In this document: in pieces, positions 1 to 64,000 of the stretch
Numbering within the stretch: the first letter of the stretch is position 1
Layout: the number at the start of each line of letters is the position of its first letter
NCBI GenBank assembly: GCA_963971535.1
Contig: OZ020591.1
Location: 13,237,577-13,301,576, forward strand
Direction of reading: 5' to 3'
Source: Notolepis coatsorum
Lineage: Eukaryota > Chordata > Actinopteri > Aulopiformes > Paralepididae
Length of the DNA: 64,000 nt
Program-made: the position numbers and the translations under genes
The notes under the pieces: generated by a model
Seen by the model: only the letters and a program-made list of their open reading frames with translations
Told to the model about the DNA's origin: nothing
Database searches by the model: none

Positions 1-530
1 GGTCACATAAAAAAAAGTCCCGGATATACATAAACATTAATTGGCATAGATCTCTATAAACGGCCCAACACATTGATCACTTTAGGCACACACTGAAACC
101 AGTAACATCACAAATATGAAGCAGGTAATTACCCATACAAATAATAAACCTTTCATGGGGTTATTTACAATAATAATTAATTTGATTTCTAAAGCACTTT
201 TCATTGTGAAACAAATGTATGCAGAGTTTCTTGTCCTCCTGATTAATGCAATGGTGTGTGTGTTGTGGTGATCTCATTCAAGGAGCACTACACAAGCGCA
301 CACACACACACACACACAGTTTGTTGTTTTTGTTCTATTAGTGATTTACACACTTTCTCGGTTGGTTCATTATAAAAGATACAAACCTGAAAACAAACAC
401 ACTTAAATGTTAAATAAAAGGACCACAGTAATGAGGCAGGAACATATTTTTTTTAATAATGGTAAAATTGTTATTAAAAAATGTGCCCCTAAAAAATATT
501 TTTTGCCCCTAAATGAGAAATTGTGTGCCC
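1..530. other. Non-coding stretch with CA microsatellite
   Basis: I see no gene here. A (CA)n run lies at about 298-318. The 43 bases after it (317-359) recur inverted at 38532-38574 with one mismatch, so this is probably the 3' part of a dispersed repeat. Confidence 0.5.
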
Positions 531-797
531 CTAGTGAAAAAGCTTAGCGTACAGCCCTGCAAGTGCCTGCTTCAGAGCAGATGATGCTTGCATGTCAATT
601 ATTTCAAGTTGCAGGAGACCTTCATCAATGTGAAGTGATGCAAGGAACTCTTGTCCTTTTGTGGAAATAGCAGCTACAAATGGGTTGCTCACAAAATGCA
701 TCAATTCTCTGGACATGTCAAATTCATCAAATCGACTTGCAAAGTTTTCCCTCAATTTATCAATGAAATCTGTCATTAATTGAGTGACTTGGCTCAA
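531..797 (-). pseudogene. hAT transposase-like fragment
   Basis: An 88-residue minus-strand frame contains stretches such as 'FASRFDEFDMSRELMHFVSNPF' in meaning: a sequence of the kind found in the middle of hAT-derived proteins related to GTF2IRD2/ZBED5/SCAND3. It has no N-terminal BED finger, no catalytic region and no C-terminal dimerisation block, so it is a short remnant. It lies beside a hAT-like terminus at about 880-937, which suggests both belong to one decayed element whose far end is outside the window. The family assignment is by eye and moderate. Confidence 0.5.
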
Positions 798-879
798 TTG
801 TGCGTGGTAACGTTGACATGAAAAGAAAAAAGTAAAAAAAATATATTTTTTTTTTTTTTTAATTTTTTTTTAATTATCA

Positions 880-937
880 TGTAATCTTTGGTGGGCCGGT
901 CAGAATCATCCCGCGGGCCGCCAGTTGAATAGCCCTG
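880..937. mobile_element. Terminus of a hAT element
   Basis: The segment contains 'gggccggtcaga' and 'gcgggccgccagttgaat' and ends in 'agccctg'. This is the pattern of the GC-rich end of many vertebrate hAT elements. No matching left end or 8-bp duplication is in view. It probably terminates the element that contributed the fragment at 531-797. Confidence 0.5.
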
Positions 938-1669
938 CTTTATAGCATATAGCCTGCCTCTAGTCTAAATGTCTATCTTTAGAGGATGACTTTGCAGCAT
1001 GAATATTGTTTGGGATTCGGCACGCACGCATTCGTTAAAAGTGAAACACGGATTCGAAGTATCCCCTCTGTGTCGCGGGCAGGGGTGGTAGCGGCGCGCC
1101 CGCCGGTTACCCCCCGTTCCTTTCTTTGCTCAGAGCGTGCAGAGTTGTACCCATTCTGCGGTCTGTTAATAAAGTTTTCAATCAGACAAGTGTATAGAAC
1201 GAAGGGCTTTTATTATAACAATTCGTTGCAGTAAAATCATTATGCCTCGTTCCCTGAGGAGCGACGGTACGTCGGTAATCCACTCTGGTCTCCGGTGGGA
1301 GCTAACGTATATTAGCCGTGTTGTGACTGTGAGCTCTGATCAATGGCTGAGATTCAGGAAGTAAAAGCACTGCAAGATGATCCAACGTGTGACGCGTCTC
1401 TCTTCTGACCAATCAGTGGTCTGCAATGTTTCACATGACTTTTCTGGTACCCAATAGGGTCGCTTGGAACCTCGATAGAGGAGTAGGGTATATCTGCAGA
1501 GCCGTAAGCCCAACGAGAGAAGGGTACTTTATTATTATAAAAGAAAAACAGCGGTGACACGGTATTCAGCCTACTCTTGCGGTGGGCGTGATGTAACAGC
1601 GATACCGCGGTAATGCGGTAATCGCGGCAGCTCTAATTACCATCTAAGCCAATGTTAGATTTTAGAAGC
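938..1669. other. Intergenic, mixed repeat debris
   Basis: No coding region is recognisable. Bases 1146-1190 match the 3' end of the LINE C family on the plus strand ('tacccattctgc', 'ttaataaagttttca'). At 1600-1640 a CG-rich stretch ending in 'gcggcagctcta' resembles another DNA-transposon end. Nothing else was identified. Confidence 0.35.
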
Positions 1670-1800
1670 AGGTAGTGAGGTAGGCTTTTGACAAATCTAC
1701 AAAGAGGGCAGCACAGTGTTTCTTCTTATCTAATGCTGAGATAATATAATTTGTAACCAGGCTGATGTAGTACTGTGTTTGGCTCTAAAACCAGATATAA
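1670..1800 (-). pseudogene. LINE reverse-transcriptase fragment (motif A)
   Basis: Read on the minus strand, the segment encodes 'SGFRAKHSTT' and, after a small frame slip, 'ALDKKKHCAALFVDLSKA'. This is the run leading into the first catalytic aspartate (motif A) of LINE reverse transcriptases of the CR1/L2/Rex type. It is frameshifted and ends in stops. It lies downstream, on the minus strand, of a C-terminal LINE piece at 1860-2260, so the two are out of normal order. Confidence 0.6.
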
Positions 1801-1857
1801 AAACATATAACAATTAACAATAAAATAAAGAACAAATTACAGAATCAAAAAATATTC

Positions 1858-2262
1858 ATCACAAGTCATCGACATCAGGGTTCATACAGGGGCAATATAA
1901 ATCAGTCAAAACATCTGCAGCCAGATGTCTCTGCCTCAAAGTCATTAAGAATAACTTTAAATGCATCCAATGAGACCACCTACCAAAGATTCTGATCATT
2001 TTGCAACTGTTTCCAAGTAGAGGGAGCAACATACTTAAACCCCCTTTTTCCCAATTCAGTACAGGCTTTAGGGACAGATAGTAGGCATAAGTCCTAGGAG
2101 TAAAGACAATAACTTCCCATACATTTTTAAATAATGTAGATCCATAGGTATGATGGAAGCAAACCAAGAATAGCCTTATAAATAAAATTATGCTAATAGT
2201 TAAGGCAGACCATCCGACCCAAACATACAAAGAGCCATGGTGAGTAATAATCATTGCCGTAT
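1858..2262 (-). pseudogene. LINE ORF2 C-terminal fragment
   Basis: Across two frames on the minus strand I read 'FIYKAILGLLPSYL', 'LLSVPKACTELGKRGFKY', 'APSTWKQLQ' and 'VSLDAFKVILNDFEAET'. This is the usual C-terminal tail of L2/Rex-type ORF2 proteins. At least two frame changes and a stop interrupt it, so it is a dead 5'-truncated copy. It may be the same family as the motif-A fragment just beyond, but the order is wrong for a single insertion. Confidence 0.6.
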
Positions 2263-3282
2263 ATCATTGTTCTTTGCGGTTATACTTTCTGTCATTCTGT
2301 GCAAATGTTATGCTAAGATTGATTTTAGAGTGATTTGTGGGTCTTTAGGAGATCATCAAACGGAACCCTCTCCCTGGTCTTTTCCATGCATCCCAAAAAT
2401 GTGGAAAATAATTGACATAAGCCATCTTGCAATACCACTTCATAGGCTTTTATGGGGTTGGGGGTTCCAGTGGTGACATTATTTTGGGGATTTGAGGTCA
2501 CAGTCGCATATTATTTGATGACTAAATGGTAAACAATTATGATAATTAGTTGAGTGAAGGTGAGGATCACAGTAGCTAAATTATCAGTGCGCTGCACACT
2601 ATTCTTTTTGTTTTCTTGTTAAACGATCAGTTAAACCATTAACCAATTTTTCTTTTATAGAATATTTGAAGATTAAAACCCATTAAAATGCCCATCCCAT
2701 GTTTGAGCTCACTAACCTGGCGTATTCCCTTTAAATTGGCTGTGGAAAAACAATACTGCTGTTGCCAAAATGTGTGTGCATCTTTGTGATGATGTTGATG
2801 ACAAAAAGGTCCATCTATCGCAATTGAATTCCTTCAACTACTAAACATTATTATAATATTAATTAATGAGTAATTAACATAAATGTATCCAACCAATCCT
2901 TGGTAATCCTTGAAGTAGGCCTAACTATAGGCTGTGTTTAGTTGTACACACTGATGAAAGACTTCCGCCGATCCACAATGGTGCACATCATTTCTATTTC
3001 AATCTTTAATCTCGAAAGAACATTTACAATGATGTCGAGAGGTACAATACTATTAATACAAAAATAATATAGAAACATAAAAGTAAATCATTTAAACAAT
3101 TTTAATTAATTAAAACAAATGGTCGGCTATTATAGATTAAAACTGACCAATGGATACTCAAGTGTTGAGTTTAAACCCTCCTTCTGCTAAGCATAGGAAA
3201 ATAGGAAGTATTTATATTCTTTAACTCTCAATAATACTCATTCACAGTAGATACAGTATATGCAAATGTTCACAGACTGTAC
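2263..3282. other. No recognisable feature
   Basis: This AT-rich stretch has many stops in all frames. I found no transposon end, gene or tandem repeat. Confidence 0.5.
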
Positions 3283-3290
3283 CTTTAGAG

Positions 3291-4333
3291 CAGTGGTCAC
3301 CAACCTTTTTAAGCCCAAGATCACTTTTTTTTTGTGGTGAAGGCAAGATCTACCTATTGAAGCGTTGAGAGAAAAAGACAGCCAAGATTGTACTTTAAAC
3401 TAAATTACTTTTATTTGCCTGTATTCTAATTACATGCAATGTCAAAATAGAACTGTAATATGTACTCTCAGTCAGTGCTAAGTGCAGCATCACTCTTCAC
3501 ATCAAAACATAAGTAGAACTGTAATGTGGACCTTCTCATATTAACATTGACAAACATATTTACAATTAGCATTTTATAAAGTAGAACTGTGTCTACTTTT
3601 TCAGTCAGTGCTAAGTGCAGCATCACTTTTCACATCAAAACAGTCAATGTTTCTCACTCAAGTCACTAAGTCAGTGTGATGGCTGTGACTGGATACTGTC
3701 TACAAGTGCTTTGTAGTTAGGCTCATAGCTACTGACTGCCAGTCTGAGACAGTCTGTGAGGTGTCCGTCAGTAAGGTGGCTCCTGTACTTTGATTTGATT
3801 ATTTTCATCTGTGAAAATGACATTTCACAGAGATACGTGGATCCAAAGTAGGCACTCCAAAGAGCACAAAGAGCACAGTACTGCGATTGCTGGACCTTCA
3901 ACCGTGATTTCAACTTGTCAACTTTTCTTGCACGAAGTGTGCTCTTTGGCGGGTAGCTGTCTTTGAAATTTTGGTGGTTGATGTTGTGGTGCCGCTCCAG
4001 ATTTCCTCTTTTAGGCAGTGCTTGTGTTTGGTTGCACAACATACATACACACTTGTCTTTCACCAAGGTATAGAGAAGTTCTTCTTCCCATTCTGGATGG
4101 AAATAGTACGTTTTCGCTTTCTTCCGTGGAGCCTCTGCCATGCTAGCGATCTGGCGTCACCACACCTGTCTTTTTTTTTTTTTTTTGCGAGTCGCGGACC
4201 TCGTATTCTCTGATTGGTCACTTTCATACAGCGTCTGCGACACTTTCATACAGCGTCTGCGACACGCAGAGAGAGAGCTATTTTTTGGGGACAAGGAACG
4301 TCTCAAAGATCGTCGACGGGTTGGGGACCACGG
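3291..4333 (-). mobile_element. Complete non-autonomous hAT element
   Basis: The left end reads 'cagtggtcaccaacc' and the right end 'gggttggggaccacgg', which are imperfect inverted repeats. The 8-bp direct repeat 'ctttagag' flanks it exactly (3283-3290 and 4334-4341), which is the hAT target-site duplication. The element is 1043 bp and holds a shortened transposase frame on the minus strand (3671-4141). Intact flanks suggest a fairly recent insertion. Confidence 0.88.
3671..4141 (-). CDS. Internally deleted hAT transposase: BED finger joined to dimerisation tail
   Basis: This is a 156-residue open frame. Residues 10-70 form a BED-type zinc finger (Cys-x2-Cys in 'CVCMLC', His-x4-His at 'HHNINH', preceded by 'YYFHPEWEEELL'), which binds transposon ends in hAT transposases. 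From about residue 95 the sequence is the C-terminal hAT dimerisation block ('FGSTYLCEMSFSQMK', 'KSKYRSHLTDGHL'). The several hundred residues between them, with the RNase-H-like catalytic acids, are absent, yet the frame stays open. It therefore cannot cut DNA. A DNA-binding, dimerising product could in principle compete with full-length transposase, as the short KP product does for the Drosophila P element. That role is inference only; expression is unknown. Confidence 0.72.
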   Translation of the reverse strand: MAEAPRKKAKTYYFHPEWEEELLYTLVKDKCVCMLCNQTQALPKRGNLERHHNINHQNFKDSYPPKSTLRARKVDKLKSRLKVQQSQYCALCALWSAYFGSTYLCEMSFSQMKIIKSKYRSHLTDGHLTDCLRLAVSSYEPNYKALVDSIQSQPSH

Positions 4334-4562
4334 CTTTAGAGCATAGCTGTCAACATTGGGATATTAAAATAAGGGAGATTTGCCAGAGAGGTGAGGGGGG
4401 GGGGGGGGCTAAAGGGGGTGTTTCCCCCCTTTGGTGGATTTTTTTGGTCAAATCAGTTGTGTGGTAGTCACTTTTGGTGAGTTGTTTATATACAATTCAC
4501 TTATATGACATTTAGGTATGACACAGGACTACAAAAGCATTTAGTATAGAAATGTGTCAACA

Positions 4563-5036
4563 AGAAGGCGGCTGGATGGCGCAGGGGAGATTGCGCCCGT
4601 CACCAATGCAAGAGACTCCGGTCTTGAATCCCGGTGTCAACATTGCCTCCGGCTTGGGCCAGTCGTCATACTATCTCAATTAGCAGAGGTAGCGGGAGGA
4701 AGTCGATGGGTGGGGATTGGACGTTGTGGACTGCGACTCCTACCGGTCGTTTGGGGGACGCCTGCACAGCAGAGACAGGAAGTAGCGGGGGTAGTGTGAG
4801 CCTCCCATGCGTTACACCTCGCCACAGAGTCCGCGCTGTCTGGTGAAAAGATGCGACAGGCTGCCTCCTCGTGTACCGGAGGGGACACGTGATGCAAGGC
4901 TTCTATCCTCCCTACGACCGACCAGTGGGAGGCATAGTCGAGCAACGTTCAAGACGGGAGGCGAGAATTGGAAATACGAAATTGGGATGGGAGAAGAATT
5001 GAAAATAAGGAGAAAAAGTGGATAAAAAACAAAACA
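4563..5036 (+). mobile_element. tRNA-derived SINE, copy 1
   Basis: The head 'ggatggcgcagggga' resembles a pol III box A, and 'ggtcttgaatccc' about 45 bases on is a weakened box B. The body carries 'gcctccggcttggg' and the A-rich end 'gaaaaagtggataaaa', both shared with copies at 37926 and 40879. A 12-bp duplication with one mismatch flanks it (4551-4562 and 5037-5048). It encodes no protein; the open frames inside are accidental. Confidence 0.75.
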
Positions 5037-5048
5037 AATTTGTCAACA

Positions 5049-5520
5049 GACTAAAGCAGGGAACCACAATATTTTGCATACAAATTATGCCGAGCAGAAT
5101 GTACTATCATAACTGTCTATAATTTTTCTTGCAATTGAACCAATTTTCATTAGGTATGGTTTTGAGGTGTGTGTTCAACAGAATGTAGTATCAAAAACAC
5201 GTTCACAAAAAGTATGGGTTACTGAATGCTGAACTGCACTGTAATAATCACTAAGCCATTGTAAGACCTTACCTGTGTCCCTGTATCACTGTCTCTGCTG
5301 CCCTTTGACTAAAAAACGTCCCTATGTCCATTTTCCTTTTTTTTTTCTTTCTGGTCGCATATTTGACTTAGTCATTGAGATAATTGACTATCAGAGAAAT
5401 ACAACAAAAAAATTGCTATTTATTTAACTATTAAACAATATAAAACGAATTGGCCATAATTTACTGAGCAAACTAATGCTTACTGCTGTAACCTACTAAT
5501 AACACTTAAAGTAAATCTGA
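5049..5520. other. No recognisable feature
   Basis: AT-rich sequence without a recognisable gene or repeat. It could be the decayed far part of the ZBED-like transposase element to its right, but I cannot align it. Confidence 0.4.
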
Positions 5521-5570
5521 AGATTATATAGCAGATGCCTTGGACAACTGTAGCGTGTGCTTGTTTATAC

Positions 5571-5637
5571 AGAGCCCCTTTCATGACTGTGATGCAAGCC
5601 CTGCTTGAATACAGGGGCAGGGCTTGCATCACAGTCA
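5571..5637. mobile_element. Hairpin mini-element, copy 1
   Basis: A perfect 20-bp inverted repeat (5584-5603 and 5618-5637) is separated by a 14-base loop. The outer left end 'agcccctttcatgactgtgatg' resembles the arm of the hairpin at 10766-10833. On the minus strand it interrupts the transposase reading 'VIPQL' before it resumes as 'LYKQAHATVVQ'. The right outer end is missing, so this copy is truncated. Confidence 0.6.
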
Positions 5638-5639
5638 AA

Positions 5640-5861
5640 GTTGTGGTATGACTTGCTGGCTGAAATACGGACGAGAGGGAACTAGGTAGCGGGGCTCTAT
5701 TACTCTCTATGCTCTATGTGCTTAAACCCAGTGTTCTCGACAACGGAGTATGGTCGCAGATCTGCTGCTATAAAAACACCTATGGCGTTTGTTATTGCTT
5801 TGGCCCGGTCTGAATTAATAGCGAGATGCTGCTTGAATGCCACGGGGAGCTGGGTTTGCAC
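5640..5861 (-). pseudogene. ZBED1-like transposase, second segment
   Basis: On the minus strand the segment encodes 'RAKAITNAIGVFIAADLRPY', then 'SVVENTGFKH', and after a stop 'LVPSRPYFSQQVIPQL'. These follow the BED finger in ZBED1-like hAT transposases. Its upstream continuation lies at 10658-10978, beyond the inserted hAT. Stops and insertions make it a pseudogene. Confidence 0.65.
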
Positions 5862-6216
5862 TAGTGTTGTCACGATACTGGAATTTCGACTTCGATACGA
5901 TACCTTGAAAAGTATCGATACTTCGATACCATTTCGATATCAAAAAAAAAATATATATATATATATTTTTTTTAAAACAAACTTAGCTTTTGTTGCTGGT
6001 TGATTCTCCTCAGCTTCTCTCTGGTACTATAAGAGAAGATAAATATAACACGTTTAAAACTCTTTGTTTATCTTTAGATCACACATTTAAAAATAACTGT
6101 TCATCTACTTCAATCAAGCAGACAGATGTAAACACTGTAATCTGTGTTGCATGTACCTGACAAACTGAACTGTTTGTATTACAGTTAGTAACATGTATTA
6201 CAGTTAGTAACAGTTT

Positions 6217-6502
<286 letters not shown>

Positions 6503-7032
6503 CTGACTATTTAAACACTTCATGGAAACGGGGTAGCGTTAACCTTATGTCGACTGTAGTATTGTATGACCTCGACTTAACGTTACTCTGTTTCATGCAG
6601 TAATTGTAAAAGTGGCCAGCTAAGCTAACGGCTAGCAGTAGCTAGCTCTAACGTTACAACGAGTCAGCTGTTGATATATGCGCCATCAGTAGACAACGTA
6701 TCATGTATTAAACTAGAGTTAAAGCTTCAGTGACGTTGAAAGAGCAGCTGTCACGAACCTCTTTCATTTCTTTATGGAGATCCTCGTTGGCACTGCTCTA
6801 ACACCGCTTGCAAATAGCATTGGGGCAGCTTTAGCTTGTCCTTCGTTGTTTACTCAAACCCCAAGTACCTCCAAACAGCACTTCTGCTGTTTTCTTTATC
6901 CACAAGTTGCGGAGCATCTTCACTCAGCTAAAATGTTTATTTACAAACTGAAGACGGCTCTGTGACTCTGTGAGGGGGAGGACTGGAGCAGGCGGAGGGG
7001 CAAGCGTGCTCTGAACAGCGCGTCAACAACTT

Positions 7033-10000
7033 GAGGTAGAAGTTCAAGTTCAAGTTCAAGTTCTTTAATAGTTGTCATACAGAAGTACAGAATACTTTCA
7101 TACAAAATGCTTCTTACTGTTACGCTCCAGAGACTGTGCTAGACAAGATAGTATCAAATAACATAATAACATAATATAGCATGAATTTAGAAGAAGAAAA
7201 TGAGGTCACAGTTGTTCGGTATAGACATATGTACAATGTTCTGAGTTACCATATAATATACAATACACAACTATGCAGTGTACTAGTGTACAGTACTATC
7301 TAGTGCAAAGCAGAAATGGGATGAGGTACAATTTTAGGTACAATTTACAGTAAGGTGTACGAGTTGTAGTGCAATCCTTCATCCATAAATATAAATATAA
7401 AGTGTGGGGAGTGGGTGCTACAGTGTGTTTGTTTAAAGTGGGTGTGTGCTATAAAGTGTGTGTAGTGGGTGCTACAGTGTGTTTGTTTAAAGTGAGTGTG
7501 TGCGTGTGGATGTGTGTGCTATGTGTGTTTGGTGGTTGTTGTTGTGTAGTGTTCATTCATTGTTCGTTTAGCAGCCTGATGGCCTGGGGATAGAAGCTAC
7601 TTCTGAGTCTTTCTGTGCTCGCCTTGAGACTCCTGTATCGCTTGCCTGACGGCAGCAGTTCAAAGAGGCAGTTGTTCGGGTGGCTCGAGTCCTTAATAAT
7701 TCTCTTAGCCTTCCCCTTGCAACGCTTGTAGTAAATGTTCTGGAGGGTGGGGAGCCCCCCTCCGATTGTGCGTTCGGCTGAACGTGTCACTCTTTGTAGT
7801 CTGCTTTGGTCTTTTGCAGTGCTATTCCCAAACCAGGAGGTGATGTTGCCGGTCAAGATGCTCTCTATTGTACATGAGTAGAAGTTCTTAAGGATCTTCT
7901 GGCTGACTTGGAACTTCCTTAGGCGCCTGAGGAAGTAGAGGCGTTGTCGTGCCTTCTTCACCACACTGTTAATGTGTATGGTCCATTTCAAGTCCTCGGA
8001 TATGTGGGCTCCGAGGTACTTGAAGCTGTTGACTCTCTCAACCGGTGCCCCGTCGATGCTGAGGGGGCTGTAGTCCTTGACCCCCGACCTCCTGAAGTCC
8101 ACAATCATCTCCTTTGTTTTGCTGACGTTCAGGGAGAGGCTGTTTTCCTGGCACCATCCCGCCAGGACCTTGACCTCTTCCAGGTAGGCCCTCTCGTCGT
8201 TGGCAGAGATCAGGCCCACCACCACTGTGTCGTCAGCAAATTTGACGATTGTATTGCTACTCCGCTGAGCCACACAGTCGTGTGTGTACAGGGAGTAGAG
8301 GAGGGGACTCAGAACACAGCCCTGGGGGGCCCCTATGTTGAGGGTGATGGATGAGGAGGTGCAGTTGCCTGCTCTCACCACCTGGGGTCTGCCAGTCAGG
8401 AAGTCCAAGACCCACTGGCAGAGGTCATAGCCCAAGCCCAGGTCCCTGAGCTTGGCTATGAGTATGGAGGGGACTATGGTATTGAATGCCGAGCTGTAGT
8501 CGATGAATAGCATTCTCACATAGTTCCCCTGCCTCTTGTCCAGGTGTGATGCTGCTGTGTGCAGCACATGGGATATGGCGTCCTCCGTGGACCTGTTGGG
8601 GCGGTATGCAAATTGCAGGGGGTCCATGTTGATGGGGAGGGAGGAGCAGATGTAGCCCTTTACTAGCTTCTCAAAGCACTTCATGGCTATGGAGGTGAGA
8701 GCTACAGGGCGGTAGTCGTTGAGGCAAGCAGGCTTGGATTTTTTGGGTACAGGGATAATAGTGGACTTCTTCAGGCAGGTGGGGATGACAGCCTGTTCTA
8801 AGGACAGGTTAAATATGTCAGTGAATACTGGGGCCAGTTGGTCGGCACAGACTTTTAGGACGCGGCCGGGGATGCCGTCCGGACCTGCTGCCTTCCTGAT
8901 ATTCACTTTTTTAAAGGTCCGCCTCACCTCATGCTCTGTTACCCTGAACACTGCGCCTCCATCAGCAGCCGACCCCCCCCCCCCCATTGCCGAGGCTTGT
9001 GAGCTGGTGTTGTTATTACCAGCATCAAACCTCGCATAGAAGGTATTGAGGTCGTTTGCTAAGGAGATGTCACTGTTCAGTTTGAGGGAGGCGCCTTTGT
9101 AGTCTGTCATCGTTTTGAGCCCCTGCCACATAGCTCTAGAGTCAGCTTGTTCAAACTGGAGTTCAATTTTATCCCTGTAGCGTCGTTTGGCCTCTGTCAC
9201 TGTCCTCCTTACGTTGTGTTGCGCCACCTTGTGGTCGTTCATGTTGCCTGCCACTAGGCCGTCATTGTATGCTTTGGTGCGCTCTCTCAGAGCTTCACGG
9301 ACGGATTTGTCTACCCAGGGTTTTTGATTTGGGTAAACTTTCATTTTGGTAGTGGGGATTGTTTCTTTCACCCTAGTACAGACATAGTCCAGCACTGTCT
9401 CCGTGTAGGCATTAATGTTATCTGTGTCGCGGAATACAATCCAGTCTGTGTTGTGAAACACTGACACTAGTGTATCCTCTGACGTCACATCCCATTTCTG
9501 CACCTCTCGCGAGACTACGGGAGTACTTTTAATTCTTTGTCTGTACTTTGGTGTAAGGAAAATGGATGCGTGATCTGACTTGCCAAAGCCACTATCAGAA
9601 TGAGCCTTGTAGCCACCTTTAAATTGCGTGTAACAGTGATCTAGGATGTTACCGCCTCTGGTGTTGCAAGTCACATGCTGGTAGAAATCAGGCAATACCT
9701 TTCTCAGATTGGCGCTATTGAAATCTCCCAGTACCAAAATGGCGGCGTTAACGTTCGTCGCTTGTATATTGTTTACCTCGTCGTGTAGTCTGGAGAGCGC
9801 GGCGTTGTTGTTGGCTTGCGGTGGAATATACACTCCGACCAGGATGATCGCCGTTAACTCCCTCGGGAGGAAGAAAGGACGACACTTGATGGTTATATAT
9901 TCCAGTTCTGGGGAGCAGTGATTGGATAATTCCTTCACATTCGTTGGATCACTCCAATTTTTGTTAAACATGAAGGCAATACCTCCACCACGTTGTTTAC

Positions 10001-10531
10001 CGGACTCTGATTGTGTCCGATCCTTCCTATGGATAAAGAAATGATCCGCTGGTTGAATCGCGTGATCTGGAACCTCCGGCGTGAGCCACGTTTCGGTGAA
10101 GCAGAGAACGTTGCAGTCCCTAACGTCTCTTTGGTATTGAATCCTTGCTCGGATGTCATCCAGTTTATTGTCTATTGATTGTACATTGGCTAGCAATATA
10201 CTGGGAAGTGGTGTACGGTGTCGTCTGGATCTCAGCCTGTTTCGGATCCCAGACCTTTTTCCTCGACGTCTTTTCCTGGGGTCTAGGGACAAAGGATCCG
10301 GTCCTAGTCTCCGGAGGATTTCTTCCGGCCATTGATGTGGTTCGGAAAGTTGATCCAGCGAGTAATCCAGTTGGTAAGTTTCCCGTAATCCAATGTCAAT
10401 GATTGACTGACGGTCATACACATATAATGCACCAACAGTTGGTGCAAATAAAACTCCTAATACTATAAAAATTAACAAAATAAAGCACAGTCTCGTCGGA
10501 GCGATCAGAAAGGCAGCCATCACAGCAGCGC
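7033..10531 (-). mobile_element. LINE A, near full-length non-LTR retrotransposon
   Basis: The 3' end at about 7033-7067 is a short tandem of 'gttcaa' units, a typical LINE 3' tail. The single long ORF lies at 7557-10523, and the 3' UTR (7068-7556) is rich in 'gtgtgtg'. A second 5'-truncated copy with the same 3' end is at 16991-17735. It sits inside the hAT element. The family is an APE-type teleost LINE; I cannot place it reliably among the CR1, L2 and Rex1 groups. Confidence 0.85.
7557..10523 (-). CDS. LINE A endonuclease-reverse transcriptase polyprotein, intact
   Basis: This is a 988-residue frame without stops. Residues 106-325 form an apurinic-type endonuclease: 'FTETWL' with the metal-binding Glu, 'VLGDFNSA', and 'KSDHAS' with the catalytic His. 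Residues about 590-830 form the reverse transcriptase: motif A 'FIDYSSAF', motif B 'GAPQGCVLSP', and motif C 'FADD' at 762-765. A C-terminal region ending 'LPSGKRYRSL' follows. The enzyme nicks DNA and copies the LINE RNA at the nick. Residues 10-33 are strongly hydrophobic, then comes a basic stretch (84-104); the hydrophobic run is unusual for this protein type and the true start may be further in. No separate ORF1 is visible. An intact frame suggests a young, possibly still active copy. Confidence 0.9.
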   Translation of the reverse strand: MMAAFLIAPTRLCFILLIFIVLGVLFAPTVGALYVYDRQSIIDIGLRETYQLDYSLDQLSEPHQWPEEILRRLGPDPLSLDPRKRRRGKRSGIRNRLRSRRHRTPLPSILLANVQSIDNKLDDIRARIQYQRDVRDCNVLCFTETWLTPEVPDHAIQPADHFFIHRKDRTQSESGKQRGGGIAFMFNKNWSDPTNVKELSNHCSPELEYITIKCRPFFLPRELTAIILVGVYIPPQANNNAALSRLHDEVNNIQATNVNAAILVLGDFNSANLRKVLPDFYQHVTCNTRGGNILDHCYTQFKGGYKAHSDSGFGKSDHASIFLTPKYRQRIKSTPVVSREVQKWDVTSEDTLVSVFHNTDWIVFRDTDNINAYTETVLDYVCTRVKETIPTTKMKVYPNQKPWVDKSVREALRERTKAYNDGLVAGNMNDHKVAQHNVRRTVTEAKRRYRDKIELQFEQADSRAMWQGLKTMTDYKGASLKLNSDISLANDLNTFYARFDAGNNNTSSQASAMGGGGSAADGGAVFRVTEHEVRRTFKKVNIRKAAGPDGIPGRVLKVCADQLAPVFTDIFNLSLEQAVIPTCLKKSTIIPVPKKSKPACLNDYRPVALTSIAMKCFEKLVKGYICSSLPINMDPLQFAYRPNRSTEDAISHVLHTAASHLDKRQGNYVRMLFIDYSSAFNTIVPSILIAKLRDLGLGYDLCQWVLDFLTGRPQVVRAGNCTSSSITLNIGAPQGCVLSPLLYSLYTHDCVAQRSSNTIVKFADDTVVVGLISANDERAYLEEVKVLAGWCQENSLSLNVSKTKEMIVDFRRSGVKDYSPLSIDGAPVERVNSFKYLGAHISEDLKWTIHINSVVKKARQRLYFLRRLRKFQVSQKILKNFYSCTIESILTGNITSWFGNSTAKDQSRLQRVTRSAERTIGGGLPTLQNIYYKRCKGKAKRIIKDSSHPNNCLFELLPSGKRYRSLKASTERLRSSFYPQAIRLLNEQ

Positions 10532-10657
10532 CAAGCTGGTACCGATACTGGTACCGATACTGCAGAAAGTATCGGTATTTCGGGAAACGAGTATCGAAAC
10601 CATTTTAAATATTCAGTATCGATATGTATCGATACTTCGATATTTTTGACAACACTA

Positions 10658-10978
10658 GTTTGCACTAGGGTCTGTTTCTTCCTTGTACCAGTGATATTCA
10701 CATTCGGGTGATGCCGTTTCAAATGCGTGATAAATTTCGCAATAAAGTTGAACAATGCCGGCAAGTAGCCCCTTTCGTGACTGTGATGCAAGGCTTGCAT
10801 CACAAGTGTGCATCACAGTCACGAAAGGGGCTAGCCGGCACGTAGCTTTAGTGCGATCCACCTGTCTTTGTCCATTACTATGGTTAACTGGGAATCCGAA
10901 ATGATCCCAAACGGGAGACTTGAATGTTGTGGGAGCATCTTCTAGCTCTGGCTTGTCAGTTAGTATTGCACTCGTCAT
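10658..10978 (-). pseudogene. ZBED1-like hAT transposase, N-terminal BED-finger segment
   Basis: The frame begins with a Met at 10978 and reads 'LEDAPTTFKSPVWDHFGF' and 'RTKATCR', the start of a BED finger. The hairpin at 10764-10833 then interrupts it, and in another frame it continues 'FITHLKRHHPN' and 'ITGTRKKQTLVQ', giving the His-x3-His half of the finger. The zinc ligands are split by the insertion, so the gene is dead. It continues at 5640-5861 beyond the inserted hAT. Confidence 0.7.
10764..10833. mobile_element. Hairpin mini-element, copy 2, with target duplication
   Basis: Perfect 25-bp inverted arms (10766-10790 and 10809-10833, beginning 'tagcccctttcgtgactg') enclose an 18-base loop. 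The 7-bp direct repeat 'gccggca' flanks it (10757-10763 and 10834-10840). It is only about 70 bp, effectively two termini with almost nothing between. It splits the BED finger of the host transposase. Confidence 0.7.
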
Positions 10979-11215
10979 ACTAAGGCTAATATGCTATGCT
11001 GAATTACAGCTATCGTTCAGCGTGGCTGCGTGGGATGAACAAACAACATCCGGTTAGTTGTGCACGTTATATTAGGGCCGGGGGGATTTTAAGTTCCGCA
11101 AAAAAAGGTTCCGTACCGTTGCGATCGTTCTGTGCACAGCGCCTACTGTACCGGAGGACCACATTGAGGCGGTACAGTACGTATTCGCGTACCGTTACAC
11201 CCCTAGTAGTTGTAC

Positions 11216-11310
11216 AGAGTCAACAACACAATAGACGATAGTGTCATCCGCATAGAGATGATCCTGACAATGTCAGAGACAATAGCATTCATATAAATAG
11301 TAGGCCGCGT
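11216..11310. other. Short spacer between hAT elements
   Basis: Contains 'gtcatccgcatagagatgatc', a phrase typical of LINE endonuclease-RT DNA read on the minus strand. It is too short for a firm call. Confidence 0.25.
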
Positions 11311-11710
11311 TAGGGATGCTCCGATCACGTTTTTTGCCACCGATCGTCTATGAGCCATATCGGCCGATACACTGCCGATACCGATAGTTTTTGGTTTTGT
11401 TATAGCAGCTGGCAGTATTATACTGTAGGTCTAACACAGGCATTCTCAAAGTCTGGACTCCGGACTAAATTATCCAATCTAATCTTAGAAATGAACTAAA
11501 GTGAATAGTACTGGGTGTTAAGCATAACAGCATCTACATTAATTTACTTCTGAATATTGGAGTATCGCCATGCTTGTAGCCACATTTTGATTACGTCATC
11601 GCAAAAACATGTTGGGTAACAAACGTAACCCTGTTCTTTGACGTTCTTTGCCGAAAGCTAACTACTTTCGGCCGATATGTTTCGGTGGCCGAATATTTGG
11701 TGCATCCCTA
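11311..11710. mobile_element. Short non-autonomous hAT (MITE)
   Basis: The left end 'tagggatgctccgatcac' and right end 'tttggtgcatcccta' are inverted repeats of a common fish hAT type, with internal 'tcggccgatac' repeats. It is 400 bp with no coding capacity. The 8-bp flanks differ, so it may be old or chimeric. Confidence 0.65.
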
Positions 11711-12298
11711 CTCAATTAGTATTGACGTGGCACCTGTTAGACCCACGTTTGATATTCTGGAAACTTGTGAACGCTTTCTGTTAATCTGGTAAACTGTTGG
11801 TTGTATTGCGGAGCTAAATGCTAATGTGGCTAACTAACAGTAAACTTTTGTACATGAAATACAGCCCAAAAAAACGCAAAAGACCCTGCTGAGAAACACT
11901 TTACAAATGTTTGCTTATTAAATCATTTTTAAAAGTAATTAAAAAAGAAAAAAGTGATGATAAAGTTGTTTAATTGACGGGAGAAAAGTTGCTAAAGTCT
12001 ATGTATTGTGACGGGACCGGAAGAAGCCTACACGCGGAAGATTCAAGAGGTTTATTATTTGTTGCATACAGTGACATAACTGGATATGCCGCCTCCACAT
12101 TGTGCAAGTGGAGAATTGGCCCTGTCCTCAGTTAAACAGCAACTTTTCATTCAGATTTCTAGCTTCAGAGTTCCAGGGTCCCTGTTTGCTTATTCAGTTA
12201 TGAAAACATATGAATAATTTTCAATAATTGAATTTCTCAATGCATACATGATGTCAACTTTGCCGTCAAACTCTCGCCTCGCAGAGCTTTTAAAATGT
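11711..12298. other. No recognisable feature
   Basis: No gene or transposon end was identified in this AT-rich stretch. Confidence 0.4.
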
Positions 12299-12389
12299 CT
12301 AATCATGCGTTTTCATGTTTTTCTGTGTCCATGTGAGCTTTGAGATCTCCGGCACCTTTATTAGACACGGAAACATATGGTCAAGCGTT

Positions 12390-12545
12390 GCACACCGCTT
12401 CTTGTCCCGACTGGGGCGGTACATTGGGAATTCCCTCTGCAGTTCATCTGTAAATGTACACTTGCGCTTTGGCTTCGTGAGCAGAATCAAATCTGTCTGC
12501 TTCCTCTGTTTGCGTGTGATGGACATTTTCATGAATTTAGAAAAC
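12390..12545 (-). pseudogene. hAT-type N-terminal zinc-finger fragment
   Basis: The minus strand encodes 'KPKRKCTFTDELQREFPMYR', which resembles the start of a group of fish hAT-derived proteins, before their first zinc-binding cysteines. The matching frame quickly leaves the family pattern. It is a remnant of about 50 residues; confidence is moderate because the match is short. Confidence 0.4.
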
Positions 12546-13004
12546 CCCACCGGACGCCCCGGACAGGGTGTGAAAAGTGGACGTGTCCGGGCAAAAGAGG
12601 ACGTTTTGGTCACCCGATTAGCAATTCTAGGTTAAACTGGTCCTGGTGGTTAATATTTTGATCAAAAGTAATTTACTGTATTTCTATGGCATTTACACTT
12701 AACGCATTTTTTTACAGTGTAGGCTGATGAATGAACAATAATCCACTTGATAAAGTAAAATTAGATGAAAACGAATAATCACCACTTGGGTGGAGTGAAA
12801 ACAGATGACTGACTGACTGATTTTATTCAACAAAAACACGATGCCGGTGCAGACAACGCTCAGCGTTTGCTTAAAGTCGGGACATTTGCACGAGGTGCGC
12901 TTGATTTCCATCACAGGCCAGTTGAATTGCTCCTGGGTGAGGCAGCGGGCCGGATGAAAATGCCAGGCGGGCCGGCATAAGGATACTAGTAAAACATTTT
13001 AAAA

Positions 13005-13096
13005 TATTAAATAGAAAATAGAATCAATTGTTGTTTTTCTGGTAAATTTATAGTTTAGATGAATCGATAACAAAATAATGATTAGTTGCAGCCCTA
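13005..13096. mobile_element. hAT terminus fragment
   Basis: Read from 13096 leftwards on the minus strand it starts 'tagggctgcaactaatcatt', a very common fish hAT end, followed by 'tatcgattcatct'. No partner end is nearby. Confidence 0.55.
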
Positions 13097-13690
13097 GTGT
13101 TGGTGCCGTGTACAGGAGTTCAGTTGTAGGTGAAGAGGTATTCAGTACATGGGTCTGACACTGGGTCTGTAGTAAGAAACATGAGCATCACGTTCTGTTC
13201 AACGTTGCTTCCAAATAAAAAGAGAAAATGCCTTTCATTTGTATTTAGTTTAAACTCAGGATTATTCAAAAGTAGTCATGGATTATGTGGTTATTTTGTA
13301 GACAAATGTTTCATCCAATTTACAGAAAACATACTATATCGTGATATATATTGTTACAGACACCGATATATGAAATTTCCCATAGTGTGATGTAATATTT
13401 TATCCATAAGGTGACACTTAAATCTGTCATAACCTGAGACTAAAGGGGCTTTAGTCCTGGACTAAATTAAACTGACCTTAACCATAGCCACGATAACCAC
13501 TTCTTCTCCAGAAACTGTTGACTAACTGGTGCTTGAAACAAAGTGGTTTAAGTCTATAACTGTAGATGACTCTGGACTACACTGTTCTTAAACTATAAAA
13601 CCAAGATACATACCATTATAAACCTCTTACATAGAAACTAAAGCTGAATAAAATAACCAATTATCTTTCTCTCCTTCCTCTGACACTCTT
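13097..13690. other. Intergenic or intron upstream of the zinc-finger exon
   Basis: No coding exon is seen. The sequence before 13700 is pyrimidine-rich, as expected before a splice acceptor. Upstream exons of the zinc-finger gene were not found in the window. Confidence 0.4.
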
Positions 13691-13700
13691 CTCCATCCAG
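13691..13700 (+). promoter_or_regulatory. Splice acceptor of the zinc-finger exon
   Basis: A pyrimidine-rich tract ends in 'ctccatccag' directly before 'atagctgtcctg'. The frame of the zinc fingers is open back to this AG, with no ATG in the exon upstream of the first finger. Hence I place the exon border at 13701. Confidence 0.6.
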
Positions 13701-15971
<2,271 letters not shown>

Positions 15972-16026
15972 AATGTCAAACTTACTACTTTTGCATTTTG
16001 CCAGAGCCCTCACCACTTGAGGTAGC

Positions 16027-16740
16027 ATGAGGCGGTGTCTGCAACCCACAGAAGGTGCTCAGGTAGTGCAGCTCATCCAGGAAGGCACATCAATGCGCGC
16101 TGTGGCAAGAAGGTTTGCTGTGTCTCCCAGCACAGTGTCAAGAGCATGGAGGAGATACCAGGAGACAGGCCAGTACACCAGGAGACGTGGAGGGGGCCGT
16201 AGGAGGACAACAACCCAGCAGCAGGACCGCTATCTGGTCCTTTGTGCAAGGAGGAACAGGAGGAGCACTGCCAGAGCCCTACAAAACCACCTCCAGCAGG
16301 CCACCAATGTGCATGTTTCTGCTCAAACTGTGAGAAGCGGACTCCATGAGGTTGGTATCAGGGCCCGACGGCCACAAGTGGGGCCTCTGCTCACAGCCCA
16401 ACACCGTGCAGCCAGATTGGCATTTGCCAGAGAACACCAGGATTGGCAGATTCGCCATTGGCATCCTGTGCTCTTCACGGATGAGAGCAGGTTCACACTG
16501 AGCACATGTGACAGACGTGACAGTCTGGAGACGCCGTGGAGAACGTAATGCTGCCTGCAACATCCTCCAGCATGACCGGTTTGGCGGTGGGTCAGTGATG
16601 GTCTGGGGAGGCATATCCCTGGAGGGCCGCACAGACCTCCATGTGCTAGCCAGAGGTACCATGACTGCCATTAGGTACCGGGATGAGATGTCAGGCCATA
16701 TGCTGGTGCAGTGGGCCCTGGGTTCCTTCTCATGCATGAC
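16027..16740 (+). pseudogene. Tc1-like transposase, N-terminal part
   Basis: It begins '[17 protein letters not shown]'. A helix-turn-helix DNA-binding region spans residues 10-60 ('[20 protein letters not shown]'), followed by a basic 'RRRGGGRRR' hook and a second HTH. The first catalytic aspartate is in 'VLFTDESRF'. A two-base loss near 16524 shifts the frame, after which 'FGGGSVMVWGGISLEGRTDL' follows. The coding sequence is then cut by the insertion at 16740. It is inactive. Confidence 0.85.
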
Positions 16741-16990
16741 AAAAAAAAGATAACTCGAAAACTAGATGAAAATATAGTACTGACCATAGATGGAGTTGAT
16801 ATAGAGAGTTAATGAATTTCGTTTTCTTGGTGTGATTATGGATGATAAATTAACATGGAAATCGCACATAGCACACGTTAAAAAAAATATGTCCAAGAGT
16901 ATTTTTGTTATGAATAAAGTAAAGGATGTGTTAGAGTATGAGGCAATGAGAACACTCTACTGTTCACTCATCTCACCTTATATCAGTTAG

Positions 16991-17735
16991 TTTCAACTCA
17001 AGTTCAAGTTTCTTTAATAGTTGTCATACAGAAGTACAGAATACTTTTATACAAAATGCTTCTACTGTTACGCTCCAGAGACTGTGCTAGACAAGATAAG
17101 TATGAAATAAAATAGTATAGCATGTAATAGAAGTAAAAATAGAAGTCACAGTGTTCAGTATAGTCATATGTACAATGTTCGATGCAGAATAGAAGTAACT
17201 GAGTTACCATACAATATACTATGCAATGTACTAATATACAATACTATATAGTGCAAAGCAGAAATGGTGATCTAAAGTGTGGAGAGTGGGTGCTGCAGTG
17301 TGTTGTTTGTTTAAAGTGAGTGTGCGTGTGTGGATGTGTGTGCTGTGTGCATTTGATGGTTGTTGCATAGTGTTTATTGTTCGTTGAGCAGCCTGATGGC
17401 CTGGGGATAGAAGCTTCTTCTGAGTCTCTCTGTGCTCGCCATGAGACTCCGGTATCGCTTACCTGACCGCAGCAGTTCAAAGAGGCAGTTGTTTGGGTGG
17501 CTGGAGTCCTTGATGATTCTCTTAGCCTTACCCCTGCACCGCTTGTTGTAAATGTTCTGGAGGGTGGGAAGCCCCCCTCCAATTGTGCGTTCGGCTGAAC
17601 GTGCCTTTCTCTGTAGTCTGCTACGGTCTTGTGCGGTGCTATTCCCAAACCAGGAGGTGATATTGCCAGTCAGGATGCTCTCTATTGTACATGAGTAGAA
17701 GTTCTTAAGGATCTTCTGGCTGACTTGGAACTTCC
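16991..17735 (-). mobile_element. LINE A copy 2, 5'-truncated
   Basis: It shares the tandem 3' tail ('ctcaagttcaagtttcttt'), 3' UTR and C-terminal coding sequence of the LINE at 7033-10531, including the reverse complement of the 'LFELL' region, with several substitutions. It breaks off at 17735, where LINE B sequence resumes at 'tatgaagtatggg'. It is dead on arrival, as 5'-truncated LINEs are. Confidence 0.85.
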
Positions 17736-18971
17736 TTAAGTATGAAGTATGGGGGAATACTTATGGGACCAACATAAAACCATTATATATACTACAGAAG
17801 AGGGCTGTAAGAATCACACATAAAATGAGTTATCGATAACACACAAATACATTATTTATTAAATCTAGAATAAGACATGGTTAAGTTTCAAACAATGTTA
17901 ATTATGTTTAGGGCAAGAAATAATACACTGCCAGAAAAACTACAAAATCTTTTTCATTTAGAAAGTGAGTTTAGTAGGAGAAAATACTATTTTAAACATC
18001 AGTTTGCACGTACCACACTTAAACAGATGTGTCCTTCAGTTATTGGTGTAAAGTTGTGGAATTCTCTCCATAGCGAGCTTAAGGGATGTAATAGTGTTTA
18101 TCAATAATTTAAAAAAAAACAAAGAAATATATTTAGTCAGTATGAAAATCAAATGTGATCTGAATAGTGAGATCTTTTTTTTCCCTCTTTTATTCTTTAT
18201 TATTATTATTATTATTATAAAATGTTTTCTTGTTTAACACTATGATCGCCGGGAACGAGTTTTCACGTCATTCCGAGCCATGCTCATTCTGCCGAAGACG
18301 CCGTAACTTGTCTTTGATGTCAATATTTCAAAAATCTGTCATCGAAATCATATTTCCTTTCCGGAGCCCTGAGACACACTGCTGATCTCCTCTCAACTCT
18401 CTAGCGGTTCAAGAGCGCCATCTGGTGGCCAATCGGCAGATCGCCAACCGGATATTAACCTTTGAACCGGTAGTACTTATCCAAATGTGGTCTGGCCACT
18501 CGCTATAGCTCTCGCGACTCCATCTTGAAACACTGGATAATAGATCGCTCGCCCTAACTCAATAAACAACGTTATTTGGACGTATATACTATTATACAAC
18601 CTGGAAATGGATCGGGCATTTCTACATCCCATAATAGAAAAAAATATGTTCCACGCTCATCTGCCAGCGGCGTGAGGAAGCCACGGTAAGATTCAGCGTT
18701 ATTTTCTAACGTATTCTATACTAACTGATGTGATGAACATATGACCCACTCTGGATGAATCATCTAACGCTGCCCACGGAATTATAAACGATCCCCCGCC
18801 CATCCGGTCATCATCAGATGATGCGTAGAAACTTCTAGAACCACGTCCAGTTGAAACTTTATCTCGCACAGATTCCTACCAAACTGTATTTGATCATCAA
18901 TATAATGCATTTAGGGCTATAAATCACGTTCTGAAGAAAGCTGCAGAAAACGATAAAAACATACTTTAGAC

Positions 18972-19467
18972 CAGTGTTTCTCAACTGGTGGGTCGCGACC
19001 CAAAAGTGGGTCGCGGGGCCATTTTGAGTGGGTCGCGGAAGTGTGTGAAAAAAAAAATCCCTTTTTTTTTCCCTCACTACCTATCTTTGTGAAAGTGGCT
19101 TCTCAGCTCTGGTCCAGCTGAAGACAAAGCGGAGGAACAGATTGGACATTGAGCATGACCTCAGAGTTGCTTTGTCTACCATCACCCCAGACTTTGAGAC
19201 TCTTGTCAGGAGCAAACATCATCCCCAGTTATCCCATTAGTTCCCTGCATGTTAAGGTAAGAAATCTGCTAAGAATAGCATATTATTTATTATTATTTTA
19301 TTTCATTGGGTTTTAGCCCTAGTTGCACTTTTGTTGCAACCTCAGTTATCCCATTAGTTCCCCCAAATTTAGGTCTGTTATGTTAAGCTAAGAAATCTGC
19401 TAAGAAGCATATATTATTTATTAATCTTTTATTTCATTGGGTTTTTAGCAATAGTTGCACTTTTGTT
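18972..19467 (+). mobile_element. hAT left part, amplified copy 1
   Basis: It begins 'cagtgtttctcaactgg' with the 'gggtcgcgg' repeats of the complete copy at 27897-28538. It includes a C-terminal transposase remnant ('LCESGFSALVQLKTKRRNRL') ending at 19240. It is cut off at 'cttttgtt', where the minisatellite begins. Equivalent copies start at 22174 and 24687. Confidence 0.85.
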
Positions 19468-19468
19468 A

Positions 19469-21034
19469 CACCAGGTCCTCTTCCTCTGAGGTGGTGTCTT
19501 GGTTCTGTTGGTCCTCTGACACCAGGTCCTCTTCCTCTGAGGTGGTGTCTTGGTTCTGTTGGTCCTCTGACACCAGGTCCTCTTCCTCTGAGGTGGTGTC
19601 TTGGTTCTGTTGGTCCTCTGACACCAGGTCCTCTTCCTCTGAGGTGGTGTCTTGGTTCTGTTGGTCCTCTGACACCAGGTCCTCTTCCTCTGAGGTGGTG
19701 TCTTGGTTCTGTTGGTCCTCTGACACCAGGTCCTCTTCCTCTGAGGTGGTGTCTTGGTTCTGTTGGTCCTCTGACACCAGGTCCTCTTCCTCTGAGGTGG
19801 TGTCTTGGTTCTGTTGGTCCTCTGACACCAGGTCCTCTTCCTCTGAGGTGGTGTCTTGGTTCTGTTGCTCCTCTGACACCAGGTCCTCTTCCTCTGAGGT
19901 GGTGTCTTGGTTCTGTTGGTCCTCTGACACCAGGTCCTCTTCCTCTGAGGTGGTGTCTTGGTTCTGTTGGTCCTCTGACACCAGGTCCTCTTCCTCTGAG
20001 GTGGTGTCTTGGTTCTGTTGGTCCTCTGACACCAGGTCCTCTTCCTCTGAGGTGGTGTCTTGGTTCTGTTGCTCCTCTGACACCAGGTCCTCTTCCTCTG
20101 AGGTGGTGTCTTGGTTCTGTTGGTCCTCTGACACCAGGTCCTCTTCCTCTGAGGTGGTGTCTTGGTTCTGTTGGTCCTCTGACACCAGGTCCTCTTCCTC
20201 TGAGGTGGTGTCTTGGTTCTGTTGCTCCTCTGACACCAGGTCCTCTTCCTCTGAGGTGGTGTCTTGGTTCTGTTGGTCCTCTGACACCAGGTCCTCTTCC
20301 TCTGAGGTGGTGTCTTGGTTCTGTTGGTCCTCTGACACCAGGTCCTCTTCCTCTGAGGTGGTGTCTTGGTTCTGTTGCTCCTCTGACACCAGGTCCTCTT
20401 CCTCTGAGGTGGTGTCTTGGTTCTGTTGGTCCTCTGACACCAGGTCCTCTTCCTCTGAGGTGGTGTCTTGGTTCTGTTGGTCCTCTGACACCAGGTCCTC
20501 TTCCTCTGAGGTGGTGTCTTGGTTCTGTTGGTCCTCTGACACCAGGTCCTCTTCCTCTGAGGTGGTGTCTTGGTTCTGTTGCTCCTCTGACACCAGGTCC
20601 TCTTCCTCTGAGGTGGTGTCTTGGTTCTGTTGGTCCTCTGACACCAGGTCCTCTTCCTCTGAGGTGGTGTCTTGGTTCTGTTGGTCCTCTGACACCAGGT
20701 CCTCTTCCTCTGAGGTGGTGTCTTGGTTCTGTTGGTCCTCTGACACCAGGTCCTCTTCCTCTGAGGTGGTGTCTTGGTTCTGTTGGTCCTCTGACACCAG
20801 GTCCTCTTCCTCTGAGGTGGTGTCTTGGTTCTGTTGGTCCTCTGACACCAGCTCCTCTTCCTCTGAGGTTGTGTCTTGGTTCTGTTGGTCCTCTGACACC
20901 AGGTCCTCTTCCTCTGAGGTGGTGTCTTGGTTCTGTTGGTCCTCTGACACCAGGTCCTCTTCCTCTGAGGTGGTGTCTTGGTTCTGTTGCTCCTCTGACA
21001 CCAGGGTCTCTTCCTCTGAGGTGGTGTCTTGGTT
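19469..21034. repeat. 51-bp minisatellite array 1, about 30.7 copies
   Basis: The unit is 51 bp, starting 'caccaggtcctcttcctctg'. Because 51 is divisible by three and the unit lacks stops in most frames, long frames run through on both strands. They are not genes. A 'gttggtcc'/'gttgctcc' variant marks some units. Towards the minus-strand end one unit has 'agctcctct' and the last has a 'gggtctc' change. Confidence 0.97.
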
Positions 21035-22690
21035 CGATAACACACAAATACATTATTTATTAAATCTAGAATAAGACATGGTTAAGTTTCAAACAATGTT
21101 AATTATGTTTAGGGCAAGAAATAATACACTGCCAGAAAAACTACAAAATCTTTTTCATTTAGAAAGTGAGTTTAGTAGGAGAAAATACTATTTTAAACAT
21201 CAGTTTGCACGTACCACACTTAAACAGATGTGTCCTTCAGTTATTGGTGTAAAGTTGTGGAATTCTCTCCATAGCGAGCTTAAGGGATGTAATAGTGTTT
21301 ATCAATCATTTAAAAAAAAACTAAAAGAAATATATTTAGTCGGTATGAAAATCAAATGTGATCTGAATAGTGAGATCTTTTTTTTCCCTCTTTTATTCTT
21401 TATTATTATTATTATTATAAAATGTTTTCTTGTTTAACACTATGATCGCCGGGAACGAGTTTTCACGTCATTCCGAGCCATGCTCATTCTGCCGAAGACG
21501 CCGTAACTTGTCTTTGATGTCAATATTTCAAAAATCTTTCATCGAAATCATATTTCCTTTCCGGAGCCCTGAGACACACTGCTGATCTCCTCTCAACTCT
21601 CTAGCGGTTCAAGAGCGCCATCTGGTGGCCAATCGGCAGATCGCCAACCGGATATTAACCTTTGAACCGGTAGTACTTATCCAAATGTGGTCTGGCCACT
21701 CGCTATAGCTCTCGCGACTCCATCTTGAAACACTGGATAATAGATCGCTCGCCCTAACTCAATAAACAACGTTATTTGGACGTATATACTATTATACAAC
21801 CTGGAAATGGATCGGGCATTTCTACATCCCATAATAGAAAAAAATATGTTCCACGCTCATCTGCCAGCGGCGTGAGGAAGCCACGGTAAGATTCAGCGTT
21901 ATTTTCTAACGTATTCTATACTAACTGATGTGATGAACATATGACCCACTCTGGATGAATCATCTAACGCTGCCCACGGAATTATAAACGATCCCCCGCC
22001 CATCCGGTCATCATCAGATGATGCGTAGAAACTTCTAGAACCACGTCCAGTTGAAACTTTTTATCTCGCACAGATTCCTACCAAACTGTATTTGATCATC
22101 AATATAATGCATTTAGGGCTTTAAATCACGTTCTGAAGAAAGCTGCAGAAAACGATAAAAACATACTTTAGACCAGTGTTTCTCAACTGGTGGGTCGCGA
22201 CCCAAAAGTGGGTCCCGACCCAAAAGTGGGTCGCGGGGCCATTTTGAGTGGGTCGCGGAAGTGTGTGAAAAAAAAAAAATCCCTTTTTTTTCCCCTCACT
22301 ACCTATCTTTGTGAAAGTGGCTTCTCAGCTCTGGTCCAGCTGAAGACAAAGCGGAGGAACAGATTGGACATTGAGCATGACCTCAGAGTTGCTTTGTCTA
22401 CCATCACCCCAGACTTTGAGACTCTTGTCAGGAGCAAACATCATCCCCAGTTATCCCATTAGTTCCCTGCATGTTAAGGTAAGAAATCTGCTAAGAATAG
22501 CATATTATTTATTATTATTTTATTTCATTGGGTTTTAGCCCTAGTTGCACTTTTGTTGCAACCTCAGTTATCCCATTAGTTCCCCCAAATTTAGGTCTGT
22601 TATGTTAAGCTAAGAAATCTGCTAAGAAGCATATATTATTTATTAATCTTTTATTTCATTGGGTTTTTAGCAATAGTTGCACTTTTGTTA
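21035..22690 (+). repeat. Macrosatellite unit 2, non-minisatellite part
   Basis: LINE B C-terminal sequence (21078-21340), the TTA-rich tract, the left part of the piggyBac element from 21438 and the left part of the hAT from 22174. A small extra copy of 'gtgggtc..gacccaaaa' is present in the hAT terminus here. Confidence 0.9.
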
Positions 22691-23542
22691 CACCAGGTCC
22701 TCTTCCTCTGAGGTGGTGTCTTGGTTCTGTTGGTCCTCTGACACCAGGTCCTCTTCCTCTGAGGTGGTGTCTTGGTTCTGTTGGTCCTCTGACACCAGGT
22801 CCTCTTCCTCTGAGGTGGTGTCTTGGTTCTGTTGGTCCTCTGACACCAGGTCCTCTTCCTCTGAGGTGGTGTCTTGGTTCTGTTGGTCCTCTGACACCAG
22901 GTCCTCTTCCTCTGAGGTGGTGTCTTGGTTCTGTTGGTCCTCTGACACCAGGTCCTCTTCCTCTGAGGTGGTGTCTTGGTTCTGTTGGTCCTCTGACACC
23001 AGGTCCTCTTCCTCTGAGGTGGTGTCTTGGTTCTGTTGGTCCTCTGACACCAGGTCCTCTTCCTCTGAGGTGGTGTCTTGGTTCTGTTGCTCCTCTGACA
23101 CCAGGTCCTCTTCCTCTGAGGTGGTGTCTTGGTTCTGTTGGTCCTCTGACACCAGGTCCTCTTCCTCTGAGGTGGTGTCTTGGTTCTGTTGGTCCTCTGA
23201 CACCAGGTCCTCTTCCTCTGAGGTGGTGTCTTGGTTCTGTTGGTCCTCTGACACCAGGTCCTCTTCCTCTGAGGTGGTGTCTTGGTTCTGTTGGTCCTCT
23301 GACACCAGGTCCTCTTCCTCTGAGGTGGTGTCTTGGTTCTGTTGGTCCTCTGACACCAGCTCCTCTTCCTCTGAGGTCGTGTCTTGGTTCTGTTGGTCCT
23401 CTGACACCAGGTCCTCTTCCTCTGAGGTGGTGTCTTGGTTCTGTTGGTCCTCTGACACCAGGTCCTCTTCCTCTGAGGTGGTGTCTTGGTTCTGTTGCTC
23501 CTCTGACACCAGGTTCTCTTCCTCTGAGGTGGTGTCTTGGTT
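22691..23542. repeat. 51-bp minisatellite array 2, about 16.7 copies
   Basis: Same unit as array 1. It is shorter by 714 bp, exactly 14 units. First and last units share the same diagnostic variants as arrays 1 and 3, so the ends correspond and the interior was contracted or expanded. Confidence 0.97.
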
Positions 23543-25186
23543 CGATAACACACAAATACATTATTTATTAAATCTAGAATAAGACATGGTTAAGTTTCAA
23601 ACAATGTTAATTATGTTTAGGGCAAGAAATAATACACTGCCAGAAAACTACAAAATCTTTTTCATTTAGAAAGTGAGTTTAGTAGGAGAAAATACTATTT
23701 TAAACATCAGTTTGCACGTACCACACTTAAACAGATGTGTCCTTCAGTTATTGGTGTAAAGTTGTGGAATTCTCTCCATAGCGAGCTTAAGGGATGTAAT
23801 AGTGTTTATCAATCATTTAAAAAAAAACTAAAAGAAATATATTTAGTCGGTATGAAAATCAAATGTGATCTGAATAGTGAGATCTTTTTTTTCCCTCTTT
23901 TATTCTTTATTATTATTATTATTATTATTATAAAATGTTTTCTTGTTTAACACTATGATCGCCGGGAACGAGTTTTCACGTCATTCCGAGCCATGCTCAT
24001 TCTGCCGAAGACGCCGTAACTTGTCTTTGATGTCAATATTTCAAAAATCTGTCATCGAAATCATATTTCCTTTCCGGAGCCCTGAGACACACTGCTGATC
24101 TCCTCTCAACTCTCTAGCGGTTCAAGAGCGCCATCTGGTGGCCAATCGGCAGATCGCCAACCGGATATTAACCTTTGAACCGGTAGTACTTATCCAAATG
24201 TGGTCTGGCCACTCGCTATAGCTCTCGCGACTCCATCTTGAAACACTGGATAATAGATCGCTCGCCCTAACTCAATAAACAACGTTATTTGGACGTATAT
24301 ACTATTATACAACCTGGAAATGGATCGGGCATTTCTACATCCCATAATAGAAAAAAATATGTTCCACGCTCATCTGCCAGCGGCGTGAGGAAGCCACGGT
24401 AAGATTCAGCGTTATTTTCTAACGTATTCTATACTAACTGATGTGATGAACATATGACCCACTCTGGATGAATCATCTAACGCTGCCCACGGAATTATAA
24501 ACGATCCCCCGCCCATCCGGTCATCATCAGATGATGCGTAGAAACTTCTAGAACCACGTCCAGTTGAAACTTTTTATCTCGCACAGATTCCTACCAAACT
24601 GTATTTGATCATCAATATAATGCATTTAGGGCTTTAAATCACGTTCTGAAGAAAGCTGCAGAAAACGATAAAAACATACTTTAGACCAGTGTTTCTCAAC
24701 TGGTGGGTCGCGACCCAAAAGTGGGTCGCGGGGCCATTTTGAGTGGGTCGCGGAAGTGTGTGAAAAAAAAAAAAATCCCTTTTTTTCCCCCTCACTACCT
24801 ATCTTTGTGAAAGTGGCTTCTCAGCTCTGGTCCAGCTGAAGACAAAGCGGAGGAACAGATTGGACATTGAGCATGACCTCAGAGTTGCTTTGTCTACCAT
24901 CACCCCAGACTTTGAGACTCTTGTCAGGAGCAAACATCATCCCCAGTTATCCCATTAGTTCCCTGCATGTTAAGCTAAGAAATCTGCTAAGAATAGCATA
25001 TTATTTATTATTATTTTATTTCATTGGGTTTTAGCCCTAGTTGCACTTTTGTTGCAACCTCAGTTATCCCATTAGTTCCCCCAAATTTAGGTCTGTTATG
25101 TTAAGCTAAGAAATCTGCTAAGAAGCATATATTATTTATTAATCTTTTATTTCATTGGGTTTTTAGCAATAGTTGCACTTTTGTTA
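23543..25186 (+). repeat. Macrosatellite unit 3, non-minisatellite part
   Basis: Same order as unit 2: LINE B tail, piggyBac left part from 23951, hAT left part from 24687. One A is lost in the LINE B segment near 23646 ('ccagaaaactac'), which breaks the frame seen in the other units. Confidence 0.9.
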
Positions 25187-26753
25187 CACCAGGTCCTCTT
25201 CCTCTGAGGTGGTGTCTTGGTTCTGTTGGTCCTCTGACACCAGGTCCTCTTCCTCTGAGGTGGTGTCTTGGTTCTGTTGGTCCTCTGACACCAGGTCCTC
25301 TTCCTCTGAGGTGGTGTCTTGGTTCTGTTGGTCCTCTGACACCAGGTCCTCTTCCTCTGAGGTGGTGTCTTGGTTCTGTTGGTCCTCTGACACCAGGTCC
25401 TCTTCCTCTGAGGTGGTGTCTTGGTTCTGTTGGTCCTCTGACACCAGGTCCTCTTCCTCTGAGGTGGTGTCTTGGTTCTGTTGGTCCTCTGACACCAGGT
25501 CCTCTTCCTCTGAGGTGGTGTCTTGGTTCTGTTGCTCCTCTGACACCAGGTCCTCTTCCTCTGAGGTGGTGTCTTGGTTCTGTTGGTCCTCTGACACCAG
25601 GTCCTCTTCCTCTGAGGTGGTGTCTTGGTTCTGTTGGTCCTCTGACACCAGGTCCTCTTCCTCTGAGGTGGTGTCTTGGTTCTGTTGGTCCTCTGACACC
25701 AGGTCCTCTTCCTCTGAGGTGGTGTCTTGGTTCTGTTGCTCCTCTGACACCAGGTCCTCTTCCTCTGAGGTGGTGTCTTGGTTCTGTTGGTCCTCTGACA
25801 CCAGGTCCTCTTCCTCTGAGGTGGTGTCTTTGTTCTGTTGGTCCTCTGACACCAGGTCCTCTTCCTCTGAGGTGGTGTCTTGGTTCTGTTGCTCCTCTGA
25901 CACCAGGTCCTCTTCCTCTGAGGTGGTGTCTTGGTTCTGTTGGTCCTCTGACACCAGGTCCTCTTCCTCTGAGGTGGTGTCTTGGTTCTGTTGGTCCTCT
26001 GACATCAGGTCCTCTTCCTCTGAGGTGGTGTCTTGGTTCTGTTGGTCCTCTGACACCAGCTCCTCTTCCTCTGAGGTGGTGTCTTGGTTCTGTTGGTCCT
26101 CTGACACCAGGTCCTCTTCCTCTGAGGTGGTGTCTTGGTTCTGTTGGTCCTCTGACACCAGGTCCTCTTCCTCTGAGGTGGTGTCTTGGTTCTGTTGCTC
26201 CTCTGACACCAGGTCCTCTTCCTCTGAGGTGGTGTCTTGGTTCTGTTGGTCCTCTGACACCAGGTCCTCTTCCTCTGAGGTGGTGTCTTGGTTCTGTTGG
26301 TCCTCTGACACCAGGTCCTCTTCCTCTGAGGTGGTGTCTTGGTTCTGTTGGTCCTCTGACACCAGGTCCTCTTCCTCTGAGGTGGTGTCTTGGTTCTGTT
26401 GCTCCTCTGACACCAGGTCCTCTTCCTCTGAGGTGGTGTCTTGGTTCTGTTGGTCCTCTGACACCAGGTCCTCTTCCTCTGAGGTGGTGTCTTGGTTCTG
26501 TTGGTCCTTCTGACACCAGGTCCTCTTCCTCTGAGGTGGTGTCTTGGTTCTGTTGGTCCTCTGACACCAGCTCCTCTTCCTCTGAGGTGGTGTCTTGGTT
26601 CTGTTGGTCCTCTGACACCAGGTCCTCTTCCTCTGAGGTGGTGTCTTGGTTCTGTTGGTCCTCTGACACCAGGTCCTCTTCCTCTGAGGTGGTGTCTTGG
26701 TTCTGTTGCTCCTCTGACACCAGGTTCTCTTCCTCTGAGGTGGTGTCTTGGTT
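25187..26753. repeat. 51-bp minisatellite array 3, about 30.7 copies
   Basis: Same unit as array 1 and same copy number, plus one inserted base near 26507 ('gtccttctg'). That base shifts every frame and explains why frames break here. Rare single-base variants ('tttgttctg', 'gacatcagg') distinguish units. Confidence 0.97.
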
Positions 26754-27896
26754 CGATAACACACAAATACATTATTTATTAAATCTAGAATAAGACATGG
26801 TTAAGTTTCAAACAATGTTAATTATGTTTAGGGCAAGAAATAATACACTGCCAGAAAAACTACAAAATCTTTTTCATTTAGAAAGTGAGTTTAGTAGGAG
26901 AAAATACTATTTTAAACATCAGTTTGCACGTACCACACTTAAACAGATGTGTCCTTCAGTTATTGGTGTAAAGTTGTGGAATTCTCTCCATAGCGAGCTT
27001 AAGGGATGTAATAGTGTTTATCAATCATTTAAAAAAAAAACGAAAAGAAATATATTTAGTCGGTATGAAAATCAAATGTGATCTGAATAGTGAGATCTTT
27101 TTTTTCCCTCTTTTATTCTTTATTATTATTATTATTATTATAAAATGTTTTCTTGTTTAACACTATGATCGCCGGGAACGAGTTTTCACGTCATTCCGAG
27201 CCATGCTCATTCTGCCGAAGACGCCGTAACTTGTCTTTGATGTCAATATTTCAAAAATCTGTCATCGAAATCATATTTCCTTTCCGGAGCCCTGAGACAC
27301 ACTGCTGATCTCCTCTCAACTCTCTAGCGGTTCAAGAGCGCCATCTGGTGGCCAATCGGCAGATCGCCAACCGGATATTAACCTTTGAACCGGTAGTACT
27401 TATCCAAATGTGGTCTGGCCACTCGCTATAGCTCTCGCGACTCCATCTTGAAACACTGGATAATAGATCGCTCGCCCTAACTCAATAAACAACGTTATTT
27501 GGACGTATATACTATTATACAACCTGGAAATGGATCGGGCATTTCTACATCCCATAATAGAAAAAAATATGTTCCACGCTCATCTGCCAGCGGCGTGAGG
27601 AAGCCACGGTAAGATTCAGCGTTATTTTCTAACGTATTCTATACTAACTGATGTGATGAACATATGACCCACTCTGGATGAATCATCTAACGCTGCCCAC
27701 GGAATTATAAACGATCCCCCGCCCATCCGGTCATCATCAGATGATGCGTAGAAACTTCTAGAACCACGTCCAGTTGAAACTTTTTATCTCGCACAGATTC
27801 CTACCAAACTGTATTTGATCATCAATATAATGCATTTAGGGCTATAAATCACGTTCTGAAGAAAGCTGCAGAAAACGATAAAAACATACTTTAGAC

Positions 27897-28538
27897 CAGT
27901 GTTTCTCAACTGGTGGGTCAAAAGTGGGTCGCGGGGCCATTTTGAGTGGGTCGCGGAAGTGTGTGAAAAAAAAAAAATCCCTTTTTTTTCCCCTCACTAC
28001 CTATCTTTGTGAAAGTGGCTTCTCAGCTCTGGTCCAGCTGAAGACAAAGCGGAGGAACAGATTGGACATTGAGCATGACCTCAGAGTTGCTTTGTCTACC
28101 ATCACCCCAGACTTTGAGACTCTTGTCAGGAGCAAACATCATCCCCAGTTATCCCATTAGTTCCCTGCATGTTAAGCTAAGAAATCTGCTAAGAATAGCA
28201 TATTATTTATTATTATTTTATTTCATTGGGTTTTAGCCCTAGTTGCACTTTTGTTGCAACCTCAGTTATCCCATTAGTTCCCCCAAATTTAGGTCTGTTA
28301 TGTTAAGCTAAGAAATCTGCTAAGAAGCATATATTATTTATTAATCTTTTATTTCATTGGGTTTTTTAGCAATAGTTGCACTTTTGTTGCACTTTTTTGT
28401 GTTTATTTCATGTTTTGAAAGATTGCGTATTACTGCATTTTTTTTTTACATAAATCATAGTGGTTAAAAATTTTGGGTCGCGACTTAATGACTAAGGAAA
28501 ATGTTGGGTCCCGAGGCTAGACCAGTTGAGAACCACTG
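27897..28538 (+). mobile_element. Complete copy of the amplified hAT
   Basis: The left end 'cagtgtttctcaactgg' and right end 'ccagttgagaaccactg' are inverted repeats. The 8-bp duplication 'ctttagac' is exact (27889-27896 and 28539-28546). It is 642 bp and retains only the last 50 or so residues of a transposase (to 28160). It is the uninterrupted original from which the truncated copies in units 1-3 derive. Confidence 0.9.
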
Positions 28539-28988
28539 CTTTAGACCATATTTTAGTATGAATATGTGAATGAAAAAGTTTAACGTTGCTACACCCTGAA
28601 CAATACATATAGGACATTGAATGGCCCATAATAATGGCAATGTAGCAATAGAATTTAAAAAGTTATAGCCCTGCAAAGAAGGGGAACTTCTCCATAGACA
28701 AATAGAGCTGGCGAGGGATGGTAAATTATGAATTTAACCCATGGCGATTAAAGTGTTAACTGTGGATTTTGTGTTTCTTGTATAATGGTATAAATTATTA
28801 TTTGTGTAAATTAGGTTGTACGCCGACCATTAAGTAAATACTTGTTTAGTTTAGGAATAAGGGGCAAGTAACTATAAGATTTATTCTTCTTCCTGCTCCT
28901 TTTGTCCATGGAATGATATTTATGATTGTGTAATGAAGAAACTCTGATTGTATGATTCCATGTGGAAAATAAAAACTCTGAACTGAAC

Positions 28989-29291
28989 AACGCTCGGCCT
29001 CATGTGGCTGGAGTGTGTCAGCAGTTCCTGCATGACGAAGGCATTGATGCTATGGACTGGCCTGCCCGTTCCCCAGACCTGAATCCAATCCAGCACCTCT
29101 GGGACATCATGTCTCGCTCCATCCACTGACGCCACGTCGCACCACAGACTGTCCAGGAGTTGACTGATGCCCTGATCCAGGTCTGGGAGGAGATCCCTCA
29201 GGAGAACATCCGTCGTCTCATCAGGAGCATGCCCAGACGTTGTAGGGAGTGCTTACAGGCACGTGGAGGCCACACACTACTGAGCCTCATT
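28989..29291 (+). pseudogene. Tc1-like transposase, C-terminal part
   Basis: It continues the transposase from 16740: 'NARPHVAGVCQQFL', then 'PARSPDLNPIQHLW'. The position of the third catalytic acid, in the usual Asn-Pro-Ile-Glu context, is Gln here (CAG at 29091-29093). A TGA lies at 29127-29129. The end reads 'GGHTLLSLI' and a stop at about 29290. The enzyme would be inactive even without the insertion. Confidence 0.85.
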
Positions 29292-29699
29292 TAGAATTGT
29301 CTTGATGAATTTCCACAGAAGTTGGATCAGCCTGTGATCTGAATTTTCCACTTTTAGTTCTGAATCCAGACCTGATTTTGATTTCCATTGATCATTCTTA
29401 TGTTATTTTGTTCTCAACGCATTCCACTATGTAATGAATAAAGATTTTCAACTGGAATATTTCATTCATCGAGATCTAGGATGTGTTGTTTAAGTAAGTA
29501 TTTATAAAGCACCTTTCATACATGTCATGTAGCTCAAAGTGCTGTACACAAACATAGGCATATATAACGATAAAAGCAATAAAGTCACAGTGATCAGTTA
29601 AGATCAATGTTTAAAAAAAAAAATAAAAATAACGTAAAAATGAAAACAGTCATTTGCGGACCAGTTTGGGAGAACAGGTCCGCACAAACATGTCCGTTC

Positions 29700-30250
29700 A
29701 GTAGCAACCGGAAGTAGGAAATGCACTAAACCAATGCACTTGTACAGTAGGTAGCAATGTTAGCTCTCATAACGTTAGTGTAGTTACGTTTTTATTCATG
29801 GTCGCGTATTGTATGTACCCGTTCCCTCATCTAAAGAGTTGGGTCCATAAGGCTTTTCCAAACCATAGCGTCTTTGTGTTATGTCTCATAACGTTAACCA
29901 GTTAGGAAGTAGGAAATGCACTAAACCAATGCACTTGTACTTGTTTAGCAGCAACTGGAAGTAGGAAGTGCACTAGACCAATAACTAGTAGGTAGCAACG
30001 TTAGCTCTCATAACGTGCACTAAACCAATATCTAGTAGGTAGCAACATTAGCTCTCATAACGTGCACTAAACCAATGCACTTGTACTTGTTTAGCAGCAA
30101 CCGGAAGTAGGAAGTGCACTAAACCAATGCACTTGTACAGTAGGTAGCAACGTTGGCTCTCATAACGTCAGCTAGCCAGCAGCTCCGGGTACAGCAGGTA
30201 GCAACGTTAGCTCTCATAACGTTAGCCAGTTAGCAGCTCCGGGTACTAAA
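29700..30250. repeat. Irregular tandem repeat in the L2 3' UTR
   Basis: Modules such as 'ggaagtaggaa', 'tgcactaaaccaatgcac', 'tagcaacgttagctctcata' recur about six times in varied order. The second L2 copy has an unrelated 118-119-bp repeat at the same place. Confidence 0.8.
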
Positions 30251-30369
30251 AATAAAGCATCACATTAATAAGACAACAGTAATAAAAGTACGGCAATAGG
30301 CAAAGTACAGTAAAATAACATTTCAGTAAAAGATCAATACATACAAAATAAAAACATTTCAATAAGATA

Positions 30370-33190
30370 CTCGCTTTCCCTAAGGCATGGTACACTATTT
30401 GTAAGCTAGACTGTATAGGTACGTTTTTAATTTTACTTTAAAAATGTGTATGGAGCTGGCGTTTCTGATGTGTGTTGGTAGTGTGTTCCATAGTTTTGGG
30501 GCATAGTTGGCAAATGCCATACTTCCGATCCTATTTTGGTTTCTGGGTGTGTCTAGTAAACCTGTAGTGGATGACCGTAGCGTTCTTGAGGGCAGATAAC
30601 TAACTAGGGAATTGCTTATTAAGAGCTTTATATGTCAGGAAAAGGACCTTAAAATCAATTCTATGAGTTATTGGTTTTCACACAGCACTTCCCTTTTCTC
30701 TTTTGGGCCGATCAATAGGATTTCGGTCTTGCTTTCGTTTAATTTTAGGAAGTTATTGTTCATCCACTTGTTTATTGCTAACAGACATTTGGTTCTGCGG
30801 AGATATATAGTTGTGTATCATCAGCATAACTATGGAAGCATACATTGTGGTCTCGAACGAATGATGTCCCAGAGGGGCAGCATATATAGTGAGAAGAGTA
30901 ATGGACCAAGGCAGCTTCCTTGTGCAACTCCAAAGTTGCTGTCATGTTTCTCGGATACATTGTCTCCAAGCTTAACATAGAACTTTCTCCCCTTAATGTA
31001 TGTTATGAGCCATTTTAGTACATGATCGGAAAAGCCAACCAGTCTTTCAAGATGACTGATCAGGATATTATGATCAAACGCTGCACTAAGGTCCAATAGG
31101 ACAAGAATTGAGACTTTGCCAGCATCGGAGTTTAGCCTGAGATCGCTAACTATTTTAGTAAGGGCAGTTTCAGTGCTGTTATTTGTTCTGAAACCTGATT
31201 GTAATTCCTCCATGATGTTATTATCTTTGAGAAAGGAGTTTATTTGTACTGAGACTATATTTTCTAATATCTTGCTGATAAATGGAAGGTTCGATGTTGA
31301 GATTTTTAGTTCGTTTACATCTAAGTTTGTTTTCTTTAGTAGTGGTTTTACTACAGCCGTTTTGAATGCATCTGGAAAAGTGCCTGTTTGAAGCGACATA
31401 TTTATGATTTGAGACACTATCGAACACCCGCTTGAGAAATGCTGTTGGTATAGGATCAAGGCAGGAGGTGGCGGAATTACACTCAGAGACAATCTTACAG
31501 AGGTCAGGTAATGTAATACATGTGAATTCCCCCATAGTTATCTCAGGTGGGTTTCCACTCACAGCCAGATCTATATCAGAGGCAATGCTTGCTCTAATCA
31601 AAGATATCTTTTCATTAAAGAAAACTGCGAACTCTTCACATTTTGTGGCTGATTGCTGCGGTATATGGGGGGGTGGCATGTTAATCAGCCGGTCGATGGT
31701 GGAAAAAAGTACCCTGGAGTTACCCATATTTTCTGAGATCATTTTGGAAAAGTATTCCTTTCTCGCAAGTTGTATTGCCTTATTGTATGCGCCCATGGCG
31801 TCTTTGTATACATTAAAGTGAGCTGTGAGTTTGAATTTCCTCCATTTTCGCTCGGCTATCCTACATTTTCTCTTGTTATCTTTAACATTGGTTTTATTTA
31901 ACCATGGAGAGATTCTATCAGTTTTTACTAGGGATGTCCCGATCCGATCACGTGATCGGAATCGGCGTCGATCACGTGCTTTTCAGAGTATCGGGGATCG
32001 GGAAAAAATAATAATAAAAATCGGCAGTCAAAAAAAGAAAAATTTTATTCAACAAACATGACCATGTCCACGTCTTAAACTCATACGGAGGCCTTAGTTT
32101 ACGTTTTAAATTACATATAATATATCATCATTAATGTATTTGTCACACAGAGCAGAATAATTATCCACAACAAACACATTCCCCTTTAATTTTCACCGTT
32201 GCAACAAACATTCCCTTTAATTTAGACGCTACACGCTACACGCGACCACAGATCACAACAACAACACGTCGCTCCCGAAACACGGTTAATATCCACTGAC
32301 TTGAGCAGCTAGACTTAATGTCAGAGGTTTGGAACTAAGCATTTTAAAATATAAAGTCAAGCCAGTTGCAATGTTTGCAAGGAGGAGATTCCGCGTGGAG
32401 GAAAAACTCATGAAGCAGCAGGCTGGAGGCGAAGTTTTCAGACTAACTTTCACCTGGAGGATAACGTTACGTGACTTTCGGCGTTTCAGACCAGAATGGA
32501 CCATTACGTAAGTCGAACACTGAATGTATACTAATGTGCAAACATATATTGAAACTTTTAATATTTCTCATATGAAGCAGAAGCACATTTCTCAGGGTGA
32601 ATGTAATAACAAAAGCCTCCGCTCTCGCGCCCCGGACTATTATAGGCAACAGATGGGCTTGTCTCGCTCCACCAGTTTCTGACAAAAATGCGTCAAAATT
32701 GATTACTAATGTGAAAGATCGGATCGGAAACGATCGGATCGATAGATATTTAAAATTACATGCTCGGGATCGGATCGGAAGCAAAAAAAGGCGATCGGGA
32801 CATCCCTAGTTTTTACCTTTTTAACCTTCAGAGGGAGCGACAGTATCTAACACTGTTGACAAGGTGCTGTGGAAGTTTTGCACTATCTGATTTAAGGAGG
32901 AGGATTCACTGCATTGGTAATATGATTGCATCATACTAGAGAATTTTGCTTCAGCTCTAGCGTCCAGAAGCCTTCTGTGAACTAGGAATTCGCTTCTGGT
33001 CCTATGTAATATTAGGCTTGTACCATAGAACACACAATAATGGTCAGAAATTGGAATTTGTTTTACTGATACATTCTCAATGTTTAGCCCTGTTGTTATT
33101 AGTAGGTCCAGAGTGTTGCCATGTTGGTGGGTGGCCTCGTGAACATGTTGCATCAGTCCAAAACTGTCCAGTAGGTTCAGAAACTCGCAA
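30370..33190 (-). pseudogene. L2 endonuclease-reverse transcriptase, broken
   Basis: Pieces in several frames match the intact protein at 49354-52053: endonuclease end 'ISDHYCVFYG' (about 33050), linker 'MGAYNKAIQLARKEYFSK' (31796), RT 'LLDLSAAFDHNILISHL' (31100; here a codon pair is lost after AAFD) and 'GVAQGSCLGPLLFSLY' (30900). Motif C is lost or off-frame. Deletions, frameshifts and the hAT insertion make it inactive. Confidence 0.85.
31929..32808. mobile_element. hAT element inserted in L2 copy 1
   Basis: The left end 'tagggatgtcccgatccg' and right end 'cgggacatcccta' are inverted repeats. The 8-bp duplication 'gtttttac' is exact (31921-31928 and 32809-32816). The intact L2 copy keeps the empty site at 51302-51309. 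The element is 880 bp and codes for nothing recognisable. Confidence 0.92.
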
Positions 33191-33199
33191 CCCCTGGGG

Positions 33200-33247
33200 T
33201 AGGGCTGGGCGATATGACGATATTATATAAATATCGGGTACAGTTCA
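33200..33247. mobile_element. hAT terminus fragment
   Basis: It starts 'tagggctgggcgatatgacg', a common hAT end in fish, directly after L2 sequence. A piggyBac-type element takes over after 48 bp. Confidence 0.6.
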
Positions 33248-33251
33248 TTAA

Positions 33252-33906
33252 CTCTTTCAGTGCCACTCACGAGATTTCTCGGGTTTTTTATAGGTGGTTG
33301 CGTGCCACTCACGAGATTTCTCGGAATTATATTTTTTTTTTTTTTTTTTGCGATCTGAAAAATTATTGCATCACCCGAGCCTACCCGACTATAGCCGAGC
33401 TGCGCCGGTGATCACTGTGGAAAAAAGCGCCCCCTGTCGTCTCCCAGATGACATAAGTGATTTTGGAATGGATTCAATGAAAATTAATGGGGAAAAAAAA
33501 CGGTACTCCACATTTTCCAGTTCACTGATCCAGCCGGGGTTACCAGAGTTCATTCTGGAGCCTCAGAGCCCCGCGGATCATGGAGTTCTACTGTATCGCG
33601 TTGGATCCATACACGTATCGATTTTTTCGAATGGTGATCAGGAATTGGAATATACCAGTTGGATACCATCTGATGTCAGGTAAGGACTCTATGTTATCAG
33701 TGGTAGGATAATCGGAGTAAGTTTGATGAAGTTATAAGCTGTTTTGTGAAATGTCTTCTTTCGGTTTCACTGTAAAAGTCTGTGAGGAAATCAACGGAGC
33801 GATTATCAGTGCGCGGCCGTAATGTGCTTGCGTGCACGTATAATATTGATCATCTAGCGTTTATTTGAAAACGATTCATAAAAAGGCCGACGAATATCAA
33901 CGTTGT
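33252..33906 (+). mobile_element. piggyBac-type element, right-truncated
   Basis: TTAA at 33248-33251 is followed by 'ctctttcagtgccactcacg'. It matches, inverted, the complete element at 57304-58241 and stops at 33906, where LINE C 3' sequence begins. It carries an ORF-like segment ending at a splice-donor-like site (33472-33683). Confidence 0.75.
33472..33683 (+). CDS. Uncharacterised exon-like ORF in piggyBac-type element
   Basis: From the ATG at 33472 about 70 codons run to 'SDVR', where 'gatgtcag' is followed by 'gtaagg', a good splice-donor sequence. The partner copy on the minus strand at 57809-58018 keeps the same frame downstream with few changes ('STFSSSLIQPGL', 'HGVLLYRVGSIHVSIFSNGD'), but has a stop just after its ATG. 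I do not recognise the sequence. It may be the 5' exon of the element's own transposase gene or a captured host exon. No zinc finger, membrane segment or signal peptide is evident. Confidence 0.4.
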
Positions 33907-34035
33907 TAACAGATTAACAGATTGCAGAATGGGTACAATACAGTACAGCTCAATACACACAATTGTTAAGGGGATGCAGACCAGAGAAAGACTTTCGTCT
34001 TGTTTACATCAGGGTCCCCCATTTTCAATTCATCA
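33907..34035 (-). mobile_element. LINE C 3'-end fragment
   Basis: 'aacagattgcagaatgggtac' and the following 100 bases match the 3' UTR of LINE C copies at 35241 and 55290. It is severely 5'-truncated. Confidence 0.75.
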
Positions 34036-34172
34036 ATACTCACCACTGTGTCCTTTATGATATATATGATACTCACCACTGTGTCCTTTATGATATATAT
34101 GATACCCACCACTGTGTCCTTTATGATATATATGATACACTGTCCTTTATGATATATATGATACCCACCACT
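34036..34172. repeat. 33-bp minisatellite, about 4 copies
   Basis: Units of 'actcaccactgtgtccttta' followed by 'tgatatatatgat', with the third shortened. No coding meaning is apparent. Confidence 0.85.
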
Positions 34173-35046
34173 GTGATGCTTTCCTTCATTTTATCTTCTA
34201 GCCCAGGGGTGGCCAACCCATGGCTTGCGAGCCGCATGCGGCTCTTTGCCTGTCAATGTGCGGCTTTTCCATACATAAAAAAAAAGGAAAAATTATAATT
34301 TAATTTTTTTAATGTCGTTCCATAAGGACATAGAATAAACATTTACAATTTTCTTTTTTTAAATGGTCCATTTGCATGTTCTTGGTATCTGAATCTAGGA
34401 ACATATATGGATCAGTGTCAGAAATAGTGTGTCTGTTACTAGGCTTGAGTAAATTGTAATGAACCAAAGGAGAATATCAATTCTATTAAAAAAAGATAAA
34501 ATTATCTTTGACTGTGAATAACACCATGCTAAAATTGACCAGATCTGAAAAATCTAAGCAAATGAATAAAGGGAAGATGATTAAACAGAAGGTTTTGTAG
34601 ATACAGTACTGAATTCTGCCATCTTTTTTATAATGTATTTTCTCCACCATTTTTCATTGTATTGCAACACCGTTTTTTGCAAGACGTTCACAGAAAGGTA
34701 GAGAAACGAACTGTGTTCTGTTTTATGGCAATGACGTTCAGGTTTGTGGGAGATAATCCCAAAAAATAAGAGACAAGTAAATCCAGAAGTCAGATGATTG
34801 ACAGGGGCTGGTGTGAGCTGGGTAGGGTAGTTTTTCGAAATTCGAAAGCCCTGAGTCTCTTCCTTCAAAAGACTACACTCACTTTTGGCTGTGCCACTTC
34901 CTCCTGTCAATATGCACCGGTTTCCAACTCAATGCCCTGAGATTTCTTAATCTTATATTTCACTAATAACAGTTAAAATAATTGGTAAACAAACGTAATG
35001 CTGAAAATATACACTTTTACTGTATATCTCGGGCTTAAGAGGTTAA

Positions 35047-35240
35047 CCCTGTGAGGCCCAAATTAAAAATACATTAGCAACTTCAGAGGCCAGAGGGTGG
35101 GACATATAAACACATTTACTATCAAATAGCATTGTGAGGCTGAACAACAGGACCAATTGACTATACATGTGCTTAAAATTTTTTAAATAAACATGCTTTT
35201 TTTAAATGGCTAAAAGTAATTTTGCAACCGTGGGTCTCAG
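35047..35240 (+). mobile_element. piggyBac-type MITE
   Basis: TTAA at 35043-35046 is followed by 'ccctgtgaggcccaaatt'. The far end 'cgtgggtctcaggg' is its approximate inverted repeat. LINE C 3' sequence starts immediately after, so the right TTAA is missing. Confidence 0.65.
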
Positions 35241-35559
35241 GGTGAATGAATGAATGAATGAATGAAAACTTTATTAACAGATTGCAGAATGGGTACAGTA
35301 CAGTACAGCTCAATACATACAATTGTTAAGGGGATGCAGACCAGAGAAAGACTTTCGTCTTGTTTACATCAGGGTCCCCCATTTTCAATTCATCGTAACA
35401 TATATGACATACATGACATACAGATAGACAGTACTGCTACATCTATACATTTATGACATACCAGATTTGCAATTACAGTACTGTTTGTGATACAAAAAGA
35501 GTCCAGAAAGAGAAGAGTATATACATTAGGCGTAGAAACTGTACATTGGATTGGGTAGG

Positions 35560-35745
35560 TGGGTGTGGGGGGGGACTGTACATTGGAGGTGGTTGGGGGG
35601 GGGGGTTGGGTAGGAGTGGGGGGGGGGGGGGTGGGTAGGAGGGGTGGGTGGGGACTGTACATTGGAGGTGGTTGGGTGGGTGGGGGGGGGGGGTTGGGTA
35701 GGAGTGGGGGGGGGGGGGGGTTGGGTGGGGGGGGGACACTGTACA
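35560..35745 (+). repeat. G-rich tract (C-rich on the LINE sense strand)
   Basis: Runs of 7-13 G separated by 'tgggta' and 'tgggtgg' alternate with copies of 'actgtacattggaggtggtt'. Such runs could form quadruplexes. Poly-proline frames on the minus strand are accidental. A similar tract occurs in the LINE C copy at 55600-55695. Confidence 0.9.
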
Positions 35746-35816
35746 ACTGTACAAACAACAAGACCAGACCATACTTGGTAATTTACTGTACATTGGAGGG
35801 GGTTGTGTTCGGACAT

Positions 35817-36744
35817 TTACAGGGGCCAGTTTCGAGTTGCAGTCTCCCTTAGGTGTTTTTTGAGAGTGTTTTTAAAAGTGGGTAGTGATTCACATTCCTT
35901 TACAGCTTTGGGTAGGGCGTTCCACATTGATGTGGCATAATTGCGAAACGTGTTTAGTCCCTTGTTTGAGCCGAATCTGGGTTTAACATGATTTGTTGAG
36001 CTTCCTCTGGTGTTGTGGTCGTGGTATTCACTGACCTTTGGGAAGTATTTTGACATGTACATGGGTACCTTAGTCGTATAGTGTATCTTGTAGACCAGGC
36101 CCATTGCAAGTTGCTGTACTCTGTCGTCTACTCTAAGCCATCCTAGGTTGTCAAAGTGGGCAGGGGTGAGGTGGGTTCTAGGGGTAAGGTCAAGTAGTAG
36201 TCTGACCAGTTTGTTTTGTGATGTTTGTAATCTTGTTTTTAGCGCCTTTGAGGTGCTTTGGTACCATGAGGTGCAAGCATAGTCGTAGTACCCTTGAGTG
36301 AGTGCTCCTGCTAGAGTCTTCAGGGTATTCTTGTTTACCAGTGAGGAGATCCGGTACAAGAAACGAGTTCGTTGGTTGACTTTTTTTATTACATTGGATG
36401 CCATTTTGTCACAGGAAAGATTTGCCTCTAGGATGGAACCCAGGTAGGTAATATCTTCTTTCCTTGTGACAATATTGTCACCCACTGTAACTGAGAAGCC
36501 GTCGGTCTTGCTGAGTTTGTTATTTGAACCGAAGAGAATGGACTCTGTTTTGCCCATGTGTAATGATAGTTTGTTATCAGCGAGCCATATGCAGATTTTG
36601 CTTAGTTCTGAGCTGAGGGTTTTTTCAACCTGTAACTTGTTCTTGTCAGAGACCAGCAGGGCTGAGTCGTCCGCAAACAGGAACAAGTTGCAGTCACAAG
36701 CTGACGACATGTCATTTGCATAAATTAGGAACAGTAGGGTACTT
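35817..36744 (-). CDS. LINE C reverse transcriptase, C-terminal half
   Basis: An open frame of about 308 residues in the LINE part (the first 13 codons further right come from the adjacent element). It starts just before motif C, 'LFLFADDSALLVSD', with the two catalytic aspartates. The thumb-like region 'KICIWLADNKLSLHMGKTES' and 'ITYLGSILEANLSCDKM' follows, then the C-terminus 'MWNALPKAVKECESLPTFK'. Endonuclease, motif A and motif B are absent through 5' truncation, so it cannot retrotranspose. The open frame suggests a recent insertion. Confidence 0.8.
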
Positions 36745-36748
36745 TTAA

Positions 36749-36830
36749 CCCTGTGAGGCCCAAATAAAAAAGACATTAGCAACTTCAGAGGGTGAGACCT
36801 ATAAAAACATGAAGGGTGCCGTGACTGAAA
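36749..36830 (+). mobile_element. piggyBac-type start, second copy
   Basis: TTAA at 36745-36748 is followed by 'ccctgtgaggcccaaataaa', about 70 bases similar to 35047-35115 in the same orientation. The right end is not seen before the hAT terminus. Confidence 0.55.
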
Positions 36831-36932
36831 AAAAAGGTTAAGAAACGCTGGTATATGGTGTGGCTCTTTGTGGTACCACAGTCATTTTTGTGGCTCTTAG
36901 TCTCTGACTGGTTGGCCACCCCTGTTCTAGCC

Positions 36933-37345
36933 CATTCCACACAGTTACTCCATAGGATGATATGCACCTGCTCCTGAGATTGGTGCGAGCATAACGTTTA
37001 TCAAAGTTGCAGTTACCTCTCAAATTATATTACCTGGGAGTATATATGTTACCTGGGAGTTCTTGAGTCTTTGCTCGATACATTATCTCTGCCAGTTTAC
37101 ATTTGAATACGTCCATTAGCTTTAAGGCATTTGACCAGCAAGTTATTTGTGTGATCCCGAAATCTGACCTTGTGTACAATTTTCTCATTGCTTTTTTCTG
37201 TAGTATAATTAATGGTTTTAAAGTGCTTATGTATGTATTCCCCCATATCTCTACACAGTAACTCAAATATGGTAAGACAGTATATTAAGGTATTTCTCTT
37301 GCCATCAAAGTTGATATTTGCTACAGTAGAATAATAGATCATTAG
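36933..37345 (-). pseudogene. LINE B-like ORF2 C-terminal fragment
   Basis: The minus strand reads 'MSYCVEIWGNTYISTLKPLI', 'ILQKKAMRKLYT', and 'TRSDFGITQITCWSNALKLM' in nearby frames, then 'NFDKRYARTNLRSRC'. This is the same type as LINE B in the Tc1 nest but clearly diverged. The hAT at 34204-36924 was inserted into it. Frameshifts are present. Confidence 0.6.
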
Positions 37346-37517
37346 CGTCGTTGGCTCAGTGGTCTGCTGTTGTGGCCCCCTGTCCTGTGCACTTCAGCCC
37401 CAGCCTCGTATGTTATCTGGAGTGATGGAGGTTACGGCTCTTTGAAGGGAGCCGGATATTTTGGCTCTGTCTCTTTCCAAGAGGCTAGAATTACGGGTCA
37501 TTGTTCTTTCTTTAGGG
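37346..37517. other. Unidentified segment
   Basis: It contains a box A-like 'ttggctcagtggtctgc' at 37357, but no convincing box B follows. No feature is assigned. Confidence 0.3.
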
Positions 37518-37850
37518 GTTGATTGATTGAAAACTTTATTAATGGATTGCAGAATGGGTACAATACAGTACAGCTCAATACTAACAACTGCCAAGAGGAT
37601 GAAGACCAGAAAAAAACGTTCAATTCATCAATACATTTATGACATACAAGACATACAAATATACGGTACTGTGTAAGAAAAAGAGATCATAAAAAAATAT
37701 ACATCCGAAGGGGAAGAAACTGTACAGTGGGGGGGGGTTTGACATTTACCGGGGCCAGTTTCTAATTGCAGCCACCCGTAGGTGGGCAGGGGTAAGGTGG
37801 GTTTTAGGAGTAAGGCCAAGCAGTAGGGTAGGTGTGGAACTAACGTTATC
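37518..37850 (-). mobile_element. LINE C 3' fragment with internal deletion
   Basis: 'ttgattgattgaaaactttattaa' and the following 3' UTR match other LINE C copies. A jump joins the UTR at about 37775 to the 'gtgggcaggggtaaggtggg' part of the coding region. It is non-functional. Confidence 0.75.
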
Positions 37851-37925
37851 ATCAGGCTGACTGATGGTGATTTGTGCGTCGCCATCCCGGCCACAGGAGA
37901 TTTTATAAAAAAAGACAAAATAATG

Positions 37926-38217
37926 GGTGGCGCAGCGGACTAGGCGCTCGTCACCAACGCAAGATACACTGGTATCGAATCCGGCTGTCAGCGTTGCCTC
38001 CGGCTTGGCCGGCCGTCATACTCACCAACATCACCAATGAGGGTGCTGTCAGGTGAAAAGAGGCTGCTGGCTGTCTCGGAGGAAGCATCTGATAGACTTC
38101 AGGGCTCCCTAGACCAACCAGTGGGGGGCATATGTGAGCAACGACCAGGAAGGGGAGGGGGGAATTGGCATAACGACTAAAATTGGGATGGGAGAAAAAA
38201 CACAGAAAAAGTGGATA
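37926..38217 (+). mobile_element. tRNA-derived SINE, copy 2
   Basis: Box A 'gggtggcgcagcggac' at 37925-37940 and box B 'ggtatcgaatcc' at 37972-37983. The family end 'gaaaaagtggataaa' is present. An exact 19-bp duplication (37907-37925 and 38218-38236) flanks it. At 292 bp it is shorter than the other two copies because a middle segment is missing. Confidence 0.88.
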
Positions 38218-38236
38218 AAAAAAAGACAAAATAATG

Positions 38237-38590
38237 ATGTATGATGAATATAATAATAATTTAAAGTATAAAACGTCTCTTGAAATCTAAAAACAACCAC
38301 AAGTAGTGCAGTTCATCACTTAAATAGGTATGTGACTGGCAAAGGACATTAATATTGTATACAGGGCACACAAAATCCAAACCTTAACAAGAAATGTCTT
38401 CAGACAAAACATTTCTTTATTTGCCCATAATGGTAAATTGCAGGGACATAACTGTATATAAGACTAAATAAGTTACACTTCAAATTAGCAGTGCAAATCT
38501 GTTTAAATCTGTCATACAATCTTTTTTTATTGAGAAAGTGTGTAAATCACTAATAGAACAAAAACGACAAACTGTGTGCGCGCACACGTG
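38237..38590. other. Unidentified; contains a dispersed 43-bp motif
   Basis: Bases 38532-38574 match 317-359 inverted with one mismatch, next to CA-rich sequence in both places. It may be the 3' UTR of the same repeat that contributes the frame at 38591-38773. Nothing else is recognised. Confidence 0.35.
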
Positions 38591-38773
38591 TCACAGATCT
38601 ACCATGTCTGCTGGCCACTTTTTCATATTTGTCTTCCTGGCCCTCTTAGAAGACGAAGACCATTTGGCTCCACATGGCTCGGGTTGACTTGCTCCAGCCT
38701 TCCTGATGCGGATCAAGTCTTCAGCAGTGGAGGCTGCTGCTGTTCTTAATACCATTCTGGGCTGAAAATCCAC
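38591..38773 (-). CDS. Uncharacterised short ORF
   Basis: A 60-residue frame ending 'KTNMKKWPADMVDL', rich in Lys, Arg and Ser. I do not recognise it. It could be the last exon of a repeat-borne gene, since the sequence after its stop carries a dispersed motif. A second frame lies 100 bp upstream on the same strand. Confidence 0.2.
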   Translation of the reverse strand: MDFQPRMVLRTAAASTAEDLIRIRKAGASQPEPCGAKWSSSSKRARKTNMKKWPADMVDL

Positions 38774-38871
38774 GCTCTCACTGAGCGGAGGAGATCGGCA
38801 TCACAAGCAGTATTTCAGCCAAGTGCAGGAAGTTCTGACATACAAGTAACTAGGAGTAAAACTCAATTAAT

Positions 38872-39075
38872 TTATTCTGTAGAGTACACACGACTTTGTA
38901 AATTCTGAAGAATATTAAATATTCCCCACAAACCTCTGAACAATATGGCTCCTTGGTGACCACTGTGCCACAGCCCTAGGTATGACTTGTCTGTGAAAGT
39001 GGTTCTGATGAGGGTCTTCAGCTGCTGCCATTCCTGAAGGACCTGCTCCGACTGGCATCCACCACTAGATGTCAA
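38872..39075 (-). CDS. Uncharacterised short ORF, exon-like
   Basis: A 67-residue frame with 'VLQEWQQLKTLIRTTFTDKS'. It has the feel of the linker part of proteins derived from transposons of the ZNF862/KIAA1586 kind, but the match is by general appearance only. No catalytic motif is present. Confidence 0.2.
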   Translation of the reverse strand: MTSSGGCQSEQVLQEWQQLKTLIRTTFTDKSYLGLWHSGHQGAILFRGLWGIFNILQNLQSRVYSTE

Positions 39076-39688
39076 TAGAGATACAGGGAGAGAGATTAGG
39101 GGAGAGTATGCGTGATTTCTTTCCGTAGCCGCAGTTTGCGAAGACGCTCTCTGATTGGCTAGCTCTTGTACAGCGAAGACCCTCTCTGATTGGTTTAGCT
39201 CCGAAGGGCTCTGGGATAGAAATGTCCGCCTTGTACATATATATTCTCTGCTTCGAAGACGTGGTTATGCTTTGGCCCTCTTTCGAAGTGGGTAATGCTT
39301 AGAGTTATGGTTAGGGTTGCCCTGTAGTTGGTTGATTATTTGTATGACAGTCAGTAAACCCTTGCAAAAAGTATCAGTTTTATTTAATGAATTGAAAACA
39401 TGCAGCATGCCTTTCCTCCCGGCATGCAGCAACAACGTGTATCAGGCAAATGCGCATCACTGAGTGGAATCCCTTTCTATTCACATAACTGCATTTGTGA
39501 TGGAGCTTTGACAGCTACAATAACAGTCTATTCTCGAAGTCAACTCCCTGTCTGTTGTTGCTACGCAACTGCAGCGTAGGGGGAAACTGCCCCGCCTGGT
39601 ACATTGTGTACACTTCATTTAGTGGAGAAACGGATCTTAAAGTGGAAAATTAAAGACAATCAAGCGGAATTTTCTTCAGTCCTTCACA
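39076..39688. other. Unidentified segment
   Basis: Two near-copies of 'gcgaagacgctctctgattgg' lie at about 39136-39190, and 'catgcagcatgcc' recurs near 39410. No gene was recognised. Confidence 0.3.
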
Positions 39689-39890
39689 ATGCCAAAGAGC
39701 TGCTGTGTTACGCGTTGTACTAATGACAAAAACAGAAATCCAAATCGCAAGTTTTATACCATCACGGAGGAAAAAGTGGCTGGTGGCTAACGTTCGGCTA
39801 ACTCACTCTGGTGTTGTGGTCGTGGTAATCAGGGGGAGCTTCTTTGACCCATATCTCGCCTTAGAATCACCAGAAAGGCTTTCGAAATAG
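39689..39890 (+). pseudogene. THAP-domain N-terminal fragment
   Basis: From the ATG at 39689 the frame reads 'MPKSCCVTRCTNDKNRN' then 'PNRKFYTI', the start of a THAP zinc finger (Cys-x3-Cys with the usual Met-Pro-Lys opening and the Lys-Phe-Tyr strand). The frame stops at 39788-39790. In the next frame 'RRKKWLVAN' follows, the next expected THAP block, which implies a frameshift near 39760. THAP domains bind DNA in P-element transposases and in host proteins. The rest of the domain is not found. Confidence 0.6.
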
Positions 39891-40310
39891 TGAAATGCCA
39901 TGTTGGCCTCAATATTTTCAAAACAAATCGTATGAAAATGTTATGAAATGAACAAGAATGTGATAAAACATGTAATAAAAACGGAGCTCAACGCATGGAT
40001 TTGATGGTAGGAATCCGTATGGTCCCCCTATACTAAGATGGCGGCGGTCTCGTGCCATCAGAGTGTCTTCGAGAATTGCTCGATCCATCTCCAATATCAT
40101 GATGGACCGTGCCGGTGGCAAAGACCCGACGGTGGAGAGGACTTGAATGAATTCCATCATCATATTTATATGTTGTGTCTGTCCACTATGTTTGTTACTT
40201 TGTTATTCCCCCCCCCCCCCCCTATCTATGTAAAGCGACCTTGGGTCTCTTGAAAGGCGCTATATAAAATGAAGCTATTATTATTATTGTTATTATTATT
40301 ATCACGTCTG
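39891..40310 (+). mobile_element. 3' end of an L2-type LINE or L2-tailed SINE
   Basis: 'aagcgaccttgggtctcttg' and 'gcgctatataaaatgaagc' followed by an ATT-rich tract at 40270-40302 is the classic tail shared by L2 LINEs and their SINEs. A run of about 13 C lies before it. The upstream part carries no readable protein. Confidence 0.6.
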
Positions 40311-40852
40311 TGCGGGAGCTCACAAATAGACTGTCAGTCTCAGTGAAGTTTCAACGGAGGTCATCTATTCTAACCAACTAATCTAAGTAGAAAGCATTTT
40401 GTTGTGACCAATCTTATTTGGAAACATGACACACAAAATAATAGTATTTCGCTTTTTATTTGAAACAATATTTAATCGCGTTTGGAGGTGGGTGTTCTGC
40501 GTCTGCCTCCCCCGTACCAAACAAGCAGGCCAACCTCTTGTTCGCGTGTGAGCCCGTTATAATTACACTACTGTCACTATTTTACAATGAACTATAATGA
40601 ATGACGGGTCATACAAAAGTTGAACACGCCAGTGTTGAAACGTATGCACAGAAGCTTATTTCCGCATTGCAGACTGCAAGTCTTCATATTCTACCACCGG
40701 GCGCCAGGTACGCACGGCCGGAGCTGTGCGTAAATATACGCACAAAGTCAAGCACACGTTCAAATTGATAAGTCCCACACTTTGCTTAGAAACTATCGTA
40801 CGCACGGGTTACGCACATATCTGTGCGTACGCAACGTTGATAAATGAGGGCC
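40311..40852. other. Unidentified, possible Harbinger-type end
   Basis: 'tgcgtacgcaacgttgataaatgagggccc' at 40825-40854 resembles PIF/Harbinger ends that begin with GGGCCC. Repeated 'cgtacgcac' motifs precede it. No transposase or partner end was found. Confidence 0.35.
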
Positions 40853-40878
40853 CAGGCTTCTTTAGGATGGGAGTGATG

Positions 40879-41378
40879 AAGGGCGGTTAGGTGGCGTAGC
40901 GGAGATTGCGTTCGTCACCAACCCCGGAGCTGTGAGCTGGATTCGAACAGCAAATCCAGCTCACAGCTCCGGGGTTGTCACCAGCTTGGCTGGCCGTTCA
41001 CACTAATACAATTGGCTGTATTAGAGGGTGGGAGAAGCTGGCGGGTGGGTCCGGGTCGTTGTAAACAGCGACTCCTACAGTTCGGTCGGGGCGCCTGCTA
41101 AGCGCAGATAGGACCTGAGTGGGATAGTGTGATCCTTCCACACGCTACGCCCTCTCAGGGAGGATCCGCGCTGCCAGGTGAAAAGAAGCGGTTGATTGGC
41201 TGGACGTGTGTCGGAGGAAGCACGTGATAGCCTCCACTCTCCCAGATGATCTGACTGTGGGGGGTAAGTGCGCAGCGACCAGGAAGGGGATTGGGAATTG
41301 GCATGCGACTAACATTGGGATGGGAGAAAATCGGAGGAAAATGGAGGGGGAAAAAGATAAAAAAAAAAGAAAAAAATT
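40879..41378 (+). mobile_element. tRNA-derived SINE, copy 3, inserted in L2
   Basis: Head 'taggtggcgtagcggag', box B-like 'ggattcgaacag', family body and A-rich tail 'aaaaagataaaaaa'. An exact 12-bp duplication 'atgggagtgatg' flanks it (40867-40878 and 41379-41390), inside L2 reverse-transcriptase coding sequence. It contains a perfect 24-bp inverted repeat (40920-40943 and 40953-40976) absent from the other two copies. Confidence 0.9.
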
Positions 41379-41390
41379 ATGGGAGTGATG

Positions 41391-42973
41391 GAGGCGGTTT
41401 TGAAACAGGAGGGAACTATTCCAGATGACAGAGAGGAGTTGATGATGTCCGTTATGATGGGGCAGAGGGTAGGAAGGCAGGCCTTGACCAGCACCGTAGG
41501 CATGGGGTCGAGGGAGCAGGTGGAAGCTTTGGCTCTGGTAACCAGCTTCATGACCAGCGGAACATCCACTGGGGAGAAGGAGGAGAGAGAGCACTGGGGA
41601 TGGAGGGATGCAGCTGGGAGGATGTAGTCTGGCGTCAGGGGTAAGTGAGGAGGGGAGGGGGCGGGCACCGTGAGTTGTTGGTGGATGGAAGTCACTTTAG
41701 CCTGGAAAAAGTCAAGGAACTTAGAGCAGAGGTCAGGAGCATCAGCAGTGTGAGAGGGCGGAGTCGAGAAAAGCGATCTGGGGTGATTTTGCTGTGAGGT
41801 GATGAGGGTGGAGCAGTACGCAGTCCTGGTCTTGGAGAGAGCCTCTTTGTAGGACCTCACGTGGTCGACGAAGGCCAGATGGTGGACGGTGAGGCCAGAT
41901 CGCCTTGAGAGTCGCTCCAGTCGACGACCAGCTCGTTTCATTGAGCGGAGGTCAGAGGTAAACCATGGGGCAGGGCGAGGAAAGGACACATTCCGGCTTC
42001 TGAGGGGCGCCAGAGAGTCCAGGCTGAGGGAGAGGGCGGCATTGTAACGGGCCGCTAGGGTGTCCGGGGAGGTATCTGAGGGAACCGGGGCCATGTGGGT
42101 AGTGATGAGGTCAGATAGGGCTGATGCACACACTGACTTGGTGTCCCTGAAAGTGAGGGTGCGTGTTGGGCGCTGCCTGGGCAGGGGGATAGGGACAGTG
42201 AAAAGAATGGCGTGATGGTCAGATACCGCGAGGTCTAGACACTGCAGGTGGGAGGGGGGATTACCGGTGGAGCAGACCAGATCCAGAGTGTGACCTTTGG
42301 AGTGGGTGGGGCCCTGGACATGCTGCGTGATGCTGAGTCAGTCCAGAAGCGACAGGAAATGGGCGGCAAAGTTGCAGTTGGTGGAGTCAACATGAATGTT
42401 GAAATCTCCGAGCAGATAGGTAGTCGGGGACTTGGAGCAGAAGGAGGACAGGAGCTCAGTTAGCTCTGACAGGAAGGTGGTGGAGGTTTTGGGCGGGGGG
42501 GGGGGGGGGGGGGTAAATCAGGGCAAATTGAGGTTGAGGAGATCCGGAGAGAGAGAATGTAATGCACTCGAATGATGTGAGATCAGGAGTGGGGATCTCC
42601 TCGACCTGGAAGTCTGTACGATGAATGACAGCCAGCCCGCTGCCGCGGCCCGTGGAGCGCGGTTTCTGGAGGTCGATGTAACCGGGGGGTGGAGCTTGGT
42701 TTAGTGTGATGACATCCAGTTTATTTTGCCATGTTTCAGTCAAACATAAAAAAAATCCAGTTTTCTTTCAGTGATGATATCATGGATGAGTAGTGCCTTG
42801 TTATTGAGGGAGCGAGTATTGAGCAGCATGAAAGTGGCTGTGGAGGAGACAGGCAGAGTGGGAGGGGTGCTACTGTCAGAGCAGGCCAGGGGCTTCAGAC
42901 AGCTGGTGCGCACGTGAGGTGTGTTGCGATGACGTTGACGAACAACGCGGAAGCGCGGAGCAGATACTACCAC
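41391..42973 (-). pseudogene. L2-family endonuclease and RT start, interrupted
   Basis: Three minus-strand pieces: 42740-42973 with 'LLNTRSLNNKALLIHDII'; 42456-42743 with 'MTETWQNKLDVITLNQ' and 'GRGSGLAVIHR'; 42134-42240 with 'LAVSDHHAILFTV', the endonuclease Ser-Asp-His; then 41391-42133 with the linker and 'KASTCSLDPMPTVLVK'. These are the endonuclease and the start of RT of an L2-type LINE. A poly-G tract at 42491-42513 and frameshifts interrupt it; RT catalytic motifs are missing. Confidence 0.8.
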
Positions 42974-43179
42974 GGGTATAGTGGAATGTGTGCAGATGAG
43001 TTTGTAGCGGGATGCTCGATGTATATAGCAGGGGCGTTGAAGGAGTCCGAGTGATCTGATGGTATCCAGGCAGATTGGCGCAGCGGCGTTGAAAAAACTC
43101 CGAAATGATTCAAATGTGGCGTAATGTAGAGAGGTCTTGTGCTGTTAAGTGCCTGTGGCACCTCGACTCTCCAATTTTT

Positions 43180-43890
43180 CATAACCAGCAACTACTTGTT
43201 TGGCACAAACCTGTTAATATTCCTCAATGGGAGAGGAGGGGACTTCATACTCTGGAAGATATATATGATAAAAACGGTCTTTGAGCGTTTCAGGACCTAA
43301 AAGAGTTTTATGATCTACCCGGCTAATCATTCTTCCTCTACCTGCAACTAAGGTCGGCGCTCAGGGCTCACGGTGTGCCATGGGCTCAAGCGTTGCACCC
43401 ACATCCTTTTGTCGGGCTTTTCAGAGACAGGACAACCACAAGACGGTTTGTCTCAGATTTGTATACACTTTTAATCAAATCCACATATAAAAAATTAACA
43501 TTAGATACAATCTGTCGAGGGGACATCCCAGAGTTGGACCCTGAGTTTGACTGGGATGACGTTTTGGACAAATGTTATATTAGCGTCTCGCAACCCTAAT
43601 CACCAGCAAATTCATTTTAATTATATTCATAGGACGTATCTCACACCTAGGAAGCTGTTTGCTATGGGACTGGGGGAGGAAATGTCTAATGTCTTTTGTG
43701 GTGTTTTTTTTATTTTTACTCTGTATTTTGTATTCTGTATTTATTATTTCTAATTGTCTTGTCATTATTATGATTATTATTGTTGAAGTACTGTCCTGTG
43801 ATGTCCTGTGTATTATTGTTGTCACTGTATTATGTTGTGTTCTGTTTAATTGAAAATAGAAAATAAAGAAATTTGATCATACGTTTTTTT
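43180..43890 (+). pseudogene. L1/Tx1-type LINE, C-terminal fragment
   Basis: The plus strand reads 'HKPVNIPQWERRGLHTLEDI', 'RFVSDLYTLLIKSTYKKL', 'DIPELDPEFDWDDVLDKCY' and, after a frame change, 'HQQIHFNYIHRTYLTPRKLF'. This matches the corresponding region of the L1-type protein at 59297-61384. It ends in an AT-rich tail 'aaaatagaaaataaagaaat'. Stops and a frameshift make it inactive. Confidence 0.8.
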
Positions 43891-44090
43891 TTAAACAAAC
43901 CTTACTATTTTCTATCATGCACTCTTTCTACTATACTAATATGTCTTTACGACTATGCACTCAACACTGCAGCACCCAAGTTTCAGCACTGTTTGATGAA
44001 CATTGTTACTCGGCTGAAAGAGTTGTTCCCTTACTGTTGACTTGTCGTACAGAGATTGTAAGTTGTCAATTATATCACACATGTGATATA
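43891..44090. other. Unidentified spacer
   Basis: No feature was recognised in these 200 bases. Confidence 0.3.
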
Positions 44091-44425
44091 TGTAAATGTA
44101 AATTATATCACATTTCTACTAAAGCAGGTACAAAAGGCTTTAGATAATGTTGTTGCATGGGGAGATACGTGCATGGTTTTAAGATCTCAGGGGCAAAGTC
44201 CAAGTGTAGGATTTTTGGCTTTAAGCGAAAGTTGCAGACCCTTGGGCTGGACATGTATGGGTCTCCTTTGGAGAAGGTGAATGTTTTTAAATGTCTTGGT
44301 GTCTGGTTTGACGAGCGACTGACTTGGGCCGTTCATATAGCAAAGACATTGGGAAAAGGTGAGAAAGTGATAAATGTCATGAGAAGTTTGTCTGGTAGTG
44401 ACTGGGGGGACTATGATATTGATAT
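44091..44425 (+). pseudogene. LINE E reverse-transcriptase C-terminal fragment
   Basis: In two frames: 'VQKALDNVVAWG' and 'FKISGAKSKCRIFGFKRKL', then 'VFKCLGVWFDERLTWAVHI' and 'KVINVMRSLSGSDWG'. This is the thumb region after motif C in a LINE different from A, B, C and L2. It is truncated at both ends and abuts LINE C at 44426. Confidence 0.65.
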
Positions 44426-46348
44426 ACCAGGCAAAAACCCTCAGCTCTGAACTCTGCAGAATCTGAACCTGGCTCGCTGATAACAAACTTGGGTAAAACA
44501 GAATCCATTCTCTTTGGATCAAATAGCAAACTCAGCAAGGCCAACAGCTTCTCTGTTACAGTCAGTGGGTGACAATATTGTCACAAGGAAAGATGAAATT
44601 ACCTACCTGGGTTCCATCCTAGAGGCAAATCTTTCCTGTGACAAAATGCAACCAATGTAATCAAAAAAGTCAAGCAACGAACAAGATTCTTGTACCGGAT
44701 CTCCTCTCTGGTAAACAAGAATACCCTGAATACTAACAGGAGCACTTATTCAAGGGTACTACGACTATGCTTGCACCTCATGGTACCTGTAGGCGCCGTA
44801 ATGGAGGTCTCTTTATTATCATTCAGTATTCTATTTGTGTTGTATTATTAGTTGTACTGTCACTTTAGGTGGTGGGTGTGCTCACGGGGGGGGGGGGGGG
44901 GGGGGGGGGGGGGGCGCTAATGGGAGTGTTTTTATGGAATTTCATTCACCTTTTCACGTCTGACAGTTCTCGGTGGTTGACAGTTCGCTGAGGTTGACAG
45001 TTCACAGAGAGAGGGGGTGAGAGTTAGGAGAGCATATTTTCTTTTGACCGCAATAACGCAAAGCGCAATATTGAAAGCATGCAAGAGCGCAATATTGAAG
45101 AACGCAACCACACGCAAGATAGTTCTAAGAACGTGAGCGTGTTTGTCCATTGGGGACCGGTTGTGCCACACGCAATATTGAAAGCACACAAGCACGCAAG
45201 AACGCATCAGTATCAGTATATTAGTGTATGTTAAATACGGGTATTTTGTTTGTCTCATGAAGCAAACGAATAAAAGCCTCAACAGAGTTATTTCACGTGC
45301 GTGTGGGAGCAGGGAGGTGTATGTCATTTTGTCACCAGTGGTGGTGGGTGTGTCTGTCTGGAGGTGTGGGAAGAAGGGTAATTAATATCACCTGTGCCTG
45401 GGAACCATTCAGTGTTTGTTTTGTTACAGAGAGAGGGTGAGGCAGGGTGCCTATATTTCTGTTGACCGCATTACGTTACCCAGTTACCATCGAAATCCAT
45501 ATAACATCTGCAAGAGCATGTAACCAAAGGCTGAAATAAACACCCTTGAATTGCAGCTACAGACTCAGGATCATTCATTGGACTCGCATGTCGGACAGAT
45601 CTCCCTGCCCAAGCCCTCTCATCGGCTTTTTACTTGTCACTTTAAAATAGTCGCGTTACAGTGCACGTCAATTGTTTGAACTCCTCCACTCAGCCCCTCG
45701 GCACTACCTGTCTATGACAGTCTACTGCCGCAACAGTACCAAAGCACCTCAAAGGCCCTAAAACCAAGACTACAAACATCACAAAACAAACTGGTCAGAC
45801 TACTGCTTGGCCTTACTCCTAAAACCAACCTTACCCCTGACCATTTTGACAACCTAGGATGGCTTAGAGTAGACGACAGTACAGCAACTTGCAATGGGCC
45901 TGGTCTAAAATATACACTACACCACTAAGATACCCATGTACATGTCGAAATACTTCCCAAAGGTCAGTGAATTCCACAACCACAACACCAGAGGGAGTTC
46001 CACAAATCATGTTTAACCCAGATTCGGCTCAAACAAGGGACTAAACACATTTAGCAATTATGCCACAATAATGTGGAACGCCATACCCACAGCCGTAAAA
46101 TAATGTGAATCCCTACGCTCCTTCAAAACCGCTCTCAAAGAGCACCTACTGCAATTAAAAACTGGCCATTGTAAATGTCCAAACCCCACCCACCCCCCTC
46201 CAATGTACAGTTTCTTCCCCTTCGAATGTATATACCTTTTTATGATCTCTTTTTCTTAAACAGTACTGTATATTTGTATGTCTTGTATGTCATAAATGTC
46301 TTGATGGATTGAAAATGGAGGACCCTGATGTAAATAAGATGAAAGTAT
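44426..46348 (+). mobile_element. LINE C fragment with inserted solo LTR
   Basis: Plus-strand coding similar to 35817-36744 but with frameshifts: 'SILFGSNSKLSK', 'DEITYLGSILEANLSCD', then after the solo LTR 'PKTNLTPDHFDNLGWLRVDD' and the UTR. It is cut at 46348 by the Gypsy LTR, and its own 3' end does not resume on the other side. Confidence 0.8.
44788..45735 (+). mobile_element. Solo LTR of a retrotransposon
   Basis: It starts 'tgtaggcgccgtaatgg' and ends 'ctgccgcaaca' (TG...CA). The exact 5-bp duplication 'gtacc' flanks it (44783-44787 and 45736-45740), in LINE C coding sequence that is otherwise continuous. It contains 'aataaaagcc' and 'aaataaacac' as possible polyadenylation signals, repeated 'cgcaatattgaa' and 'tgacagttc' motifs, and 29 consecutive G at 44886-44914. 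No internal region remains, so recombination between two LTRs is likely. The orientation is my best guess. Confidence 0.8.
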
Positions 46349-46594
46349 TGTAGCGTTCTGTCATACCCTTATTGTTAGGAAGAATGAGGAGAGGTTTATG
46401 TTCCTTTTGGGGTTGTTTAATTCCAGGGAATATGATTACATACAGGTCAATACCTCACTCGTCAGGTACACGCAGCTACCTGCCTCCACGTATATTCCAC
46501 GACAACAACGTAACTTCCGGTGCCACCTCCTATCTCTCCCGGGGGGAAACACACCCCCAGGTAACAGTGACACACAAAACCCCAGAACATTACA
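46349..46594 (-). repeat. Gypsy 3' LTR
   Basis: TG...CA ends on both strands, 246 bp, 3 differences from the partner at 55044-55289. Confidence 0.92.
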
Positions 46595-46612
46595 CTATCC
46601 CCCCCCTTCTGA
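46595..46612 (-). other. Polypurine tract of Gypsy
   Basis: On the minus strand 'ctcagaaggggggga' lies just before the 3' LTR. It would prime plus-strand DNA synthesis. Confidence 0.7.
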
Positions 46613-46715
46613 GCTCTCGCCCTGAGAGACACATCAACAACATAGCACATTCACAATAACATTTTCCATTTCAAGCAGAACACTTTTTTTTCATTGTTGT
46701 TCTTTTTTTCTTTTC

Positions 46716-47318
46716 TTACACAAAGTCCTTGAAACGACCTGGCGGCAGCCTCCGCCTCTGCGGACGCGTTGTCCCTGCCCAAAGGACTGAATCGACCTGC
46801 TGCTGCTGCGGAACAGGAACCGTCCGGGGAGTGCCATGTCTGTCCCGCACAGGGGACACAGTCTGTGATTCTGAGGGGGCCCCAGTATGGGAAGAGGGGA
46901 AACCGCCTGCTGGTGGACCACGGTGCACTCCCCTCGAACGGCGTGTACATCCGGCCCCAGTGGTGGTCGGAACACTGTCTCTAGGTGAGGCCGCTGGGAG
47001 GGCTGGGTCTTGAAGTGGGAGGCAATCCCCTCTGTACGGGGCCAGTCTGTCTCTGTGAAGAGCAACTTTCCTCCCCCTGAGCGGCAATTGTACCCTGTAT
47101 ACCACCTCCCCCACCCTCTCTAGCACACTGTCCCTACATGGCCCCTGCCAGTGACAGTCCAGTTTAGGGCACCGCCCCCTCTTCCTCCGAGGGCTATACA
47201 CCCAGACCAGTTCCCCGGCCTGGAAATGCCTCCCCTTAGCCCGCACATCATAGTTCCTTTTTTGTCTCATGCCCGCCTTTTCCAGCTGACCCCGGGCAAA
47301 GTTGTGGGCGGACTCCAT
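46716..47318 (-). pseudogene. Gypsy integrase C-terminal part
   Basis: 'RQKRNYDVRAKGRHFQAGEL', 'WVYSPRRKRGRCPKLD', 'HWQGPC' and 'DRLAPYRG' form the SH3-like C-terminal domain that follows the integrase core in Ty3/Gypsy. It is in a different frame from the core, so a frameshift lies near 47290. A proline-rich tail runs to the stop near the polypurine tract. Confidence 0.8.
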
Positions 47319-48229
47319 TCGATCTTGGAGTCTCCTGGCATACTCCCTCCCCGGGGGAACGGGGGAGTGTCAGGGGGCTTGCCAAACGCCACCTCCGTCG
47401 GCGTCCGGAGCTCCCGGCCCAGCATGAGCAGTGCTGGCGTGCAGGAGGTGGACTCTTGGACAGCGGATCGGTATGCCATGAGAACAAGGGGAAGGTGCGT
47501 GTCCCAGTCTCGCTGGTGCTCTGCTGTGAGAATGGCTAGCTGCTTGCCCAGAGTCCTATTGAACGTCTCCAATAACCCGTCACTTTGTGGGTGCAGAGCA
47601 GTGGTTCGGGTCTTCTTTGTGCCTAGCTGCTCACACATGGTGGCAAAGACATGTGACTAAAAATTCCTCCCTTGATCGCTGTGGAGGGTTTCTGCTGCGC
47701 CGAACCGACTGAACATGCCCTCCACCAGCGCGTCAACCACAGTCTTGGCCTCCTGATCCGGCAACGCATATGCCTCTGGCCATTTTGTGAAATAGTCCAT
47801 GGCGAACAGCACGTAGCGATTGCCTTTGTCCGTGCACGGAAACGGCCCCATAACATCCACCGCCACTCTCTCCATGGGGGCTCCCACCCCCAGCTGTTGG
47901 AGCAGTGCGTGGGACTGATCAGGTGGGCCCTTGTATGCTGCGCAGAGGTCGCAGCGGCGACAGAAATCCTCTACGTCCCTTTTTATCCGTCCCCAGTAGA
48001 ACCCCTGACGGAGGCGGCGCAGAGTCTTTGTGATGCCAAAGTGCCCTGCCCCCACGGTGCCATGGGAACTTTTTAACACAGTCTCTCTCATTGCTTTGGG
48101 GACCACCACCCGCCACCTGTTCTCTCCCGTAGCCGGCTCCCTCCACGCTCTCTGTAGAACCCCATCCCACACCCGCAGAGCTGCAAAGTCTGCCCACAGT
48201 CCCTTTGTAGCAGTGGTGCCCCCTGCCAC
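47267..48229 (-). pseudogene. Gypsy integrase, zinc-binding and catalytic core
   Basis: The His2Cys2 zinc domain is visible ('HFGITKTLRRLRQGFYWGRI', 'CRRCDLC'). The core has the first Asp in 'VDVMGPF', the second in 'LHSDQGRNF', and the Glu in 'DGLLETFNRTL'. A stop codon (TAG at about 47657) follows directly after the second Asp motif and splits the core. Integrase inserts the DNA copy into the genome; this one cannot be made as one protein. Confidence 0.88.
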
Positions 48230-48307
48230 CTCCCCTTAGGGTGGCTTCTGACCTGACTCTACCCATTGCAAAACAGGTTTTAAATCAGGGTCCTGCTCTT
48301 GCTGCGT

Positions 48308-48835
48308 TCACCACTCCGCTTCTCCGATCACCTGCAGCACCCTGCAGACCGGCCCGTCGCCCTCGTGCTCGGGGCATATTGTTACCTCCTCCCGGAGCTC
48401 TCTCTCTCTTGTCTCCCTCTTCTCACAGTATCGACACCCCTCCAGAGCACAGGGCCGTCGGGACAGGGCGTCAGCGTTGGTGTGGCGGACGCCGGCCCTG
48501 TGCTCAACGGTGAAGTTGAAGTCTGCCAGCCTCTCCAGCCAGCGGCACACTTGCCCCTCCGGCTCTCGAAAGGACGTCAGCCACTGGAGAGCGGAGAGGT
48601 CAGTTCTGATCGTAAACGGCAGGCCACAGAGGTAGTACCTGAAGTGTTTAACTGCCTCAACGACAGCCAGAAGCTCCCGGCGGGTGACGCAGTAGTTCCG
48701 CTCCGCTTTGTTGAATGTGTGGCTGAAGTAAGCCACCGCTCTTTCTCCTACCGGCCCCACCTGAGACAGCACGGCCCCCATACCCACGTTGCTGGCATCC
48801 GTGTCCAGGACAAACGGCAGGGAGGGGTCTGGGTA
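48308..48835 (-). pseudogene. Gypsy RNase H domain
   Basis: 'FVLDTDASNVGMGAVLSQ' with the first catalytic Asp, 'RRELLAVVEAVKHFRYYL' with the Glu, 'TIRTDLSALQWL' with the third acid, and 'RHTNADALSRRP' at the end. It degrades RNA in the RNA-DNA hybrid. Its upstream RT half lies beyond the inserted L2 at 52144. Confidence 0.88.
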
Positions 48836-48965
48836 AGTAAGTAAGTAAGTAAGTAAGTATTTATAAAGCACCTTTCATACATGTCATGTAGCTCAAAGTG
48901 CTGTACACAATTATAGGCATATATAACGATAAAAGCAATAAAGTCATAGTGATCAGTTAAGATCA

Positions 48966-49275
48966 AAAACACGCCTTCAGCTCAGAAGCTGAGGCGTGTC
49001 AAAAAACTTTTGAAAAACTGGAGGCGTGTCTCCTATTGTACCCATTCCTTCATCTAAAAAGTTTGAAAGTTTGGGAGGTCCGCAAAAACACGCCTTCAGC
49101 TCAGAAGCTGAGGTGTGTCAAAAACGTTTGAAAAACTGGAGGCGTGTCTCCTATTGTACCCATTCCTTCATCTAAAAAGTTTGAAAGTTTGGGAGGTCCG
49201 CAAAAACACGCCTTCAGCTCAGAAGCTGAGGCGTGTCAAAACTTTTGAAAAACTGGAGGCGTGTCTCCTATGTAC
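48966..49275. repeat. 118-119-bp tandem repeat with hairpins in the L2 3' UTR
   Basis: About 2.6 copies, starting near 48967, 49086 and 49204. Each carries a hairpin 'acgccttcagctcagaagct' closing with 'gaggcgtgt', then 'aaaactggaggcgtgtctcc'. The other L2 copy has a different repeat in the same place. Confidence 0.85.
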
Positions 49276-49353
49276 CCGTTCCTTCATCTAAAAAGTTGGG
49301 TCCACAAGGCTTATCCTAGCCTCATGGATCCATCAGGTTTTTCCAAGCCATAA

Positions 49354-52053
49354 CTATTTGTAAGCTAGACTGTATAGGTACGTTTTTAATTTTCCTTTAA
49401 AAATGTGTATAGAGCTGGCGTTTCTGATGTGTGTTGGTAGTGTGTTCCATAGTTTTGGGGCATAGTTGGCAAATGCCATACTTCCTATCCTTTTTTGGTT
49501 TCTGGGCGTGTCTAGTAAACCTGTGGTGGATGACCGTAGCGTTCTTGAGGGCAGATAACTAACTAGGGAATTTGCTATGTATTTTGGGCCTTGCTCATTA
49601 AGAGCTTTATATGTTAGGAAAAGGACCTTAAAATCAATTCTATGAGTTATTGGAAGCCAGTGCAGAGTGGCCAGGACTGGAGTGATATGTTCTCTTCTCC
49701 TTGTATGAGTTAGTAATCGAGCTGCAGAGTTTTGGATAAGCTGAAGCTTCCCAATGGTTGCTTTGGGAAGACCAGTGAACAGTGCATTACAATAGTCAAG
49801 CCGACTTGATACAAAAGCATGAATAAGTTTCTCTGCATCCTTTTTATTTACGAAAGGTCTTACTTTCGCTATGTTTCTTAGGTGGAAGAATGACGTTTTC
49901 ATGGCCTTATTTATATGAGACTTAAAGGTCAGGTCTGAGTCCAAGATGACACCTAGGCTTGTAACCTCAGTCTTTACATAGGATGACAGACTCCCCAGGT
50001 TTTTACAAAGCACTTCCCTTTTCGCTTTTGGGCCGATCAATAGGATTTCGGTCTTGCTTTCGTTTAATTTTAGGAAGTTATTGTTCATCCACTTGTTTAT
50101 TGCTAACAGACAATTTGTAATGGACTGTATGGCTGTAGTGTTATTTGGTTCTGCGGAGATATATAGTTGTGTATCATCAGCATAACTATGGAAGCATACA
50201 TTGTGGTCTCGAATGATGTCCCCGAGGGGCAGCATATATAGTGAGAAGAGTAATGGACCAAGGCAGCTTCCTTGTGCGACTCCAAAATTGCTGTTATGTT
50301 CCTCGGATACATTGTCTCCAAGCTTAACATAGAACCTTCTCCCCTTAATGTATGTTATGAGCCAATTTAGTACATGATCGGAAAAGCCAACCAGTCTTTC
50401 TAGACGACTGATCAAGATATTATGGTCAATCGTATCGAACGCTGCACTAAGGTCCAATAGGACAAGAATTGAGACTTTGCCAGCATCGGTGTTTAGCCTG
50501 AGGTCGCTAACTATTTTGGTAAGGGCAGTTTCAGTGCTGTGATTTGTTCTGAAACCTGATTGTAGTTCATCCATGATGTTATTATCTTTGAGAAAGGAGT
50601 TTATTTGTACTGAGACTATCTTTTCTAATATCTTGCTGATAAATGGAAGGTTCGATATTGGCCTATAGCTTTTTAGTTCGTTTACATCTAAGTTTGTTTT
50701 CTTTAGTAGTGGTTTTACTACAGCTGTTTTAAATGCATCTGGAAAAGTGCCTGTTTGAAGAGACATATTTATGATTTCAAGGACATGATTTGAGACACTA
50801 TCAAACACCCGCTTGAGAAATGCTGTTGGTATAGGATCGAGGCAGGAGGTGGCGGAATTACACTCAGAGACAATCTTACAGAGGTCAGGTAATGTAATAC
50901 ATGTGAATTCCCCCATAGTTATCTCAGGTGGGTTTCCACTCACAGCCAGATCCATATCAGCGGTAATGCTTGCTCTAATCAATGATATTTTTTCATTAAA
51001 GAAAACTGCGAACTCTTCACATTTTGTGGCTGATTGCTGCGGTATATGGGGGGGTGGTATGTTAATCAGTCGGTCAATGGTGGAAAAAAGTACCCTCGAG
51101 TTACCCATATTTTCTGAGATCATTTTGGAAAAATATTCCTTTCTCGCAAGTTGTATTGCCTTATTGTATGCGCCCATGGCGTCTTTGTATAAATTAAAGT
51201 GAGCTGTGAGTTTGAGTTTCCTCCATTTTCGCTCGGCTATCCTACATTTTCTCTTGTTATCTTTAACATTGGTTTTATTTAGCCATGGAGAGATTCTATC
51301 AGTTTTTACCTTTTTAACCTTTAGAGGGGCAACAGTATCTAACACAGTTGACAAGGTGCTGTGGAAGTTTTGCACTTGCTGATTTAAGGAGGATTTACTG
51401 CATTGGTCGTATGATTTCATCATACTAGAGAATTTTGCTTCAGCTCTAGCGTCCAGAAGCCTTCTGTGAACTAGGAATTCGCTTCTGGTCTTATGTAATA
51501 TTAGGCTTGTACCATAGAACACACAATAATGGTCAGAAATTGGAATTTGTTTTACTGATATATTCTCAATGTTTAGCCCTGTTGTTATTAGTAGGTCCAG
51601 AGTGTTGCCATGTTGGTGGGTGGCCTCGTGAACATGTTGCATCAGTCCAAAACTGTCCAGTAGGTTCAGAAACTCACAACCCCTGGGGTCATCCTTTTTG
51701 TTGATATGAATATTTAGATCTCCATTAAGAATGATTCTATCATACCTGGTAATGCAGATCGATATGAGTTCTGAAAATTCCTGTATGAAGAGTGGCGAGT
51801 ACCTTGGTGGTCGATACAATGTCACACATATTACTGGCATTTCTGTTTTCAATACAATAGCAAGGTATTCAAATGATAAAAATGTTCCCAGGTCAATATC
51901 ATTGCACACAAATTGAGTGGAGATGATTGCTGCTATTCCTCCTCCCCTCCCACTCTGTCTGTTTGATTGATAGAATTTAAAATTGGAAGGGCAGGTCTCA
52001 ATCAGTGTTGCTACACCAGTGATATTGTCTAACCATGTCTCTACTAAAAACAT
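49354..52053 (-). CDS. L2 endonuclease-reverse transcriptase, open frame (5'-truncated)
   Basis: 899 residues from the first Met; the frame is open upstream to the LINE's 5' end. The endonuclease spans residues 1-180: 'FLVETWLDN' with the Glu, 'ILNGDLNIH', 'ISDHYC' at 172-177. The RT spans about 440-720: 'SYRPISNLPFISK', motif A 'LDLSAAFDTIDH' (534-544), motif B 'GVAQGSCLGP', motif C 'YADDTQLY' (624-631). The C-terminus reads 'APKLWNTLPTHIRNASS'. The first residues of the endonuclease and any ORF1 are lost, so this copy is probably not autonomous, but the absence of stops shows it is young. Confidence 0.88.
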   Translation of the reverse strand: MFLVETWLDNITGVATLIETCPSNFKFYQSNRQSGRGGGIAAIISTQFVCNDIDLGTFLSFEYLAIVLKTEMPVICVTLYRPPRYSPLFIQEFSELISICITRYDRIILNGDLNIHINKKDDPRGCEFLNLLDSFGLMQHVHEATHQHGNTLDLLITTGLNIENISVKQIPISDHYCVFYGTSLILHKTRSEFLVHRRLLDARAEAKFSSMMKSYDQCSKSSLNQQVQNFHSTLSTVLDTVAPLKVKKVKTDRISPWLNKTNVKDNKRKCRIAERKWRKLKLTAHFNLYKDAMGAYNKAIQLARKEYFSKMISENMGNSRVLFSTIDRLINIPPPHIPQQSATKCEEFAVFFNEKISLIRASITADMDLAVSGNPPEITMGEFTCITLPDLCKIVSECNSATSCLDPIPTAFLKRVFDSVSNHVLEIINMSLQTGTFPDAFKTAVVKPLLKKTNLDVNELKSYRPISNLPFISKILEKIVSVQINSFLKDNNIMDELQSGFRTNHSTETALTKIVSDLRLNTDAGKVSILVLLDLSAAFDTIDHNILISRLERLVGFSDHVLNWLITYIKGRRFYVKLGDNVSEEHNSNFGVAQGSCLGPLLFSLYMLPLGDIIRDHNVCFHSYADDTQLYISAEPNNTTAIQSITNCLLAINKWMNNNFLKLNESKTEILLIGPKAKREVLCKNLGSLSSYVKTEVTSLGVILDSDLTFKSHINKAMKTSFFHLRNIAKVRPFVNKKDAEKLIHAFVSSRLDYCNALFTGLPKATIGKLQLIQNSAARLLTHTRRREHITPVLATLHWLPITHRIDFKVLFLTYKALNEQGPKYIANSLVSYLPSRTLRSSTTGLLDTPRNQKRIGSMAFANYAPKLWNTLPTHIRNASSIHIFKGKLKTYLYSLAYK

Positions 52054-52143
52054 ACAATGTACACCATGTTTTACTATGAGTTCATTTATCAGAAATGATT
52101 TTTGTTTCAGCGCTCTAACGTTGAACAGTGCTAGTTTTAGCTG

Positions 52144-52679
52144 TACGGGTTCTGTAGTGGGGTGTGAGATAGTACAGGTGCTTCTGTTAGTCCTTTTAGG
52201 AGGTCAAACGCCTGCTGACACTCAGGCGTCCAGGTGAAGTCAGCGCCTTTCTCCTTCAGTCGAAATAGGGGCTCAGCGATGCAGGAGAACCCCCTCACAA
52301 ACCTCCTGTAGTATGAGGCGAGCCCCACAAAGCTCTCGAGCTGCTCTTTGTCTGCGGGGGTGGGCCACTCTTTGACCGCCCTTATCTTCCCCTCCTGTGT
52401 GCTGATGCCCTCTCCCGTCAGTTTGTGTCCCAAGAACTCCACTTCTCCCCTCATGAAGTGGCACTTGACAGGGTGAAGTTTCAGTCCTGCCTCGGCTATC
52501 CTCCCCAGGACCCGTCTCAGCGTCTGGAGGCCCGCCTGGAAGGAGCTGCCGTGGGCCAGTATGTCGTCCAGGTACACAACGCACTCCTCTGGAGGAATGC
52601 CAGCCAACACGCTCTCCATTAGCCTTTCAAACGTGGCTGGGGCGTTACACAGCCGAAGCTGAGGACACGGAATTGCCAC
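52144..52679 (-). pseudogene. Gypsy reverse transcriptase, C-terminal part
   Basis: 'NAPATFERLMESVL', the catalytic 'VVYLDDILAHG', 'HPVKCHFMRGEVEFLGH', and the connection 'LASYYRRFVRGFSCIAEPL'. It is in a different frame from the N-terminal part. The L2 insertion ends it after 'LSHTPLQNP'. Confidence 0.88.
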
Positions 52680-53800
52680 AGCCCCCTCGGTGTGCAGAAG
52701 GCTGTCTTAGGTTTAGACTCTGGGTCTAGTGAGGAGAACCAGGACGAACCAGCCACTGTGTCCAGCGCCTCATCAACATGGGGCATCGGGTAAGAGTCTT
52801 TCTTTGTCACCTTGTTCAGTGGTCTGTAGTCGACGCAGAATCTCATTTTGGGGGTGTTCTTCTTCTTTACCATCACCACTCCCGAAGCCCAGGGATTGGC
52901 AGAGGGCTCTATGATGCCCGCCCGCTGCATCTCATCAATGGCGCACTCTGCAGCTTCTCTGTACGCCATGGGAAGGCGGCGGGCTGGTGATCTGATAGGC
53001 CGAGCGTCCCGTGTGTCTATTTGGTGATGCACCAAGTGAGTGCAGCCAATTTCAGCATCTGTCAGTGCAAAAATGTCCTTGAACTCATTTGGCAACTGCC
53101 ACAGCTCCTCTTGCTGTTCCGGCTCCAAGTGGCCACCGTTGCGTTCCCATATGCCCCTCACAACCGCTAGCCTGTCAGCCTCTTCCTCCATGTTAGGCTG
53201 CGCCAGGGGGAGGGGGGCCCCGGGTGTAAATGGGGCTGCTGATGGGGACAGGGGCGTACTGCCAGCAGGTGAGGGGAGCTGCCTGTCAGGGGCAAGGGGC
53301 ATGGGCGGTGAGCGTTCAGCCATCGAGTGGGCAGGGGAATATCTCAGGCGGGTATTCCGGGAGCGGGAGCTACCGTGACTGTCCAGGGGGCTTGCAGAAT
53401 GAAACTGTGTCTCTACTGCCCTCACTGCCAGTGGCACTGACCTCGGGGGAAGTGGGGGGAATATCATCTCAACAGTGGGGCCCCCAGGGAAACTCAATGT
53501 GTTCTCCCCCAGGTCCAGCAGGCATCGGGCAAACTTCAAGAAGTCTAGCCCCAATATGCAGGGGTCCTGCACCTCTGCCACCCACACCCGGAACTCCACC
53601 GACAGGCCCCCCACTGTTATGACCACCTTTCCCTTCCCCAACATGGGGGCTAGCTCACCCGTCACTGTCCTCAGCTGCACCGACGTCTGCTCCAGCTGTG
53701 TCCCCACCGGGACCATGTCAGGCCTCACCAGCGTCGCAGTCGAACCCGTGTCCACCAGGGCCGAACACGGCGCCCCAGCCAAGGTGACGGGACAAAGCAA
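52619..53800 (-). pseudogene. Gypsy protease and N-terminal reverse transcriptase
   Basis: The aspartic protease has 'ALVDTGSTATLV' and 'ILGLDFL'. After a proline-rich linker the RT begins: 'IDTRDARPIRSPARRLP', 'SGVVMVKKKN', 'RFCVDYRPLNKVTKKDSYPM'. After 'SSWFSSLD' about a dozen residues of the motif A region are missing before 'KPKTAFCTP', and the frame shifts soon after. The polymerase is inactive. Confidence 0.88.
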
Positions 53801-54029
53801 AAATTGCCTGCATGCGTCCAGCCCACTACCATGACTGACTCAGTGTCAATGTCTGCTTCTGGGGGGAGTAGAGCCCAACCCCCCTGGCTGTGCTGATTGG
53901 CTCCCTCCGCCGGAGGCAGAGCAGCATGGGACATGGCGCCTGGGATCCGCTCCGCCCCGTCTACATGGACCCCCTGCCGTCCTGGCGATTGCGGCAGTCC
54001 CTGCGGAGATGCCCGGGTTGGCCACACCC

Positions 54030-54943
54030 CTAGCAGCGCATGGGCCCCGGTGAATGAGCCGCACCTCCTTGTGGTTGCAATGTCACGGCACGCACCAGCT
54101 CTGTCATCCGCTCCATCATTGCGCGCACCCACTCCGGCTCCCTTGGGCTGCTCTCCCTGGCAACCCTCACCTTGGGAGGGGCCTCCCTCACGCCCTCCTG
54201 TGTGGTCTCGCCCCGCAGGTCTTCTCTCTCCAGCGCCAGCTCCAAGGCCCCCTGCAGCGTGCTCGGGTGCCTCAGCTGAACCCGCTCGCGCAGGTCTCGC
54301 GGCTCGATGGCGCGGACAAACTGATCTCTGGCGTACTCACTCAACACCGCAGGGGGCATGTGGCCGTATGCCCGTCTCGTGAGTGTCTCAATGTCAGTTG
54401 CCAGTGCACGAAGGGACTCACCGGGCCGTCTGTGCCGGTTGCATAGCTCTGTGACCACGATGCTCTTATTGTCACATCGACCGAAACGCCTCTGTAGCGC
54501 CCCCACCACAGCTCCATAGTCTCTCAGCTCTTCCGGCCCCAGTGCACTCAAGCATGCCAGGGCATCATCCGTGAGGGACAAAACGAGACAGGCAGCCTTT
54601 TTTTATTGTCCACAGGCCAGCCATTCAGTTCGGCTGCCAGCTCCAATTGCATAAAAAACGCCTCCAAACTGCCTTTACCAGAATATTTCAGCGCCTGGTC
54701 TGCTCTCCAACCGCTGTGTGCACCTCCGCATTGTGCCACGCTCTGCATGTCATCCCTACCGGACACCGCCGGGTGGAGTACCGGCGCGGCCGTCGCGTGA
54801 CCGTCACTCTCCCGTCCTCCAAGATTGCCAACCCCGACTTCGGCAACGACCTGCCATCTTTCCAAGTCTGGAAGTCCACTTGACAGACCTTCATCCTCCC
54901 TCTCCTGTTTAATCTTGCGGCGTGGCTCTTCTTTTGCCGTCAT
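54030..54943 (-). pseudogene. Gypsy gag
   Basis: It starts 'MTAKEEPRRKIKQERE' at 54943. The capsid-like part has 'GSLEAFFMQLELAAELNGWP' and, after a frameshift near 54600, 'SLTDDALACLSALGPEE' and 'YARDQFVRAIEPRDLRER'. Further on a CCHC zinc knuckle ('GCGQPGHLRRDC', about 54000-54045) has an in-frame TAG between its first two cysteines. Gag packages the RNA in the particle. Frameshift and stop make it non-functional. Confidence 0.82.
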
Positions 54944-55023
54944 TGCTAAGCTAACGTGACGTAGCTAGCCAGTAACAGCGGAGCTCGCCAGGGTACACAG
55001 TGCGCGTCAATCCGAGTTCACTA

Positions 55024-55041
55024 ATCCCACTTCAGACACCA
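55024..55041 (-). other. Gypsy primer-binding site, tRNA-Leu-like
   Basis: The plus strand reads 'atcccacttcagacacca', ending in CCA like a tRNA 3' end, two bases from the 5' LTR. It resembles the tRNA-Leu primer sites of other fish Gypsy elements, with one difference from the form I expect. Confidence 0.75.
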
Positions 55042-55043
55042 AA

Positions 55044-55289
55044 TGTAGTGTTCTGTCATAACCTTATTGTTAGGAAGAATGAGGAGAGGTTTATGTTCCT
55101 TTTGGGGTTGTTTAATTCCAGGGAATATGATTACATACAGGTCAATACCTCACTCGTCAGGTACACGCAGCTACCTGCCTCCACGTATATTCCACAACAA
55201 CAACGTAACTTCCGGTGCCACCTCCTATCTCTCCCGGGGGGAAACACACCCCCAGGTAACAGTGACACACAAAACCCCAGAACATTACA
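55044..55289 (-). repeat. Gypsy 5' LTR
   Basis: 246 bp, partner of 46349-46594 with 3 differences. Confidence 0.92.
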
Positions 55290-56640
55290 TTGTTAATTAA
55301 TTGAAAACTTTATTAACAGATTTCAGAATGGGTACAGTACAGTACAGCTCAATACATACAATTGTTAAGGGGTTGCAGACCAGAGAAAGATTTCGTCTTG
55401 TTTACATCAGGGTCCGCCATTTTCAATTCATCATAACATATATGACACACACAACATACAGATAGACAGTACTGCTACATCTATACATTTATGACATACC
55501 AGATTTGCAAATACAGTACTGTTTGTGGTACAAAAAGAGTCCAGAAAAAAGAGTATATACATTTGACGTAGAAACTGTACATTGGAGGAAGTTGGGTAGG
55601 TGGGGTAAGGTTGGGTGGGTGGGGGGGGAACTGTACATTGGAGGTGGTTGGGTGGGTGGGGGTGGGGGGGGGGGGTTGGGTAGGGTGTGGGTGGGGTTTC
55701 GAATTGCCGTCTCCCGTAGGTGTTCTTTGAGAGTGTTTTTGAAAGTGGGTAGTGATTCACATTCCTTTACAGCTTTGGGTAGGGCATTCCACATTGATGT
55801 GGCATAATTGCGAAACGTGTTTAGTCCCTTGTTTGAGCCGTATTGTTTTTTTTGTTGTTTGTCGTGGTATTCACTGACCTTTGGGAAGTATTTTGACATG
55901 TACATGGGTACCTTGGTCGTGTAGTGTATCTTGTAGACCAGGCCCATTGCAAGTTGCTGTTTGCGGACGACTCAGCCCTGCTGGTCTCTGACAAGAACAA
56001 GTTACAGGTTGAAAAAACCCTCAACTCGGAACTAGGCAAAATCTGCATATGGCTCGCCGACAACAAACTATCATTACACATGGGCAATGACAAGTGGGGC
56101 GGCTTTGGCTCAGGGGTAGAGCGGGTCGTCCAATGATCGAAGGGTTGGTGGTTCGAATCCCGCTCAAGCCCATGTCCATCCCATCGCCGTTGTGTCCTTG
56201 GGCAAGACACTTAACCTACTTGCCTCGTATGAATGTGTATGCATGTGAATGAATGTTGGTGGTGGTCGGAGGGGCCGTAGGCGATGATTATTTGCCACGC
56301 TTCCGTGAGTCTGCCTCAGGGCAGCTCTGGCTGCAATTGTAGCTTACCACCACCGGTATGACTGTAAATGAATGAATAATGGACTCTGTGAAGCGCTCTG
56401 GGTGTCATGAAGAGCGCTATATAAATCCAAGCCATTATTATTATTATTATGGGCAAAACAGAGTCCATTCTCTTCGGTTCAAATAACAAATTCAGCAAGA
56501 CCGACGGCTTCTCAGTTACAGTGGGTGACAATATTGTCACAAGGAAAGATGAAATTACCTACCTGGGTTCCATCCTAGAGGCTAATCTTTCCTGTGACAA
56601 AATGGCATCCAATGTAATAAAAAAAGTCAACCAAAGAACT
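55290..56640 (-). mobile_element. LINE C copy with 5' inversion (twin priming)
   Basis: From 55290 to about 55957 the sequence is LINE C on the minus strand (3' tail, G-rich UTR, C-terminus up to 'QQLAMGLVYKIHYTTK'). At 55958 it switches to LINE C on the plus strand ('FADDSALLVSDKNKLQVEK' to 'VIKKVNQRT' at 56640). About 85 codons between the two parts are missing. This is the expected product of twin-primed reverse transcription. A SINE later inserted in the inverted part. Confidence 0.82.
56088..56448 (+). mobile_element. tRNA-derived SINE with L2-like tail
   Basis: Box A 'tggctcaggggtagagcggg' (56106) and box B 'ggttcgaatcc' (56150-56160) make a clear tRNA-like head. The tail 'agcgctatataaatccaagc' plus ATT repeats is that of L2-mobilised SINEs such as V-SINEs. 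An 8-bp duplication 'atgggcaa' flanks it (56080-56087 and 56449-56456), inside LINE C coding sequence. It is not a tRNA gene: the acceptor and anticodon arms do not fold convincingly by eye. Confidence 0.88.
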
Positions 56641-56890
56641 TGATTTTTTTTTTTTTTTTTTAAACAAACATATAAACAAACATGACAACACACGATAAGA
56701 TATACAAGCATTAATTACAGTGCATATCCAATGAAATTACCATTTAGTCAAATGTCTTATACAGGATATACCCCTAATACCTGTTATCCAAAAACCTACA
56801 CACATATGCTCTAGCTCGTACCCCCCCCCCTCCCGGACCCCCCATTGGATAATCCAACCATTATAACTTGTTCCTAACCAGACACTACCA

Positions 56891-57299
56891 TTATATGCTA
56901 GCTTTTATTCTCTCCACCACTTCTAACCACATTGTCATCTTGGATTCATTGAGACCCAAAATTCTTGCTGTAGATATTTCTTGATAAATCACATCGAGAT
57001 ATGTAAGTGTCCAGACCTTCCGGCACATTTTTTCCGGTTGAAACCATCGTGATGCTATCAGCTTTTTAGCCACTGTGATACCGGATAAAACCAATCTCTT
57101 TAGCTGTGGAGGTACTGCATGTTCAAAGACATCATTCAGCAGTAATACAGAGGGGTGTACAGTTATATCCAGAGTTGAGAGATTTGATAATTGCTGGGTC
57201 ACTTCTTTCCAAAATATCTTAACTGGTGGGCAGTCCCAGTACATGTGCATAAATGTCCCTTCGTCCCCATTTGTACATAGGGAGCATTTGGAGTCTTGT
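56891..57299 (-). pseudogene. L1-type ORF2 C-terminus
   Basis: 'MHMYWDCPPVKIFWKEVTQ', 'GITVAKKLIASRWF' and 'MTMWLEVVERIKASI' match the zinc-knuckle-containing tail of Tx1-type L1 proteins. Just upstream, across the piggyBac insertion, 'LTPIRLNKMG' (58247-58276) continues the same protein, showing the insertion is a clean TTAA event. Confidence 0.8.
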
Positions 57300-57303
57300 T
57301 TAA

Positions 57304-58241
57304 CACTTTCAGCGCCACGCCTGGTTTTCCGTTTTACCGCTTGAATGCCACCATCGGCGCCAATGTTAACGTTAATATCGCCTAATCTATGTTTTAAATT
57401 ATGGCTATGTGTCTAATCTGCCCATCGCATTATCAAAGACTATTTTCCAGTCAGTGCTGTGGAGGCAGATTGTTTTTTTATCGCGTCGTTGCCGTTTCAG
57501 AGCAGTTAGAAAAGCCCCCGTTTTGATATAAAAAACAGCTCATTCTGGAGCATTCTATGAAAATCGTCTTTTAGTGGAATATTCCACAACGTTGATATTC
57601 GTCTGCCTTTTTATGAATCGTTTTCAAATAAACGCTAGATGATCAATATTATACGTGCACGCACGCACATTACGGCCGCGCACTGATAATCGCTCCGTTG
57701 ATTTCCTCACGGACTTTTACAGTGAAACCGAAAGAAGACATTTCACAAAACAGCTTATAACTTCATCAAACTTACTCTGATTATCCTACCACTGATAACA
57801 TAGAGTCCTTACCTGACATCAGATGGTATCCAACTGGTATATTCCAATTCCTGATCACCATTCGAAAAAATCGATACGTGTATGGATCCAACGCGATACA
57901 GTAGAACTCCATGATCCGCGGGGATCTGAGGCTCCAGAATGAACTCTAGTAACCCCGGCTGGATCAGTGAACTGGAAAATGTGGAGTACCGGATTTTTTT
58001 CCCCATTCATTTCATTGAGTCCATTCCAAAATCACTTATGTCATCTGGGAGACGACAGGGGGCGCTTTTTTCCACAGTGATCGCCGGCGCCCCTCGGCTA
58101 TACTCGGGTAGGCTCGGGTGATGCAATAATTTTTCAGATCGCAAAAAAAAAAAAAAAAAAAAAAAAATCAGAGAAATCTCGTGAGTGGCATGCAACCACC
58201 TATAAAAAACCCGAGAAATCTCGTGAGTGGCACTGAAAGTG
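57304..58241 (-). mobile_element. Complete piggyBac-type element in the L1-type LINE
   Basis: TTAA at 57300-57303 and 58242-58245. The ends 'cactttcagcgccacgcc' and 'gagtggcactgaaagtg' are inverted repeats, with a second inner 'gaaatctcgtgagtggca' repeat. It is 938 bp. The partner copy is at 33252-33906. It carries the same exon-like ORF on the minus strand (57809-58006). Confidence 0.88.
57809..58006 (-). CDS. Uncharacterised exon-like ORF, second copy
   Basis: A 65-residue frame, 'KKIRYSTFSSSLIQPGLLEF' to 'WIPSDVR', followed by 'gtaagg' as in the plus-strand copy ending at 33683. Three or four residues differ between the copies. A TGA after the presumed original ATG (about 58018) leaves a later Met as start. 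Confidence 0.4.
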   Translation of the reverse strand: MGKKIRYSTFSSSLIQPGLLEFILEPQIPADHGVLLYRVGSIHVSIFSNGDQELEYTSWIPSDVR

Positions 58242-58276
58242 TTAAGACCCATTTTGTTCAGTCTTATAGGAGTTAA

Positions 58277-58959
58277 CCTGTTCCCCCCCACGGGGTCGGT
58301 ACCGACCCCTTTTTGACATTATTATCATATATTAATATTTTTATGAGTGATGCAATAAATTTGCATTTTTAAAATCAAACGTTTTCAAGTATTATTATCA
58401 CTACTATGTCACAAATACATGTAGAATGTAAAACGTTAGGTTGGCAATAGTTTAGCAATAGGTTAAAAGTGAGTTTTTATCATTTTAAGGTTTTATTTTT
58501 CAGTCGCGTTTTTGACGCGGAACCGGAAATGGAAATGTTGAACCATGGGAATTGTAGTTTTTTTGCGGCCATTTTGAAGATCGCCTCGCCAGCTATCTGC
58601 CAGTGTCGGCATAATTGTTATGATTCGCGATAATAAGCTACAAAAGGTAACGTTTTTGACAAATATTGAAACGCAGTCAGTTTCTCCACACTATTGTAAT
58701 CATGTAGGAAGAATCAGATCTGAAATTAGTTACAGAATGATTACACTGTGGGAGAAATAAAAAAGTACAGTCGATTACATTAAATATCTGTATATGTTAT
58801 TACGCATGCCTGGTGATACTATATCCAAATTGAACTCGGCCATTTGAAAGATACTATATGTATATATATATAAATGTGCGAATTGGCTATAATAAGGTAT
58901 TGTATAAGCATATATTCTATATTCTATAATAATATTTCAAATTGCATTGGTCCGGATGG
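58277..58959 (-). mobile_element. Second piggyBac-type insertion, one end only
   Basis: TTAA at 58273-58276 is followed by 'cctgttcccccccacgggg' and 'ggtaccgacccc', a piggyBac-like start. No matching right end with TTAA was found before 59290. No protein is readable. Confidence 0.5.
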
Positions 58960-59275
58960 GAGAATTCAGTACTGTATATACAAAACCTTCAATTTGATCA
59001 TCTTCCCTTTATTAATTTCCTTAGATCTTTTGTACACATGATCTCAAGAGGGTACTGAATTAGCTCAGTGGCAGTTTTTTAAGTTTGGTCATTATTATCA
59101 TGGTTTTATTCACTGTCAAAGATGAAAAGAAAAATCATAATTCATATTTTCCTTTGTTTCATCAGAATTTAAGCAAGCCTAGTAATAGACACAATATTTC
59201 TGACACTGAGAATACATTCATTGAGGTCCATAGATGTTCCTAGATACCAAGAATATGCAAATAGCCCTTGTAGAA
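58960..59275 (-). mobile_element. hAT internal fragment
   Basis: The reverse complement matches 34380-34625 inside the hAT at 34204-36924 ('tcttggtatct', 'ttactaggcttg', 'aaagggaagatgat', 'gatacagtactgaattct'), with many substitutions. Confidence 0.65.
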
Positions 59276-59296
59276 GTGGAGCAATATTCCATTTAC

Positions 59297-61384
59297 CTAG
59301 GTATACATTTTATGCAGATTTTCACCTGGGGTGGAACAGGATGTCCTGTGAATATAGTTAAGATTGATTTGTTGATGGTCCGGGTTCCTTGATGCAAGTC
59401 GTACATTTACCCAGGCCTCTTGCCAGTCAAAGTCTGTCTCCAGGTCTGGTATATCCCTCCTCCAGACTGAGTCTAGATGGAGGGTTTCATACGAGGCCGT
59501 TAGTAATTGATGATAAAAATCTGAAACAAAGCCTCTCAATGTCTCTCTTTCATAGAAACATTTGTGGTATCTGTGGTGTACAATTGGTATCTTTAATGGA
59601 ACACCGTGAGCTTTCAAACATGCCAATAACTGTGCGTAATAATAGTATGTGGACTTAGTGAGATTACATTTTTTGCGTATTTCATTGAAACTACAAAAAC
59701 CCTGTTTGTTGAAAACGTCTCCTAATGTGTGTATGCCTTGCTTTTCCCATCTAGGGAATCTTATAGGTTGTTTTCCAATCAAGAGTGCATTGTTATTGAA
59801 TAAGGGAGTATGATTATGCCATTTATGTGGGATAGAATATTTTTTTTGTGTTTCACGCCATGTCCTGATCGCATGAGTGATTATGGGGCCAAATTTCCGT
59901 TCGCATTGCTTAATTGATAATTCGGTGTATACTATGCCCTTCAGCCTATGTGGAGCTACTATATTTTCTTCTAAATTTCTCCAGGTTACTGATGCTTGGG
60001 GATCAAACCATGTTGTTAGTGGTCTTAAAGTGTATGCCTTAAAGTAGTGGTAGAAATCTGGAAATGCCATACCTCCGTCTGCTTTGTTTCTCTGTGCGGT
60101 GGATCTTTTTATACGTGGTGGTTTGTTATTCCAAATAAATTTGTATGTGGAGGAGTGTAATTCTTTCCAGTAACCCTTTGGAGAGGGTAACGGTAGCATT
60201 GAGCTGAAGAAGTTGATTCTAGGTAGGACGTCCATCTTAACTATTGATATCCGTGCCTGTACTGAGTTTTTAAGTTTTGACCACCTGACAAGGTCGTCTT
60301 TAATTTTGTTTTGGATTTTTATGTAATTGTGTTTCACCGTTTGGCTTATGGTAGGGAATATTTCAACTCCCAAACATCTAAAGTGTTTTACCATCTGTAT
60401 CTCTTTTGGGAGGGTTATATTTCTTTTTGCAGGGGCGTTAAGTGGGAGGAAGGCCGACTTCGGCCAGTTTATCCTAAATCCCGATAGATCTCCAAAGTCC
60501 TCAATCAGCTTGAGAAGATGAGGCAATGCGGTGTTGGGGTTTTGCATGAACAGTATTACGTCGTCCGCATATAAACTAATTTTGAGTTGTGTGCCCTTGA
60601 TTATGATTGGTTCTATGGATTGGGATTGTCTTATATATTGTGCTAAAGGCTCTAATGATAGATCGAATAGTCCAGGACTAAGAGGGCAACCCTGTCTGGC
60701 TGAGCGTGATACCGGAAAGATTTCTGAGATGATTGTACCTGTTGTAATCATGGCCGATGGGTCTTTGTATAATACTTTAATCATATCAATGAATCCTTTT
60801 CCTAACCCCATCCTTTCTAATACTGCCCATAGATACGACCATTCCAACCTGTCAAAAGCTTTCATTGCATCCAGGGACAGTATCGCCTTAGGTGTGTTGT
60901 CTTCCTTGTTGGCATCTAGTACGTGTAGTAATCGTCTTATGTTATCAGTGATCAAGCGACCTCTTATGAAGCCAGTTTGGTCCGGATGAATTAAAGATGT
61001 CATATGCTTTTGTAGTCTGATGGCTAATACCTTAGAGTACAATTTGATATCGGTTCCGAGGAGGCTTAAAGGTCTATAACTACCGCCGCACTCAGTGGGG
61101 TCTTTGTCTTTTTTATGGAGGACTGTTATGAGTGCAATATTGTCATTCTTATGGAAGTTCCCCTCCTTGACTGAGTATAAAATCATATTTAGTAATAACG
61201 GTCCAATTATGTCCCAACAAGAGAGGTACATTTCTGGTGGGATACCGTCTCTTCCAGGAGCCCTACCACTTCGCATTTCAGATATGGCCTCCCTATGTTC
61301 ATCTAGTGTGATTGGTGTTTCTAACTGTTTAGCGTCATCCTCTGAAAGTTTAGGGAGATTAATTTGATTAAGATATGTGTCCAT
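59297..61384 (-). pseudogene. L1-type ORF2, reverse transcriptase segment
   Basis: A 695-residue frame. Finger region 'YRPLSLLGTDIKLYSKVLA'; motif A 'ILSLDAMKAFDRLEW' with Asp at 172; motif B 'RSARQGCPLSPGLF' (229-242); motif C 'LYADDVILFM' (271-280). A long C-terminal part ends 'HQQINLNYIHRTS' before sequence of the inserted hAT fragment takes over. All RT catalytic residues are present. It is separated from the endonuclease part by a stop near 61433, and the C-terminus is cut off by insertions. Confidence 0.88.
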
Positions 61385-61432
61385 TTTGTTTGGATCGAAG
61401 GTTGTATCTGATTTGTATAAGTTGGAGTAGAA

Positions 61433-62215
61433 TTATTTGAATGTCGTGTTTATCTCTTTGGGTTCTGTAACAAGTCCTTGTTGTGCTCTAATGGTATTTA
61501 TATCTGCAAATTTTGCGTTGACTCTTAATCGCATAGCTAATAGGTGACTTGGTTTGGAACCTTGGGAGTACTGCTGTTGTCTTGTGCTGCGTATTTGCAT
61601 TTCAGATTGTTGTCTATATATGGCGTTAATCTCTTTTTTTAGTATGTTGACTTGATTTTCCAGTCGAACCGAGTTGTTGTATTGTAAAGAATTAAATAAC
61701 GTTGAGTAAAGCGTTTCCAGTTCAGCTAGTTTTGAGCATTGATTCTTGCGTAATTGGGAGGAAAAGCTATTAGTGAAATCCTTGATCATTCCCTTTGTCG
61801 TCATCCATAATATTCTGGGGTCCTGCACCGTATTCGCATTTATCCGAAGGAATACCGTAAGAGCTTCATTGATTTGTGTTATGAATTCCTTGTTATTGAG
61901 CAGCATCGTGTTAAATCGCCATCTTGGGGCTCGGGTTGATAGTATACCAAATGTTCCTTTTAGGAGTAAATAACAGTGATCTGATAATGCATTGGGTATC
62001 ATTTCCACATCGTAGTTATCAAATAGTCTCGGGGATGTAAAAATGTAATCTATTCTGGATAATGTGTTATGTCTCGCAGATCGACAGGAGTACTTCCGGG
62101 TCATGGGGTTAAGTGATCGCCATAAGTCATTTACACCTGTAATCTTCGACCAATCCTTTAATGCCTTGGATGCATTTTTTTGTTTGCTGGAAAAGGAGGG
62201 GTTTGATTTGTCCAT
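61433..62215 (-). pseudogene. L1-type ORF2, endonuclease end and linker
   Basis: 260 residues. 'DKSNPSFSSKQKN' follows the endonuclease 'GADFNA' strand. 'SRIDYIFTSPRLF' and 'NALSDHCYLLL' give the last two endonuclease motifs, including the catalytic Asp-His. A basic, Gln-rich linker follows. The frame ends at a TAA after 'INTTFK', directly before the RT frame. Confidence 0.85.
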
Positions 62216-62234
62216 CCTTGGATTCCAAATGGCA

Positions 62235-62660
62235 TTAAAATCTGCACCAATTATAAATGAGTATTCGGGAAGGTAACATTACTCTGGTAAGTGTATTGAA
62301 GAAATTAACTTCGTATAAATTTGGGGCGTATACCGCTACCAGCGCTATTTTCCTGTTCTTGTGTAAAATCTTAGCTATAGTTATCCGACCATCTGCATCA
62401 GACCATACTCCCTTCAATTCAATGTTCAACTTCCGTCTAACGACTATGGCTACTCCCCGAGTTCTCGTTCCAAAGGATGAGTGACTAATGTTGTGATATG
62501 TGTTGTCCGCTAACGAATCTATGTCTTTCTCTAAAATGTGCGTTTCGCTTAGCAGAGCCACGTCCACCTGTTCTTTTCTCATCAGTGTGAGCACGCTTTT
62601 GCGTTTGTGTTGTTTATTTATTCCACCAGTGTTCCAGATCATTATATTCAAACTAGCCAT
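62235..62660 (-). pseudogene. L1-type ORF2, endonuclease start
   Basis: It starts 'MASLNIMIWNTGGINKQHKR' at 62660, with 'VALLSETHI' containing the metal-binding Glu, 'GVAIVVRRKLNIE' and 'VAVYAPN'. This is the N-terminal half of an L1 apurinic-type endonuclease. A frameshift near 62265 separates it from the next segment. Confidence 0.85.
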
Positions 62661-63776
62661 AATCTATACATGTTGTCGTGTAGTTGTTGGTAATGCTTCT
62701 GGAGTGCGAAGCTACAATAGATGTACATCCAATTATTGAGGTCCCGTTGAGAGCAGATCTTAAGAACATATATATATACAAATAAAAATCCCCTATTACC
62801 CCCTCCCACCGAGAGTCGTACATGACTGTGTTCCATGAACACAACCTTTGCGTATAATTCCCTCCCTTAAAACACCGGATATCCCAGAATGATCCAATTA
62901 TCCTTAACATTCCTATGTATACCATAGGATCTAACATTCTAAATTCTACCGTAAGTAGAATGTCAACTGTGGCTTGGCCACTTTCCCGTTAAATAAAAGT
63001 TAAAATAAGATAAAACTAAAATTAAAGACCAAAAATAAGCTTCAATTATCATGCCATAATCACTTACATTTTGTATGAACTTGTGTAATTTATAATAACC
63101 CAGGAATAATATGGAGGTATTGAACTGAAAAGAGAACCTCAATAAATCAGAGAAAAGAGAAGCAAGAAAAAAGGAAGAGAACATTAACTTAGATCTTAAA
63201 AGAGCTTTGCTATGCTTAAACATCTAAAGTATAAATTGGAGAAGTAGTGGAAATATTTCCTATTAATAAAAAGCAGTTTTTAAATACGTATATGCAGCAT
63301 TTCCCCTGGCCAGGGGTGGGCGATGATCCGTTGTGAATAATGTTATTCCAGCCGGCCGCTGCTGTGATGTGATGTGGTTCTGCAGCTAGATGCTGTTGGT
63401 TATTCCCCCGCAGGGCTTCTTGTAGTATGTCTGGCCACGTATTGCTGTTATTCCAGAATGTTCTCTATATCAAAGAATGTTTTAGATGTTCTAGATTATT
63501 CCGATATGTCGTTTTTACAGTGTTGGAATGTTCCAGTATGTTCTGGGATGTTGTTAGAATTCCATACTCTTAAAATAAGGATCACTTCAACGCCATGTTC
63601 ATCTTCTCTATATCGTTCCAATTTTGAATCCAATATGTCCGCAATAATAGAAGCCCAACGGGGAAAACATTCAATAACTCTGAGCTCGTAGGTCTCTCTG
63701 TCCCAAATCATAGGTTCATTAAAGTTTATACTATATGGTGTCCATGTCTAACAGAGATTAAAAGGCCATTTATACA
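62661..63776 (-). other. L1-type inter-ORF region
   Basis: This lies between the ORF1 stop and the ORF2 start. No conserved protein is recognised. At over 1.1 kb it is long for an L1 spacer and may hold another decayed insertion; 'ccaggggtgggcgatgat' at 63309 resembles a hAT end. Confidence 0.4.
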
Positions 63777-64000
63777 CTATCCTGCATTTTGTGCTGCCAT
63801 GTATTTGGCTGCATCTTCAGGCGAGTTGAGGAAAACCCTTGCTCCTTGTTTATCGACGATGCGAAGTATTGCAGGGTATATTAATATGGGTTTGTATTTC
63901 TCCAGATAGAATTTAGACATCACCGTCTTGAACTTGGCTCTCAGGTCCACCACGTCCCGACAATAATCTTCAAAACAGTGTATTGATATATCCTTGTATT
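63777..64000 (-). CDS. L1-type ORF1 protein, C-terminal end (partial)
   Basis: The minus strand is open from the window edge to a TAG at 63777-63779: 'CFEDYCRDVVDLRAKFKTVM', 'YPAILRIVDKQGARVFLNSP', 'EDAAKYMAAQNAG'. This is the C-terminal domain of L1-type ORF1 proteins (Tyr-Pro-Ala and Ser-Pro-Glu-Ala blocks), which bind LINE RNA as trimers. The remainder lies outside the window. Confidence 0.75.
   Translation of the reverse strand, partial: YKDISIHCFEDYCRDVVDLRAKFKTVMSKFYLEKYKPILIYPAILRIVDKQGARVFLNSPEDAAKYMAAQNAG

Follow-up and report, generated by a model that had tools for sequence, protein, structure and literature searches.

In a window of 64,000 nucleotides from Notolepis coatsorum (the whole stretch of DNA analysed), a Tc1 coding sequence is split by a nest of mobile elements, whose innermost step is not random: the same 8 bp of a piggyBac-type element are struck by many kinds of hAT in sister copies. 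The stack consists for the most part of a recent tandem amplification with non-transposon filler, not of insertion layers. Taken as a whole, it is quite probable that Tc1 was entered by LINE B, and this by a piggyBac-type element with a hAT at the hotspot, followed by a four-fold tandem amplification with tubulin-tail filler, presumably through template switching. The features are collected in Table 1.

Table 1. Elements, tandem units and minisatellite blocks of the nest, with the adjoining exon; positions are those of the window, and hAT family numbers follow the numbering of the present analysis.
Feature	Position	Strand	Basis or remarks
C2H2 zinc-finger exon	13739..15970	+	long ORF 13739-15526, then frameshifted tail; Pfam zf-C2H2, 20 stretches
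Tc1-like transposase, left half	15988..16740	+	HTH_Tnp_Tc3_2, E 5.2e-24; break at CATGAC
LINE B, 5'-truncated, first piece	16741..16996	+	sequence, Tc1 border; boundary with LINE A approximate
LINE A fragment inside LINE B	16997..17747	-	relatives at other loci; borders approximate
Tandem unit copy 1	17834..19467	+	LINE B 3' coding part; piggyBac-type start 18238; hAT start 18972
51-bp minisatellite block A	19468..21034	.	30.7 copies; minus strand reads beta-tubulin tail repeat
Tandem unit copy 2	21035..22689	+	sequence comparison of units
51-bp minisatellite block B	22690..23542	.	16.7 copies
Tandem unit copy 3	23543..25185	+	sequence comparison of units
51-bp minisatellite block C	25186..26753	.	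30.7 copies
Tandem unit copy 4	26754..28388	+	only copy continuing into the hAT 3' end
piggyBac-type element, hAT inside	27161..28755	+	TTAA at both ends
Hotspot target CTTTAGAC, left copy of hAT duplication	27889..27896	+	sequence, comparison with other loci
hAT element, family 1, non-autonomous, transposase C-terminal remnant	27897..28538	+	termini and 8-bp duplication
Hotspot target CTTTAGAC, right copy	28539..28546	+	sequence, comparison with other loci
LINE B 3' end	28756..28988	+	sequence
Tc1-like transposase, right half and 3' part	28989..29485	+	DDE_3, E 6.7e-7 (right half alone)

The initial annotation had described a five-layer nest beside a zinc-finger exon. The nest is real and the exon, recognised by its C2H2 stretches, does adjoin it, but the true nesting depth is four (hAT in piggyBac type in LINE B in Tc1): LINE A is a second insert in LINE B and adds no layer. 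The Tc1 coding sequence stops after CATGAC and restarts at AACGCT, as had been noted, and its two halves carry a Tc3-type HTH and a DDE domain in Pfam, as expected of a Tc1/mariner protein. In all seven other Tc1 loci inspected in the same genome (L002-L008, out of 40 matches scored by the genome search) the halves are contiguous, so that an empty Tc1 site exists in this genome. The left end of Tc1 abuts the zinc-finger exon. The identical exon/Tc1 junction recurs on C23 at 14.32 Mb (L005) and 15.49 Mb (L004); Tc1 therefore looks older than the duplication of the exon/Tc1 unit, and its insertion probably took place elsewhere.

The name LINE, for A and B, comes from the initial annotation and from a general resemblance, and is putative: Pfam scans of the 60-134-residue remnants, short C-terminal parts only, gave no match of note and no reverse transcriptase domain. 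Relatives of LINE A stand at other loci, with 83-95% identity in stretches of 100-290 bp. The target duplication of LINE B, as read from the border sequences, is at most 4 bp (ACAA).

The proposed TTAA borders of the piggyBac-type element are found at 27157-27160 and 28756-28759, outside inverted termini (CACTATGATCGCC / CACTTTAATCGCC); among the copies compared, TTAA is present in 34 of 34 rows at the right end and in 10 of 11 at the left, L066 being shifted by two bases. The element looks non-autonomous. The 8-bp duplication of its hAT, also already described, is CTTTAGAC, and at the 24 two-ended loci the two copies of the duplication are identical in all but one (L036, one base different). 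hAT termini begin with CAG, although in the sample of 40 sites discussed below CAG was imposed by the search pattern. A Dimer_Tnp_hAT match in the ORF of copy 2 (E 0.03; 14.6 bits, below the cut-off of 21.4) concerns family 1 only; the other hAT kinds are assigned by termini and duplication, not by protein.

Genome-wide, CTTTAGAC within the piggyBac-type element gives 173 exact filled sites, versus 4163 exact empty ones; a control position in the same element (one position, raw count without stretch copy number) gave 0 filled. Both hAT ends are flush with the CTTTAGAC site in 24 loci, and other hAT kinds, or reversed copies, stand at the identical base in L061-L075 and L078. The loci compared come from an element search with 40 matches: L030-L048 are the 19 best non-window matches, and L061-L075 are 15 further ones, whose match starts in a hAT end, their filled state being thus partly selected; the last five matches were left out of the comparison. 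A less selected survey took 20 of 21 non-window matches (L076-L095; one weak match omitted): one is filled (L078), three are young-type and empty (L076, L079 and, with a changed site, L077), 11 are older-type copies, all empty (L080, L082-L087, L089, L091, L093, L094), and five were left unclassified (L081, L088, L090, L092, L095).

The diversity of the inserted elements was evaluated on 40 filled sites, the first 20 among the C1 sites listed and 20 new ones from C4, C6 and C7, with 100 listed of the 173. They fall into 20 terminus clusters, in both orientations, a number which may be low, as single-linkage put L103 and L135 into family 1 despite their other-family look. Each family can show two ends, and 20 kinds of termini would therefore represent roughly ten or more hAT families. 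The sample overlaps in part (L097 is locus L039; L100 and L101 lie 69 bp apart; the window is among the 173), and its pattern required CMCTG, the CAG start being a choice by which hAT ends of other form are missed. CAA occupies positions 11-13 in 36 of the 40 sampled ends.

The count of 173 filled sites does not translate into as many insertions: a hAT already present may travel with the piggyBac-type element when it moves. The hotspot could then be a mirage, produced by a few piggyBac-hAT composites spread by piggyBac transposition. Filled copies do stand at different TTAA sites, so that composites may move, and certain of the sampled termini do not differ over 50 bp; we nevertheless regard this explanation as improbable, given the 20 clusters in 40 sites, their two orientations, and the variant targets which, in L040, L044 and L046-L048, are common to both copies of the duplication. 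A single spreading composite is rejected, as pB3 and hAT distances are uncorrelated (r 0.04, over 153 non-independent pairs). A hairpin at the hotspot was rejected as well (z -0.40, 62 of 200 shuffles folding equally well). Returning to independent insertion at one preferred site, the preference presumably arises because CTTTAGAC, in a wider context, suits both published hAT consensuses, nTnnnnAn and nnnTAnnn, and because the host element offers it in more than 4000 places. One may go further, tentatively, and see in this piggyBac-type MITE, with its more than 4000 exact copies, a universal hAT landing pad, chosen independently by about ten or more families: a genome-wide hAT sink that seeds rearrangement, here a tandem array with a tubulin-tail minisatellite spreading within one chromosome. 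This is possible, rather than expected.

The tandem array, missed by the initial annotation, spans 17834-28388 and consists of four copies, as counted in one assembly, with three 51-bp minisatellite blocks between them; the young array makes up about 8.9 of the 12.2 kb separating the Tc1 halves. The unit, of about 1.63-1.64 kb, comprises the LINE B end, the piggyBac-type element and part of the hAT. Copies are 0.2–0.4% apart, with 3-6 substitutions per 1627-1636 aligned bases plus 4-7 indels. The 5' parts of piggyBac and hAT are each present four times, and their 3' ends once each. Copy 1 is cut inside hAT, directly after CTTTTGTT. All three joints agree on either side, and the sequences that meet there share about 2 bp (minisatellite and LINE B) or 0-3 bp (hAT and minisatellite).

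The 51-bp unit encodes a beta-tubulin C-terminal tail. In one genome search, with all 12 candidates scored and common words left out, full-identity matches were found only in C23 clusters, at 11.77-11.78, 13.26 (the window), 45.46 and 82.63 Mb. Besides these there are five weaker matches of 52-118 bp: four are C-terminal exons of beta-tubulin (85-88% identity in 52 bp), and the remaining one is part of a beta-tubulin tail that has repeats of its own. The exon at C1:71.00 Mb is beta-tubulin by comparison with solved structures (E 7.6e-31), and the other three exons align to it. The similarity of the unit to these exons holds at the DNA level (E 1.8e-9), and the 11.78-Mb array adjoins a broken beta-tubulin relic (residues 303-347, E about 2e-10). 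On these alignments, the minisatellite is assigned to the beta-tubulin C-terminal tail. At the protein level, the edge unit of the 11.78-Mb array aligns with beta-tubulin, starting near residue 416, in 32 of 32 matches, the best E being only 0.034. The residue-level match of a single unit is short and acidic, and would also suit an acidic repeat from another coding gene that merely resembles the tubulin tail; the DNA match and the adjoining relic make this highly improbable. A coding role of the blocks in the window was rejected: long ORFs are open in several frames, on either strand, as 51 is a multiple of 3.

The formation of the array may be described as follows. A replication fork would have broken or stalled in hAT, and its end would have taken a tubulin-tail minisatellite as new template, for which the array some 1.5 Mb distant is a candidate; variant 51-bp units, compared between arrays, point to no donor. 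After copying of the repeats, a switch back to LINE B upstream would have closed the unit, likely by microhomology-mediated template switching, to which the joints contribute only the few shared bases given above; unequal exchange would then have raised the number of units. Assemblies commonly go wrong at minisatellites and at tandem units that are nearly identical, and a mis-join, or the false expansion of one copy into four, has to be considered in a single assembly. Private substitutions or indels, however, mark every copy (copy 2, for instance, has duplicated 18 bp, copy 4 has lost about 7 bases, and copy 1 shows 2-bp losses), and the minisatellite blocks vary in length or in the order of their variants, which makes an artefact decidedly improbable. 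Somewhat less remote, but still doubtful, are two other routes: the minisatellite was inserted into hAT first and the duplication made use of it, or a chimaeric unit formed an extrachromosomal circle and re-entered. Joints are always hAT-minisatellite-LINE B, as expected from a circle; yet the hAT of copy 4 and the LINE B of copy 1 are unbroken at the joint positions, leaving no trace of a simple insertion, and no circle is needed. Template switching is the preferred explanation.

The order of insertion had been thought to be directly readable from the borders, as a stratigraphy of element activity. For Tc1, LINE B and the piggyBac type, in this succession, it is, and the LINE B step is borne out by the closed Tc1 copies. 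Whether hAT arrived before or after the piggyBac copy entered LINE B is unreadable, as other loci hold filled copies with different TTAA neighbours; and because the hAT target is a genome-wide hotspot, the innermost nesting reflects the landing pad as much as stratigraphy. Beyond this, the greater part of the stack belongs to the tandem amplification.

Minisatellites derived from coding sequence, and filler DNA at duplication joints, are known. The array resembles them, with a short unit expanded in tandem and foreign sequence at a rearrangement joint; it differs in that the unit is a beta-tubulin C-terminal tail, and the filler lies in a transposon-derived tandem array. A literature search, mostly at abstract level, turned up neither a hAT hotspot in a piggyBac element nor a tubulin-tail minisatellite. 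The latter provides a single-chromosome example of the passage from coding DNA to satellite to duplication-joint filler. The hotspot, one target in thousands of copies into which many hAT families have inserted, amounts to a natural experiment on what hAT transposases recognise apart from the short consensus; it also cautions that an order of nesting can stem from target choice.

Nested plant LTR elements are reported (PMC6911290) to show a regional positional preference inside the host element. The present case is similar, with elements within elements at non-random positions, and different, in that many hAT kinds share one 8-bp site of a DNA transposon. Among hAT transposases, the target consensus is described as nTnnnnAn for Hermes, with preferred sites in vitro (PMC2803484), as T2/A7, again for Hermes (PMC8721813), and as nnnTAnnn for TcBuster (PMC3499496). 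With T at position 2, A at 7, TA at 4-5 and an 8-bp duplication, CTTTAGAC is in agreement with the targets so described; unlike in those descriptions, each of a single transposase, the present site brings many families together at one base of a repeat.

The Tc1-like gene breaks off at 16740 and continues from 28989, as the initial annotation had described, and this interruption is confirmed in the window sequence; at the same position Tc1 is uninterrupted in 7 of the 7 other Tc1 loci examined (assembly searched: G000, 3.42 Gb, 4787 contigs, in which the window occupies C23:13237577-13301576). The nest had also been described as having five layers, readable as a stratigraphy. The nest and its layer order hold in outline, but the five-layer stratigraphy fails, because a tandem array makes up most of the length, the filler is tubulin-derived and the innermost nesting lies at a hotspot. 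The junction of the zinc-finger exon with Tc1 is identical at C23:14.32 Mb (L005) and C23:15.49 Mb (L004), which suggests that exon and Tc1 were duplicated together as a unit predating the window locus.

Extra tandem copies and their minisatellite blocks account for 8920 of the 12248 bases separating the Tc1 halves. The tandem unit begins at CGATAAC in LINE B, runs across the points where the piggyBac-type element (at TTAA) and then the hAT start, and ends within the hAT after CTTTTGTT. Its copies show 3-6 substitutions per 1627-1636 aligned bases, plus 4-7 indels. The 51-bp minisatellite directly follows each of copies 1-3, with joints alike every time (CTTTTGTT/ACACCAGG and GGTTC/GATAAC), and copy 4 alone reads through into the remaining hAT sequence, followed by the end of the piggyBac-type element, LINE B and Tc1.

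Coordinates of repeats and insertion sites in the window and elsewhere in the assembly (G000); minisatellite clusters are from the 153-base genome search
Feature	Location	Description
Tandem unit, copy 1	window, from 17834	followed by 30.7 repeats
Tandem unit, copy 2	window, from 21035	followed by 16.7 repeats
Tandem unit, copy 3	window, from 23543	followed by 30.7 repeats
Tandem unit, copy 4	window, from 26754	
Minisatellite cluster	C23:11.7732-11.7825 Mb	one array, interrupted by LTR element
Minisatellite cluster	window	
Minisatellite cluster	C23:45.456-45.459 Mb	
Minisatellite cluster	C23:82.632 Mb	
LTR element (L049/L050)	C23:11773928-11778436	4.5 kb, within probable founder array; 5-bp GTGGT duplication
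Beta-tubulin tail fragment	C21:25.189 Mb (L056:2242-2649)	four full 22-residue tail repeats, stop codon
Inverted repeat	window 33327-33906 and 57586-58165	580 nt, 96% complementary, 23.7 kb apart
Tandem repeat	window 48964-49297	118 bp, 2.8 copies, matches 96%
Empty hotspot copies	C1:7301671-7979545	six, one orientation, spacing 135-137 kb
hAT-end/hotspot junctions (L100, L101)	C1:114030135 and 114030204	69 bp apart, same orientation

When the genome was searched once with a 153-base stretch of the 51-bp repeat, skipping very common words and scoring all 12 candidates, full-identity matches came in clusters on C23 only; the chance of three further arrays all falling there (153 of 3421 Mb) would be about 1e-4. 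Weaker matches were to beta-tubulin C-terminal exons, three on C1 and also on C46, and to the C21 tail fragment, whose repeats make it a second case of tubulin-tail expansion, separate from the first. The translated unit, DLVSEDQQNQDTTSEEE, aligns with beta-tubulin DLVSEYQQYQDATAEEE. The 11.78 Mb array adjoins a frameshifted beta-tubulin relic; its edge unit retains a tubulin tyrosine, and in a protein search 32 of 32 matches of this edge were to beta-tubulin, beginning near residue 416 (best E 0.034). We conclude that the minisatellite arose from the beta-tubulin tail, its birthplace being probably the 11.78 Mb array, and that it was copied to three further places on C23, including the joint of the window's tandem duplication. 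Comparison of variant units across arrays picked out no single donor array. Template switching would most likely be the mechanism at the joint.

The piggyBac-type element is bounded by TTAA in its copies, whose neighbouring sequences differ, the right end being in register in 34 of 34 rows and the left in 10 of 11. Of the first 19 loci, 14 have a family-1 hAT, the kind found in the window, at an identical base with both sides placed by BLAST, and L046 has one placed by motif; the remaining four show one side only, or another arrangement. At 15 further loci this base carries other hAT kinds or reversed family 1 (9 visible from both sides). Inside the family-1 element, a tandem repeat of about 130 bp varies in number from copy to copy (L030-L048).

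Exact-pattern counts gave 173 filled and 4163 empty hotspot sites genome-wide (4.0% of 4336), a rough ratio, the patterns being 27 and 28 places long with 22 in common. Reversed hotspot patterns gave 0 matches, and another nTnnnnAn-fitting position of the element 0 filled sites, a raw count whatever the number of intact copies of that stretch. A survey with less selection had just 1 filled site among 20, and the older-type copies of the element that it covered were empty. The six evenly spaced C1 copies suggest a large tandem segmental duplication.

The hAT termini at 40 of the 173 filled sites form 20 clusters, with CAA at positions 11-13 in 36 of the 40. Three target variants, CATTAGAC, CCTTAGAC and CTCTAGAC, are present on both hAT sides (L040, L044, L046-L048), as expected if separate insertions had occurred into variant hosts. 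Distances in the host part show no correlation with those in the hAT part (r 0.04, 153 non-independent pairs); L040 differs from the window by 11% in host sequence and by 0.7% at the hAT end, L039 by 1.9% and 8%.

A hairpin at the hotspot was not supported by a folding test. For hAT target duplications, published reports give the consensus nTnnnnAn (PMC2803484) or, alternatively, nnnTAnnn (PMC3499496), and Hermes favours T in position 2 and A in position 7 (PMC8721813). The hotspot, CTTTAGAC, satisfies both consensuses, a fit which explains its permissiveness, not its excess over another fitting position.
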